Assembly (NCBI RefSeq): GCF_030145185.1
Contig: NZ_JAQYWB010000046.1
Location: forward strand, 1-50,378
Reading direction: 5' to 3'
Length of the DNA: 50,378 nucleotides
DNA from: Desulfoluna sp.
GTDB taxonomy: Bacteria > Desulfobacterota > Desulfobacteria > Desulfobacterales > Desulfolunaceae
Shown here: one piece after another, positions 1 through 50,378 of the stretch
Numbering within the stretch: position 1 is the stretch's first letter
Layout: every line of letters starts with the position of its first letter
Made by a program: the position numbers and the translations under genes
The notes under the pieces: generated by a model
Database searches by the model: none
Told to the model about the DNA's origin: nothing
What the model saw: the letters and a program-made list of their open reading frames with translations, nothing else

Positions 1-417
1 GGGTTTCAAGCTTGGAGGCAGAGAGAGCCTGGGGCCGAGAGAAAAAAGCGTCAGAGAGCGGCCTCCGGCGGCAAGGTGAGCCACCTTGAAAGCGGGTTTG
101 CGAATGCCCCGCGGATTTTTCACTGACGTGCTGTAATGCATCCGCATTCGCGCAATCTTTGAGGGCATGCGGGGTTCGTCACAAGCGCATAGGTTGCGGG
201 GTTTAAGCTTGGAGGCAGAAGAGAGTCTGGGGACGAGAGAAAAAAGTGTCAGAGAGCGGCCTCCGGCGGCAAGGTGAGCCACCTTGAAAGCGGGTTTGCG
301 AATGCCCCGCGGATTTTTCACTGACGGGCTGTAATGCATCCGCATTCGCGCGATCTTTGAGGGGATGCGAGGTTCGTCACAAGCGCATAGGTTGCGGGGT
401 TTCAAGCTTGGAGGCAG
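1..417. repeat. 198-bp tandem repeat, two copies plus a partial third
   Basis: Positions 1-198 and 199-396 are near-identical, with a few substitutions and small indels, and a third copy begins at 397 and is lost after about 417. Each unit starts with GGGTTTCAAGCTTGGAGGCAG (one base missing in copy 2) and holds a GC-rich core (61-107 in copy 1) and a CGAATGC/GCATTCG inverted pair. No coding potential is apparent. The core recurs inverted at 10954-11001. The array may extend beyond the left edge of the window. Confidence 0.9.
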
Positions 418-518
418 AGCCTCCGTGGAGCATTCCCAGGCGGAGCCAGAGAACGAGAGAAGCACGTTAACCCTCGAAGCCTTACGACGTCACCCACCCA
501 CGCATGTTTTTTTTATAA

Positions 519-665
519 CGGTTGGAGCGCAGCGACTCCTCAACGAAGCACGAAGCACCAGGCACGAAGAACGTTTTGTACAATACGGTTGGAGCGCAGC
601 GACTCCTCGAACGAAGCACGAAGAACCAAGCACGAAGAACGCTTTTTTACCAGGCACGAAGAACG
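519..665. repeat. Short dispersed repeat, two copies and a partial third
   Basis: The block CGGTTGGAGCGCAGCGACTC followed by A-rich CACGAAG units occurs at 519-572 and 586-641, and a tail fragment follows at about 652-665. The same block lies inverted at 37007-37050, behind an unrelated gene. The small CACGAAG/CACCAAG units suggest slippage-prone intergenic DNA. An open frame continues from 365 through this block into the glycosyltransferase, but it is not thought to be translated. Confidence 0.85.
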
Positions 666-706
666 TTTTTATCACCAAGCACCTTAACCCACGAAGGCTT
701 GTTTTT

Positions 707-2173
707 ATGAATAGTTCGTTTCTTACCGCCGTTTACGTGCTGCATCTGGTGTCGGTGCTCCTGGTGGCCCTTTACGGGGTGCATCGGCTGGCTCTTTTGC
801 GCTCATGGCTCCGCATGCGGGGAAGGCCCGCGCCGCCTGTGCCGCGGCTTGCGGACCCCTTGCCGAAGGTGACGGTGCAGCTCCCTTTGTATAATGAAGA
901 GGCGGTGGCGGAACGGCTGCTGGCGGCGGCGGGGGAACTCTCCTGGCCCCGTGATCGGTTGGAGATTCAGGTGTTGGATGACTCCACGGACGGGACGCGG
1001 GAGGCGGTGGATCGGGGGGTGGCGAGGCTTCGGGCCGATGGATTTTTTGTCTCTGTGCTGCGGCGGAGCAGCCGGCACGGGTTTAAGGCCGGAGCCCTTG
1101 CCGAGGGGCTGGCAGAGGCGGGAGGAGCCTTTCTGGCCGTGTTTGACGCCGATTTTATTCCGCCCACGGATTTTCTTCTGCAGACGGTGCCGCGTTTTAC
1201 CTCCCCGGATATCGGGATGGTGCAGGCCCGCTGGGGGTTTTTAAACGATAGCGACTCTCTGGTGACGGGGGTGCAGGCCCTGACCCTCTCCTCGCACTTT
1301 GATATTGAGCATGGCACCCGGCATGCGCTGGGGCGATTTTTTAATTTTAACGGAACCGCCGGGGTGTGGCGAAAAGAGGCGATTGTGGGGGCAGGGGGGT
1401 GGCGGGCGGATACCGTGACCGAAGATCTGGATTTGAGTTACCGCGCCCAGCTCGCGGGGTGGCGTCTTGTCTATCATGGGGGATGCGTGGCACCCTCGGA
1501 GCTTCCGCCCACTTTGACGGATTTTATTTCTCAGCAGCAGCGATGGACCAAAGGGGCCAGCCAGACGGCGGTGAAGATCCTTCCCCGGCTGCTGGCGGCT
1601 CCGTTGCCTTTGCGGGTGAAGGTGGAGGCGCTGTTTCATCTTCTGGGAGGGATGGGGTGGCTGGCCGGGGCTCTGGCCACGGTCACTCTCTGGCCGGCGC
1701 TGCTGGTTCACGGCACCGGCAGCTCGGCCCTGGCCTGGGTGCCCGGTGTGGCAGCTCTCACCGGGAGCTGTGGGGCCATTCTTTTCTATTATATGGTTTA
1801 CGCGTTGCTGGAGCCGCGGACCCGGCATCTTTTGCGCTATGTCCCCTTGCTTCCCCTGATCTGTATCGGCGTGGCCCCTTTTCTGGCCTGTGCGGCGGTG
1901 GAAGGCCTGTTTACCCGGCATGGGGTGTTCCACCGGACGCCCAAGTACGGCCGGTTGATAGACGGGATGAAAGGGGATATCCCCTACGTAAAAAGAGACA
2001 CGTTTCGGCGTTCGATGGTGGCCTTCAGTCTTTTGGCGGTGACGGCGTCTCCCCTTCTTTTTGTGGGGAACACCCTGGCACTTTATGCCTTTCCTTTGGC
2101 CATGGCCGTCCCCGCCGGGTATATGCTTACGGGGGTTCTTCTGGTCAGAGAAAGAGCGGGGGGCCGGGGGTGA
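707..2173 (+). CDS. Family 2 glycosyltransferase, cellulose-synthase/CslA-like, membrane
   Basis: A 488-aa inner-membrane processive-type glycosyltransferase (COG1215 class). A first transmembrane helix (about residues 5-30) precedes a cytosolic GT-A domain with DDSTDGT (91-97), the nucleotide-sugar DAD motif (147-149), the TED catalytic base (238-240) and QQQRW (276-280); several transmembrane helices follow to the C-terminus. These motifs define processive beta-glycan synthases; whether the sugar is glucose, mannose or another is not readable. The frame is open from 365 but runs through repeats, so the ATG at 707 with GAAGG 9 nt upstream is chosen; it gives the hydrophobic N-terminus usual for the family. 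No PilZ domain and no adjacent polysaccharide genes are seen, so it may act alone or with distant partners. Confidence 0.88.
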   Translation: MNSSFLTAVYVLHLVSVLLVALYGVHRLALLRSWLRMRGRPAPPVPRLADPLPKVTVQLPLYNEEAVAERLLAAAGELSWPRDRLEIQVLDDSTDGTREAVDRGVARLRADGFFVSVLRRSSRHGFKAGALAEGLAEAGGAFLAVFDADFIPPTDFLLQTVPRFTSPDIGMVQARWGFLNDSDSLVTGVQALTLSSHFDIEHGTRHALGRFFNFNGTAGVWRKEAIVGAGGWRADTVTEDLDLSYRAQLAGWRLVYHGGCVAPSELPPTLTDFISQQQRWTKGASQTAVKILPRLLAAPLPLRVKVEALFHLLGGMGWLAGALATVTLWPALLVHGTGSSALAWVPGVAALTGSCGAILFYYMVYALLEPRTRHLLRYVPLLPLICIGVAPFLACAAVEGLFTRHGVFHRTPKYGRLIDGMKGDIPYVKRDTFRRSMVAFSLLAVTASPLLFVGNTLALYAFPLAMAVPAGYMLTGVLLVRERAGGRG

Positions 2174-2221
2174 GAAGAACAGAAAAAGTGATTATTTCCT
2201 TGTATACAAGGGGAAAGCAGG

Positions 2222-2250
2222 TTTACACGAGGGGGACCTCCGGGTATAAT
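2222..2250 (+). promoter_or_regulatory. Sigma70-type promoter upstream of hisD
   Basis: TTTACA (2222-2227), a 17-nt spacer and a perfect TATAAT (2245-2250). Initiation near 2257 would leave a leader of about 245 nt before hisD. The remainder of 2174-2502 shows no convincing gene; a possible 26-codon frame at 2278-2358 contains a single His codon. Confidence 0.7.
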
Positions 2251-2502
2251 GCACCCCTTTTTACAAATGTGTTTTTTATGACGATGATACCGGCGTTAAC
2301 GTGGCGACGCAGACATTTAGGTGGGTCGTGTTTGGGATCTGCAGACGTCTTGCGATAACTTACGAATCGGATGAGCAGATATCATCGCCCGGAGTTGGTT
2401 TCTCCCATTGCGGGTCCGGGAGCGGTTTCCGTGTCTTTGGGGAGCCGGGTTAATATAAGAAAGTGAGCCAGCCTTCACAGGCGGATATGGAGACGGGAGA
2501 TC

Positions 2503-3801
2503 ATGGAAATTTTCAATTACCCTTCGGTAGAAGCGGAAGCCAAGGTTCGTGCCATCACGAGCCGGGGCCTGGGATACACGGCGAAAGATGAAAAGGGCGT
2601 TATCGATATTATCGAAGCGGTTCGCACGGGCGGCGATGAGTCCCTTTTGCATTATATTCGTCGTTTTGACGCTCCGGAGATGACCCTTTCTCAGCTGGTG
2701 GTCACCGAAGAGGAGATTGACGCGGCCGTGGCTGCCGTGGATGATGACTTTATGGCGGCTTTGGACTTGGCCGCGACCCAGGTGGAATCCTTTCACAAAA
2801 AGCAGCTGGAGAACTCCTGGATTGATATGCCGAGGAAAGGGGTGACCCTGGGGCAGATGGTGAACCCTGTGGATGCTGCGGGCGTCTATGTTCCCGGAGC
2901 CACAGGCGGGATGACCCCCCTGGTCTCCTCTGTGCTGATGGGCGCGATTCCTGCCAAGATCGCCGGGGTGAAGCATATCGCCATGGTGACCCCTCCCATG
3001 GCCGACGGCACTGTCAACAAGCACCTTTTGGCCGCGGCACGACGGACCGGCGTGGATGTGGTCTACAAGGCGGGCAGCGCCTGGGCCGTGGCGGCTCTGG
3101 CCTATGGTACCGAGAGCGTGGGAAAGGTCGATGTCATCGTGGGACCGGGCAATATTTATGTGACCCTGGCCAAGAAGCTGGTCTCGGGCACCGTGGGGAT
3201 CGATATGATCGCCGGGCCGAGTGAGATCCTCGCCATTGCCGATGAGAGCGCCAACCCGGTGTGGGCGGCTGCGGACCTCCTCTCCCAGGCCGAGCATGAT
3301 CCTTTGGCGTCTTCCATTTTTGTCACCACCGACGCAGAGCTGGCCAAAAAGGTCCTCGCCGAGGTGGGCCGTCAGCTGGACGCGTTGCCGCGAAAGGAGA
3401 TCGCCGAGGCGTCCATTCGCGATTACGGGGCCATCCTGGTGACGGATACGATCGAGTCCGCCTGTGAACTGGCCAACCGTTTGGCCCCCGAGCACCTGGA
3501 ACTTCTGGTGACGGCTCCCTTTGAAGTGGTGGGTCTGATCCGAAATGCCGGTGCGGTCTTTATGGGGCACTTTACGCCCGAGCCCATGGGGGACTATGTT
3601 GCAGGTCCCAACCACGTGCTGCCCACCGCCGGCACCGCACGTTTCTCCTCTGCCCTTTCTGTGGAGAACTTTACCAAAAAGAGCAGCCTGATCTGCTATT
3701 CTGAAGAGGCCTTTCACAAAGAGGCCGATGCGGTGATGCTCCTTGCAGAAACCGAGGGACTCCAGGGCCACGCCCAATCGGTGAAGGTCCGGCTGTCCTG
3801 A
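2503..3801 (+). CDS. hisD: Histidinol dehydrogenase
   Basis: A 432-aa zinc enzyme catalysing the last two steps of histidine synthesis (L-histidinol to L-histidine with 2 NAD+), cytosolic and dimeric. The full family length is present. Diagnostic segments are VDVIVGPGNIYV, AGPSEILAIAD, the zinc-ligand stretch SQAEHDP, the catalytic LAPEHLEL (Glu-His pair) and the C-terminal MGDYVAGPNHVLPT. The ATG at 2503 has GGGAG about 8 nt upstream. It stands alone: no other his biosynthesis gene is adjacent, and a terminator-like hairpin follows at 3853. A PHP-family phosphatase that could be a histidinol phosphatase is encoded far away at 29869-30669. A strong promoter and a long leader precede the gene. 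Confidence 0.97.
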   Translation: MEIFNYPSVEAEAKVRAITSRGLGYTAKDEKGVIDIIEAVRTGGDESLLHYIRRFDAPEMTLSQLVVTEEEIDAAVAAVDDDFMAALDLAATQVESFHKKQLENSWIDMPRKGVTLGQMVNPVDAAGVYVPGATGGMTPLVSSVLMGAIPAKIAGVKHIAMVTPPMADGTVNKHLLAAARRTGVDVVYKAGSAWAVAALAYGTESVGKVDVIVGPGNIYVTLAKKLVSGTVGIDMIAGPSEILAIADESANPVWAAADLLSQAEHDPLASSIFVTTDAELAKKVLAEVGRQLDALPRKEIAEASIRDYGAILVTDTIESACELANRLAPEHLELLVTAPFEVVGLIRNAGAVFMGHFTPEPMGDYVAGPNHVLPTAGTARFSSALSVENFTKKSSLICYSEEAFHKEADAVMLLAETEGLQGHAQSVKVRLS

Positions 3802-3852
3802 TTTTTTTCGCGTGTAAACGGGCCTGAAAGTGAGGCCTTATTCAGCGTTTCA

Positions 3853-3884
3853 GGGGGCCTTCGGCCGAAGGCTCCCTTACTTTT
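3853..3884 (+). terminator. Hairpin terminator after hisD
   Basis: A 10-bp stem (3853-3862 with 3867-3876, one G-T pair) closes a GGCC loop and is followed by a broken T tract (TTACTTTT). It lies 51 nt past the hisD stop. Confidence 0.6.
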
Positions 3885-3888
3885 GTCG

Positions 3889-3934
3889 CGATGTGTTAAC
3901 AGGGTTTCGCGGTATATACCCTGTTGACACATCG
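3889..3934. promoter_or_regulatory. Long dyad overlapping a candidate promoter -35
   Basis: Arms 3889-3905 (CGATGTGTTAACAGGGT) and 3918-3934 (ACCCTGTTGACACATCG) are complementary over 17 bp except for one T-G position, around a 12-nt centre. The right arm contains TTGACA (3924-3929), and TATTTC follows at 3947-3952 after 17 nt, a plausible promoter for the sensor kinase at 4125. The arms could be an operator or, if transcribed, a stable hairpin. Confidence 0.6.
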
Positions 3935-4124
3935 GGCAAACTGGTCTATTTCTAAGGGGTTCTCACGAACCTTCTGAAGCTCCAGGCTGTTTCCTGAAAT
4001 CGATTCTTTTCCTGATGAAAATCCATTTTACAGGCTTTCAACCGTCCTTGAATACTAAGGTGAAAGTGTGATCGTTTTTTTCTTAATGCCCCCTGACACG
4101 CGTTGATACAAGTTGGAGGATATC

Positions 4125-5810
4125 ATGACGGAAGTGATTCCATTGCCGACGGGTAAGGCGTTGGCCGATATCGTCGCCGACCATGAAAAGCTCCGGGAGG
4201 AGCTTGAGGACAGAAGGGAACTGGACCGAATGATCGCAGCGGTCTCTTCTGATTTTCTGGATGCGTCGGGCGGATGGACCGGTGATGTGATTCAAAAAGC
4301 CCTGAAACGAGTGGCTGAGTTTGCCGGAGCCACCCGTGGCATTGCTTTTTTGGGTCCCGAGGGGGATGGGGAGGGGGGGCTTTTTTTTGAGTGGATCTCG
4401 GAGGCAGATTCAGAGGCGAGCTTTGAGACAGTCACTTCCAGAGCTTTTTCTGTCTTCTTGCCCCGTTTGCGCCAGGATAAGTTGATGGTTGTGAGTCAAA
4501 AATCGGACGTGGCGACCCTGAATTTTGAGCAGAGGCGGTGGATGCGGTCCCATGGTTTTCGAGCCATGGTGGGGCTTCACCTTCGAAGCCGCGACGGCAA
4601 GGAGGGTGGGATTTGCCTCTTTGGAGGGCCGGGCGAAGAGTACCTGTGGCCCGAAGAGTTGATGATGCGACTTCTGAAAACGGTGGAGGGGCTTTTTATC
4701 AGTTCCATGTGTCAGGTAGAGCTTACGATGGAGCTTAAAAAGAGGGAATCGCTGGCTTCAGCCCTGATCAATGCCACCACGGATTCGGCGGTGCTGATGG
4801 ATATCGAGGGGACGGTCCTGGCCATTAATCGATCCTTTGCGTGTCGATTGAAAACCAGCCCGGAGCATATCAAAGGAAAAATCTTCTATTGTTTTATCCC
4901 TCCTTTTCTGGCGCGGTTTCGCCGCAAGCAGGTGAGTGAGGTGGTGAGGAGCGGTCAACCTGTTCGGTTTCAAGACGACAACAACGGCCTGATTCTCTCC
5001 AATGTGATCTACCCGGTCTTTAACGTTCAGGGGGGCGTGGAGCAGGTGGCCTTTTATTCCCATGACATCACCCCTCTCAAGGAGGCAGAAACGAACGTTC
5101 GAAATCTGACCCGGGAGTTGGTGATGGCCCAGGAGGGAGAGCGTCAACGGATTGCCTACGATCTGCATGACAACGTGGCCCAGGAACTGGCGACACTGAA
5201 AATCAGCTGTGACACCCTGGTGGATGCCGGGCGGAGATCCCCCCGGGAATTGGAAAAGACGGTGACGGGATTTTCAGATATTTTACAGCATTCGATCAAC
5301 ACCGTTCGAGAGATGGCGTACGCGTTACAACCCCCCAATACAGATAAAATGAGCCTTGTGGATGCCATTTACAATTACTGCGAGGAGTTCAAACAACGCT
5401 TCGGTATTTGTGTCGATTTTCATACGGCCGGGATGCATAATGTCGTCCCTGACAGGGAGCATAATCATCATATTCAGCGGATCATTCAGGAAGCGTTAAC
5501 CAATGTGTGGAAGCACGCTGGAGCGCAGAGGGTGGTTATCCGGCTGGTTGCGGCGCATCCCCACGTGATCCTTCGCATCGATGATGACGGCAAAGGGTTT
5601 GATGTCGCACGGCGCATGGAGGAGGGGGACTGGGAAAAACGGATGGGACTGAAGGGGATGGAAAATCGGGCACGGCTGATCAAAGGCAGGGCTCGTATTG
5701 AGTCCACTCCGGGTGAGGGGACCCGTCTTTGTTTTGAGATCCCCGCCGAACAGTGTGATGAGATGAACGGTCACACGGAAAGCAATCTGTATTACCCTCT
5801 TTTTACGTGA
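4125..5810 (+). CDS. GAF-PAS sensor histidine kinase, NarX/DesK type, orphan
   Basis: A 561-aa kinase with no transmembrane helix, so probably cytosolic. Domains: a short coiled region, GAF-like (about 30-195), PAS (about 207-325), HisKA_3 with ERQRIAYDLHDN (phospho-acceptor His348), and a HATPase_c domain with the N box around EALTNVWKHA, DDGKGFD and GMENRARLI. HisKA_3 kinases normally phosphorylate NarL/LuxR-type regulators, but no such gene is adjacent. The ATG at 4125 with GGAGGA 4 nt upstream is preferred to an in-frame TTG at 4113 lying inside the ribosome-binding site. The 3' end overlaps the convergent prmA-like gene by 19 bp. A dyad and possible promoter lie upstream at 3889-3952. 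Confidence 0.9.
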   Translation: MTEVIPLPTGKALADIVADHEKLREELEDRRELDRMIAAVSSDFLDASGGWTGDVIQKALKRVAEFAGATRGIAFLGPEGDGEGGLFFEWISEADSEASFETVTSRAFSVFLPRLRQDKLMVVSQKSDVATLNFEQRRWMRSHGFRAMVGLHLRSRDGKEGGICLFGGPGEEYLWPEELMMRLLKTVEGLFISSMCQVELTMELKKRESLASALINATTDSAVLMDIEGTVLAINRSFACRLKTSPEHIKGKIFYCFIPPFLARFRRKQVSEVVRSGQPVRFQDDNNGLILSNVIYPVFNVQGGVEQVAFYSHDITPLKEAETNVRNLTRELVMAQEGERQRIAYDLHDNVAQELATLKISCDTLVDAGRRSPRELEKTVTGFSDILQHSINTVREMAYALQPPNTDKMSLVDAIYNYCEEFKQRFGICVDFHTAGMHNVVPDREHNHHIQRIIQEALTNVWKHAGAQRVVIRLVAAHPHVILRIDDDGKGFDVARRMEEGDWEKRMGLKGMENRARLIKGRARIESTPGEGTRLCFEIPAEQCDEMNGHTESNLYYPLFT

Positions 5811-6643
5811 AAGGTATGCCAGATACCATCCGGTGACAGGTGGTCGGCGATGAGAAAGCCCTTGGACTTCAGCACCTGTTCGATGGTTCGGGCCTCGGTG
5901 GTCATCAGGCCTGAGAGGATGGCCTCTTTTTTGATGAGAAAGCCTTCGGAGACCACCAGGTGTTTCATGATGTCATAGTGGATGTTGGACACCACGAGAT
6001 CTGCCGGTGCGTGGACCATCTCTTCGGCGCGTCCCTGAACCGCCACGATCTGCCGGGTCAGTCCGTTGATTCGGGCATTGGCAAGGGTGGTACGAACGGC
6101 CAGATGATTTAAGTCCACGGCCAGGACTTTTTCGGCACCCAGGCGGGCCGCGCCCAATGCGAGGAGGCCGGTTCCCGTGCCCAGGTCCTGAACGGTTTGT
6201 CCGGCAAGCTCCGGGCCGAGTCTGGCCAGCAGGGATAGACAAGAACTCGTGGTCGGGTGCGCCCCGTTCCCGAACACCACCCCGGCATCGAGAAAAATAT
6301 CCCCTGGCCCGGGCCTGCCTTCGGGGGGCGTCCCCTTGCGAAAGGGGGTGATGGTGAGTCCCCCGGCGGTGAAGGGCTCGGCATCCCCTCCCTGCCATTG
6401 CTCGTAGGTCATCTCATATCGGTCGATGAAGGTCAGGTGGCTCATGGATCGGCAAAAGCCCTGCACCATGTCGTCGGCGGGGCTGCCAAAAAAAAGAAAG
6501 GTGGAGGTCTCCTCGACCCAGTTGCCGAGGAAGTCTGGATGAGGCATGGGGGTGGCCGGATGGATCACCCCTTCCAGGTAGTAGATAAAAAGCGCATCCG
6601 ATGCATTCGGCTGCGCTTTTTTGTGTGAGGCGGCAGGGCTCAT
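5792..6643 (-). CDS. prmA: PrmA-family (ribosomal protein L11) methyltransferase
   Basis: A 283-aa SAM-dependent class I methyltransferase. A PrmA-type substrate-orienting segment, FGNGAHPTTSSCLSLL, precedes motif I QDLGTGTGLLALGAARLG, an acidic residue in AVDLNHLA, and SNIHYD at the catalytic-loop position. In characterised members the target is the N-terminal and lysine amino groups of ribosomal protein L11. The N-terminal domain (1-100) is divergent and the catalytic-loop motif is not the usual N-I-x-A, so the substrate could differ. The start ATG overlaps the stop of the upstream His-rich gene (ATGA), implying translational coupling. The stop lies inside the convergent kinase gene. Confidence 0.85.
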   Translation of the reverse strand: MSPAASHKKAQPNASDALFIYYLEGVIHPATPMPHPDFLGNWVEETSTFLFFGSPADDMVQGFCRSMSHLTFIDRYEMTYEQWQGGDAEPFTAGGLTITPFRKGTPPEGRPGPGDIFLDAGVVFGNGAHPTTSSCLSLLARLGPELAGQTVQDLGTGTGLLALGAARLGAEKVLAVDLNHLAVRTTLANARINGLTRQIVAVQGRAEEMVHAPADLVVSNIHYDIMKHLVVSEGFLIKKEAILSGLMTTEARTIEQVLKSKGFLIADHLSPDGIWHTFHVKRG

Positions 6644-6930
6644 GGGGCGGTGTGCACCTTCTCCTGGGCCTGCTTGAGTTTGTCGGTGACGGCGTCGGTC
6701 ATGCCAGCGATCTCTTCGATAAGGGCTGCGGCTTCTGCGAAGCCTCCTTCACGTGCCCGCTCGGCCCACGTGAGGTAATTGCCCTTGTGGGATTCATTGT
6801 GGTCCACCCAGTGTGCGATCAAGGTGGCCAGCTGCTCTTTCAGAGAAAGGGGTGCGGATTCGTGATGATGATGGTGGTCGTGATCGTGGCTGTGCTCGTG
6901 GCTGTGATCGTGGTCGTGGGGATGTGACAT
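6640..6930 (-). CDS. Small His-rich, probably metal-binding protein
   Basis: A 96-aa protein whose first 25 residues are a His/Asp/Glu-rich stretch (HPHDHDHSHEHSHDHDHHHH), a likely Zn, Ni or Co chelating tail. The remainder is an amphipathic helical domain with HWVDHNESHKGNYLTWAERA. No signal peptide is seen. The ATG at 6930 is chosen because GGAGG sits 6 nt upstream; the frame remains open further upstream without such a site. Its stop overlaps the prmA-like start by 4 nt, so the two are co-translated. I do not recognise a named family with certainty; metal storage or delivery is inferred from composition only. Confidence 0.75.
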   Translation of the reverse strand: MSHPHDHDHSHEHSHDHDHHHHHESAPLSLKEQLATLIAHWVDHNESHKGNYLTWAERAREGGFAEAAALIEEIAGMTDAVTDKLKQAQEKVHTAP

Positions 6931-7064
6931 GAAACCCTCCTGATTTGGGGTGATGGCGGCTTCGGTAAACAGACCCTGAAAAGGCCTGTTAAAAATCTTT
7001 TTCATACTTGGGAGAGGTTGTCAAACAAAACTGTCGAAGGGAGGGACTTCGAGGTTAACCCGCT

Positions 7065-7102
7065 AAAAAAGCGGCACCTAATTATTAAGGGGCCGCTTTT
7101 TT
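7065..7102 (-). terminator. Strong, near-symmetric terminator
   Basis: AAAAAAGCGGC (7065-7075) pairs perfectly with GCCGCTTTTTT (7092-7102) over 11 bp around a 16-nt loop. It lies just past the end of the minus-strand gene at 7107, is followed by T6 on that strand, and could also act on the plus strand. Confidence 0.88.
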
Positions 7103-7106
7103 CAGG

Positions 7107-9305
7107 TCAAGGCGTTCGAACGGCGTGAACATATCCGCAGCTTGTCAGGGGATGGGTCTCCCGTTTGTAGGTGGCTTTGTTGTTCGGATCAAAGGTAAAC
7201 GCCTCGGTGCTTGTGCCCCAGGCGCTGGTTTCAAGCTCGGCCGTCCAGTACCATGGCGCGCCGCTGCTGGGGTAATAGGGCTTCCCGTTATAGAGAAGAG
7301 CCAGCTCATTGGGGGTGGGCAGACGCCAGTCGGTGAAGCCCCCCAGGGTGAGAGCATCCACCCAGGCTTTCCCCGCTTTAAAGGACGTGCAGGAGAGCCC
7401 CCTGTTTCTGGAATCCAGTATCATCCAGGTGAGACCGGACTGGGTGTCTGTGATGGTGCCGTTGTTGTGATCGACAAACCGGCTCTCTTTGCCGCGGAGA
7501 TGGGCTCGGATATCGGCTTCGCGGGCTTGGATGAGGGCGGCTGTTTTCCGTCTCCTCTTGGCCTCGGCAGCGGCCTGCTGTTGGGAGAGAAGGGCCTTTT
7601 CCTGCTCTTCTAAGCGCCGTTGCCCCGCCTGTTGGGTGCGCAGGCTTTCTCGTGATGCCTGCTCTGCCTTCAGCAACCGGGTTCGCTGAGACTCCAGAGT
7701 GCGTTTCTTTTGGCGTGCGTCTTTGATAAACGCGCCGTCGGGGTATTGCTCGATGTAGAGTTCCACTTCACGGATGCGGATGTTGATGGGCTTTTGAGGG
7801 TTGTCGGCGATGGCCTGGACTTCGGCCCACTGCCCTTGTTGTTCGATTTTCTTTCCGATGGAGATGATCTCTTTTCGGATCTCTGTATCGATGGTGGTGT
7901 TCGGATTTTTCTGGAGGTAGTTGATGTACAGGTTGCGAGAGTCGCTCAGTGAGAGGCTTGAGGCCTGCCTGCGCATCTCTTTAAGGGCTCCCATGTCGAT
8001 CATCTCGCCTCTGAGGAGCCAGACTTCGTTAAATCGGTGATCGTTGGGGAATTCGGCTGTGAAGGTGTCTGCCACGGCAATACAGGGTTCCCAGTTTTTC
8101 GCCTTGTAACAGGAGGGGATTTTTTCCTTGAGTATCAGGTAGTATTCATCGCTGATCGAGGCCACCAGGTTGGTGACGGCTCTGATGTGTTTGCCGTGGG
8201 GATGGTCGTCCAGGTAGGCCCGGTAGAGGCCCAGGCGTACCGGGGTGCTCTGGTCGTCTACCTCTCGGAGGCGTTTGTAGTCCAGGCCGTCTAATTGGGT
8301 GGGGAGGTTCTTCATCTTCATGCGAATGGCAGTCATGAAGGGCGTGCCGCGATGGGTTTTGAGGTAGTCTTTGAAGAGCCCCACCGAGGTGCCGATAAAA
8401 TCTCCGTCCCGGGGCATGGCCTTGATCTGCGTTTCGAGATCAAGCAGCGCATTGGCCTCGTTGAGACGATCGGTGACTTGAAGGGTAAACCGATTGTTCA
8501 CGTGGCCGTTCAGGTAGCTCTCCAGGAACCCTTTTTGTTGCTGGAAATCTTTCATGGCCGCAAGGTCGGTCATGAGGGTGTTGAACTCGGTCTCCAGGGT
8601 ATGAGACCGGTACCAGATGTAGCCTCCGAAGCCCGCTCCTGCGATGACGAGAAACGCGAGAAAGGAGAGCAAAATGGTGCGGACGGGGTTTGAGGTCTCT
8701 TTGGCCTCCTCGTCTTCATATTCGTAGAGCCAGTCCTCGTCCTTTTTCTTGCCGTCGCCGGCCGCTGCGGCCTGCTCTTTCAGGTCCATGGCAACGGCCG
8801 GGTGAAGGGGGAGGGAGGGCGAAGGGGTGGCCATTTTTGGGGTGGCCGGGGCCGGAGGGGAGGGCACGTCGTCCATAAATTTTGGAAGGTCGGGTTTTTC
8901 CTCCATGACAAACTGCATGGCGATCTGATCGTCGATGGATGGGCTTTGGTCGGGTAGGTCCGGGGCTGTTTCTTCGACCTTCTCGGCCAGGGCCGCTTTG
9001 TCGTCCCGCAGCTTCAAGCCTTCCATCAGGATGGTGAGCAGGGGGGTGGTGATGTTGTGCTCGGGTGCCGGGGCATTGTCGATCACGATGATGGTATCGT
9101 TCCAGCAAATGATCTCGTAGACGGCATCGAGACCTCGCAGAGATCCGGATTCCGCGGCGACGAGGTTGCCGTCGCTTAACCACAAATAGCCGACTTCATC
9201 ATTGGAATAGATTTTAAGTGTACAGGATGTCTTGTCCATTTGGACAATCTGCAGGAATGAGCTGAGGGAAATTCCCTGTATCTGACCTCCAACTTCAATC
9301 TTCAT
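7107..9305 (-). CDS. PATAN (DUF4388)-TM-coiled-coil-DUF1566 membrane protein
   Basis: A 732-aa protein. Residues about 1-110 form a PATAN/DUF4388 domain (IQGISLSSFLQIVQMDKTSC, then YLWLSDGNLVAAE), typical of signalling proteins of Myxococcota and Desulfobacterota. A Pro/Ala-rich linker and an acidic stretch precede one transmembrane helix (about 210-230). A long helical region with a Gln/Arg/Glu-rich coiled coil (about 540-590) leads to a C-terminal DUF1566 (Lcl C-type) domain containing NGTITDTQSGLTWM and FTDWRLPTPNELALLY. PATAN should be cytosolic and DUF1566 periplasmic, so the protein may pass information across the inner membrane. The ATG at 9305 has AGGTGG 11 nt upstream; a GTG at 9320 is an alternative. 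A terminator follows. Confidence 0.85.
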   Translation of the reverse strand: MKIEVGGQIQGISLSSFLQIVQMDKTSCTLKIYSNDEVGYLWLSDGNLVAAESGSLRGLDAVYEIICWNDTIIVIDNAPAPEHNITTPLLTILMEGLKLRDDKAALAEKVEETAPDLPDQSPSIDDQIAMQFVMEEKPDLPKFMDDVPSPPAPATPKMATPSPSLPLHPAVAMDLKEQAAAAGDGKKKDEDWLYEYEDEEAKETSNPVRTILLSFLAFLVIAGAGFGGYIWYRSHTLETEFNTLMTDLAAMKDFQQQKGFLESYLNGHVNNRFTLQVTDRLNEANALLDLETQIKAMPRDGDFIGTSVGLFKDYLKTHRGTPFMTAIRMKMKNLPTQLDGLDYKRLREVDDQSTPVRLGLYRAYLDDHPHGKHIRAVTNLVASISDEYYLILKEKIPSCYKAKNWEPCIAVADTFTAEFPNDHRFNEVWLLRGEMIDMGALKEMRRQASSLSLSDSRNLYINYLQKNPNTTIDTEIRKEIISIGKKIEQQGQWAEVQAIADNPQKPINIRIREVELYIEQYPDGAFIKDARQKKRTLESQRTRLLKAEQASRESLRTQQAGQRRLEEQEKALLSQQQAAAEAKRRRKTAALIQAREADIRAHLRGKESRFVDHNNGTITDTQSGLTWMILDSRNRGLSCTSFKAGKAWVDALTLGGFTDWRLPTPNELALLYNGKPYYPSSGAPWYWTAELETSAWGTSTEAFTFDPNNKATYKRETHPLTSCGYVHAVRTP

Positions 9306-9486
9306 TTTTCGGGTTACCACCTTCTATGACGCGATGACGCGTGAAACCGGCAAGGGCCGGGGATATTTGATAAATAACTGGTTTTTTGACGGTATCCTGA
9401 AACGATGCGTGCAGGATTCTTTTCAAGAGCCCTACCCGGTGTGCAAGGGGATTGGATGTTGAAAATTACCGACAGAGACAATGGCT

Positions 9487-9508
9487 AAATATACTAGAAA
9501 ATATACTA
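9487..9508. repeat. Paired direct repeat AAATATACTA in divergent intergenic region
   Basis: AAATATACTA occurs at 9487-9496 and 9499-9508, 12 bp apart, in the 362-bp gap between the divergent PATAN gene (minus) and the EamA transporter (plus). It could be a regulator site or AT-rich promoter DNA; no clear -35/-10 pair was found and the rest of the gap looks featureless. Confidence 0.35.
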
Positions 9509-9667
9509 TCAGATCGGCATGTTGGTGTCAATCGGTCCCCATTGCGAAACGAAGGGTTGAAAATAGATGACCCGAGGTGGACGATTGGTGTAAAGTTCCT
9601 GTCCCTGTTTAACCGATGACTCATGGGAGAGACAACACAACCCAATGGAATGATATGGAGTGATGAA

Positions 9668-10543
9668 ATGACTAAGAACAAGCGTCTCCTGGGACTCAGT
9701 GGTCTGGTCCTGGTGGCTTTTTTCTGGGGGATGACTTTTACCGTGATCAAAGGAGCCCTCGATGATGTGGCGGTTTCCCTGTTTCTGGCCCAGCGGTTTT
9801 TGCTGGCCTTTGGCCTTCTGCTTCTGGGCCGCCCTTTGGCCAAGGGGTCTTTGAATACATATACCCTGGGGCGTGGAATGCTTCTGGGGGGGCTTGTGGT
9901 GGCGGGGTATGCTTTGCAGACCGTGGCATTGATTGATACCACCGCCTCCAATACTGCTTTTTTAACGGGCCTTAACGTGGTGTGGGTGCCGATTCTGGCC
10001 GTGCCTCTCTTCAAACGGCGTCTGGAAATGCCCAAGGCCGTGGGCGCCGTCCTGGCGGTGGGGGGGATTTATCTGATGTGCGGGCTTATGGGAAAAGGAG
10101 GCAGTGGGGGCATGAATCAAGGCGATCTCTATGCCTTGGTGTGTGCGGTGTTTTTTGCCCTGCATATTCTCTATACGGGGCGCTATGCCGGCCGGTGTGA
10201 CAGTTACTGGCTGGCAGTGGTCCAGCTGGGAACCATTGGCGGGATTTTTGGGGTCACCGCCTTGCTGAAGGGATACCCCGTTTTTTCCTGGAAGCCGGAG
10301 ATCGCAGGGGCTCTATTGCTCTGCTCCTTTTTTGCCACGGTGCTCCCCTTTTTGATTCAGACCACGGTGCAGAAATGGGTCTCACCCTCGGATACGGCCC
10401 TTATTTTCTGTCTGGAGCCGGTGTTTGCGGCGCTTTTTGCCTGGGGACTGGCCGGGGAAGCCATGGGGCGAATGGCCCTCGGGGGGGCGGCCCTGATTCT
10501 TTGTGGGATGGTGGTTTCGGAGACCTGGCGACCGGGGAAGTGA
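9668..10543 (+). CDS. EamA/DMT-family transporter
   Basis: A 291-aa inner-membrane protein with about ten hydrophobic helices in two EamA repeats (about 8-140 and 150-285). It opens with GLVLVAFFWGMTFTVIK, and typical EamA features include AQRFLLAFGLLLLG and the Pro-containing FCLEPVFAALFAWG. Drug/metabolite transporters export amino acids, nucleobases or other metabolites; the substrate cannot be read here. The ATG at 9668 with GGAG 7 nt upstream is preferred to in-frame ATGs at 9623 and 9650, because the family starts just before helix 1. The stop codon lies inside the first unit of the heptanucleotide array at 10540-10742, so the message carries the whole array before its terminator at 10746. 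Confidence 0.9.
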   Translation: MTKNKRLLGLSGLVLVAFFWGMTFTVIKGALDDVAVSLFLAQRFLLAFGLLLLGRPLAKGSLNTYTLGRGMLLGGLVVAGYALQTVALIDTTASNTAFLTGLNVVWVPILAVPLFKRRLEMPKAVGAVLAVGGIYLMCGLMGKGGSGGMNQGDLYALVCAVFFALHILYTGRYAGRCDSYWLAVVQLGTIGGIFGVTALLKGYPVFSWKPEIAGALLLCSFFATVLPFLIQTTVQKWVSPSDTALIFCLEPVFAALFAWGLAGEAMGRMALGGAALILCGMVVSETWRPGK

Positions 10544-10742
10544 GTGGTGAATGGTTAATAGTGAATGGTGAATGGTGAATGGTGAATAGTGAATAGTGAA
10601 TGGTGAATAGTGAATAGTGAGTGGTGAGTGGTGAATAGTGAATAGTGAGTGGTGAGTGGTGAATAGTGAATAGGGAATAGTGAATAGGGAATAGGGAATA
10701 GTGAGTGGGGAATAGGGAATAGGGAATAGGGAATAGGGAATA
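10540..10742. repeat. Heptanucleotide tandem array, 29 units
   Basis: Twenty-nine consecutive 7-mers, variants of GTGAATA: GTGAATG and GTGAGTG mostly in the left and middle parts, GGGAATA concentrated in the right third, with five consecutive copies at the end followed by GGGAA. The first unit contains the TGA stop of the EamA gene. Because 7 is not a multiple of 3, the minus strand stays open with Ser/Phe/Thr/His/Pro-rich translations, which are rejected as genes. Confidence 0.97.
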
Positions 10743-10745
10743 GGG

Positions 10746-10775
10746 AACGCCCTGCCGATGTCGGCAGGGCGTTTT
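10746..10775 (+). terminator. Terminator after the heptad array
   Basis: A 13-bp perfect stem (AACGCCCTGCCGA 10746-10758 with 10761-10773) with a 2-nt turn is followed by TTTT. It would end the EamA transcript about 230 nt past the stop codon. Confidence 0.8.
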
Positions 10776-10953
10776 GGGTTTGGGGAGGGGCATGGACGGT
10801 TACGGACACGTCTCAGTCAGGCCGCCTGAGTTATTCCGGTTCATGTTAACCCGTGAATTGGCATTGAAGCACCGGCATCATGCCCTTGCGACAGCCGTTG
10901 CCACCCCTCAGCCGTCGCGGAAGCGAGGCCCCCGGAGTACCCGTCGCCGAAGA

Positions 10954-11001
10954 GCATTCGCAAACCCGCTTTCAACGTGGCGTCACCTTGCCGCCGGAGG
11001 C
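10954..11001 (-). repeat. Inverted dispersed copy of the 198-bp repeat core
   Basis: These 48 bases match the reverse complement of 61-107 (and of the same part of copy 2) with about three differences. The fragment ends 9 nt before the parC stop codon. The remaining part of 10776-10953 shows no gene. Confidence 0.85.
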
Positions 11002-11010
11002 ACGACTCTG

Positions 11011-13287
11011 TTATCCGATCAGCATGGGCTGTTCGGATTCTTTGACCTCCACGCGGTCGACTTTCTGGTAGCCACGGGGGAGTTTTTTTCCCCTTAGGCC
11101 TCGGGAGCTGATGTATTCGGCGACGTTCCCCGGCTTGAGGGTGAGGTGGCGTTTGCCTGCGTAGATGATGATGCTGCTCTCTTTTTTCAGGGTGAAGAGG
11201 CGGATCAGTTGCTCCTCCCCTGATTTTGCCTTGGCAGTGGGGATATTGATGATCTTGTTTCCTTTGCCCTTGGGAAGTACGGGGAGATCCTTCAAGGGGA
11301 AGATGATCATGCGACCTTCGCTGGTGATGGCTGCCAAAAGGGTCTCGTCCAGTTCAGGAACGGACAGAGGCGGGATCGGGCTGGCCCCTGCGGGCAGGGT
11401 GAGGAGCGCTTTGCCAGCCCTGTTTTTGCTTAAGAGATCCGAGAATTGGGCAATGAACCCGTAGCCTGCATCCGAGGCGAGGAGGAGGTGGGTTTTCCGT
11501 CGGCCGATGAGCATGTGGTCGAAGGTGGCCCCGGTCGGTGGCGTGAAGCGGCCGGTGAGGGGCTCTCCCTGGCTTCGGGCCGAGGGCAGGGTATGAGATT
11601 CCAGGCTGTAGCTGCGGCCCGTGGAGTCGATGAAGGCGGCGAACTGGGAGCTTTTGCCTTCGGCTGCGCAGAGGAGCTCATCTCCGGCCTTGTATTTGAT
11701 CCGGGAGAGGTCCACATCATGGCCTTTGGCGGAGCGAATCCATCCGTTTTTAGAGAGGATGAGGGTGACGGGCTCCGTGGGCATGAGGTCTTTTTCAGAG
11801 AGGGCCTGGGCTTCCTGTCGCTTCACCACGGGGGATCGCCGGTCGTCCCCGTAGGCTTTGGCGTCATCTTTGATCTCTTTTTGAATCATCTTGATGAGGC
11901 GCTTGCTGGAGCCCAGGACTTTTTCGAGGCCCTCCCGCTCTTTGGCCAGCTCTTCCTGCTCGCCCCGGATTTTTATCTCCTCCAGTTTTGCCAGATGGCG
12001 CAGGCGCAACTCAAGGATTGCTTCGGCCTGGCGTTCGGAGAGGGCAAAACGCTCCATAAGGACAGGCTTGGGCTTGTCTTCGCTTCGGATGATGGCGATG
12101 ACCTCATCGATATTGAGGAAGGCCACCAACAGGCCGTCTAACAGGTGAAGTCGGCTTCTGACCTTTTCGAGGCGATGGGTGAGGCGGGAGGTCACCGTCT
12201 CTTTCCGGAACTCCAGCCACTCGGCGAGGAGCTGGACGAGCCCTTTGACCTGTGGTTTGCCCGAGGTGCCGATGACGTTGATGTTAACCCGGTAGTTGCG
12301 TTCCAGGTCGGTGGTGGCAAAGAGGTGGTCCATCAGGGCCTCTTTGTCGATCCGGTTGGAGCGGGGAACCACCACAATGCGGGTGGGGGCTTCGTGATCC
12401 GACTCGTCCCTCAGGTCCGCCACCATGGGCAGTTTTTTGGCCTGCATCTGAGCGGCGATCTGCTCGATCAGCTTGGCACCGGAGACCTGATAAGGGAGGG
12501 CGGTAATGACCATGTCCCCGTTTTCCTGGGACCAGATGGCACGCATTTTGATGGAGCCATGACCGGTTTCATACATCTTTCGGAGGTCTTCGGCCGGGGT
12601 GATGATTTCGGCTTCTGTGGGGAAATCAGGCCCCTTGATGTGGGTGAGAAGGTCGCTTGTCGTGGCCTCGGGGTCGTCCAGCAGGTGGATGCAGGCTGCG
12701 GCCACCTCCCTCAGGTTGTGGGGAGGGATGTCCGTGGACATGCCCACGGCGATGCCGGTGGTGCCGTTCAACAGGAGGTTGGGGAGCCGGGCCGGAAGCA
12801 CGGAGGGCTCATTAAGCGTCCCGTCGAAGTTGGGAACCCAGGAGACGGTGCCCAGGCCCACCTCATCCAGGAGCACCTGGGCATAGGGGGAGAGCCGGGA
12901 CTCGGTGTATCGCATGGCGGCAAAGGATTTCGGATCGTCCGGAGCTCCCCAGTTTCCCTGGCCGTCGACCAGGGGGTAACGATACGAAAAATCCTGGGCC
13001 ATGAGCACCATGGCCTCGTAACAGGCGGAGTCGCTGTGGGGATGGAATTTGCCCAGGACATCGCCCACGGTACGGGCCGATTTTTTGTATTTGGAGGTGG
13101 CTTTTAAGCCCAACTCGCTCATGGCGTAGATAATACGCCGTTGAACGGGTTTCAGACCGTCGCCGATGTGGGGCAGGGCGCGGTCGAGGATGACGTACAT
13201 GGAGTATTCCAGGTAGGCGTCCTCGGCAAAATGTTTGATGGGTTGCTGTTCGCCACCCTCTTCGGTGAAGTGTGTTTCGTGTTTCAT
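11011..13287 (-). CDS. parC: DNA topoisomerase IV subunit A
   Basis: A 758-aa type IIA topoisomerase breakage-reunion subunit that decatenates daughter chromosomes with ParE. The catalytic Tyr is Tyr127 in [11 protein letters not shown] (Tyr120 in E. coli). The C-terminal domain is of ParC size. In the quinolone-determining region the usual HPHGDS reads HPHSDS, so Ser85 replaces the nearly invariant Gly (Gly78 in E. coli numbering); the neighbouring Ser87 and Glu91 (Ser80 and Glu84) are intact. The ATG at 13287 gives the expected N-terminus. parE lies 83 nt upstream on the same strand, so the two are probably one operon. It is ParC rather than GyrA by its close resemblance to E. coli ParC around the active site and by pairing with ParE. 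Confidence 0.96.
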
Positions 13288-13370
13288 CCGTGCATCCTGA
13301 TGGGAGAGGGGTGGGTCGCCTCGTGTCCCTTAAGATTGTGGTTTTTTTTAGCGCCGGTCGTCATTCAGGC

Positions 13371-15365
<1,995 letters not shown>

Positions 15366-15453
15366 TTATCGATCTCGGAGTGGGGACCCTATAATATGGT
15401 CTTTTCAGACGTGGGGATCGGGGGCCCGTATGGGCCAGGACTCCGGTTTCGGT

Positions 15454-15481
15454 ATCATAACCTTTTTTAGATTTTTCGCAA
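15454..15481 (-). promoter_or_regulatory. Candidate parE promoter
   Basis: On the minus strand TTGCGA (15476-15481) and TATGAT (15454-15459) are separated by 16 nt. Initiation near 15447 gives a leader of about 160 nt to parE. The other bases of 15285-15783 show no gene. Confidence 0.5.
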
Positions 15482-15783
15482 TTTTTTTGTGCGTGGAGAA
15501 GGGGAGGGCATCATCTATCATAAGAGAAAACGACGGGTTGAGCAGCAATCGTCGCCCGGGGTGAGAAAACACTACAGGCCCTCTTGAATCGGTCACGGCG
15601 GGCGTCAAGAGAGCCTGAGGTCTTCTGCGGGCGAAACGTAGGCATGATGTGAAATGTAAACTGTCGGTTCATCTGTGTTCCGGGGACTGCAAAGTAAAAC
15701 ACCCGTACGGCAACACGTCCATGCGCTGTGAAGCGCTTAAACCTGATTTTTTACAAGCACGATCACGCAAGCGATTCAAAGCA

Positions 15784-15978
15784 TTATCTGGGTGCTTTAA
15801 TCACGTTGCCGCTTTTGATGCAGTTGGTGCAAACGGTCATCTTCTTCGCGACGCCGTTTTTCATGGCACGAACGCTCTGAAGATTGGGATTGAAACGGCG
15901 TTTGTTGACATTGTGGGCATGGCTCACGTTGTTGCCAACCATCGGTTTTTTACCACATATTTCACACATCTTGGACAT
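15784..15978 (-). CDS. rpmB: 50S ribosomal protein L28
   Basis: A 64-aa ribosomal protein beginning [12 protein letters not shown] and containing [16 protein letters not shown], diagnostic of L28. It is the zinc-binding (C+) form, with CEIC near the N-terminus and CTNC near the C-terminus. The ATG at 15978 has GGAGTG about 6 nt upstream; the frame stays open farther upstream, but that part is not L28-like. It is monocistronic here (no rpmG nearby), with its own promoter at 16120-16148 and a leader of about 135 nt. No convincing terminator was found downstream. Confidence 0.97.
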
Positions 15979-16119
15979 GTTACACACTCCTTTTTTCACG
16001 TTGATGGCTTTGTAAAACGGCCGGCAGGCCGGATATCCATTCGGCAAGACACAAGTGGTTTACCGGCTCTTTTTTACGAACCCGTCAATGCTTCAGGTGA
16101 CGTAAAAAAATAACGAGTC

Positions 16120-16148
16120 TGTATAAAACAAAAGTGAGGCCGTGTAAA
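16120..16148 (-). promoter_or_regulatory. Candidate rpmB promoter
   Basis: On the minus strand TTTACA (16143-16148), 17 nt, then TATACA (16120-16125), in the 234-bp gap between bamD and rpmB. Confidence 0.5.
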
Positions 16149-16212
16149 GTCTTTTTATCGCTTCAGATCAAACCAAAAGAGGGCAAGACCTGCATAAATG
16201 AAAGGTCCACGA

Positions 16213-16875
16213 CTATTTGTCCTCTGGCTCTTCCGCCAGTTTATCCTTGGCACGGGCGCTCAGTTCTTCGGCTTCGGTGTCAAGCCCTATGCCGGGGTAG
16301 GCATCGAGGACGGTTTGAAAGCGGTGGAGGGCACTTTTATATTTTTTATTTTTCAGGTAATAGCGCCCGACGTACATCTCGTGGTCGGCCAGGCTTTTGA
16401 GGCAGGCCGTCCTTTTTTCTTCTGCCTTTTTGATGTAATCGCTCTCCGGGAATTGCTTCATGAGACGGGTAAAAATAGAGAGCGCTTTGATCGCATGGGT
16501 TTGATCCCGGTCTTCCGTGTCCAGGCGGTTGAAATAGCAGAGGGCCTGTTGGTGGATGATGTAGTCGATGGACCCATGCCGGGGATGGAGTTTTTCGAAC
16601 TCTGCGTAGGCAAGGGCCGCTTCATCGTACTCTTCCATATTGAAGTGGGCCTCGGCGATGTTGTATTCCGCCTCAATCGCCAGCTTGTCGAAGGGGTACC
16701 AGTCCCGGAGTTTGGTGTAGATATCGATGGCTTGTTTGTAGCGCTCTTTATCAAACTGGACCTTGGCATCTGCAGCCAACTCAGGGGCCAGCTTCTCCTG
16801 CTTGTTTTTAGGTCCGCAGGCGAGAAAGGTGAGCGCAACAAAGACGACGAGTGAGAAGGAGATCAAACGCTTCAT
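16213..16875 (-). CDS. bamD: Outer-membrane protein assembly lipoprotein BamD
   Basis: A 220-aa lipoprotein with a signal peptide and lipobox LTFLACG (lipidated Cys20), followed by TPR-type helices starting APELAADAKVQFDKERYKQA. The size, the five-TPR layout and motifs such as YIIHQQALCYFN and LMKQFPESDYIKKAEEK match BamD/ComL, the periplasmic outer-membrane-anchored partner of BamA in beta-barrel insertion. It begins 3 nt after the trxB stop, so it is co-transcribed with trxB. That pairing would link thiol redox and envelope assembly only by co-expression. Confidence 0.92.
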   Translation of the reverse strand: MKRLISFSLVVFVALTFLACGPKNKQEKLAPELAADAKVQFDKERYKQAIDIYTKLRDWYPFDKLAIEAEYNIAEAHFNMEEYDEAALAYAEFEKLHPRHGSIDYIIHQQALCYFNRLDTEDRDQTHAIKALSIFTRLMKQFPESDYIKKAEEKRTACLKSLADHEMYVGRYYLKNKKYKSALHRFQTVLDAYPGIGLDTEAEELSARAKDKLAEEPEDK

Positions 16876-16878
16876 GGA

Positions 16879-17799
16879 TCAGTGCCCTTCAATATAGTGT
16901 TCAGCCGAGATGGCTGCAATGGCGCTGTCACCGACGGCTGTGGCGATCTGGCGCAGGGGGGTGCTGCGAACGTCACCGGCGGCAAACACACCGGGAATGC
17001 TGGTGGCCATGTTGGCATCGGCTTTAATGAAATTCCATTCATCCATTTCCAGGGCGTTGCCCAGGAAATCGGTGTTGGGAAGAATGCCGATCCAGATAAA
17101 ACAGCCGGCGGCTGCGATCTTGGTCTCTTCGTTGGTCTTCACGTTCTTTACCGTGACATTTTCCACGCCAAAGAGACCGTCCATACCGGTGACCACGGAG
17201 TCCCAGACCATGTCGATTTTGTCATTGGCAAGGGCGCGTTCCTGCAGAATCTTGGCGGCTCGAAGCTGGTCACGTCGATGCACGAGGTGAACTTTTTTAG
17301 CAAACTTGGTGAGGTAGAGGCTTTCCTGGACCGCGGTATCTCCTCCGCCGACGGCCACAACGGTTTTGTCCTTGTAAAAAGGGCCGTCACAGGTGGCGCA
17401 GTAGGAGACCCCTTTGCCGTGAAATTTTTCTTCACCCACGTGGAGGGAGCGGGGAGAGGCACCGGTGGTGATGATGACGGCTTTTGCCGTGAGCACCTTG
17501 TCTCCGATGGTGATGGATTTTACGGCACCTTCCAGCTCCACCTTTTCCACTTCACCGTATTCGAATTGGAGATCGAACTGCCGGGCCTGTTCCAGCATTT
17601 TGTCGGAAAGATCGGGGCCACTGATGCCCTCGGGAAAGCCGGGGTAGTTTTCAATCCAGTCGGTGATGAGAATCTGGCCGCCGGTGGCTACTTTTTCTAC
17701 CAGGACCGTGTTGAGGCGTGCGCGGGACGCGTACATGCCTGCCGTGAGGCCGGCGGGGCCGCCGCCGATGATAATCAAGTCGTAGTGGGTCTCTGCCAT
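16879..17799 (-). CDS. trxB: Thioredoxin-disulfide reductase
   Basis: A 306-aa FAD/NADPH flavoprotein reducing thioredoxin. It shows the FAD fold GGGPAGLTAGMYASRA, the redox-active CATC in SYCATCDGPFY, the NADPH fold VGGGDTAVQESLYL and the C-terminal FAD segment FAAGDVRSTPLRQ. The ATG at 17799 (MAETHYDL) is chosen as the family start with GGATGG 5 nt upstream; an ATG three codons earlier at 17808 is possible. Thioredoxin, its substrate, is encoded 187 nt upstream on the same strand, and bamD follows after 3 nt. Confidence 0.96.
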   Translation of the reverse strand: MAETHYDLIIIGGGPAGLTAGMYASRARLNTVLVEKVATGGQILITDWIENYPGFPEGISGPDLSDKMLEQARQFDLQFEYGEVEKVELEGAVKSITIGDKVLTAKAVIITTGASPRSLHVGEEKFHGKGVSYCATCDGPFYKDKTVVAVGGGDTAVQESLYLTKFAKKVHLVHRRDQLRAAKILQERALANDKIDMVWDSVVTGMDGLFGVENVTVKNVKTNEETKIAAAGCFIWIGILPNTDFLGNALEMDEWNFIKADANMATSIPGVFAAGDVRSTPLRQIATAVGDSAIAAISAEHYIEGH

Positions 17800-17986
17800 A
17801 TCTTCCATCCAGAATTGCCGGGCGTAAAGGGCGATACGGCCCCGCACCTCGCCCGAGGGGTGAGATGTGCCGGGCCGATGATCCGATTGAGTGGTTCCGT
17901 CGTGAAATAGGCCGGTGCAAAAGCATAAAGCCACAGCGTTTTCGGGGCGTGGCGGAGATGGTTTTACACAGACATCTAAGTCAGTC

Positions 17987-18313
17987 TTAGAGCATTTTAC
18001 CGATGGTCTCTTCCAGCTTTGCCTTGGCGGTCATGCCGGTGATGGTGTCCACAATCTCCCCGCCCTTGACGAAGAGCAGGGTGGGAATGGCACGCACTTC
18101 GTAGCGGCTGGGTGAAAGTGGGTTGTCATCCACGTTGCATTTTACAAATTTTACCTTGCCGCTGTAAGTGCTGGAGAGCTCTTCCATGATGGGGCCGATG
18201 GCTCGGCAGGGTCCGCACCAGGGGGCCCAGAAGTCTACAACAACGGGTAGGTCGGCGCTCATAACTTCAGTTTCAAATGTGTCATCGGTAATATCGAGAA
18301 TACCTTCAGCCAT
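17987..18313 (-). CDS. trxA: Thioredoxin
   Basis: A 108-aa cytosolic thioredoxin with WCGPC (Cys33 and Cys36), the cis-Pro in AIPTLLFVKGG and the usual length. It reduces protein disulfides and is recycled by TrxB encoded just downstream. The ATG at 18313 has AGGAAAA 5 nt upstream. A strong promoter lies at 18370-18398, giving a leader of about 50 nt. The 187-nt gap to trxB has no clear terminator or promoter. Confidence 0.97.
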   Translation of the reverse strand: MAEGILDITDDTFETEVMSADLPVVVDFWAPWCGPCRAIGPIMEELSSTYSGKVKFVKCNVDDNPLSPSRYEVRAIPTLLFVKGGEIVDTITGMTAKAKLEETIGKML

Positions 18314-18369
18314 GATCGTTTTCCTTTATTTGATATGGTTTGTTTTTTTAATGATTTTCTTTGCGTTGA

Positions 18370-18398
18370 AATATATTTACGCTTCACGGGCTTGTCAA
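18370..18398 (-). promoter_or_regulatory. Strong promoter for trxA
   Basis: On the minus strand a perfect TTGACA (18393-18398) is followed by 17 nt and TATATT (18370-18375), close to the sigma70 consensus. The rest of 18399-18611 shows nothing definite. Confidence 0.78.
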
Positions 18399-18611
18399 GT
18401 GGCGCCTGTCGGGAATCCCGGGCTGAGGAAGCGATACCGGGGGGTGGCGTCGTTTTTTTAGGGGCCGGGTGCTGAAAAACAATCTTTGTGAGTATACTCC
18501 CTTTGGCTCAAATGTGGAAGGGTTGTGGCGGCAGGCCCCGGCGATGGGAGGCTTTTCCCGTGGGCGCGGGCCACCGTTTGGGAGGCCGCTGAGTCCGACG
18601 GGCAGGCTGAA

Positions 18612-19823
18612 TCAGATGGGCAGGCTGTGGCTCCAGGAGAGGGTGTCGATGATGATTTCTCCGATGCGTTTCTCCGGAAGATGGATGGCCTGGGCCGCAT
18701 GGGTCATCTCCGCCCAGTGCCCCTGCTCAAAGGATTGGGCAAAGTGGAGAAAGGGGGCCAGGGGGCCGGATCCCTCGGTGAGGGCGGAGACGGTGGCCGG
18801 GGAGAGGGGCAGGTGGGCCAGCACCTCGTCCATGGGGCGCTGTAAAATGGCGTCGATCAGGGAGAAGATGCCCAGAGTGAACAGCTCCGAGGGCTCGGTG
18901 GTCAGGGAGGCGCTTTGACCGGCCAGCTCGCACAGGCGCCCGCGTATGGCGGAGACCCGGAGCAGCTCTGTCGGGGCCTGGGAGGCGATCTTGCTCATGA
19001 CGATGAGGCCGATGAGGCGTCGGATTTCGTCTACCCCCAGCATCCGCAGGGCCTCTTTGAGGGAGGCGACCGGGACTCGCATTCCGAACCATGCGCTGTT
19101 GAGGTGGGAGAGGAGCTTGTAGACGATGGCCACGTCTTTGACCACCAGCTGTTCAATGGTCTCCATATCGACCTCGGGGTGACTCATCTCCGCCACCAGC
19201 TGGAGCAGGGTGAGGCTCGCGGCGGGAATCTCTTTGCCCGAGATGATCTCAGGGCGACAGAAAAAGTAACCCTGGAAGAGCGAAAACCCCATCTCTTGGG
19301 CACGGGTGAACATCGCCTCGGTTTCCACCTTCTCCGCCAGGAGGGTGATGCCCCGCTTCCGGGCGGTGGTGGCCAGTGTTTCGGCTCTGTCCAGAGGGGT
19401 GTCGATGAGATCCACCTTGATGATGTCGGCCACGTCGAGCAGGGGGCTGGAGTCGGCATTCAGGACGAAATCATCCAGCGCCACCATGTACCCCTGGGCT
19501 CGTGCAGAGGCGAGCGCCCGCATCACCTCGGGGGTGGCGGGTACGGTCTCCAGAACTTCGATGACGGTCTGTTTCCAGGGGAAAAGATTGGGGATTCCAG
19601 TGCTTATCAGCTTTTCAGTGAAGTTGATAAAGGCGTACTTTCCGTTTGTTAAGGTGTCGATGCCTATGGTAAAGAAGCTGCTGGAGAGGAGCTGAGAGGT
19701 GGCCGTGTCTCCGTCTACATTATCGGGCATGGCATTGTACGGACCGTTTCGAAAGAGAAGCTCATAACCGTAGACCTGCTTTTGGGTGTCGAAGATCGGT
19801 TGCCGTGCAATGTGGGTATCCAT
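18612..19823 (-). CDS. EAL-like/HDOD signalling protein (YuxH family)
   Basis: A 403-aa cytosolic protein. Residues 1-200 are an EAL-type fold starting IARQPIFDTQKQVYGYELLFR, where the metal-binding EAL motif is replaced by ELL; LDDFVLN and LAEKVETEAMF are retained. Residues about 200-400 are an HDOD domain (SLKEALRMLGVDEIRRLIGL). Proteins of this layout generally lack phosphodiesterase activity and act as c-di-GMP binders or protein-interaction modules in motility and stress signalling. The ATG at 19823 has AGGAG 6 nt upstream. It is monocistronic, without partner genes. Confidence 0.92.
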   Translation of the reverse strand: MDTHIARQPIFDTQKQVYGYELLFRNGPYNAMPDNVDGDTATSQLLSSSFFTIGIDTLTNGKYAFINFTEKLISTGIPNLFPWKQTVIEVLETVPATPEVMRALASARAQGYMVALDDFVLNADSSPLLDVADIIKVDLIDTPLDRAETLATTARKRGITLLAEKVETEAMFTRAQEMGFSLFQGYFFCRPEIISGKEIPAASLTLLQLVAEMSHPEVDMETIEQLVVKDVAIVYKLLSHLNSAWFGMRVPVASLKEALRMLGVDEIRRLIGLIVMSKIASQAPTELLRVSAIRGRLCELAGQSASLTTEPSELFTLGIFSLIDAILQRPMDEVLAHLPLSPATVSALTEGSGPLAPFLHFAQSFEQGHWAEMTHAAQAIHLPEKRIGEIIIDTLSWSHSLPI

Positions 19824-20029
19824 CCGTTACTCCTGGATTATAGCCGTTCCCGATGTGCCGGGTTCGGCGTGGAGAGGGGCCTTCTGACGTGAAGGAAGGT
19901 CCAAAGTACGGAGTATAGGGAAATGGCTCGGGGTGGTCAAAAGAAAAGAGACGATCATCAACAATCATGATGGGTTGCTGAAGAAGGAACAGTTGCAGAA
20001 AAATGAGTCGGATCAAAGAGAATTCAAAG

Positions 20030-20779
20030 ATGAAAATAGGGGTGCTGGTTTCCGGTGGGGGGTCCAATCTCCAGGCGATTATGGACGCCGTGTCCGTGGG
20101 AGTTCTGGACGTGGAGATCGTCTGCGTGGGCGCGGACAACTCTGGGGCGGGGGGGCTAAACCGCGCTGAAAAGGCAGGGATTCCTACCTTTGTGACCGAT
20201 TACAGTGCCCATTTTGCCCGCTGGAAAGAGGGGGTTCCCGCGCCGGATGATTTCTCCCTGGAGGCTGTGGCAGACCGGCAGAGCCTGATGAAAGGCGCGG
20301 CGCCGGCCGCCCTGAAAGGCTTTCTTGAAAAGCGGGCCATCGCAGAAGCGGATCTTTTGGCCCAGCTGGCTCCGTACAAGCTGGACCTTCTCGTGCTGGC
20401 CGGGTTTATGAGGGTGTTTACCCCCTATTTTATCGACGGTTTTACCACCGGCTCCGATCTTCCCCGGATCATGAACATTCACCCCGCCCTTCTTCCGGCC
20501 TTTCCAGGGACCGATGGATACGGCGACACCTTCCGTTACGGGTGCAAAGTGGGCGGCTGTACCGTGCATTTCGTGGACTATGGCGAAGATTCCGGTCCCA
20601 TCATCGGCCAGAGCAGCTTTCCCATTCTTCCCGGAGACGATCTGGATGCCGTGAAGGAGAAAGGGCTCGCCGAAGAGTGGCGCCTCTTCCCCGAATGCAT
20701 TCGCCTGTATGCCGAAGGCCGCCTTAAGGTGGTGGAGCACCAGGGCACGCGCGTGGTGGAGATCCTGCCTGCCGGGTAA
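20030..20779 (+). CDS. purN: Phosphoribosylglycinamide formyltransferase, extended form
   Basis: A 249-aa enzyme transferring a formyl group from 10-formyl-THF to GAR in purine synthesis. It has the N-terminal phosphate-binding VSGGGSNLQAI, the catalytic NIHPALLPAFPG (Asn and His) and the catalytic Asp in HFVDYGEDSGPII. It is about 35 residues longer than E. coli PurN, through an insertion near residues 60-110 (APDDFSLEAVADRQ and following). The start at 20030 begins directly with the first beta strand; an ATG at 20003 in the same frame is equally possible, as neither has a strong ribosome-binding site. It is followed by a strong bidirectional terminator. Confidence 0.9.
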   Translation: MKIGVLVSGGGSNLQAIMDAVSVGVLDVEIVCVGADNSGAGGLNRAEKAGIPTFVTDYSAHFARWKEGVPAPDDFSLEAVADRQSLMKGAAPAALKGFLEKRAIAEADLLAQLAPYKLDLLVLAGFMRVFTPYFIDGFTTGSDLPRIMNIHPALLPAFPGTDGYGDTFRYGCKVGGCTVHFVDYGEDSGPIIGQSSFPILPGDDLDAVKEKGLAEEWRLFPECIRLYAEGRLKVVEHQGTRVVEILPAG

Positions 20780-20806
20780 CGCCTGTGTGTTTCTTCTTAC
20801 AAAAAT

Positions 20807-20850
20807 AAACCGGGCCATGGAAGCGTTGCTTCCATGGCCCGGTTTTTGTG
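20807..20850. terminator. Bidirectional terminator between purN and the TraB-family gene
   Basis: A perfect 18-bp stem (20807-20824 with 20828-20845) with a 3-nt loop. T5 follows on the plus strand and TTTATTTTT on the minus strand, so it serves both convergent genes. Confidence 0.93.
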
Positions 20851-20930
20851 TTTTTTAGTCCTGTCGGGGCGGCATCACATCGCTCTGGCCCTTGGCGATG
20901 GGCGTGAGCAGAGGCCCTTGTTTTGATTTC

Positions 20931-22109
20931 TTACCCGTGAAGGATCCGGGCCATCATGGGCAGGGCCACGGCAGTGCCCAGGGTGCTGCCGAGGTTGGTA
21001 AAGACCACGACGAGGAGGACGCGGGTTACCTTGTTGTGCCAGAAGCCTCGCACGGAGAGGATATCGTCACCGAGTGTTTCGAAGTCCATGACCTTGGGCT
21101 TGCTCACAAAGGCCTCCACCAGGCCCGAGACCCAGCCTGCGGCGATCATGGGGTTCAGGGAGGTCAAAGGGGCGGCTAAGACGGCTGAGATGATGGTGGC
21201 GGGATGACCAAAGGCGATGATGGCTCCGATACCGGCAAGGATTCCGTTGGCGGCGATCCACCAGCCCATCATGCCTGCACCGGCCTCGGCACCGCCTGTG
21301 AAGAATCCGTAGACGATAAACGCGGTGACCATCAGGGGCAGGCCCCATTTAATGATCTTTCCGGTCTTTCCCGGCGGGGGAACCTGATCGAGCTCGGAGG
21401 TGTCGATGGTGTCGTCAAAATAGCGCAGGATGCCGGCGAGGTGTCCGGCCCCCACGACGGCCAGGACTTTTTCGCCCCCTGCGTGGCGGATTTTGTGGGC
21501 GAGGTAGCGGTCCCGTTCATCGATGAGGATTTCTCGAAGGGCCGGGTGGGATTTGCCCACATCTTCTAACACGCTCTCCAGCATATCCTGATTTTTCAGC
21601 TTTTCGATCTCCTCTTCTTCGATCTCGTCCGCGCTGCCCACAGAGAGGAGCATCTGAAAGAGCAGGGACATCTTTTTGAAGAATCCCATGGAGTTCCAGG
21701 CTCTGGAGAGGGTGGTCTGGACGTTTCGGTCGGCAAGCACCAGCGTGGCTCCGATTTCGTCCGCTTTGGCCACCGCACGGATCATCTCTTCGCCGGGTCG
21801 GATATCGAACTTTGCGGCCACTTTTTTTTGAAAGGAGGCCAAAAGCAGGTTGGCAAGCAGGAGGAAGGCCTTCTTTTCACGGATCACCTTGATGATGTCC
21901 ATGTTGCGCCAGCTGTCGCTGTCGGTCATGGATTGGTAACGTGCCTGGCAGAGCTCCACGCAGACGGTGTCCGGGGTCTCTTCTTGAATCATGTGTTCCA
22001 CCAGCTCGGCGCTTTCCCGGGATACGTGGGCGGTGCCGATGATGATGTATTCCTGGCCGTCACGCGTCAGGCGTTTGACCATCTCTGTGTTGATTTCCGT
22101 TGATTCCAT
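20931..22109 (-). CDS. TraB/GumN-family membrane protein
   Basis: A 392-aa protein with a TraB-type domain (1-235) carrying the conserved GTAHVSRES, VCVELCQARY and VVGAGHLAGI motifs, followed by about four or five transmembrane helices (250-390). The TraB family includes Enterococcus pheromone-shutdown proteins and related putative metalloproteases of the EreA/ChaN-like clan; the biochemical role in bacteria like this one is not established. No good ribosome-binding site precedes the ATG at 22109. It lies 40 nt behind a TPR lipoprotein gene on the same strand, so the two are likely one operon driven from 23117-23145, and it ends at a strong terminator. Confidence 0.88.
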   Translation of the reverse strand: MESTEINTEMVKRLTRDGQEYIIIGTAHVSRESAELVEHMIQEETPDTVCVELCQARYQSMTDSDSWRNMDIIKVIREKKAFLLLANLLLASFQKKVAAKFDIRPGEEMIRAVAKADEIGATLVLADRNVQTTLSRAWNSMGFFKKMSLLFQMLLSVGSADEIEEEEIEKLKNQDMLESVLEDVGKSHPALREILIDERDRYLAHKIRHAGGEKVLAVVGAGHLAGILRYFDDTIDTSELDQVPPPGKTGKIIKWGLPLMVTAFIVYGFFTGGAEAGAGMMGWWIAANGILAGIGAIIAFGHPATIISAVLAAPLTSLNPMIAAGWVSGLVEAFVSKPKVMDFETLGDDILSVRGFWHNKVTRVLLVVVFTNLGSTLGTAVALPMMARILHG

Positions 22110-22149
22110 AGGTTTTAAGGTGTCCGTTTTGATGTCTTGGGATATCGGG

Positions 22150-23094
22150 TCAGTCGCAAGGCGCGGCGAAACTGTCTCCGTGGGTCCAACGCTCTATAAA
22201 ATAGCCGGAGACAGACAAGGGCGCTGCCTCTGTGTTTCCGGTGAGTTCGATGACTAATTCCTGCAGCACCTTCTGTTCGCCCGTGGCTCCCAGGAGCGTG
22301 GTAATCCGCAGGGCTCGTTCCAGGTGCCAGATCGCTTCGTCTTTTCGATCCATGGCCGCAAGGCAGCGTCCCATCTCTCGAAGATCCGTCGCCATCAGGT
22401 GAAGGGCGCCCCGTTTTCGGTCCACGTCCAGGGCCTTTGAAAATTCGGCGAGGGCCTCTTCGTGGTGTGTGAGGGCAAAAAAGCTTCGGCCCAGGGTAAA
22501 ATGAAGGGACGCCGCAAGGGAGGCTTCAGGGGCCCCTATTGTCGTCTTCAGGTCCAGGAGAAGGGCCAGGGCTCCTGTGGCATCGCCCCTGTGCAGCATG
22601 AGGCTGGCACGGGTGATGGTGCTCTGCGGCCAGGTGATCTGGCCTTCGGTTGCCAGGGTGTCGGCCTGGTTCAGGGACGCTTCCGCCTTGTCCGGGGTTC
22701 CGTCCGCGAGATAGGCCGTGGCGATGTTTGTCAGCACCCTGATGTTGCCTTGAAGGTTGTTCATTCGGGTGTGAATGGCCTGTGCTTCACGATAGTATGC
22801 AAGGGCGTCTGCACGTTTGCCTTCCCCTGTATAAAGGGTGCCGATGTTGTTGTAACAGGTGGCCAGGGCTTCCGGGGCGTCGGCGAGGGTGAACAGCTCC
22901 ACCGCCGTGAAATAATATTTGATGGCTCCCGTGTTGCATCCCTTTGTTGCGGACCGGTCTCCCTTTGTGAGGGCCTGAGCCCCCTCTTCGTAGAAATGGT
23001 TTGTGGTGACCGGTGTTTTTCCACCGGCGGCACAGGCAGAGCATCCGACGAGGAACGCAATCGATGCGAACAGCGCAAGGGGTTTCATGGGCAT
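22150..23094 (-). CDS. TPR-repeat lipoprotein
   Basis: A 314-aa protein with a lipoprotein signal (FASIAFLVGC, lipidated Cys18) and at least five tetratricopeptide-like repeats over about 30-270, for example ALATCYNNIGTLYTGEGKR and EALAEFSKALDVDRKRG. Such repeats scaffold protein complexes, here in the periplasm or at a membrane surface. The ATG at 23094 is fixed by GGAGGTGA immediately upstream; a second ATG at 23088 is less well spaced. A promoter 16-50 nt upstream would give a very short leader. The downstream TraB-family gene suggests a shared function, which is unknown. Confidence 0.85.
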   Translation of the reverse strand: MPMKPLALFASIAFLVGCSACAAGGKTPVTTNHFYEEGAQALTKGDRSATKGCNTGAIKYYFTAVELFTLADAPEALATCYNNIGTLYTGEGKRADALAYYREAQAIHTRMNNLQGNIRVLTNIATAYLADGTPDKAEASLNQADTLATEGQITWPQSTITRASLMLHRGDATGALALLLDLKTTIGAPEASLAASLHFTLGRSFFALTHHEEALAEFSKALDVDRKRGALHLMATDLREMGRCLAAMDRKDEAIWHLERALRITTLLGATGEQKVLQELVIELTGNTEAAPLSVSGYFIERWTHGDSFAAPCD

Positions 23095-23116
23095 GTCACC
23101 TCCTGAAAAACGCATG

Positions 23117-23145
23117 AATATAGGCCGTCTTTTCAGGCTTATCAA
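23117..23145 (-). promoter_or_regulatory. Promoter of the TPR lipoprotein-TraB operon
   Basis: On the minus strand TTGATA (23140-23145), 17 nt, TATATT (23117-23122). Initiation near 23110 gives a leader of about 16 nt that is mostly ribosome-binding site. The remaining 340 bp to yedF (23146-23484) shows no gene. Confidence 0.7.
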
Positions 23146-23484
23146 GGACGGTTGTGTGATATATACACCTATCAATTTGCCCCTGTCACCAAAAAACTCT
23201 GAAGGGCCGTATGGCAAGAATCCTATGGAAAGGCGGGTTTGTATCGATAAAAACAATTGGACAGGTTTCGGTGCGGTGGCGTTTATTTGAAAAATGTCGG
23301 GTCTCCAACCCGGGTTTTGGCTTTGAGGTGCTTGCCTTGGCTGGAACCCCCTGGGTCTGGGCCGGCATCTGACAGGTTTGAATAAGATATCAGGTTGGCA
23401 TGATTCCCCTGTGAAAAGGCGTACCGGAACTGGGTGATGTATCGCCTGTGGAACCCGGTTTTTTTAGCAGTCAGAAGGATAAAT

Positions 23485-24078
23485 ATGAAAGAACTCGATT
23501 TTAAAGGGCTTTCGTGCCCTCAGCCCGTGATTCGGACCAAGGCGTACCTGGAAGAGACGGCCGATTGCCTTCAGCTTGCCGTGGTGTTGGATAATCAGGC
23601 GGCGGCGGAGAATGTGACCCGCTTTTTGGAAGGCCAGGGGTTTGTCGTTGCGGTGAAAGAAGAGGGGGCGCTTTACCGGCTTTGCGGGCAGCGCACCGAC
23701 GCCCAAAGCTTGCCTGCTGCAGGCGAGAGTCAGGGGGCCGCCGGTTCCGTGGTGCTGATGATTACCCACAGCACGATTGGGACCGGGGATCTGGAACTCG
23801 GCAGGAAGCTGATGCTGAATTTTTTAAAGACCTTGCCTGAGATGGGCGACAGCCTCTGGCGCATCATGCTGGTAAACGATGGGGTCAAGCTGGTCTGCCG
23901 TGACACCGATACCCTGGCAGAGTTCAAGGCGTTGGAGAAACAAGGCGTCAGCCTTCTGGTCTGTGGCACCTGCCTGGAACATTTCGGGTTGATGGCGGAA
24001 AAGGGCGCGGGTCAGACCACCAACATGCTCGATATTGTCACCAGCCTTCAGGTGGCGGACAAGGTGATCAATATCTGA
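23485..24078 (+). CDS. yedF: YedF: TusA-like plus DsrE-like sulfur/selenium relay protein
   Basis: A 197-aa two-domain protein. Residues 1-75 are a TusA/SirA fold with the conserved CPxP motif (GLSCPQPVIRTK); residues about 90-197 are a DsrE/YchN-like fold with LMITHSTIGTGDLELG and Cys residues in LLVCGTCLEHFG. This architecture is the selenium-metabolism protein YedF, proposed to carry activated sulfur or selenium on its cysteines. The ATG at 23485 has AGGA 5 nt upstream; the 17-codon upstream extension is not conserved-looking. No selD or selA is adjacent, so a selenium role is by family only. A hairpin terminator follows. Confidence 0.9.
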   Translation: MKELDFKGLSCPQPVIRTKAYLEETADCLQLAVVLDNQAAAENVTRFLEGQGFVVAVKEEGALYRLCGQRTDAQSLPAAGESQGAAGSVVLMITHSTIGTGDLELGRKLMLNFLKTLPEMGDSLWRIMLVNDGVKLVCRDTDTLAEFKALEKQGVSLLVCGTCLEHFGLMAEKGAGQTTNMLDIVTSLQVADKVINI

Positions 24079-24123
24079 TTCGCCTGCGATGCGAGGCTTC
24101 TTTATTTTGGGTGTGTCCTTTTT

Positions 24124-24162
24124 TCATGGGCGTGGCGTGAGCCACGCCCATGATTTGTTTTG
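24124..24162 (+). terminator. Terminator after yedF
   Basis: A 13-bp stem (24124-24136 with 24141-24153, GC-rich TCATGGGCGTGGC arm), a GTGA loop and then TTTGTTTT. Confidence 0.75.
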
Positions 24163-24189
24163 ACCCTGTGAAAAAGGTTCTGGTATAAT
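24160..24189 (+). promoter_or_regulatory. Promoter of the HPt gene
   Basis: TTGACC (24160-24165), 18 nt, then perfect TATAAT (24184-24189). It starts within the end of the preceding terminator and leaves a leader of about 90 nt. Confidence 0.7.
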
Positions 24190-24284
24190 TTTTTATTCGT
24201 AACGGCCCTGTGAGGCAGGTGTTTTTTGTGACCGGAACGCTCTGACCTCCAGGTCAACCCGTCATGACAAGGAACTCAATCACT

Positions 24285-24647
24285 ATGGTAGATATGGTAC
24301 GTATCTCTGAAGAGGCCCCCATCAATGTTGACGAGTTGATGGAAATTATGGGTGAGGATCGGGAGTTGGTCCGCGATTGCCTGGCCGATTTTGTCGGTGA
24401 ATTTGAGGGGATGATGGGGGCCATCCGTGATGCGGCGGGTATAGGGGATGGCGAGTCCCTGGAACAAGCCGCCCACGCCTTGAAAGGGAGTTTGACCTAC
24501 CTTGCCGCCAAGCCTGCGGCCGAAGCGGCCTCCAAACTTGAAAAATCCGGGCGAAATAAGACCTTTCTGACCCTCGAGGCGGACTTGGCCTCTCTGGAAC
24601 GGGAGTGTGGAAAGCTGGGGGCCTTTATCAAAGGCTTTTCGCCCTGA
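24285..24647 (+). CDS. Stand-alone HPt phosphotransfer protein
   Basis: A 120-aa single HPt domain: an all-helical protein with the phospho-acceptor motif QAAHALKGSL (His64) and a helical hairpin around it. HPt proteins shuttle phosphoryl groups between receiver domains of hybrid kinases and response regulators; no hybrid kinase lies next to it, so the partners are elsewhere. The start is uncertain: ATG at 24285 with AAGGA 11 nt upstream, or the ATG at 24264 (127 aa) without a clear site, or 24294. It has its own promoter at 24160-24189 and is monocistronic. Confidence 0.82.
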   Translation: MVDMVRISEEAPINVDELMEIMGEDRELVRDCLADFVGEFEGMMGAIRDAAGIGDGESLEQAAHALKGSLTYLAAKPAAEAASKLEKSGRNKTFLTLEADLASLERECGKLGAFIKGFSP

Positions 24648-24763
24648 TTTTTGGGTCGGGTGTTTTGACAGGCGTTCAAAAAGGTCGTTATTTTAAGGGC
24701 TGTATTGCCGCAAGGCTTTGAAATTAATATTTTTTGTTCTGATTTTGGCCGAAGGCAGACAGC

Positions 24764-24792
24764 TTTACAAACAGGGGATGCTGTGACATAAC
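24764..24792 (+). promoter_or_regulatory. Candidate recN promoter with ACAG-N6-CTGT dyad
   Basis: TTTACA (24764-24769), 17 nt, CATAAC (24787-24792). Between them ACAG (24771-24774) and CTGT (24781-24784) form a small inverted repeat that could bind a repressor. It is not the canonical LexA box. Confidence 0.35.
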
Positions 24793-24867
24793 ATACCGAC
24801 GCGCTACGCCTGTGCGCGCTGCTGTGTTTTATGGACACCACGTCAACTTTGGGGGAAGGCATCGCCC

Positions 24868-26577
24868 ATGCTCACAGATCTTTCCATTCGACATTTTGCC
24901 ATCATCGATGATCTCTCCATCTCTTTTTCTGAGGGCCTGACGGTCCTGAGCGGGGAGACTGGCGCGGGAAAATCGATTATCATCAATGCATTAAATTTAC
25001 TTCTTGGCGGACGGGCCTCGGCGGCCCTTGTGCGCACCGGAGAATCTTCCGCCGAAGTCGAGGGGCGTTTTTCCGTTCCGGACGGGAGTGACACCTCAGA
25101 GATCTTATCCGCCATGGGGCACGATCCCGCCGAGGGGCTTCTCGTGCGCCGGGTCATCTCCTCCACGGATCGCCATCGCGTGTATATTAACGGCCGGCTG
25201 GCCACCATGCAGCTCCTGGCCGAGCTCACGGAAAACCTGGCCAGCATCTCCGGCCAGCATGCCCATCAGGCCCTGCTGAAAGAAGAGCTCCACCTTCTTT
25301 TCCTGGATCGCTTTGCGGGGTTGATTCCCTTGCGCGACAAGGTGGGCAAAGCCTTCCACGCCCTGGCCCCTCTCCTTGAGACACGTCGAAAAAAAGAGGC
25401 CTTGAAAAAACGGCAGAAAGAGCAGGAAGAGCTCCTTCGGTTTCAAAAAGAGGAGCTGGATGCCGCTGCCCTTGAGGCCGATGAGGATGCCTTTCTTGAG
25501 GCGGAGCGCCTGCGTCTGAAAAATGCGGAGACGCTTCTGCGCACCGCAAATGATGGGGTGGCAACCCTTTATACGGCGGAAGGGGCGGTTTACGAGCGTG
25601 TGACCCAGCTGAAAAAAGAGCTGGAGAAGGGAGCCGGCGCCGATGGCGGCATGGCCCCTCTTCTCTCCGAAGCCGAAGAGCTCTGCTATCAGGTGGAGGA
25701 TCTGTCCCGCAATCTTCAGCAGTATCGCGATGGGATCACCGTGGATGAACGGGCCCTGGATGCTGTGGAGGAGCGTCTTGATTTTGTCAACAAACTCAAG
25801 CGAAAGTACGTGGGAGCCTCCGCCGATCTTTCGGCGCTTCTGGATCGCCAACGGGCCATCGACGACGAGCTGGCCTCCCTGGAGACCCTTGAGGTGGAGA
25901 TGGAGGGGCTGGATGCGGCCATTTTGCAGGCCCGAGAAGCGCTTCATGCCCAGTGCGTTCGCCTCTCTGATAAGAGAAAGAAGGCCGCCGTGACCCTCTC
26001 CTCTCTTGTGGAGAAGGAGCTGAAAAACCTGGAGATGCCCCGCGCCCAATTCCATGTGGCCGTTGCGCCCCTGGGGGCCGAGTCCGGCTCCACGGCGGAA
26101 GGCCCCGCAGGGGCTCGCCTGGGGGAGGCCGGTATGGACCGGGCGGTGTTTATGATCGCTCCCAACGTGGGGGAGACGGAAAAACCCCTGACAAAGATCG
26201 CCTCGGGCGGTGAGCTTTCCCGCGTGGTGCTGGCGGTGAAGACCATCCTTGCCGAAGGAGACGCCGTGGGTACGGTGGTCTTCGACGAGGTGGACGCCGG
26301 AATTGGCGGCGGGGTGGCCGAAGTGGTGGGCATGAAGATCAAAGAGATTTCACATCACCATCAGGTGCTCTGCATCACCCACCTTCCCCAGATCGCCAAG
26401 TTCGGAACCCATCATTACCGCATTGAAAAACAGGTAGTCAAGGGGCGCACCTGCACCTCCATCACCCCCCTCTCCGACGAGGGCCGTGTGGCTGAAATGG
26501 CTCGGATGCTCGGTGGGGTCGAGGTGACTCGGGCTACCCTGGATCACGCCCGTGAGATGCTGGAAAACGCGGGGTAA
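24868..26577 (+). CDS. recN: DNA repair protein RecN
   Basis: A 569-aa SMC-like ATPase acting in double-strand-break repair. Walker A is SGETGAGKSIII near residue 30; a long coiled-coil region (about 150-370) separates it from the ABC signature region KIASGGELSRVVLAVK and Walker B VVFDEVDAGIGGG. The length is normal for the family (about 550). The ATG at 24868 is preceded by GGGGGAAGG 8 nt upstream. In many bacteria recN is SOS-induced; here a candidate promoter with a small dyad lies about 80-100 nt upstream. A weak hairpin with T6 follows at 26585-26615. Confidence 0.96.
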   Translation: MLTDLSIRHFAIIDDLSISFSEGLTVLSGETGAGKSIIINALNLLLGGRASAALVRTGESSAEVEGRFSVPDGSDTSEILSAMGHDPAEGLLVRRVISSTDRHRVYINGRLATMQLLAELTENLASISGQHAHQALLKEELHLLFLDRFAGLIPLRDKVGKAFHALAPLLETRRKKEALKKRQKEQEELLRFQKEELDAAALEADEDAFLEAERLRLKNAETLLRTANDGVATLYTAEGAVYERVTQLKKELEKGAGADGGMAPLLSEAEELCYQVEDLSRNLQQYRDGITVDERALDAVEERLDFVNKLKRKYVGASADLSALLDRQRAIDDELASLETLEVEMEGLDAAILQAREALHAQCVRLSDKRKKAAVTLSSLVEKELKNLEMPRAQFHVAVAPLGAESGSTAEGPAGARLGEAGMDRAVFMIAPNVGETEKPLTKIASGGELSRVVLAVKTILAEGDAVGTVVFDEVDAGIGGGVAEVVGMKIKEISHHHQVLCITHLPQIAKFGTHHYRIEKQVVKGRTCTSITPLSDEGRVAEMARMLGGVEVTRATLDHAREMLENAG

Positions 26578-26584
26578 AAAAAGC

Positions 26585-26615
26585 CTCCGGCGGCCCTGCC
26601 GGGGATCCATTTTTT
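26585..26615 (+). terminator. Probable terminator after recN
   Basis: A 7-bp GC stem (26585-26591 with 26598-26604, one T-G pair), then ATCCATTTTTT. Only 7 nt past the stop codon. Confidence 0.5.
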
Positions 26616-26775
26616 GCCAGCGTGTATGAGCTGGGTTTGATAAACAGGTTTCTGTGGTCGGGCAGGTGACAGTTGTAATCATATGAAAAAATGAGCGCAT
26701 GGGGTCTGGCGGGCTTTTCCTGGCTGCCGGAGGCAAAACGAGATGCGATCGCTCTGTGTCCCGGTCCTCCCGGCC

Positions 26776-26803
26776 TTGACAACAGGCGAAAAGTGCAGAT
26801 AAT
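26776..26803 (+). promoter_or_regulatory. Promoter of the fmdB-like gene
   Basis: Perfect TTGACA (26776-26781), 16 nt, GATAAT (26798-26803); TAATAT at 18-nt spacing is an alternative -10. The rest of 26616-26906 holds no gene. Confidence 0.6.
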
Positions 26804-26906
26804 ATACGGAACTGACGGCAAATTTAAACCCGCCCTGTGCGGGATGATTTTGGATACGACCTGCGGCGGTGCCGTGGTTTCATGATGAAAAAGGCAGGGA
26901 GATTTT

Positions 26907-27155
26907 ATGCCCATTTACGAATTTAAGTGCAGCAAGTGTGAAGAGTTTTTTGAACTGCTCGTCATGGGTAAAAAGGACGAGGAGGAGTTGAAGTGTCCCA
27001 AGTGCGGTTCCCAGACTTTTGAACGGGTCATCAGCACCATGAACATCAAGATGGGCGCCTCTTCCGGCGGAAACCCCTCCAGCCAGCCTGGGATCCAGAA
27101 ACGTAAATGTTCCAGTGGCACGTGTTCCACCTACACCCTGGGAGGCCAGGATTAA
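26907..27155 (+). CDS. FmdB-family zinc-ribbon protein
   Basis: An 82-aa protein starting MPIYEFKCSKC, with a second CPKCG about 20 residues later, giving a C-x2-C...C-x2-C zinc ribbon. The tail is Ser/Gly-rich with two further Cys. This is the FmdB/CxxC_CxxC_SSSS putative regulatory family, ubiquitous in Desulfobacterota and of unproven function. GGGAG lies 5 nt before the ATG. Its TAA stop (27153-27155) is part of the left terminal inverted repeat of the element at 27152-27404, so the element inserted at or generated the gene end. Confidence 0.92.
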   Translation: MPIYEFKCSKCEEFFELLVMGKKDEEELKCPKCGSQTFERVISTMNIKMGASSGGNPSSQPGIQKRKCSSGTCSTYTLGGQD

Positions 27156-27404
27156 CCCGGATATTTCATGAGAAAGCAATCAGGCCTAAAGAAAAGTCAA
27201 TAATTGCAGTGTTTTGCGGGGGTATTTTTAGTTGTTTCAAAAATGCAAAACGTAATCCACGGTATTCTGTCTGATTTTCTCACCCTTCGGGCGAGCCGGG
27301 GGCACTCATCTGCCGCGTTATCAGAGCTTTGAGGTAAACCACTACATCTTCAGCTCTGATGCCTTGCATATGAGCGCACCCAACTCGTGAAATACTCGGG
27401 TTAA
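27152..27404. mobile_element. MITE-like hairpin element, copy A (253 bp)
   Basis: Bounded by 20-bp terminal inverted repeats: left TTAACCCGGATATTTCATGA (27152-27171) and right 27385-27404, with three mismatches between arms. Both ends carry TTAA. Inside, ATCAGAGCT (27320-27328) pairs with AGCTCTGAT (27352-27360) around a loop shared with copy B, and CCCTTCGGGCG is also shared. No coding capacity; no transposase in the window. Confidence 0.78.
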
Positions 27405-27486
27405 GGGTGTGATGCCGGTGTTGATTTCTAAAACGCTCCATGATGCCGGTAAGGCGTATGGGGCGTTTTTTTTTTTGAGGGCGGAT

Positions 27487-28758
27487 ATGAAGAACAGGGT
27501 TCAGGGGTTTTCACGCGATGGAATCCAGGTCCGGTGGGGGCTTGTGGGGGCCCAGCGTTACCTCAAAGCGAGCTGGCCGGTACGGTACGGCCTGTTTCAT
27601 GAAATTCGAACGCCCTCGTATCTTTTTCAATTCAGCGCGGAAGGGGTGATTCGCTTTGTTCAGGGGCGCCCCGGGACCTGGCATGAGCACACCGACTGGT
27701 TTAAGCGCACCGCGGGTGGGGACTGGGTTTACTATTCGTCGGGAGGCTACAACGGGGCTTTTTCAGCCATCGGCGAACACTATATTCCGATTTTCCCGTA
27801 TCACAGTAACCCGGTGATCGGAGAGAAAGCCTATCCCGCCGAAACATTGCGGGCGGTGCTTCAGGCCCTGGAGACGCTGACGGCGTGGGCCGAAAAGGTG
27901 GCTGAGGAGCTCCCGCCGGAAGGGGCGGCTTTTCTTTCCTGTGTTGCCCGGAAAAATCAGAAAGACACCCTGGCCTCCCAGGCAGACAGATTTCATGAGC
28001 TGACCCATGGCCCCCTGACCGTGCTGCCTCCAGACTGTCGCCACGTGGACTACGATATTCTACCCCTTCGCCTGGCCCGCGGGTGCCTGTATCACTGCAG
28101 GTTCTGCGAGGTGAAGTCCTCTCAGACCTTTGCTGTGGAGGCACCGGACCATGTGACCGAGCAGGTGGCCTCTTTCTCCGATCATTTCAAGGCCGATCTG
28201 ATCCATATGGGGGGGGTGTTTTTAGGAGAACATGACGCCCTGGCTGCCGGGGAAGGCCCGGTGGTGGCCGCGGCCGAGGCGTGTGAAACGCTCTTTTCCG
28301 GTGACGGTCGGATGGCCGATCGTCCCTCTCTCTTTCTTTTTGGGAGTCCCCATGCGCTGTTGAACGTTTCGGAGGCGGGTTGGGAGGCTTTGGACCATCT
28401 TCCCTTTAACGTGGCCATCAACACCGGTGTGGAGTCCCTGGATCCACCCACCCTCGATTATCTCGGGCGTCCGACCCCGGTCGCTCTGGTGAAAGAGGCC
28501 GTGAAACGGGCCGACGAGGTGATGCGCCGGTGCCGCAATGTTTCCGTTTCCCTCAATATGGTAACGGGAGACGCCCTGCCCCCCTCCCACCACGAAAGCC
28601 TGTCCTGTTTTGTCGCCTCGCGTGACACGCGGGATGCTCCCCTTTACCTCTCTCCCTTGAAAGATCACGCACACCGGCGGACCACCATGGCCGAGTTTAC
28701 GGCCCTCAAGCGGATCAGCCGCGCCCCCCTTTTTCTCTATCTGCTGCAGCGTCTTTAA
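27487..28758 (+). CDS. Radical SAM protein of unrecognised subgroup
   Basis: A 423-aa protein. The 4Fe-4S motif C-x3-C-x2-C is Cys200, Cys204 and Cys207 in LARGCLYHCRFCEVK. It is followed by a partial TIM barrel with Elp3-like INTGVESLDPPTLDYLGRP. The 195-residue N-terminal part is unusual, Trp/Tyr/Phe-rich (for example WVYYSSGGYNG), and unlike the B12-binding domain often found there. I do not recognise the substrate. The ATG at 27487 is chosen for GAGGG 6 nt upstream; GTG/ATG starts at 27409-27412 lie against the repeat element. It is monocistronic, and its TAA stop shares TTAA with the convergent gene at 28755. Confidence 0.82.
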   Translation: MKNRVQGFSRDGIQVRWGLVGAQRYLKASWPVRYGLFHEIRTPSYLFQFSAEGVIRFVQGRPGTWHEHTDWFKRTAGGDWVYYSSGGYNGAFSAIGEHYIPIFPYHSNPVIGEKAYPAETLRAVLQALETLTAWAEKVAEELPPEGAAFLSCVARKNQKDTLASQADRFHELTHGPLTVLPPDCRHVDYDILPLRLARGCLYHCRFCEVKSSQTFAVEAPDHVTEQVASFSDHFKADLIHMGGVFLGEHDALAAGEGPVVAAAEACETLFSGDGRMADRPSLFLFGSPHALLNVSEAGWEALDHLPFNVAINTGVESLDPPTLDYLGRPTPVALVKEAVKRADEVMRRCRNVSVSLNMVTGDALPPSHHESLSCFVASRDTRDAPLYLSPLKDHAHRRTTMAEFTALKRISRAPLFLYLLQRL

Positions 28759-28973
28759 ATCTCTTCGTTGCTTGGGGGGATCGTGCCCCGTCGCATTCCC
28801 AGGACAACATAGATGAGCCAGCCCACAAAGGGGAGGAGGGTAATGATGGCCCAGAGGGCCTTTTTCCCGGTGGAGCCGAAATCTTTTCGGGCCACGTCCG
28901 CAAAGGCGAGCATGGTGAGGGCGAAGAAGACAAACCCGATGATGATCCAGGTGAAGAAGGTGGAGCTGGTCAT
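28755..28973 (-). CDS. Small membrane protein, PLDc_N (phospholipase D N-terminal-like)
   Basis: A 72-aa protein with two transmembrane helices (about 8-27 and 38-58). The second carries WAIITLLPFVGWLIYVVLG, the signature of the PLDc_N family, a two-helix unit found at the N-terminus of cardiolipin synthases and also stand-alone. No phospholipase D domain follows, so a catalytic role is unlikely. It begins 14 nt after the mltB stop, so it is the third gene of the PHP-mltB operon. Its stop codon shares TTAA with the convergent radical SAM gene. Confidence 0.85.
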   Translation of the reverse strand: MTSSTFFTWIIIGFVFFALTMLAFADVARKDFGSTGKKALWAIITLLPFVGWLIYVVLGMRRGTIPPSNEEI

Positions 28974-28987
28974 GATGTCATAAATCC

Positions 28988-29860
28988 TTATGATTGGCGT
29001 TTCAGGGCGTCCATTATGTCGTGAAGGGTTCTGGCATAATAGATACTGTGGTTGTAGCGCATCAGCACGCGAAGTGCCTTCTCTTTTTCAATGCCGGGTT
29101 TCCAGCCGAAGTGGCGGAGGTAGTTGGCCACACTGGCGATAGCATCTTCATGGGTGTAAAGATCGACCTGTCCGTCCTTGTCCCCGTCGACCCCGAGCTG
29201 CAGGATACGGCTCGGCATGAACTGCGAGATGCCCATGGCACCCGCGTAGGAACCGATAAAGGTGCGCGGGTCTTTCCCCACCTGGTCGCCGTAGCGAAGC
29301 AGCGCTTTGAGTTCGCGGTAGGCCCACTCTGATTTGTCTTTTGTCTTTTTTTCAAACCGTTTTCGGGTGATGCGACGGTTCGCCGGGACGGCTTTCCAGA
29401 GTCGGGCTTTGGCGTCATCGTTTGACAGGGAGGCCAGGGTGGCCAGAATCTCGAAGACCCGGCTGCTGCCGATGTAGGACCCCAGGGCCGTTTCCACCAT
29501 CAACACGGCGGTAATGATCTCTTTGTCCACGCCATAAGCGGCCTCGGTGGCGTCGAGGACGGCCTGGTGACCTTTGAGGTAGCGGCGACCGGTGTCCAGG
29601 GCGCTCTCTTTAAGGAACCGCCCGTAATTCAGCTTGCTTTCGTTGTGCATGAAGTAGCCGGAGACCCCTTTCACAGCGAACAGGCGGGCGCCCTCCTGGA
29701 AGTAGAGGTCCACTTTTTCCTGGGGAAACCCATCTTTGACCAGTCGCGCTCGCACCGATTTAAAGGGGTCGGGGCTCTTGACGATGGCATGTCCGGAGGG
29801 CGGCAGCGCGCCGAAGAGCAGCAGGGTCAGGAACAAGGGGATGAGCAGTCGTTGGGTCAT
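28988..29860 (-). CDS. mltB: Lytic murein transglycosylase B
   Basis: A 290-aa periplasmic enzyme cleaving the MurNAc-GlcNAc bond with 1,6-anhydro product formation. A signal peptide (1-25, ending HA) has no lipobox, so it is soluble unlike E. coli MltB. The catalytic Glu lies in AVLMVETALGSYIG; further SLT_2/MltB marks are GSYAGAMGISQFMPS and VDGDKDGQVDLYTHEDAIASVANYL. The ATG at 29860 has AGGAG 5 nt upstream. It lies 8 nt after the PHP gene and 14 nt before the PLDc_N gene. Confidence 0.93.
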   Translation of the reverse strand: MTQRLLIPLFLTLLLFGALPPSGHAIVKSPDPFKSVRARLVKDGFPQEKVDLYFQEGARLFAVKGVSGYFMHNESKLNYGRFLKESALDTGRRYLKGHQAVLDATEAAYGVDKEIITAVLMVETALGSYIGSSRVFEILATLASLSNDDAKARLWKAVPANRRITRKRFEKKTKDKSEWAYRELKALLRYGDQVGKDPRTFIGSYAGAMGISQFMPSRILQLGVDGDKDGQVDLYTHEDAIASVANYLRHFGWKPGIEKEKALRVLMRYNHSIYYARTLHDIMDALKRQS

Positions 29861-29868
29861 GGAGGCTC

Positions 29869-30669
29869 CTAAGGGGTCGGGGCAATGGGCACGAGGGTCC
29901 GTCGCCGTTTTTCGAATTGGGCCAGGTGTGTGGCGCCCAACTCTTGCAGGGTTTCAATGGCCGTGGCAAGACCGGCCCCCACCCGTTGGGCGGTGTGGGC
30001 ATCAGAGCCGGTGGTGAGGGGGATCCCGAGAGAGATGGCATGGGCCAAAAGTGTCTTGGCCGGGTAGCAGGCGTTGGCCGGGTGGGTGAGGCCTCCGGTG
30101 TTTACCTCCAGGGCGAGATTCTTTTCGGCCATGCGGTCGATGATCTCCAAGAGCCCTGCCTGGACATCCTCGGGAAGGGGGCGTCCATTTTTCTTGATGA
30201 CATCCAGGTGGCACACCACATCAAAGAAGGGCGTCTCTACCATCTCCCGGACCCTTTCAACGTAGCGCCTGCAGAGGGATTGGAACTCCGGGGTAGAGAG
30301 GGCTGCTGCGTGTCGACGGCTGGCGATATTGACCCCGTCTACAAAGTGAATCGACCCTCCGATGAGGTCAAAATCAAAGGTCTGGATGATGTGCTCAAGG
30401 GCGGGGATGGCTTCCGGGGAGACGTCGATCTCCAGTCCGGTGCGGATGGTAATGCGGTCTTGATAGGCTCTCTTCATTTCCTGGACGGCATAGACATAAA
30501 GGGGCACCTCGTTGGGGTGCATGGCATGGGCCGTGCTGTTTGTGTCAAGGCTGAAGTGTTCAAGAAAGCAGATTTCGCTTAAGCCGGCTCGAACCGCCGC
30601 TTCCACGTAGCTTCGGATGTCTCCTTCGGCGTGGTTGCACAATAATGTGTGGATGTGGTAGTCAATCAT
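29869..30669 (-). CDS. PHP-domain phosphoesterase, histidinol-phosphatase-like
   Basis: A 266-aa metal-dependent PHP hydrolase with the full ligand set: DYHIHTLLCNH near the N-terminus, LEHFSL, TGLEIDV, GGSIHFVDG, VVCHLDVIKKNG and the C-terminal GSDAHTAQRVG. The closest functional class is HisK/HisJ-type histidinol-phosphate phosphatase, which would supply the substrate for HisD, encoded at 2503; other PHP phosphatases cannot be excluded. No strong ribosome-binding site precedes the ATG at 30669. It is the first gene of an operon with mltB and PLDc_N, an unexpected partner set for histidine synthesis. Confidence 0.85.
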   Translation of the reverse strand: MIDYHIHTLLCNHAEGDIRSYVEAAVRAGLSEICFLEHFSLDTNSTAHAMHPNEVPLYVYAVQEMKRAYQDRITIRTGLEIDVSPEAIPALEHIIQTFDFDLIGGSIHFVDGVNIASRRHAAALSTPEFQSLCRRYVERVREMVETPFFDVVCHLDVIKKNGRPLPEDVQAGLLEIIDRMAEKNLALEVNTGGLTHPANACYPAKTLLAHAISLGIPLTTGSDAHTAQRVGAGLATAIETLQELGATHLAQFEKRRRTLVPIAPTP

Positions 30670-30890
30670 CGTTTTTACCGATCACAGGAGAAGTGGGGTC
30701 GCCCAGGAATTTGTGGCCGTTCATCGGTGCGATTTCGGCCACTGTCCACGCGACCATCATTTGAAGATGTCGGGCAAAAATGGTACAAACGCAAGGAAGT
30801 CGATACGGCCTCCTATTGCCCGCATCGGCATGCTTTACGACTGCCGTTACAGGCCAGCCATCTTACCAGAATCCGGGGTGAATTGACACC

Positions 30891-32261
30891 GTGAAAAAGA
30901 GAAGAAAAAGCCTCTACAGTTGCCAATCGTGCGGGTATCAGGCCCCAAAATGGATGGGGCGCTGCCCGGAGTGCGGGGGGTGGGACACCCTTGCCGAAGA
31001 AGTGGTGGAGGACGGCGATCGGTTCCAGTCGGCCCCTTCGAAGCGGGGCGTGGCGGTGCCTGAACCGGAGAGTATTCTCGCCATCGAAACCCTGGAAGAG
31101 CCGCGTATGCCCTCAGGCATCCCGGAGTTCGATCGGGTGTTGGGGGGCGGCATTGTGGCGGGATCTCTCGTTTTAATCGGCGGAGACCCCGGTATTGGCA
31201 AGTCAACGCTGATGCTCCAGGTTTTAGATGGCCTGGCACAGAATGGGCGCCGGGTTCTTTACGTCTCCGGCGAGGAGTCCAAGGGTCAGATTCATCTTCG
31301 GAGCCAGCGCTTGGGGGTCTCGGCGGAGAGCCTGTTCGTGGTGACGGAGATTCACGTGGACGCCATCTTGTCTATTCTTGCCACCCAGAAACCGGCGGCG
31401 GTGGTTATCGATTCGGTTCAGACCATGTACAACGCCGAGCTCTCCTCGGCGCCGGGGAGTGTTGGCCAGGTCCGGGAGACCACCATGAAGCTGATGGTGA
31501 TGGCCAAAAAAAGTGGGATTCCCATTTTTCTGGTGGGCCATGTGACCAAAGACGGGGCCATTGCCGGCCCGCGTATCATGGAGCACATGGTAGACACCGT
31601 GCTCTATTTTGAAGGCGATACCAACCACATCTTTCGGGTGCTTCGCGCCGTGAAAAACCGGTTTGGCTCCACCAACGAGATCGGTGTCTTTGAAATGCGT
31701 GGAGGCGGGCTGGTTCAGGTGCTTAACCCGTCGGCCCTGTTCCTGGCTGAACGCCCGGAGAACGCCCCCGGTTCGGTGGTGACGGCCAGCATGGAGGGGA
31801 CCCGTCCCATCCTTGTGGAGATCCAGGGGCTGGTGAGTCGCTCTGGCCTGGGCACCCCCCGGCGCACGGTACTCGGCCTGGACAGCAACCGCGTGGCCCT
31901 TCTTGTGGCTGTGATGGAGAAGAAGATGGGCATGAACCTGGCCGGCCTCGATATTTTTATGAACGTGGCCGGGGGGGTGCGCATTACCGAGCCCGCCGTG
32001 GACCTGGCGATCCTGGCGGCCACAGCCTCCAGTTTCCTGGACCGTCCCCTCCCCGAAGGGGCCGTGGTCTTAGGGGAGGTGGGTCTCACGGGTGAGGTGC
32101 GGGGTATCAGCCAGCTGGAGGGACGCGCCGCTGAGATCCAGAAGATGGGGTTTACCCATTTTATTGTCCCGGAATCAGGGGCCAAGCGGCTGAAAAAGAT
32201 CGACGGTCTGAAGGTCAGCGGCGTTCGCCATGTGGCCCAGGCCATGGAAATTTTGTTTTAG
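30891..32261 (+). CDS. radA: DNA repair protein RadA (Sms)
   Basis: A 456-aa branch-migration ATPase of recombination. It has an N-terminal C4 zinc finger (CQSCGYQAPKWMGRCPECGG), Walker A GGDPGIGKSTLM, the RadA-specific KNRFGS motif and a C-terminal Lon-protease-like domain (about 270-456) with LGEVGLTGEVRGISQLEGRA. The start is a GTG at 30891 with GGGGTGA 9 nt upstream. Its TAG stop (32259-32261) lies inside the left inverted repeat of element copy B. The 221-bp gap upstream holds no gene. Confidence 0.96.
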   Translation: MKKRRKSLYSCQSCGYQAPKWMGRCPECGGWDTLAEEVVEDGDRFQSAPSKRGVAVPEPESILAIETLEEPRMPSGIPEFDRVLGGGIVAGSLVLIGGDPGIGKSTLMLQVLDGLAQNGRRVLYVSGEESKGQIHLRSQRLGVSAESLFVVTEIHVDAILSILATQKPAAVVIDSVQTMYNAELSSAPGSVGQVRETTMKLMVMAKKSGIPIFLVGHVTKDGAIAGPRIMEHMVDTVLYFEGDTNHIFRVLRAVKNRFGSTNEIGVFEMRGGGLVQVLNPSALFLAERPENAPGSVVTASMEGTRPILVEIQGLVSRSGLGTPRRTVLGLDSNRVALLVAVMEKKMGMNLAGLDIFMNVAGGVRITEPAVDLAILAATASSFLDRPLPEGAVVLGEVGLTGEVRGISQLEGRAAEIQKMGFTHFIVPESGAKRLKKIDGLKVSGVRHVAQAMEILF

Positions 32262-32474
32262 CCCAGATATTTCATGAGAAAATGAGCAAGACAAAATATA
32301 GACATTTCAAAAACGCAAAATGTGATTCACCGTTTTCTACTCGCTTTTTTAACCCTTCGGGCGAGCCGAGTGTACCCATCTTCTGCGTTACCAGAGCTTT
32401 GAGGTAAACCACTACATCTGCAGCTCTGATGCCTTGAATATGGGTGCACTCGACTCGTGAAATATCCGGGTTAG
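32258..32474. mobile_element. MITE-like hairpin element, copy B (217 bp)
   Basis: The left repeat TTAGCCCAGATATTTCATGA (32258-32277) and the right repeat at 32455-32474 are inverted copies with few mismatches and match those of copy A. The inner CAGAGCT/AGCTCTG stem (32392-32398 with 32422-32428) and its loop are conserved, whereas the left half has diverged and is shorter. A separate imperfect hairpin lies at 32508-32539 before rlmE. Confidence 0.78.
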
Positions 32475-32621
32475 CCGGGACTGTGAATGCTTTTAAGGGT
32501 CACCTTCCACGAGCGAGTCCGGCCGCAAGCCGGTTCGTGAGGGGGCTCACCTCGCAGAGAGGGCGCGCTTTGTCTTCCGGCTTTTAGCTAATTGTATGAA
32601 CTTAAATGAAATCAGGACCCC

Positions 32622-33245
32622 ATGGCAGTAAAAAAAGGAAAGATCTCACGACCTCCCAAGCAAGGTAAGTGGGAAGATCACTATACTCGCAAGGCCAAGG
32701 ATGAGAAATATCCGGCACGCAGTGTCTATAAACTTCAGGAAATACAACGCAAGTTTACTCTTATAAAAAAAGGTGGTAAGGTGCTGGATCTCGGATGTTC
32801 GCCGGGTTCCTGGCTTCTTTATGCCTCGGAGTTGACGGGAGGTGCCGGGCGTGTGATCGGCATCGATCTCAAGCCGGTGACGATTAAGCTTTCCTCTCAT
32901 GCCGAAGCCCTTGTGGGGGATATTCTCAACCTGACGCCAGCCTTGGAAGCCTCTTTCTCCACCGGTTTTTCCGTGGTGATGAGTGATATGGCTCCGGACA
33001 CCACCGGGATGAAAGATGTGGACGCGGCACGGTCTCTGGAGCTTTGTGAGATGGCCTTGACGGTGGCGACGGAGCGATTGCTTTCCGGGGGGCATTTTAT
33101 CTGCAAGATTTTCCAGGGCGGGGATTTCGATGCCTATGTGGCCCATGTGAAGGGACACTTCAAGCAGGTGAAAATATTCAAGCCCGAGAGCTGCCGTAAG
33201 CAGAGTAAAGAAATTTACGTCATCGGGATTGGACTGAAGGGGTAA
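32622..33245 (+). CDS. rlmE: 23S rRNA (uridine-2552 2'-O) methyltransferase
   Basis: A 207-aa RrmJ/FtsJ-type methyltransferase acting on the A-loop of 23S rRNA late in 50S assembly. The K-D-K-E tetrad is visible: Lys in ARSVYKLQEI, Asp in MSDMAPDTTG, Lys in HFICKIFQGG and Glu in SKEIYVIG. SAM motif I is LDLGCSPGSWLLYA. The ATG at 32622 has AGGA 4 nt upstream. The length fits (E. coli 209). yebC follows after 120 nt; no ftsH is adjacent. Confidence 0.96.
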   Translation: MAVKKGKISRPPKQGKWEDHYTRKAKDEKYPARSVYKLQEIQRKFTLIKKGGKVLDLGCSPGSWLLYASELTGGAGRVIGIDLKPVTIKLSSHAEALVGDILNLTPALEASFSTGFSVVMSDMAPDTTGMKDVDAARSLELCEMALTVATERLLSGGHFICKIFQGGDFDAYVAHVKGHFKQVKIFKPESCRKQSKEIYVIGIGLKG

Positions 33246-33365
33246 TCAGGGCGCCTGCATGCCTTGATGATCATCGATATTTTTTATGAATGAATGCCAT
33301 CCATCGTGGCTCGGGAGTGTCAGCCACTGTGGACTGGTAGCAGGTATGGATAATTAGGAGGATTT

Positions 33366-34100
33366 ATGTCTGGACATAGTAAATGGGCCAACATCAAGCA
33401 CAAGAAGGGGCGTGAAGATGCCAAGCGCGGCAAGGTCTTTACCAAGCTGATCAAAGAGGTCACCGTCGCCGCCCGTATGGGTGGGGGAGACCCCGCTTCC
33501 AACCCGCGCCTGCGTTCCGCCATGCTGGCGTCCCGCGCTGAGAACATGCCCAAAGACACCCTGGAGCGTGCCGTCAAGCGTGGCACCGGTGAACTCGAAG
33601 GGGTGAACTACGAAGAGATCGTTTACGAAGGCTACGGCCCCGGTGGTGCAGCCATCATCGTGGAGTCTCTGACCGATAATAAGAACCGGGCCATTGCTGA
33701 AATTCGTCATATCTTTGCCAAGTGTGGCGGGAACATCGGCGCCAACGGATGCGTCTCCTGGATGTTCGATAAAAAAGGGATCATCGTGGTCGACAAAGAA
33801 AAGGTCGATGAAGATGCCTTGATGGAGACCGCCATTGACGCGGGCGCTGAAGATGTCAAAGATGAAGGCGAGAGCTTTGAAGTGATCACCGCCATGGAAG
33901 ACTTCCTTGATGTGAAGGATGCCATTGACGCCGCGTCTATTCCTACTGAAATGTCAGAAATTACCATGATCCCCCAGACTATGTGTGACCTGGAAGGCAA
34001 AGAAGCCGAGAGAATGGTGAGGATGATGGATATGCTGGATGATTGTGATGACGTTCAGGATGTTCATACCAACGCCGATATTCCCGACGATCTGGCTTAA
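33366..34100 (+). CDS. yebC: YebC-family protein
   Basis: A 244-aa member of the YebC/PmpR family: N-terminal [34 protein letters not shown] and the acidic C-terminal domains are diagnostic. YebC was long annotated as a DNA-binding regulator; recent work ties family members to translation, easing stalled polyproline synthesis. Here it sits behind rlmE, in keeping with a translation role. The ATG at 33366 has AGGAGG 4 nt upstream. The gene is not linked to ruvC as it is in many bacteria. A small hairpin (34124-34144) lies between it and yebG. Confidence 0.95.
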
Positions 34101-34123
34101 TCATAAAGATTTGGGTGAGGGAT

Positions 34124-34144
34124 GGCGGGCATGGATTGCCCGCC
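34124..34144 (+). other. Intercistronic hairpin between yebC and yebG
   Basis: GGCGGGCA (34124-34131) pairs with TGCCCGCC (34137-34144) around TGGAT. No T tract follows, so it may stabilise or attenuate rather than terminate. Confidence 0.5.
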
Positions 34145-34181
34145 TTCACGACCCGAGCCGACGAGACGCTGGAGGAAACAG

Positions 34182-34505
34182 ATGGCAGTCATCGTAAAAT
34201 TTGTAGTGGTTCGCGATGGGGTCGAAAAGATGACGTTTACCACCAAAAAAGAGGCAGATGCCTACGACAAGATGCTCGATATTGCCGAGAATCTCCATGG
34301 TTTCATCGGTGCATCGGGCCTTGATTTTCCTGACGAGATGCTGGAAAGCCTCTCTTTGTACCTGGCGGAGAATCGAGATCCGTTAGGGGCTATTCTTAAA
34401 GGGAGTGCGCCTCGTCTGAAGGCGGAATCCGCCCCGGAAAAGGTCTCTGACAAGCCCCCTAAAAAAGCGGCCTCGTCCGCCAAAACGCCAAAAAAAAAGG
34501 CGTAA
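34182..34505 (+). CDS. yebG: YebG-family DNA-damage-associated protein with basic tail
   Basis: A 107-aa protein. Residues 1-75 match YebG, an SOS-regulated protein in E. coli: MAVIVKFVVVRDGVEKMTFT, KKEADAYDKMLDIAENL and LSLYLAENRDPLGAILK are the same block order. The last 30 residues are Pro/Lys/Ala-rich (KPPKKAASSAKTPKKKA), resembling histone-H1-like tails, which suggests nucleic-acid binding. The ATG at 34182 is set by GGAGG 6 nt upstream; an open frame begins at 34122 but lacks such a site. No recognised LexA box is visible in the 80 bp upstream. The molecular function of YebG is unknown. Confidence 0.88.
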   Translation: MAVIVKFVVVRDGVEKMTFTTKKEADAYDKMLDIAENLHGFIGASGLDFPDEMLESLSLYLAENRDPLGAILKGSAPRLKAESAPEKVSDKPPKKAASSAKTPKKKA

Positions 34506-34537
34506 GCGACAGTTCGTTTTCGTAAAAGCCCTGCCCT

Positions 34538-34574
34538 TATCCCGGATATTTCACCTCATGAAATATCCGGGATA
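34538..34574. repeat. Solo palindrome made of two element ends (copy C)
   Basis: TATCCCGGATATTTCA (34538-34553) and its exact reverse complement (34559-34574) flank CCTCA. It equals the two terminal repeats of copies A and B joined without the interior, and lies 33 nt after the yebG stop. Confidence 0.8.
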
Positions 34575-34587
34575 GTGCTTTTGCCGG

Positions 34588-34625
34588 AAAAGGCCGGTCT
34601 CCCTCAACGGAGCCGGCCTTTTTGT
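34588..34625 (+). terminator. Terminator after yebG
   Basis: AAAAGGCCGG (34588-34597) pairs with CCGGCCTTTT (34613-34622), an inner CTCC/GGAG adds 4 bp with one bulged T, and more T follow. Confidence 0.87.
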
Positions 34626-34626
34626 T

Positions 34627-35290
34627 TTTGGCATCAATGGCCCCCCCCCCCACACACCGGTACCCCCCACGCCCCGATATCTTCAGGCAAAGGCTGAAAC
34701 GGCCTATACGCACAACGGTGTCTTGTATTTCGTAGTGACAGACTATTTGCTAGTTTGGGTTTGATCGTCGAGGGACCCATCGATACTCTTTTGTTATCTA
34801 TGGGGAAGGGGCGTGTCCCAGGTTTCGCCGGGAAGAAATGGGTGCGGCGGGACGGTAGGGGAACAGGGTGTTGACATCTCCACGGGATTCGTGCAGATTT
34901 AAACAAACCAAATGCCTGCTATCTCCATGGGTTGACGTGGTATGGATTCACCATCTGGAGGCATGAAAAGGGACCTTTCCCTGTTGATTCATCCCCAATG
35001 ACCCCGTGTCTGGCGATTTGACCCGGGGAGAACGACTCTATCCCTTTGTTTTCTCTGGCAGGTGTTGACCCCGATGTGCAGATTCGCTGTTTCCGTCTGG
35101 CGGTACGCGCTCTCTTTTTTTTCTATCGTGATTTTAACAGCTCTTATTCATGGATTTTCCGCGTGCGTCGGCCCATGGCGATCTGTTGACCTTTGATGCC
35201 TGAAGCCCCTTTTTCCCAATCATGAACCGCCTTCAATTCGAGGGCGTTCGGGAAGACGGCCTGTGTGTGGGGCAAAGAAAGGAGCCGATC
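34627..35290. other. Gene-free 660-bp region with C11 tract
   Basis: No frame with convincing coding features. A run of 11 C (34641-34651) is followed by further C-rich DNA. TTGAC occurs several times (near 34871, 34932, 35018, 35065, 35185), without well-spaced -10 boxes. It ends at the ribosome-binding site of the Cys-rich gene at 35291. Confidence 0.5.
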
Positions 35291-35524
35291 ATGACAGCCC
35301 ACGAATGTAAAACCTGTGGCAAGATAACTCTGGATAAAGGGCACCTCTGCGACCCCACGGAGGTGGGACAGATTTATGCCTGTGAGCATTGCGGCAAGCA
35401 GGTGAGCAAAGAGAAACACGTTTGCAAACCCCAGGTGCAGGAGTTCAAGTTTTTCTGCAATGATTGCGGGCGAAGCGCCGTCAGCGAAAAAGATGTCTGC
35501 AATCCGGCGCCTATCCATGACTGA
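35291..35524 (+). CDS. Small protein with three C-x2-C-x10-C units
   Basis: A 77-aa protein consisting of three consecutive units: CKTCGKITLDKGHLC, CEHCGKQVSKEKHVC and CNDCGRSAVSEKDVC, each followed by x-Pro. In every unit the spacing is exactly C-x2-C-x10-C, with His, His and Asp two residues before the last Cys, so each could bind one Zn by Cys3-His (Asp in the third). I do not recognise a named family. The ATG at 35291 has AGGAGC 5 nt upstream. The gene overlaps the next, another zinc-ribbon protein, by 8 nt. Metal binding is inferred; the partner is unknown. Confidence 0.8.
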   Translation: MTAHECKTCGKITLDKGHLCDPTEVGQIYACEHCGKQVSKEKHVCKPQVQEFKFFCNDCGRSAVSEKDVCNPAPIHD

Positions 35525-35717
35525 TGAGGGGACCGGGGCCGATAACCCGGAGTTGATTCATGTAGATAAAGAGTTCAGCCGTTGCCTGAAGTGTGGGTAT
35601 GAAGATGGCTTTCATGTCTCTTTTGCCGCCGTCAAGGACCAGAGGGCAGAGGTGATCCTTATTTGTCCTCGATGTGGCAAGCGTTATGGACCCGGGTGGC
35701 GTGTCACCCTGGTGTGA
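35517..35717 (+). CDS. Small zinc-ribbon protein
   Basis: A 66-aa protein with Cys23-x2-Cys26 (RCLKCGYED) and Cys50-x2-Cys53 (LICPRCGKRYGPGW), a four-Cys zinc ribbon like those of transcription- or translation-associated mini-proteins. The likely ATG at 35517 lies inside the preceding gene and lacks a ribosome-binding site, so translation probably depends on coupling to it. The family is not recognised. The ferredoxin gene follows after 57 nt. Confidence 0.65.
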   Translation: MTDEGTGADNPELIHVDKEFSRCLKCGYEDGFHVSFAAVKDQRAEVILICPRCGKRYGPGWRVTLV

Positions 35718-35774
35718 GCTCGTTTTACCGGCAGTATCAGACAAACCGTGGTTTATTATCAACAGGAGGAGAGT

Positions 35775-35969
35775 ATGGGAAAGCGTGTGGTGATTGATGA
35801 AGAGGAGTGCATGGGATGCGAAGCCTGCGTGGAGATCGCTCCGGACGTGTTTGAATTTGATGATGATGCCGGAAAGGCGCTGGTCACCCTGCCCGAGGGG
35901 GGCGATCTCGCACTGATCGAAGAAGCGATGGATGCCTGTCCCGCCGATTGTATTACCTGGCAAGAGTGA
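35775..35969 (+). CDS. Single-cluster [4Fe-4S] ferredoxin
   Basis: A 64-aa electron carrier of the Desulfovibrio ferredoxin I type. The cluster ligands are Cys12, Cys15 and Cys18 (ECMGCEACVE) and Cys55 in MDACPADCI; Cys59 is spare, as in relatives that lost the second cluster. The acidic composition is typical. The ATG at 35775 is fixed by AGGAGGAG 3-4 nt upstream. Its redox partners are not encoded nearby. The end is followed within 10 nt by a fragment of the repeat element (copy D). Confidence 0.93.
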   Translation: MGKRVVIDEEECMGCEACVEIAPDVFEFDDDAGKALVTLPEGGDLALIEEAMDACPADCITWQE

Positions 35970-35976
35970 TATCGCC

Positions 35977-36014
35977 CTAACCCGGATAGTTCATGAGAAA
36001 ACAATCAGGGCTAA
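35977..36014. repeat. Left-end fragment of the MITE-like element (copy D)
   Basis: CTAACCCGGATAGTTCATGA and the next 18 bases match the first 38 bases of copy A with few changes, including CAATCAGG-CTAA. No right end is present. Locally CGCCCTAA and TTAGGGCG-like sequences face each other, suggesting a deletion product. Confidence 0.65.
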
Positions 36015-36098
36015 GGGCGACGCGCTGGAGGCCCCACTCTTCCTGTGAGTATCAAGGGGGGTGGGGTCTCCTGTCTGACATGGTATCAGGGGGGAGTC

Positions 36099-36998
36099 AT
36101 GAACGTTTTGATTACTGGAGGCACCGGTTTTATCGGCACGGTTGTGGCGACCCGCCTTTTAAGTGAGGGACACGAGGTGGCGGTGACTGGGCGCAGCGGC
36201 CTGTCTTCCCTGATCGGCAGGGACCGCTTTCGAACCATTACCTGTGACACCACCGTTTCCGGTACCTGGCAGGAAGAGGTGGCACGCAGCGCCGTGGTGA
36301 TTAACCTGGCTGGTCGCACCATTTTCACCCGGTGGAATGAGGCGAAAAAGGCGGACATTTTGGAGGGGCGTTTGCTTACCACGGAAAACGTGGTGAACGC
36401 CATGTCAACGGGGGCTGTTTTGTTGAGTGCTTCAGCCGTCGGTTTTTACGGAGACCGGGGCGATACACTGTTGGCAGAGGAAGATGCGGGTGGTGACGGG
36501 TTCCTCGCCGATGTGTGCAAACGGTGGGAGGCAGAAGCCATGGCCGCCTCAGCCAAGGGTGTGCGGGTGGTGATCATGCGTTTTGGCGGGGTCCTGGGCC
36601 AGGGCGGCGGGGCTTTGGGGGCGATGCTGACGCCCTATAAGATGGGACTTGGCGGTCCCCTTGCCAGCGGGGAGCAGTGGTTCCCGTGGATTCATATGGA
36701 TGATCTTGTGACAGCCTTGATCTTTTTGATGGGGCATGACAGTGCCGAGGGACCCGTGAACTTTTGTGCCCCTTATGTGGTGAGAAACAAAGAGTTCTCA
36801 AAAACCCTTGCCGCCGTCCTCGGGCGTCCGGCCCCGTTCACTGTTCCACTGTTTGCCCTGCGCATGGCCATGGGAGAGCTTGCCGATGAGATCATCGCCA
36901 GCCAGCGTGTGGTGCCTGAAAAACTCTCATCCTGGGGATTCTCTTTTGCTTACCCTTCCCTTGAGGGTGCCTTGAAAAACATTTTGCAGGGAGAGTGA
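36099..36998 (+). CDS. TIGR01777-family NAD(P)-binding epimerase-like protein
   Basis: A 299-aa extended short-chain dehydrogenase-like protein of the YfcH/SDR39U1 type: Rossmann GGTGFIGTVVATRLL, NLAGRTIFTRWNEAKK, SASAVGFYGDRGD and the C-terminal DUF1731 (ALRMAMGELADEIIASQRVVPEKL). The family is widespread; its reaction is not established. The ATG at 36099 is set by GGGGGGA 4 nt upstream; the frame is open from 36045. It is monocistronic and ends before repeat-rich intergenic DNA. Confidence 0.93.
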   Translation: MNVLITGGTGFIGTVVATRLLSEGHEVAVTGRSGLSSLIGRDRFRTITCDTTVSGTWQEEVARSAVVINLAGRTIFTRWNEAKKADILEGRLLTTENVVNAMSTGAVLLSASAVGFYGDRGDTLLAEEDAGGDGFLADVCKRWEAEAMAASAKGVRVVIMRFGGVLGQGGGALGAMLTPYKMGLGGPLASGEQWFPWIHMDDLVTALIFLMGHDSAEGPVNFCAPYVVRNKEFSKTLAAVLGRPAPFTVPLFALRMAMGELADEIIASQRVVPEKLSSWGFSFAYPSLEGALKNILQGE

Positions 36999-37006
36999 AG
37001 GGAAAC

Positions 37007-37050
37007 CGTTCTTCGTGCTTGGTGCTTCGTTCGAGGAGTCGCTACGCTCC
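37007..37050 (-). repeat. Inverted copy of the 519-665 dispersed repeat
   Basis: The reverse complement begins GGAGCGTAGCGACTCCTCGA and continues with CACCAAG and CACGAAG units, matching 524-572 and 591-641 with few differences. It begins 9 nt past the TIGR01777 stop codon. Confidence 0.82.
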
Positions 37051-37228
37051 ATCAATTTAAAACAAACCATGCGCTGGGTGTTGATAACAGGCCTTAATAC
37101 ATGTCTCAGTCTCAGATTTACGTCGAACCCAATGCGGTTGTGATTCGCCGGTCTTGATTGATCATCGTTTCGCCCACCTTTTGAGTTTACGTCACCACCC
37201 TCTTCATAAAGCCCGGCAGTATCCCCTA

Positions 37229-37263
37229 TCCACCATGGGTTCCCGCCTTCGCGGGAAAGACGG
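37229..37263 (-). repeat. REP-like GCGGGAA palindrome
   Basis: TTCCCGC (37240-37246) pairs with GCGGGAA (37251-37257) around CTTC; read on the minus strand it is the familiar CCCGCGAAGGCGGGAA-type extragenic palindrome common in proteobacteria. Minus-strand frames through it give FPAKAGTHGG- and FPRRREPM-like peptides, a known artefact. The rest of 36999-37446 has no gene. Confidence 0.75.
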
Positions 37264-37446
37264 TAGAGAAGAGTGACGCCCTTGCCTCCTCGTCTTCCCC
37301 GGCTGTCCTGAAAAATGGATCCGGTTGAGCCGTTTTACAGCCCGACACTCTCCACCTTTTGTATCGCCAAGTGACCGGGGATCCATGCCTAAATTTACAT
37401 TTCCCTCCAGTCTGAGGCTCCGGTGGAATGGGAGCGCAAGGGCACC

Positions 37447-38019
37447 CTATGCATACCATTCGCTTCGTTTCCAGTCTCTGGCCTCTTTTTGAAAACTTTT
37501 CAGGTAGCAGCGCCCCTTTTTATCCCTGATGTCGTAGACCGCGTGTCGAAGGACGGTGATGGCGACCCCGCCTTTCATCTTTAATTCAATATCATAGCGA
37601 GAAAAATTTTCCAGCAGCCCTTTGATCACTTCCCCTTCCAGGAGAGTGAGAAGGATGACCTGCCTCTCCCTGATGAGAGGGTAAAGTGTTTTATTTTTGA
37701 TGAAGTAGCGATGGGCCGGTGCATGGATGGGGCCCATGCCAAGGGCCGTTGCCTTTTTATCGGTTTTTATGAGGCGGGTAATGACCTCGGTTGACGCCTC
37801 CGGAAAGTGGCATTTAACCTCCACCTTCGGGATGACGACCTCGTCTTGATCCGTTGCGACGTGGAGGTCATAGGTCGTCTGCCGCACGAGGACTCCCGCC
37901 AGGGAGCGTTGGTTATGCAGGAGGAACCGGGTCTTCTCCTGGCTTGTCTCAAGGGTGTTGAAGCCACTGAATTCATAGTGCTCTTTTTTGTAGTCCGAGA
38001 ACCCCTGGAGTTGCGTCAT
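37447..38019 (-). CDS. Hfq-like protein with two apparent Sm folds
   Basis: A 190-aa protein. Residues about 110-165 align with the Hfq core: PLIRERQVILLTLLEGE parallels the Hfq RRER rim and Sm1 start, VIKGLLENFSRYDIEL the G-x-I-x-F strand, and ITVLRHAVYDIR the Sm2 motif (Y-K-H replaced by L-R-H). Residues about 28-72 show the same strand order more weakly: RFLLHNQRSLAGVLVRQTTY, then VVIPKVEVK, suggesting a second Sm unit in the same chain. Classical Hfq is a 70-100-aa hexamer; a fused pair could form a trimeric ring. It starts 3 nt after the DUF177 stop (GGGGG about 10 nt before the ATG at 38019), so it is translationally linked to a ribosome-assembly gene. RNA binding is inferred. Confidence 0.72.
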   Translation of the reverse strand: MTQLQGFSDYKKEHYEFSGFNTLETSQEKTRFLLHNQRSLAGVLVRQTTYDLHVATDQDEVVIPKVEVKCHFPEASTEVITRLIKTDKKATALGMGPIHAPAHRYFIKNKTLYPLIRERQVILLTLLEGEVIKGLLENFSRYDIELKMKGGVAITVLRHAVYDIRDKKGRCYLKSFQKEARDWKRSEWYA

Positions 38020-38022
38020 GGG

Positions 38023-38577
38023 TTATTTCCCCCCCTTGAGAACTCTGAGTTTTGCGAAGGCAGGGTGTCCGGTGAAGATTTCACATTGACAGGCACCCTG
38101 GTTGAGATTTTTTCCGCATTCACGGCAGAGTCCCTTGCAGGTGTCCTTGCAGATCGGGTTCAAGGGGAGAGACATCACCACTTCGTCCTGAAGATAGGGG
38201 GTCAGGTCAATGTGATCACCCTCGAAGGTCTCTCGGATCAGGGCCTCTTCGCTGAGTTCCACCTCCATCTCCTCACCTTCTTGCGGTTCATGCTCCTGGG
38301 CGGAGTCCGGAACGAAGTGAAGATCGATCTCGGTGGTCAGGGCGTGGGAAAAAGATTCCAGGCATCTCCCGCAGGGTTGTTCGACCGTGAGGGCCAGCGT
38401 TCCCTTGACCTCTACCTGGCCTCCTGTGATACGCGCTGAAAGATCGATGGCCACAGGGGTGGTGAATCGAACCTCTCCTTTTTTCTCCAGGTCGGCAAGG
38501 ACGGGGAAACAGCCAGGGGACTCGCTCGCGGAGAAGGGGCTCCAGTTGTCTGAAAGGGTGGATATATTAAGGATCAT
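38023..38577 (-). CDS. yceD: DUF177 / YceD family protein
   Basis: A 184-aa protein of the DUF177 family, needed for 23S rRNA accumulation in E. coli and plants. The central Cys pair (CGRC) and the C-terminal ICKDTCKGLCRECGKNLN followed by CQCE are the family hallmarks and probably bind zinc. The ATG at 38577 (MILNISTL) is chosen for GGAGAG 4 nt upstream; frames from 38682 or 38589 are longer but less likely. In most genomes rpmF (L32) follows at once; here the next gene, after 3 nt, is the Hfq-like protein and no rpmF is present nearby. Confidence 0.9.
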   Translation of the reverse strand: MILNISTLSDNWSPFSASESPGCFPVLADLEKKGEVRFTTPVAIDLSARITGGQVEVKGTLALTVEQPCGRCLESFSHALTTEIDLHFVPDSAQEHEPQEGEEMEVELSEEALIRETFEGDHIDLTPYLQDEVVMSLPLNPICKDTCKGLCRECGKNLNQGACQCEIFTGHPAFAKLRVLKGGK

Positions 38578-38778
38578 GTTGCTCTCCATGGTTGGCGGGC
38601 CGATGATGGTTGCAAGGGGCACCCTTGATAAAAAAACCATCCGGCGTGAAAGGGGTGCGTTTATATCTGCGATCTGCAGCATAAAGGCACCCGGTATGCC
38701 TTAAGAATAAAATACCTGTGAACATTTTTACGAACTCTCTATCGCGTATTAGAACAGAAAGATGTCCGGTTGTAAATG

Positions 38779-39606
38779 TCATGGAAGGGTGAATCGAGCC
38801 ATGACAGGGGCGTGGTCGGACAAGGGGGTTGGAAAGGCCGTTGCCGGCCCCCTGGGGGTGAGCCCTCGGTAAAAAATATGGTCCAGGGCGAGCTGGGTGT
38901 TTCCACCGATGAGAGCCACCAGCGGTGAGGTTCCGGGTCGTTTTCCGGTGACAGGTATTTCCATGAAGTGAGGAAGGGCTTTTTTGACCACGGCGAGTCG
39001 CTGGTTGCTCCATGTATTGAAATCTCCGCAGATCACCACAGGCCCCTTAAAGGGGGAGACCCTTTCATGGATTTTTTCCATTTGAGCGGACAGGCCTCCT
39101 GGGGAGAGCTCAAAGTTGAGGCCATGGAGGGTAATCACGAGGAGGCGGTGTGTTTTTCCGTTCCGATCGGCCACAGGATATACAGCGGCCAGTCCCATCT
39201 TGGGGGTGGTGTAACCGAATTCACGCTGTGCGACTGTGATGGGGTGGGTGGTCATCGGGGGCGTCGATGAAAGGAGGGCGACCCCCGAGAGCGTATCGCT
39301 CCACCACCAGCGGAAGCTGCGGGCAAAATCAGCCCCTCGGCCCGGGATGGAAAGCATCTTCGGGGTCGCCTCTTGCAGGGCGACCAGAGACGAGGGGCTG
39401 CCTTCGGTGAGCTTTATTATGGTTTCCGCTATCTCAGGGGTTGAACTCTTGGCCCCTTTGGCGACATTCCATGTCACCAGAGTAAAGGTGGGAGCAAGCC
39501 TTGGGTTTTCGTCGGGGTAGGCGGAGACCTCATCCACGTCCTGAAGAGATGTGCAGGCGGTGGAAAGAAGCAGCATCAGAGCCAGCAGAAGTATCCTGGG
39601 GTTCAC
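38779..39606 (-). CDS. Endonuclease/exonuclease/phosphatase-family lipoprotein
   Basis: A 275-aa EEP-fold hydrolase with a lipoprotein signal (LALMLLLSTAC, lipidated Cys18). Catalytic landmarks are TWNVAKGAK, ALQEA (metal Glu), ITLHGLNF, ICGDFNTWSN, LDHIFYRG and SDHAPV. The family includes DNases, sphingomyelinases and phosphoinositide phosphatases; the substrate is open. The start is the GTG at 39606, which overlaps the rhomboid stop as GTGA with GGGGAGGGG just upstream; a much longer frame reaches 40122 but is the shadow of the rhomboid gene. An outer-membrane or periplasmic location is expected. Confidence 0.87.
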   Translation of the reverse strand: MNPRILLLALMLLLSTACTSLQDVDEVSAYPDENPRLAPTFTLVTWNVAKGAKSSTPEIAETIIKLTEGSPSSLVALQEATPKMLSIPGRGADFARSFRWWWSDTLSGVALLSSTPPMTTHPITVAQREFGYTTPKMGLAAVYPVADRNGKTHRLLVITLHGLNFELSPGGLSAQMEKIHERVSPFKGPVVICGDFNTWSNQRLAVVKKALPHFMEIPVTGKRPGTSPLVALIGGNTQLALDHIFYRGLTPRGPATAFPTPLSDHAPVMARFTLP

Positions 39607-40460
39607 AGCGCCCCTCCCCTGCCGACATAAAAGGCGAGGCAGCAGACAAGGGTGGAGAACGCCAGGCCGATTTGTTGAAGGAGAGGCCCTTGTTTCTCTG
39701 GAAGCAGCCCCGGGAGGACCCCGGCCGCCAGGCCAAAGCCGAATCCCAGCAGGTGGCCTGTTACATCGGACCCCGGTCCCACCCCGGAAAAAGCGAGAAT
39801 GGCCAGACCCGCGCCCAGGGGCAGGAGGGCTCTCCAAAGCGGAGTGCGGGCGGAAAGGCGCCTTAAGGTGCCCCCGGAGGCGAGGAGTCCGGCGGCTGCA
39901 AAGACCAGGGTCGATGCGCCGAAAGAGACGTGACCCATACCGGAAAACCAGAAGGCATTCATCCCATTGGCCAGGGCCGAGGCCCCAAGAAGAAGAGCCC
40001 ACCCCACGCCGTCTCCGCAGATCTGAAAGACCCCGGTGGCAAAAATAATCAGGCCAGCCATGTTGCCCAGGAGGTGCGGCCAGTCGGCATGAAGAAACAG
40101 GGCCGTGAGGGTGCGGTACCACTCACCGGACAGGATGCGGGAAGAGGAGGCGGCATAAAGTTTTACCGGTTCATCCAACCCGGTCAGGGAGCCGGTTTTA
40201 AGAAAAATCGCCAGGATCACGCAGGCGGCAAAGAGGCCGGACCATGACGGAGCCAGGGACCATGTTTTTTCGATGCGGGGGCGATTCTCCACGTCATACG
40301 TGGCGATCAGAGTTCGGCAGCGCTGGCTCTCCTCGGGATGGATCCACAGGGTCAGGCATCCGTTTTCGGCAGCAATGCGATGTTCGATACCGGCGGTGGT
40401 CAGCAGCAACCCGATTTCCCGGGCGCGTTTTCGAGTCATTGGAGTCAGGAGAGGTTCCAT
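39603..40460 (-). CDS. Rhomboid intramembrane serine protease
   Basis: A 285-aa protein with a 75-residue cytosolic N-terminal domain (MEPLLTPMTRKRAREIGLLL and on) resembling that of other bacterial rhomboids, then about seven transmembrane helices. The oxyanion segment is HADWPHLLGN (His124, Asn133), the nucleophile Ser183 lies in FGASTLVF and the base His236 in SDVTGHLLGF. The usual GxSG reads GAST, so Gly after Ser is replaced by Thr. Rhomboids cleave membrane proteins within the bilayer. The ATG at 40460 has AAGAGA 5 nt upstream. The downstream EEP lipoprotein gene overlaps by 4 nt, so the two are co-translated. Confidence 0.88.
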   Translation of the reverse strand: MEPLLTPMTRKRAREIGLLLTTAGIEHRIAAENGCLTLWIHPEESQRCRTLIATYDVENRPRIEKTWSLAPSWSGLFAACVILAIFLKTGSLTGLDEPVKLYAASSSRILSGEWYRTLTALFLHADWPHLLGNMAGLIIFATGVFQICGDGVGWALLLGASALANGMNAFWFSGMGHVSFGASTLVFAAAGLLASGGTLRRLSARTPLWRALLPLGAGLAILAFSGVGPGSDVTGHLLGFGFGLAAGVLPGLLPEKQGPLLQQIGLAFSTLVCCLAFYVGRGGAL

Positions 40461-40519
40461 GGCATCTCTTTTCGATGGTGAATGTGAAGGGCTGGGGCCT
40501 GTAAAACAAGTCTCTTGTT

Positions 40520-41320
40520 TCAGGGGGACTCCCGTGACTCTAAATTTTTCAGGAATTGCATCACGAGGGTGTTGAAAGACTCCGGTTCTTCCACGTTGAC
40601 GACGTGGTGGGTGCCGGGCAGGGTCATGAGGATGGCGTTTTGCATGCGGGCGGCCACCTCTTTTTTATGGGGCAACGGAGCGTAGTCGTGCTCTGAATGG
40701 ATGAGCAGGGCAGGGCAGGTGATGTGGGGGAGCCTTTCCATCACGCTCCAGTTTTTCAGGGCACGCAGAGAGGAGAGGTAGGGACGCCTGGGGTTTTCAG
40801 CCCATCGGGAGATCAACGTCTCTCGAAGCTCGGCCATCTCAGGCGTGGGAAAGACATTGTTTGCGATGAGTGCGCCCATGCGTTTCGGTCCGAGGAGGGC
40901 GGAGATAAGAAGACGCCCGTAGTAAAAACGCTGTTGGGCAAAGGTCTCCACCGGCACGATGGCGCTCATGTTGGTGACCACAATGGATCGCAGGAGGGGG
41001 GCGTGGTCCAGGGCGAGGTGGAAGGCGACGGCACCGCCCATGGAGAGCCCCACCACGTGGGCGGGTTCATCGGTGATTTTTTGAAGAAAGGCCCCCACGT
41101 CTTCGGCAAAGAGGGCGATGCTGTAAGGTCCTATGGGTTTTTCACTTTTCCCGTGGCCGCGGAGATCCAGGGTGATGACCCGGAATCGAGAGGAAAATGC
41201 CTCGACCTGGTATTCCCAATCCCGAAGGCTGGATCCCAGCCCGTGGATAAACAGTAAGGGGGGGCCGTCACCATGGGTTTCGTAGTGCATGGAGAGGCCG
41301 TTGGCGGTGGTCTGGGGCAT
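40520..41320 (-). CDS. Alpha/beta-hydrolase fold protein
   Basis: A 266-aa serine hydrolase: oxyanion FIHGLGSSLRDW, LDLRGHGKSEKP, nucleophile Ser in VVGLSMGGAVAFHL, acid in LIHSEHDYAPLP, and His in LPGTHHVVNVEEP. The complete triad and normal length point to an esterase, lactonase or C-C hydrolase; the substrate cannot be told. GGAG lies 8 nt before the ATG at 41320. It is 59 nt upstream of the rhomboid gene on the same strand and may share its transcript. Confidence 0.9.
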   Translation of the reverse strand: MPQTTANGLSMHYETHGDGPPLLFIHGLGSSLRDWEYQVEAFSSRFRVITLDLRGHGKSEKPIGPYSIALFAEDVGAFLQKITDEPAHVVGLSMGGAVAFHLALDHAPLLRSIVVTNMSAIVPVETFAQQRFYYGRLLISALLGPKRMGALIANNVFPTPEMAELRETLISRWAENPRRPYLSSLRALKNWSVMERLPHITCPALLIHSEHDYAPLPHKKEVAARMQNAILMTLPGTHHVVNVEEPESFNTLVMQFLKNLESRESP

Positions 41321-41476
41321 GGCAGTGTCTCCGCTGGATTGCGACTGAGTCGATGGGGGGGATGTGTCCGGTCGACCTGAGCACAGTGAGTGATCCTGTC
41401 AATTATAAATCAAGGGCGTTGAAAGGGGAAGGGTTGAGGTCGGCGTCTTTCCGCTCACGCCAGGCCGCAGGGTATA

Positions 41477-41514
41477 AAAAAAGGCCCCTTGCGTCTATTC
41501 AAGGGGCCTTTTTT
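41477..41514 (-). terminator. Strong bidirectional terminator after the DUF945 gene
   Basis: AAAAAAGGCCCCTT (41477-41490) pairs perfectly over 14 bp with 41501-41514 around a 10-nt loop. On the minus strand, the direction of the DUF945 gene ending at 41539, the stem is followed by T6. Confidence 0.92.
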
Positions 41515-41538
41515 GGTGAGGGCGTATGGTTTGTGGCC

Positions 41539-42846
41539 TTACATGATGGTGTTGCCGTTGATGGTGACGTGGCCTTCTTTGATGGTGGCCTGGGTGCGGT
41601 AGTATTTGCCGTCAGAGACGAGGAATCCCTGGTCCATGAGCTGCATCAACTTGCCGAGGTCCATAAAGGTGTTGAGAAAGGCTTTGGGCAGAGCCGCTTC
41701 AAACTGGGCATCCAGGGCCTGCATAATCAAAGCCATGGAGGGAAGATTGGCTGCCTTTTCCCCCACAACGGCGGCATAGCCAGTGGCGGTGAGGGCTTCG
41801 TCTTTGGCGGTGCCGAGGTTCAATGAGGCCAGGGTCAGCTTGGGGTTTCGTTTCAGGATCTCCGGCAGAAGTTCCATCACTTTTCCCATGATCATCATGC
41901 CGTACATATTCGAACCCATTTCATCGGCGTTGGCGGTGGCTTCGTTGATGGTGGTCCGAAGGGCGTCCATGGAGGCCTTGTCCAGGTTGTCCAGCAGGAT
42001 TTGGAGCGAGGCTGGTGCATAGCTTAACTCATGGGTCTTGAGGCTTTTAAAGCCGAGCTCGAGGGTTGAGTTGTAAACCTCGGCCTTTTCTATTCCCTGG
42101 GCGGCTACGTAGGCGTCATCCAGGTTGAAGCGGATGCTTGCATCTTTGCTTGTGATGGCGACCTGGGAGATATCGTACCGTGCGCTGGTATCCCCTTGAT
42201 TCTTATTGGCAGACAAGATCACCGAGTCGATGGAGAGTTTTTCCGTGTCGCTTTCCGTGACGGTAAAGGAGGGAGCCTCTGCCTTGAAGTTGAAGTCACG
42301 GGTGGCCCAGTTGAAGGTGCCGGATCCGTTTAATCCCGCGAAAGCGATGTTGACCGGGTTTTTATCGCCTTCAATGGTCTTGGTATACGCCTCGATGCTG
42401 TAAACGCTGTCGATTGTTTTGTCAAAACCGATGAGGCTCTCCATTTTAAAGGGGGGGAGCTCTTTGAGCACGGCGTTTAAATCCACCTCCTCGTCTTCGG
42501 TGGGCTCAATCCAGAGGGTGGAGTGATCAAGGGCCAGGCCCACGGGGGATTTGGAGGAGAGGGCACCCCAAAACACAGGGCCATGGGTGATCACGCTTTT
42601 GTAGCGAAGTTCAGCGGGGAGGGCCAGGTCCTGTCCCATGGTTTTGAGGGACATGCTGCCGGTGATCGTGGATGAGAACCATCCCCTCTGGTAGTTGAGG
42701 TCCGTGAGTTCGAGCGTGGGGTTTTTTTGGAGCGTTTCATCGGTGATCTGGCTGTAAAACGTCTCTACTTGCCTGCCGACATACCATGGGGCGCCCAAAA
42801 GTAGAATAAGACCGAGAATAATAATGCCGCCGAGTGCTTTTTTCAT
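41539..42846 (-). CDS. DUF945 / YdgA-family protein
   Basis: A 435-aa protein with an N-terminal signal anchor (ALGGIIILGLILLLGAPWYVG) followed by a large periplasmic beta-rich domain. The opening after the anchor (NPTLELTDLNYQRGWFSSTI) and the total length match the DUF945/YdgA family, found in the inner membrane of Gram-negatives and of unknown function. GGAGATGTT precedes the ATG at 42846. It is monocistronic with a strong terminator. The 201-bp gap upstream (42847-43047) holds nothing recognisable. Confidence 0.88.
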   Translation of the reverse strand: MKKALGGIIILGLILLLGAPWYVGRQVETFYSQITDETLQKNPTLELTDLNYQRGWFSSTITGSMSLKTMGQDLALPAELRYKSVITHGPVFWGALSSKSPVGLALDHSTLWIEPTEDEEVDLNAVLKELPPFKMESLIGFDKTIDSVYSIEAYTKTIEGDKNPVNIAFAGLNGSGTFNWATRDFNFKAEAPSFTVTESDTEKLSIDSVILSANKNQGDTSARYDISQVAITSKDASIRFNLDDAYVAAQGIEKAEVYNSTLELGFKSLKTHELSYAPASLQILLDNLDKASMDALRTTINEATANADEMGSNMYGMMIMGKVMELLPEILKRNPKLTLASLNLGTAKDEALTATGYAAVVGEKAANLPSMALIMQALDAQFEAALPKAFLNTFMDLGKLMQLMDQGFLVSDGKYYRTQATIKEGHVTINGNTIM

Positions 42847-43047
42847 AACATCTCCGTGAGATATGTGTCAGGGGTTCGAGTGTGGAGTGATTGCTAAAAC
42901 AATGAAGATCCATACATATCAGTTAATGAATCCGAGTAAAATAAAAAATGGGTGTTCGGTACAAAAACCATTGTTGTATGAACGGGCTGGCCCAAGGCGG
43001 GGCGGCGTGAGCCGGCCCCTGAGGCCCGTGAAACCTCTTTTAATCGG

Positions 43048-44277
43048 TCAAGCCCGACGCCTCTTGAACGCCACGGCCCCCATCCCGGAAAGAATTTTCC
43101 AGACCGTTTTATACACATTTTCGTTGGGTTTGGGGTTTTTTCCCATGCCCAGGTAACGCAACTGGTTTTCGTACCAGGTGATCTCCAGCATGGCGATGCG
43201 ATCAAGGGCCTTGATTCCAGTGGTCAGGGGCCTGACCGGGCTGGTGTAGGGTTGGGCGGAGAGCACCTTTTCGGGCAACTCCGGGTCCACCACCAGGGGC
43301 CGCGCCAGCCCCACCATGGCGACCCCTGTGTCTGACAGGGCTGTCTCCATCATCTGATCGGTCCGGAAACCACCGGTGAGGACAATGGGCGTGCCCACGT
43401 GCCTTGCGGCTCGGTCGGCGAATTCAATAAAATAGGGAGCCTCCTTCGCCGTGCCTTTCCTTTGCCCCATCATCGCCGGTGCTTCGTAGTTTCCGCCGGA
43501 GATTTCGATGAGGTCGATGCCCTCTTCCGAGAGCGTCTTGATGACGGTGAGGGCCTCTTCTTCGGTCAATCCATTCGGCTTGAAATCCGACGAATTGATC
43601 TTAATCCCCACCGGGTATTCCGGGCCCACCTTTTTCCGGATGGCGCGGTAAATCTCCAGAACAAATAACATGCGCCCGTCAATATCGCCTCCCCATTGGT
43701 CGGTACGCTGGTTGTAAAGGGGCGAAAGAAACTGGCTGACGAGATAGCCATGGGCGCCATGGATCTGCACCCCGGTGAAGCCGGCGCGTTTGACGGTCTC
43801 CGCGGCGAGGGCAAAGCGGTCGATGATCTCTATAATTTCTGAGTTTGACAGGGCCTTGGGGGTGTTGAACACCCTTTTGAGGTCTGAGGTGTAGGCGATG
43901 GCCGAGGGTGCCACCGGCTCCGGGGAGAGAAAGGCGGGAGACTGGCGTCCCGGGTGGTTGAGCTGCACCCAGATGTGGGTACCGTTCTTTTTCCCGTTTT
44001 CAGCCCATGCCGAGAGGGCTTCCAGGTGGCGGTCGTCTTCGATGACCACATTGCCGGGCTCTCCCAGGGCGCGGCGGTCCACCATGACATTTCCGGTGAC
44101 CAGAAGGCCGGTGCCGCCTTCGGCCCATCGCCGATAAAGACGAGAGAGTTTGGCGGTGGGGCCGTGCTGTCGGTCTCCCATGATTTCACTCATGGCAGAT
44201 TTCAGGATACGGTTTTTGATGACGGTTCCGCAGGGGAGGGCAAGAGGGGCATTAAGGGGACGGATGTTGTCTTTCAT
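43048..44277 (-). CDS. NADH:flavin oxidoreductase, Old Yellow Enzyme family
   Basis: A 409-aa FMN-dependent TIM-barrel oxidoreductase without the C-terminal FeS/FAD domains of 2,4-dienoyl-CoA reductase. Marks are KNRILKSAMSE, WVQLNHPGRQSP, GFTGVQIHGAHGYLVSQFLS, YNQRTDQWGG, GIKINSSDF and the phosphate-binding LTGGFRTDQMME with VGLARPLVVDP. It reduces activated double bonds of unsaturated carbonyls; the substrate is open. The ATG at 44277 is chosen for GGAG 5 nt upstream; the frame is open 17 codons further. It is monocistronic, and the C-terminal 60 residues are basic (FKRRRA end). Confidence 0.92.
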   Translation of the reverse strand: MKDNIRPLNAPLALPCGTVIKNRILKSAMSEIMGDRQHGPTAKLSRLYRRWAEGGTGLLVTGNVMVDRRALGEPGNVVIEDDRHLEALSAWAENGKKNGTHIWVQLNHPGRQSPAFLSPEPVAPSAIAYTSDLKRVFNTPKALSNSEIIEIIDRFALAAETVKRAGFTGVQIHGAHGYLVSQFLSPLYNQRTDQWGGDIDGRMLFVLEIYRAIRKKVGPEYPVGIKINSSDFKPNGLTEEEALTVIKTLSEEGIDLIEISGGNYEAPAMMGQRKGTAKEAPYFIEFADRAARHVGTPIVLTGGFRTDQMMETALSDTGVAMVGLARPLVVDPELPEKVLSAQPYTSPVRPLTTGIKALDRIAMLEITWYENQLRYLGMGKNPKPNENVYKTVWKILSGMGAVAFKRRRA

Positions 44278-44523
44278 GGGCACTCCATGTCGAGGTGGGT
44301 AGAAGGGGATGTCATGTCTGAACGTCATTGAAAAATAATGCAGATATCGTCAAGTGCAAGTCCTCCTGGCGAGATGGGCGCGGTAACGGATGGGAAAATA
44401 CAGTTTTTTTCCTTTTTGGCATGGCCCCTTGCAATGGTATCCGCCTGCCACTGCAAGGGCCCTTGCGAGAATCTGGCACGTTGCGGTGAAACCGGCACGG
44501 ATTCGTCAAGGGGCGTTCATTTT

Positions 44524-44907
44524 TTATAAATTGGATTGTTCGGGATCCAGAATCTCTTCGACTCGCTGGATCAGCTCCAGGGGGCTGAAGGGTTTAATGA
44601 AATAGCCGTTGGCCCCGGCCTCATATCCTTTTTCGATATCCTCTTTCTGGCCTTTGGCGGTGAGCAGCAGAATCTGGCATGCCGATGTCTCCCATTCTGT
44701 GCGCAGGCGGCGGGTGGCTTCGTAGCCGTCAATTCCGCCGGGCATCATCACGTCCATAATGATCAGGTCCGGGTGTTCGGTGGCCGCCAGGGTCAGCGCC
44801 TCTTCCCCGCTTTTTGCCTTAATGGTGCGGTAGGGACCCACCTGAAGGGTGACGGCCACCAGTTCCCGGACTTCCATCTGATCGTCTACAATCATGATTG
44901 TCTTCAA
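44524..44907 (-). CDS. Single-domain response regulator (CheY-like)
   Basis: A 127-aa receiver with acidic Asp8/Asp9, phospho-acceptor Asp52 (IIMDVMMPGG), Thr83 (LLTAKG) and Lys105 (FIKPFSP); no output domain. The start is a TTG at 44907 with AGGAGA 5 nt upstream; an ATG four codons later at 44895 would cut off the first beta strand. It is the last gene of the signalling operon, 24 nt behind the HD-GYP gene. It is probably phosphorylated by one or both kinases encoded upstream, and may act on the HD-GYP protein or as a phosphate sink. Confidence 0.93.
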   Translation of the reverse strand: MKTIMIVDDQMEVRELVAVTLQVGPYRTIKAKSGEEALTLAATEHPDLIIMDVMMPGGIDGYEATRRLRTEWETSACQILLLTAKGQKEDIEKGYEAGANGYFIKPFSPLELIQRVEEILDPEQSNL

Positions 44908-44931
44908 CCGTATCTCCTTGGCGTTTGAACA

Positions 44932-45789
44932 TCAGGGGTTTGTCTTCGGTGAGTGGGCCGCGGTTCCATCACTTACATCTCGTTCGCTCCAACTGAATTC
45001 CTGGGACGTGGGGAGATCCTCTCCGCCGGTCTCTTCGCGAATATCCAGAATTCCGCCGAATTTTGAGATAAAGAGGTCGACAATTGCGGGGTCAAAGGCC
45101 GTCCCGCGTCCTTTTTTAATGAGGCTGAGGGCCACCTCCACCGGGTAGGGGTCCTTGTAGGGCCGCCTGGAGGAGAGGGCATCAAAGACATCCACCAGAC
45201 CGACGATACGTCCGAAAAGTGGGATAGCCTCACCGGATAGCCCCTGGGGATAGCCGCTGCCGTCCCATCGCTCGTGGTGGGTGATGGCGATCTGCTGGCC
45301 TGCCCGCAGCACCCCTGCTTCTGATTTGGCAAGGATGCGCGCGCCGATGGTGGTGTGGGTTTTCATCACCTCAAACTCTTCGGTGGAGAGTTTGCCGTTC
45401 TTCCAGAGGATGCTGTCGGGAATCCCGATTTTTCCGATATCGTGCATGGGGGAGGCATAGAGGAGGTGCTCCACATCCCGTTCGGACAACCCCAATTCTT
45501 TCCCCATGAGTTCGCTGTATCGACTCATGCGCACGATATGGTCCCCTGTGTCTTCATCTTTGTATTCGGCGGCCGCGACCAGGCGTCCGATGGTGTCCAG
45601 GTAGGCGGATTTCAGTTCGGTGTGGGCCCCTTTAAGGTTCTCCAGGGTTTGTGTCAGGTCGCGGGCGTATTGGCTGAGCTGCAGGTTTGCGGCTCTGAGC
45701 TCGGCCCGTTTGCCTTTTTCCGCTTTGTAGACCTTGGTCAGGTCTTCGGCGTATTTGCTGAGTTGGATAAACGCATCGGTTGGCTTCAT
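44932..45789 (-). CDS. HD-GYP c-di-GMP phosphodiesterase
   Basis: A 285-aa protein: an N-terminal coiled-coil region (1-70), then an HD-GYP domain with HDIGKIGIPD (His116, Asp117), HTTIGARIL and HHERWDGSGYPQGL (171-184). The GYP triplet and all metal ligands expected for active RpfG-like enzymes, which hydrolyse c-di-GMP, are present. No receiver domain is fused, which is less common; the neighbouring free receiver (44524-44907) could serve in trans. It starts 15 nt after the receiver-PAS-kinase gene, with AAGAGA as the ribosome-binding site. Confidence 0.93.
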   Translation of the reverse strand: MKPTDAFIQLSKYAEDLTKVYKAEKGKRAELRAANLQLSQYARDLTQTLENLKGAHTELKSAYLDTIGRLVAAAEYKDEDTGDHIVRMSRYSELMGKELGLSERDVEHLLYASPMHDIGKIGIPDSILWKNGKLSTEEFEVMKTHTTIGARILAKSEAGVLRAGQQIAITHHERWDGSGYPQGLSGEAIPLFGRIVGLVDVFDALSSRRPYKDPYPVEVALSLIKKGRGTAFDPAIVDLFISKFGGILDIREETGGEDLPTSQEFSWSERDVSDGTAAHSPKTNP

Positions 45790-45804
45790 GGTTCTCTTTT
45801 CCGG

Positions 45805-47457
45805 TTAGGCTTCCTTGGTACCCTTTGGGTCCGCATTATACACAGGCAGGGTGAAGTGGACGGTTGTTCCCACACCGAGGGCTGACTCGACCCATATTCG
45901 GCCGTTATGGGCCTCGATAATGTGTTTGACGATGGTCATTCCCAAGCCGGTGCCCATGGGGGCGGCGTTGGTCATGTCCGCCCGATAGAACTTGTTGAAC
46001 ACATGGCTCACCTGGTCCGGGGTCATGCCCTGTCCCTCATCGCGGACCCAGACGTGGTAGTCCTCTTGCTCCACGCCGCTGCCCACCTCAATGATCCCGC
46101 CTTTCGGAGAATATTTCACCGCATTTCCCATGAGATTTTTCATGACCTGACCCATTTTTTCCTTGTCCACGTAGAGAGTGATGTTGTCCGGGGAGACCTG
46201 GACCTCAAAGTGGTGAATCTCAGAGGTCGGTTTAAAAAGGGGGACGGTGCTGCGAATGGCCTCACCGGCGACACATTCCGATCGGTTTAACACCATGTCG
46301 AATCCGGCTTCGAGGCGGCTGAGATCCAACAGGTCTGTGACAATCTTGGACAACTCCACGGACTGGCGGTAGATATACTCCAGAAATCGGAACCGTTCCG
46401 ATTCTTCCAGGTCTTTGCGATTTAAAAGAATCTCAGAATACCCCTGGATGGAGGTGAGGGGGGTTCGCAGCTCATGGGCCGCCGTGGAGATGAATTCGCT
46501 TTTCATCCGGCCTGATTCTGTCTCTTCCGTGATGTCGTATACGATGGAGACCCGTTCATGGATCCCCTCCTCAGGCCCGGGGAGGATGACGGAGCGGATG
46601 CGAAGTGAGCGGGGTCTTTTTTCTCCCGGGATCTCTTGCTGATAATCCTCCTGATGGGCGGCCTCTTCAAAACTCTTTTTGATCCAGAGGGCCAGGGCCT
46701 TGTCAGGGACGACTTGCTCCAGGGATGCGCCAAGAACCTCGGAGTCAGGCAACTCAAGCAAAGCGACTCCGGCCGGATTGATCAAATGAATGCAGCCCTT
46801 CTCGTTGGTGACCAAGACCCCATCCATCACGGTTCGAAGCACCGTTTCGATCTTCTCTTTTTCTGCAATCAGCGCGTTGTTGGTGTCGCGCAATCGCATG
46901 GACAACCCTTCCCGGTCCCGCTCCAGATTCCAGGTGCGGGTCAAGGCCCGGGCAAACTGTTTGATCTCTTCTCCGTTGAAGGGCTTGCGTAGATAGAAGA
47001 TATCTTCCCGACCCAGGGCCGTGATGATCTCATCTGGGGTGAACTCACTGAAAGCCGTGACAATAACCACCTTGAGCGTGGGGTCCAGGGACCAGATGTT
47101 TCGCGTGGTTTCTACCCCATCCATGCCGTACATTTTCATATCAATAAACGCCATGGCAAAGGGGGCTTGACGATCCAGGCTCTCTTTGACCGCCTGAATC
47201 CCTTTTAACCCGGACTCCACCATGGAGAGTTCAAAGGTGGTTTGGGGTACCGTTTTTTTCTGGGTGGGCTCTTCTCCGAAGAGCTGGGCCCCTTGGGTGA
47301 ACACTTCTTGGGGGGCGGTGGTCGAGAGAATGTCATCGTAGGCCTGGCGGACTCCCGGATCATCATCGATGATCAGGATGCGCCGGTTTTCGTCGTCTCC
47401 TGCTGCCGACCTGTCGTGCGTCGGGTCCCGGTGGGATAGGGTGGGGGGTGGGGTCAT
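45805..47457 (-). CDS. Receiver-PAS-histidine kinase
   Basis: A 550-aa soluble kinase. The N-terminal receiver (about 26-165) has Asp31/Asp32, phospho-acceptor Asp106 (FIDMKMYG) and Lys158, with an insertion of about 35 residues after the first helix. A coiled-coil linker, a PAS domain (about 200-310) and HisKA (TAAHELRTPLTS, His328) follow, then HATPase_c with NLMGNAVKYSP, DEGQGM and MGTGLGMTIVK. It could be phosphorylated by the kinase encoded upstream and pass the signal on. The ATG at 47457 is best spaced (7 nt) from AGGAG; ATGs at 47475 and 47463 are alternatives. The 77-nt gap to the upstream gene holds no promoter I can see. Confidence 0.93.
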   Translation of the reverse strand: MTPPPTLSHRDPTHDRSAAGDDENRRILIIDDDPGVRQAYDDILSTTAPQEVFTQGAQLFGEEPTQKKTVPQTTFELSMVESGLKGIQAVKESLDRQAPFAMAFIDMKMYGMDGVETTRNIWSLDPTLKVVIVTAFSEFTPDEIITALGREDIFYLRKPFNGEEIKQFARALTRTWNLERDREGLSMRLRDTNNALIAEKEKIETVLRTVMDGVLVTNEKGCIHLINPAGVALLELPDSEVLGASLEQVVPDKALALWIKKSFEEAAHQEDYQQEIPGEKRPRSLRIRSVILPGPEEGIHERVSIVYDITEETESGRMKSEFISTAAHELRTPLTSIQGYSEILLNRKDLEESERFRFLEYIYRQSVELSKIVTDLLDLSRLEAGFDMVLNRSECVAGEAIRSTVPLFKPTSEIHHFEVQVSPDNITLYVDKEKMGQVMKNLMGNAVKYSPKGGIIEVGSGVEQEDYHVWVRDEGQGMTPDQVSHVFNKFYRADMTNAAPMGTGLGMTIVKHIIEAHNGRIWVESALGVGTTVHFTLPVYNADPKGTKEA

Positions 47458-47534
47458 GGCCATTCTCCTGAACATTTATCGTGTCCTCGGGCAAGGGGCG
47501 TCTCCCCGGTGACAGGATCGGGTGGTCGCCGCGG

Positions 47535-49592
47535 TTATCCCTGGGATCTTTTTTCGACCGGGGGGGCCGCGAGCTTTTTGTCTGCGGTTGCCACCGCCGG
47601 AAGCGTCATGCGAATACAGGCCCCCTGTCCCCTCCCCGAGCTGGTGACCGCAATGGTGCCGTTGTGTTCTTCAATGAAGAGTCGGCAATAGTAGAGCCCG
47701 AATCCACTGGTGCCCTTGCTGGAGTTTCCCAATTCGAAAATCTTTTGCTGTCGGGCGGGCTCGATCCCGATGCCGGTGTCGAGGACCTCCATGAAGAGGG
47801 AGGGGCCCTCCAGGCCGGACCGGAGGGTGATGCGTTGGTTGGAAGCGTTTTGTTCCATAATGGAGTCCGATGCATTCTTGAGCAGGTTCACCACCACCTG
47901 AAGGAGGCGACTGCGATCAATCTGGACCCGTGGGAGCTTCGGGGAGAGCTCCTTGTGAACCGCAATGCCTTGTTTGCTCAGTAGATTGCCCTGCACCTGA
48001 AGGGCGTCTTCAAGGACGCGGTTGAGGTCTACCATCTCCTGAATCTCCTGTTTCCCCGCCGCGTAAGCCTGCTGCAGGCTGATGATTTCAGAGATATAGT
48101 TCAAGGCGATTTCCATTTTCATCACCATGGACAACTGAGAGGATACGTGGCGTTGAAGGGATTCGCCCAGCGTTCCCAAATAGTCAAAAACCTGCTGCCC
48201 CCGCTTTCCTTCCTGAATGTAATCGTCCAGATTTCCAACCTGGGCACGAAGATCTTGATACGCCTTGGAAAACAGGTCGCTGATTTGTTCCAGTTCTGTG
48301 TGCTGCATCCCTTCGACCTGAATTTTTAAAGGGGTGACGGCGTTTCCAATGTTGTGGAGCACCATGGCGGAGAGCTCGGCCCGACCCGATTCTATTGCTC
48401 TTTGCACTAATTTTTCCTGGGCCATTTGCAGTTCGGTTGTTTTTTTGGCGACCTTCTGCTCCAGGTCTTCCCGGTATCCTTTTAATTCTTTCTCGGCTTT
48501 TTTTCGTTCCGTGATATCCCGGATAATACCGGTAAATAGAATTTTGGTGCCCAGGTTCACCTGACTCACGGAGAGTTCGATGGGAAATCGGCCTCCGTCC
48601 TGGCGAATGGCCTCCATCTCCCGGCCGATGCCGATGATCTTGTTTTCCCCGGACTCAAGATACCTTTGAAGGTAGCGATTGTGGCGGCTGTGGTGTGGCT
48701 CGGGCATGAGGATAGCGACGTTTTTTCCGAGAACACCTTCGGCTCGGTGCCCGAATATTTTTTCTGCCGCCGGGTTAAAGGAGAGGATCAGGCCCTCGGT
48801 GTCGATGGTGATGACGGCATCGACCACGCCTTCCAGGACGGCTCGCATGCTCGCCTCGCTCTCTTCACTGGCGTGTTTGTTTCGTTTTGCTTCTGCCAGA
48901 GCCGACTGGATATCGGTATAGGACTCTTTCAGCGCGGTGGACATGTGGTTGAACGTCCGACTGGCGGAGGCGATTTCATCTTTGCCGGACACCGGTATCT
49001 GATAGCCGAACTCTCCTAAGGCGATGCGTGTGGAGGCGATGGATAAGCGCCCCACCTGGCGCGTGAGGAAATAGCCCAGGACGTAAGAAAAAAGGGCCGT
49101 GAGGATCATCTCAATCCCGGCAAGGGTCAGGACCCGGTAGCGGGCCTTGTTGATCAGCCCCTGCAGCCGATCGGTTGCAATGGAAATCTCAACCCGCCCG
49201 AATTCATAGCCACTTTCTGAGATCTCGGCCGTCACTTCGAAGGTGCCGTCGGTGATGTCGGTGACCTGTCGATCGGCGACAAAGGGTTTTGCCAGGGCCT
49301 GTTCATCCCCCGTGGCCGCCAGCACGCCGTCGGAGGTGCTGATGATCCGGGCGAACTTCAGGCCAGGGCTCTTGAGTATGGCCTGGCAATAGCTCTCCAG
49401 GGAGGCCAGGTCGCTGGCCAACAGAGAGTCCCGGGCCATGGCGGCAAAAATCCTGGCGGTGGAGTGAGCATACTGCTCCAGGGCCTCTTCGTTGGTCCGT
49501 TGGAGAAAGGTGAGGCTGTTTAAGATGATAATAAAGAGCAGCACCGCTTCGATGAGGGCGATTCCCAGTATGGTTTTTGTCCTGAAGGACAT
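47535..49592 (-). CDS. Membrane HAMP-PAS histidine kinase with FixL-like heme-pocket residues
   Basis: A 685-aa kinase: TM1 (10-30), a periplasmic sensor of about 120 residues, TM2 (about 156-176), HAMP (177-235), PAS (about 245-365) and a coiled coil. The phospho-acceptor motif is LHNIGNAVTP (His413), and HATPase_c follows with NLLKNASDSIME, DTGIGIEP and GTSGFGLYYCRLF. In the PAS domain MPEP precedes His304, and GIGR carries Arg324, 20 residues on, the spacing of the heme-ligand His200 and Arg220 of Bradyrhizobium FixL; Arg310 corresponds to Arg206. Heme binding and O2 sensing are therefore possible but unproven. It follows a PhnD-like binding protein gene by 23 nt. Confidence 0.92.
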   Translation of the reverse strand: MSFRTKTILGIALIEAVLLFIIILNSLTFLQRTNEEALEQYAHSTARIFAAMARDSLLASDLASLESYCQAILKSPGLKFARIISTSDGVLAATGDEQALAKPFVADRQVTDITDGTFEVTAEISESGYEFGRVEISIATDRLQGLINKARYRVLTLAGIEMILTALFSYVLGYFLTRQVGRLSIASTRIALGEFGYQIPVSGKDEIASASRTFNHMSTALKESYTDIQSALAEAKRNKHASEESEASMRAVLEGVVDAVITIDTEGLILSFNPAAEKIFGHRAEGVLGKNVAILMPEPHHSRHNRYLQRYLESGENKIIGIGREMEAIRQDGGRFPIELSVSQVNLGTKILFTGIIRDITERKKAEKELKGYREDLEQKVAKKTTELQMAQEKLVQRAIESGRAELSAMVLHNIGNAVTPLKIQVEGMQHTELEQISDLFSKAYQDLRAQVGNLDDYIQEGKRGQQVFDYLGTLGESLQRHVSSQLSMVMKMEIALNYISEIISLQQAYAAGKQEIQEMVDLNRVLEDALQVQGNLLSKQGIAVHKELSPKLPRVQIDRSRLLQVVVNLLKNASDSIMEQNASNQRITLRSGLEGPSLFMEVLDTGIGIEPARQQKIFELGNSSKGTSGFGLYYCRLFIEEHNGTIAVTSSGRGQGACIRMTLPAVATADKKLAAPPVEKRSQG

Positions 49593-49615
49593 GCCGACGC
49601 CTTGTGTGATGACCC

Positions 49616-50378
49616 CTATGGATGGATCAATTCGTCCAGCAATTCAATGCCCAGTGCCCGGACATCGTTCCACTCCTGATCCTGGGCTGCCTCCAGCCCT
49701 TTAAATTTTAAGGCCTCCAGCAAAGGGATCCCTATCGGGTCCTGGTCCAGGGTGATCATGGCCTTCCGGAGGGCCTGCCGGATTGGCTCCGGAATTCGGG
49801 GGTGAACCGCGATGGCATGGGGGGTGTAGGGCTCTGTGCGCCAGAGAATACGTAATTGATTTCTCACCTCTTCGTCGATATTCATAAAGGTGCGCATCAC
49901 CCCGCCGCCAGCTGGAAACAATCCTTTGGCCACGCTTCGATAGACCGAATCGTGGGAGGAGACATACCGGGGCGTGATGGAAATCCCGGCGTGGCGGAAA
50001 TTTGCACGGGGCAGCACACTGGCGGCAAAGGCCGCGGGCGCTGGAAACGCAAGGGTGGCCCCTTCCAGGGCGTCAATGCTTTGCACGGTGCTCTCCACCA
50101 GCACGACGATGATTCCCCGGATGCGTTTGTTTTTTTCCTTTGCCAGGGCCTCATACCCGGGGGCGCGGTGAAACACCGTGTAGTGATAGGGATTCATGTA
50201 TGCGAGGTCATAGTCTCCCTGGGCCAGCCGCTTTTCAAAGGTTGGAATATCCCGTGCGGTTTTGAAATGCAGGGTGACCCCGCTTTTCGCTCCCAGGTAC
50301 TGGAGCAGGGGAGTCCACAAGCGGGCCAGGCGGGTGGCAGACTGCTGAGGGACCACGCCGAAGGATAAGACGGGTTTG
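49616..50378 (-). CDS. PhnD-like periplasmic binding protein (partial, runs off the window)
   Basis: At least 254 codons of a phosphate/phosphonate-type substrate-binding protein; the 5' end lies beyond the right edge, the frame still being open at 50378 (KPVLSFGVVPQQSATRLARL). Family marks are GDYDLAYMNPYHYTVF, ALEGATLAFPAP and SSHDSVYRSVAKG. PhnD-like proteins next to histidine kinases usually act as ligand-binding partners of the kinase periplasmic domain rather than in uptake; no ABC transporter genes are visible here. It is the most upstream gene of the operon seen in the window. The ligand is unknown. Confidence 0.87.
   Translation of the reverse strand, partial: KPVLSFGVVPQQSATRLARLWTPLLQYLGAKSGVTLHFKTARDIPTFEKRLAQGDYDLAYMNPYHYTVFHRAPGYEALAKEKNKRIRGIIVVLVESTVQSIDALEGATLAFPAPAAFAASVLPRANFRHAGISITPRYVSSHDSVYRSVAKGLFPAGGGVMRTFMNIDEEVRNQLRILWRTEPYTPHAIAVHPRIPEPIRQALRKAMITLDQDPIGIPLLEALKFKGLEAAQDQEWNDVRALGIELLDELIHP

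Follow-up and report, generated by a model that had tools for sequence, protein, structure and literature searches.

A predicted tandem Hfq-like protein in Desulfoluna with a patchy distribution across its phylum

We found that a 190-aa protein of Desulfoluna sp. (P0001) almost certainly carries two Hfq-like units in one chain, and this duplicated Hfq-like architecture is well supported. Its gene was encountered in the window, the whole 50,378-nt stretch of DNA analyzed (contig NZ_JAQYWB010000046.1). Bacterial Hfq is generally a ring of identical one-unit subunits. As the overall best explanation, we consider it likely that P0001 is a tandem Hfq-like RNA chaperone, perhaps assembling as a three-chain pseudo-hexamer. 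The features of the locus are as follows.

37447 to 38019, minus strand: tandem Hfq-like protein gene (P0001), 190 aa, ORF with an ATG start
37795 to 37983, minus strand: N-terminal Hfq-like unit, residues 13–75, as predicted by the AlphaFold2 (AF2) model, superposition and a profile match to the C unit
37699 to 37794, minus strand: linker, residues 76–107; in DSSP of the model, the rest of a helix at 74–83 and a helix at 88–93; R104 invariant
37516 to 37698, minus strand: C-terminal Hfq-like unit, residues 108–168, as indicated by an Hfq HMM, superposition and hhalign; R158-H159 in the place of K56-H57
37447 to 37515, minus strand: tail past the second unit, residues 169–190 and stop codon; predicted helices at 174–180 and 182–185; K174 invariant
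38020 to 38040, minus strand: purine-rich leader, GGGGGGGAAA, that overlaps the yceD end, with a similar leader across the genus Desulfoluna; probably a ribosome-binding site or coupling region
38023 to 38682, minus strand: yceD (DUF177), longest ORF (PF02620, E 6.3e-30); by eye, the true start is perhaps closer to 38577

The tandem gene is real and under purifying selection in six genomes of the genus Desulfoluna, with dN/dS values of 0.14–0.20 for pairs with dS below 1.5 (for example, dN 0.163 and dS 0.82). In the window it starts 3 nt past the yceD stop codon, and the same gene order occurs in all six genomes, five of them with a 3-nt gap and the sixth with 4 nt, in agreement with the original observation that the gene sits 3 nt behind DUF177/yceD. 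Because the tandem gene lies only 3 nt behind yceD, the two are probably co-expressed in Desulfoluna. A scan of positions 36900–39200 returned no promoter and three terminator-like sites, which did not exceed those of shuffled sequence. Downstream of the gene, a perfect palindrome, TTCCCGCCTTCGCGGGAA, occupies 37240–37257 (0.03 such sites expected within 2 mismatches), and we take it to resemble REP-like repeats. The minus-strand region 37200–37446 behind the gene also contains nested inverted repeats and has an unusually strong predicted RNA fold (z −3.76; 1 of 200 shuffles was as good).

By curated tests, the tandem protein falls outside the Hfq family. P0001 scored 12.5 bits against PF17209 (E 0.11; cut-off 27) and 13 bits against TIGR02383 (E 0.069; cut-off 61.7), the best observed TIGR02383 score among members was 21.9 bits, and none of the family bit scores obtained reached a curated Hfq cut-off (for most members, E-values alone were obtained). 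The picture was different with an HMM that we derived from 30 canonical Hfq sequences of the window's phylum. This model matched the C half of all 44 distinct family members (i-E ≤ 0.01), against 0/44 reversed and 0/440 shuffled copies, and the tandem ORF (E 3.2e-5) was the sole ORF of at least 60 aa in the window with a match at E ≤ 0.1. Likewise, hhalign of the C unit against Hfq scored 34.0 (z 8.5), spanning residues 107–161 with a single 2-residue gap, and 0 of 200 column shuffles were as good (shuffle maximum 24.1). In the opposite direction, the family profile A2 itself retrieved two canonical hfq genes, in G419 (E 0.0027) and G624 (E 0.00537), at positions that the PF17209 search of the phylum also identified. 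Judged from these sequence comparisons, the C unit is homologous to Hfq, as had been proposed from its resemblance to the Hfq core. The "RER rim" cited in that proposal proved only loosely kept: position 117 is K/R in at least 33, 118 is E in 34 and 119 is R/K in 42 of the 44 members.

When the two halves were compared with Hfq separately, the N unit gave a weaker result than the C unit. The Hfq HMM matched the N half of 0/44 members at i-E ≤ 0.01 (best i-E 0.041), and hhalign of the N unit against Hfq gave a modest score (19.0, z 4.0), which 1 of 200 column shuffles reached (shuffle maximum 20.4). The N unit aligned readily with the C unit (31.8, z 8.6; shuffle maximum 22.0), a score equaled by none of 200 column shuffles, and the two-unit signal is thus above chance. 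The homology of the N unit to Hfq is established via the C unit alone. Both halves are present across the 44 aligned members, whose matched length is 180–192 aa. Together with a structural model that contains two full units, the N-to-C match upholds the suggestion of an internally duplicated two-Sm chain.

The alpha1-beta1-5 Sm fold is predicted to be present in two copies. A first AlphaFold2 run with 6 sequences (mean pLDDT 74.5, pTM 0.77) gave two strand sets with low confidence around residues 99–116, and a run with 17 aligned relatives (mean pLDDT 94.1, pTM 0.90) gave two complete alpha1-beta1-5 Hfq units. In the latter model, the N unit comprises a helix at 19–26 and strands at 29–34, 38–47, 51–55, 60–64 and 68–73, and the C unit comprises a helix at 109–117 and strands at 121–126, 130–139, 143–147, 153–157 and 161–166. 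Residues 13–75, the less certain of the two proposed units, thus adopt an Sm fold in the prediction. The VIA superposition of residues 108–168 on Escherichia coli Hfq (5uk7_F) covered 59 residues at 0.8 Å (29% identity, Z 6.2), and that of residues 13–75 on Synechocystis Hfq (3hfo_B) covered 63 residues at 1.3 Å (19% identity, Z 6.4). Every VIA Z was below 8, and the top entry, ahead of Hfq, was YaeO (Z 6.5). Foldseek returned Hfq chains at probability 1.00, with no entry at E < 0.001; its first entry by E-value (0.0012, probability 0.99) was PDB 2x4j, which we take to be PSV ORF137, a 109-residue chain whose superposition was unconvincing (13.4 Å rmsd over 151 columns).

We examined conservation among 44 distinct full-length members, including P0001. 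Residues Y10, F20, K65, R104, N109, K110, G129, G134, F139, R158, H159 and K174 are invariant. In the C unit, position 142 is Y/F in 44/44, and R141 (43/44), K108 (43/44) and L157 (42/44) are nearly so; its Sm2 motif reads L/M-R-H-(A/S/G), where Hfq has (Y/F)-K-H-A. Alignment with Hfq, in what we take to be the E. coli numbering, places K108-N109-K110 at Q8-D9-P10, G129 and G134 at G29 and G34, F139 at F39, R141 at Q41, Y142 at F42 and R158-H159 at K56-H57. Assuming that the F42, K56 and H57 places form the proximal uridine pocket, the C unit retains its residues (Y/F142, R158 as R for K, and H159), each in 44/44. The distal-face places are unlike those of E. coli Hfq: position 125, at the place of Y25, is T in 41/44, and positions 128 and 130 are E/D. 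We read this as a proximal pocket that is kept and a distal face that is altered. In the N unit the proximal-pocket residues are partly kept: position 50 is aromatic and position 65 is K in 44/44, followed by H at position 66 in 1/44 only. Apart from the pockets, the C-terminus of the two f107 members (L104 and L105) is extended by a strongly basic stretch, KKVKIKRRKKVIIR.

These features suggest how the protein may work. Two Hfq-type Sm units, each with alpha1 and five strands, would be joined by a partly helical linker of about 30 residues, and the chains would pack edge to edge in the manner of Sm proteins. In the simplest arrangement, three chains would form a six-unit Hfq-like ring with N and C units alternating, a putative ring that would plausibly differ from that of ordinary Hfq. 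The C units would contribute a near-intact proximal uridine pocket (Y142, R158 and H159) together with further basic residues (K108, K110 and R141), and the N units a modified pocket (Y50 and K65). Such a ring would recognize U-rich RNA ends and, in lineages where the searches found no canonical hfq, may serve in RNA chaperoning or post-transcriptional regulation. We regard RNA binding as quite likely, and the chances of the three-chain pseudo-hexamer as evenly balanced. Alternatively, the C units alone would form a six-chain Hfq-like hexamer, with the N units outside it or in a second stacked ring (12 Sm units), as accessory parts. The better conservation of the C half, its closer resemblance to Hfq and the loss of the pocket histidine from the N unit fit this arrangement, but the N unit keeps F20, the aromatic residue at 50 and K65 in all 44 members and its predicted structure is no less confident than that of the C unit, and we consider the C-unit hexamer rather unlikely.

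The tandem protein resembles several known systems in part. As in Hfq (PF17209/TIGR02383), the Sm unit has an N-terminal helix, the C unit superposes closely, and the F39, F42, K56 and H57 places are held by F, Y/F, R and H; unlike Hfq, there are two units per chain in the AF2 model, scores fall below curated cut-offs, the Q8-D9-P10 places hold K-N-K and the Y25 place is mostly T. Hfq2 of Burkholderia cenocepacia (175–216 aa in the genus) is also a long Hfq-like protein. In the excerpt of PMC7074383 that concerns it, Hfq2 is described with a structured N-terminal region and an unstructured glycine-rich C-terminus, and as described there it differs from the tandem protein, which has two Sm units. 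The cyanobacterial Hfq-related protein (PF21979) weakly matched the C unit in 3/17 members (best E 0.0068), but that model (PF21979/NF047718) represents one unit of 61–64 positions, and scores stayed below cut-off for both PF21979 (P0001, 13.3 of 27 bits) and NF047718 (best 14.1 of 52 among ten members). NF010691/PRK14091, annotated "RNA chaperone Hfq", has a similar length (176 positions) and in two members gave a weak match to the C unit (E 0.0031 and 0.054), whereas its score was 17.1 of the 270 bits needed, the comparison being one of length and score. According to an excerpt of PMC3474761, organisms with two hfq-like genes exist; among the matches listed from the open-licence PMC literature, no paper dealt with a tandem-Hfq chain.

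Several other candidates were set aside. In profile searches of PDB sequences, HK97-type capsid proteins (E 0.019–0.096) came out ahead of Hfq (E 0.47, then 0.13), and none of these matches was significant; the likeness to HK97 gp5 found no backing in the predicted fold, and we took it as chance. An S1/OB-fold (PF00575) matched weakly in 4/17 members (best E 0.007), but the AF2 model and Foldseek favor Hfq, and NusA matches were weak (E 0.14–0.54). In a viral fold library, the best match was Gp188 of Bacillus phage W.Ph., at E 6.4e-6 but 14.3 Å rmsd, which was uninformative. A mobile element was also rejected: 32 stretches in viral contigs matched a pattern, none of which was confirmed as a relative, and a search of plasmid and phage collections with P0001 found no relative at E ≤ 0.01.

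The surroundings of the gene vary, and no neighbor is general to the family. In 23 of the 27 members from family f121, a receiver-domain gene on the same strand immediately precedes the tandem gene. These receivers belong to one subfamily (loci including L100, L103, L112–L116 and L118–L123) and have a tail resembling RFGPDWKEKD; the one example scanned matched PF00072 at E 9.2e-13. Among the other 17 members, no f121-type receiver gene occurred within flanks of about 1.5 kb. In G143 (L063), a divergent receiver with the same tail (E 7e-52) lies about 3.4 kb downstream, past an ACT-domain gene and two kinase genes, and in the window itself the best match to the f121 receiver subfamily (E 0.00032) was not a clear one. 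In f107 the tandem gene follows plsY (PF02660, E 4.2e-55 in L104), and in G695 it follows rnpA-yidC-jag-mnmE.

The receiver genes raise another possibility, that the protein is a protein-binding Sm-like factor, either a regulator in two-component signalling or an inhibitor of a transcription factor like Rof/YaeO. YaeO/Rof is a Rho inhibitor and is not known as an RNA chaperone. The receiver gene directly upstream in most f121 members, the related receiver downstream of two kinase genes in G143 and the top VIA rank of YaeO (PDB 6jie; 71 residues, 2.8 Å) are in line with such a factor. However, the alignment with YaeO, at 3% identity, runs across both units (15 to 158), and it is probably a fold-level match only. 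R158, H159 and K65 are moreover invariant in all 44 members, and outside f121 no receiver gene lies within about 1.5 kb, that of G143 being 3.4 kb off. A protein-binding role in place of RNA binding thus appears improbable.

The position behind yceD had been described as the slot where rpmF is usual, and a replacement of rpmF, with a link to ribosome assembly, had been suggested. This does not apply in the lineage. We found rpmF in all 16 genomes examined; 11 of these genomes had a yceD match (10 over the cut-off), and in them rpmF and yceD lay on separate contigs or, in the one-contig genome G001, about 320 kb apart. By eye, rpmF adjoins gltX- and fabG-like genes in the window's genome, G000, and in the sister genera represented by G006 and G007. 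In both searches the two-Sm gene was not found in G006 and G007, where the gene after yceD is MauE/DoxX-like. Since rpmF is present and apart from yceD also in these genomes without the gene, there is no sign of displacement by the tandem gene, and replacement of rpmF was rejected. Proximity of the family to DUF177 was likewise confined: yceD was found in the fetched locus (flanks of about 1.5 kb or less) of 6/44 members, all six of the genus Desulfoluna. A role in ribosome assembly, in which the protein would stand in for rpmF and work with YceD on 23S rRNA, would suit the 3–4 nt spacing in those six genomes and the partly RNA-related genes preceding the gene in G695, but it is very improbable given that rpmF is present in 16/16 genomes and lies away from yceD, that no yceD match was obtained in the carriers G114 and G172, that G156 has both genes on different contigs and that yceD is near just 6/44 members.

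We then consider the distribution of the tandem family, which is patchy across at least three classes of the phylum. The named relatives of P0001 are in D. spongiiphila (75% identity), D. limicola (74%), D. butyratoxydans (72%) and a Desulfobacteraceae MAG (65%). In a BLAST-type search, only six of 58 genomes had the gene, all of the genus Desulfoluna (G000 included), the other five at 51–75% identity. Profile A1 (E ≤ 0.05) detected it in 14/291 genomes of the class draw (6 full-length, 8 fragments or weak matches). Profile A2 gave 17/389 in the order draw (10 full-length, of which 6 were Desulfoluna, and 7 fragments or weak matches) and 11/247 in the phylum draw (8 full-length with G000 included, 2 canonical hfq and 1 fragment, that of G428, which carries an internal stop). 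With profile A3, 31/85 genomes in the class of G517 carried the family, the G685 copy being in two pieces on two contigs, as did 3/17 in the class of G490.

In a tree of 44 members, the six Desulfoluna sequences were placed beside G172 (support 97/91). The Desulfobacterales members did not form one group (4 changes), and a single origin for them may still hold. Apparently decayed fragments of the family gene in G114 (L023, C7, a second place in that genome), G188 (L015, C328) and G202 (L017, C182) suggest gene loss, and a fragment in G199 stops at a contig end. Separately, two 80-aa ORFs in G127 and G166, of one genus (L024, 1489–1731; L025, 1378–1620), weakly matched Hfq (E 7.5e-4 and 9.1e-4); they are possibly another Sm-like protein and were left out of the family.

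Canonical Hfq (PF17209) exceeded the cut-off in 0/291 genomes of the window's class (two weak matches were sub-threshold), in 0/85 genomes in the class of G517 and in 64/247 genomes of the phylum draw. Among the tandem-gene carriers searched, canonical Hfq was found in 0/41 (6 from the window's class, 31 from the class of G517 and 4 from the phylum draw), a count that assumes identical 291- and 247-genome draws, includes the G428 fragment and the split G685 copy, and has G001–G004 and G710 outside its scope. In the class of G517, the family is lacking in 54/85 and Hfq in 85/85 genomes, so that many genomes have neither protein. The tandem protein is thus no strict stand-in for Hfq, and a simple swap between the two was rejected. 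Because whole classes lack Hfq whether or not the gene is present, we regard the pattern as a lineage association, not proof of replacement.

The tandem protein probably works like Hfq; its ring geometry, RNA binding and role are inferred. The fullest form of this reading, which we put forward tentatively, is that three-chain pseudo-hexamers with alternating, chemically distinct pockets serve as an sRNA chaperone in Hfq-less parts of the phylum and, in one large family, are coupled to a receiver protein of their own. An Hfq that has duplicated and diverged would mirror the transition of eukaryotic Sm/Lsm rings to hetero-oligomers, and sulfate reducers that lack Hfq would gain a candidate RNA chaperone.
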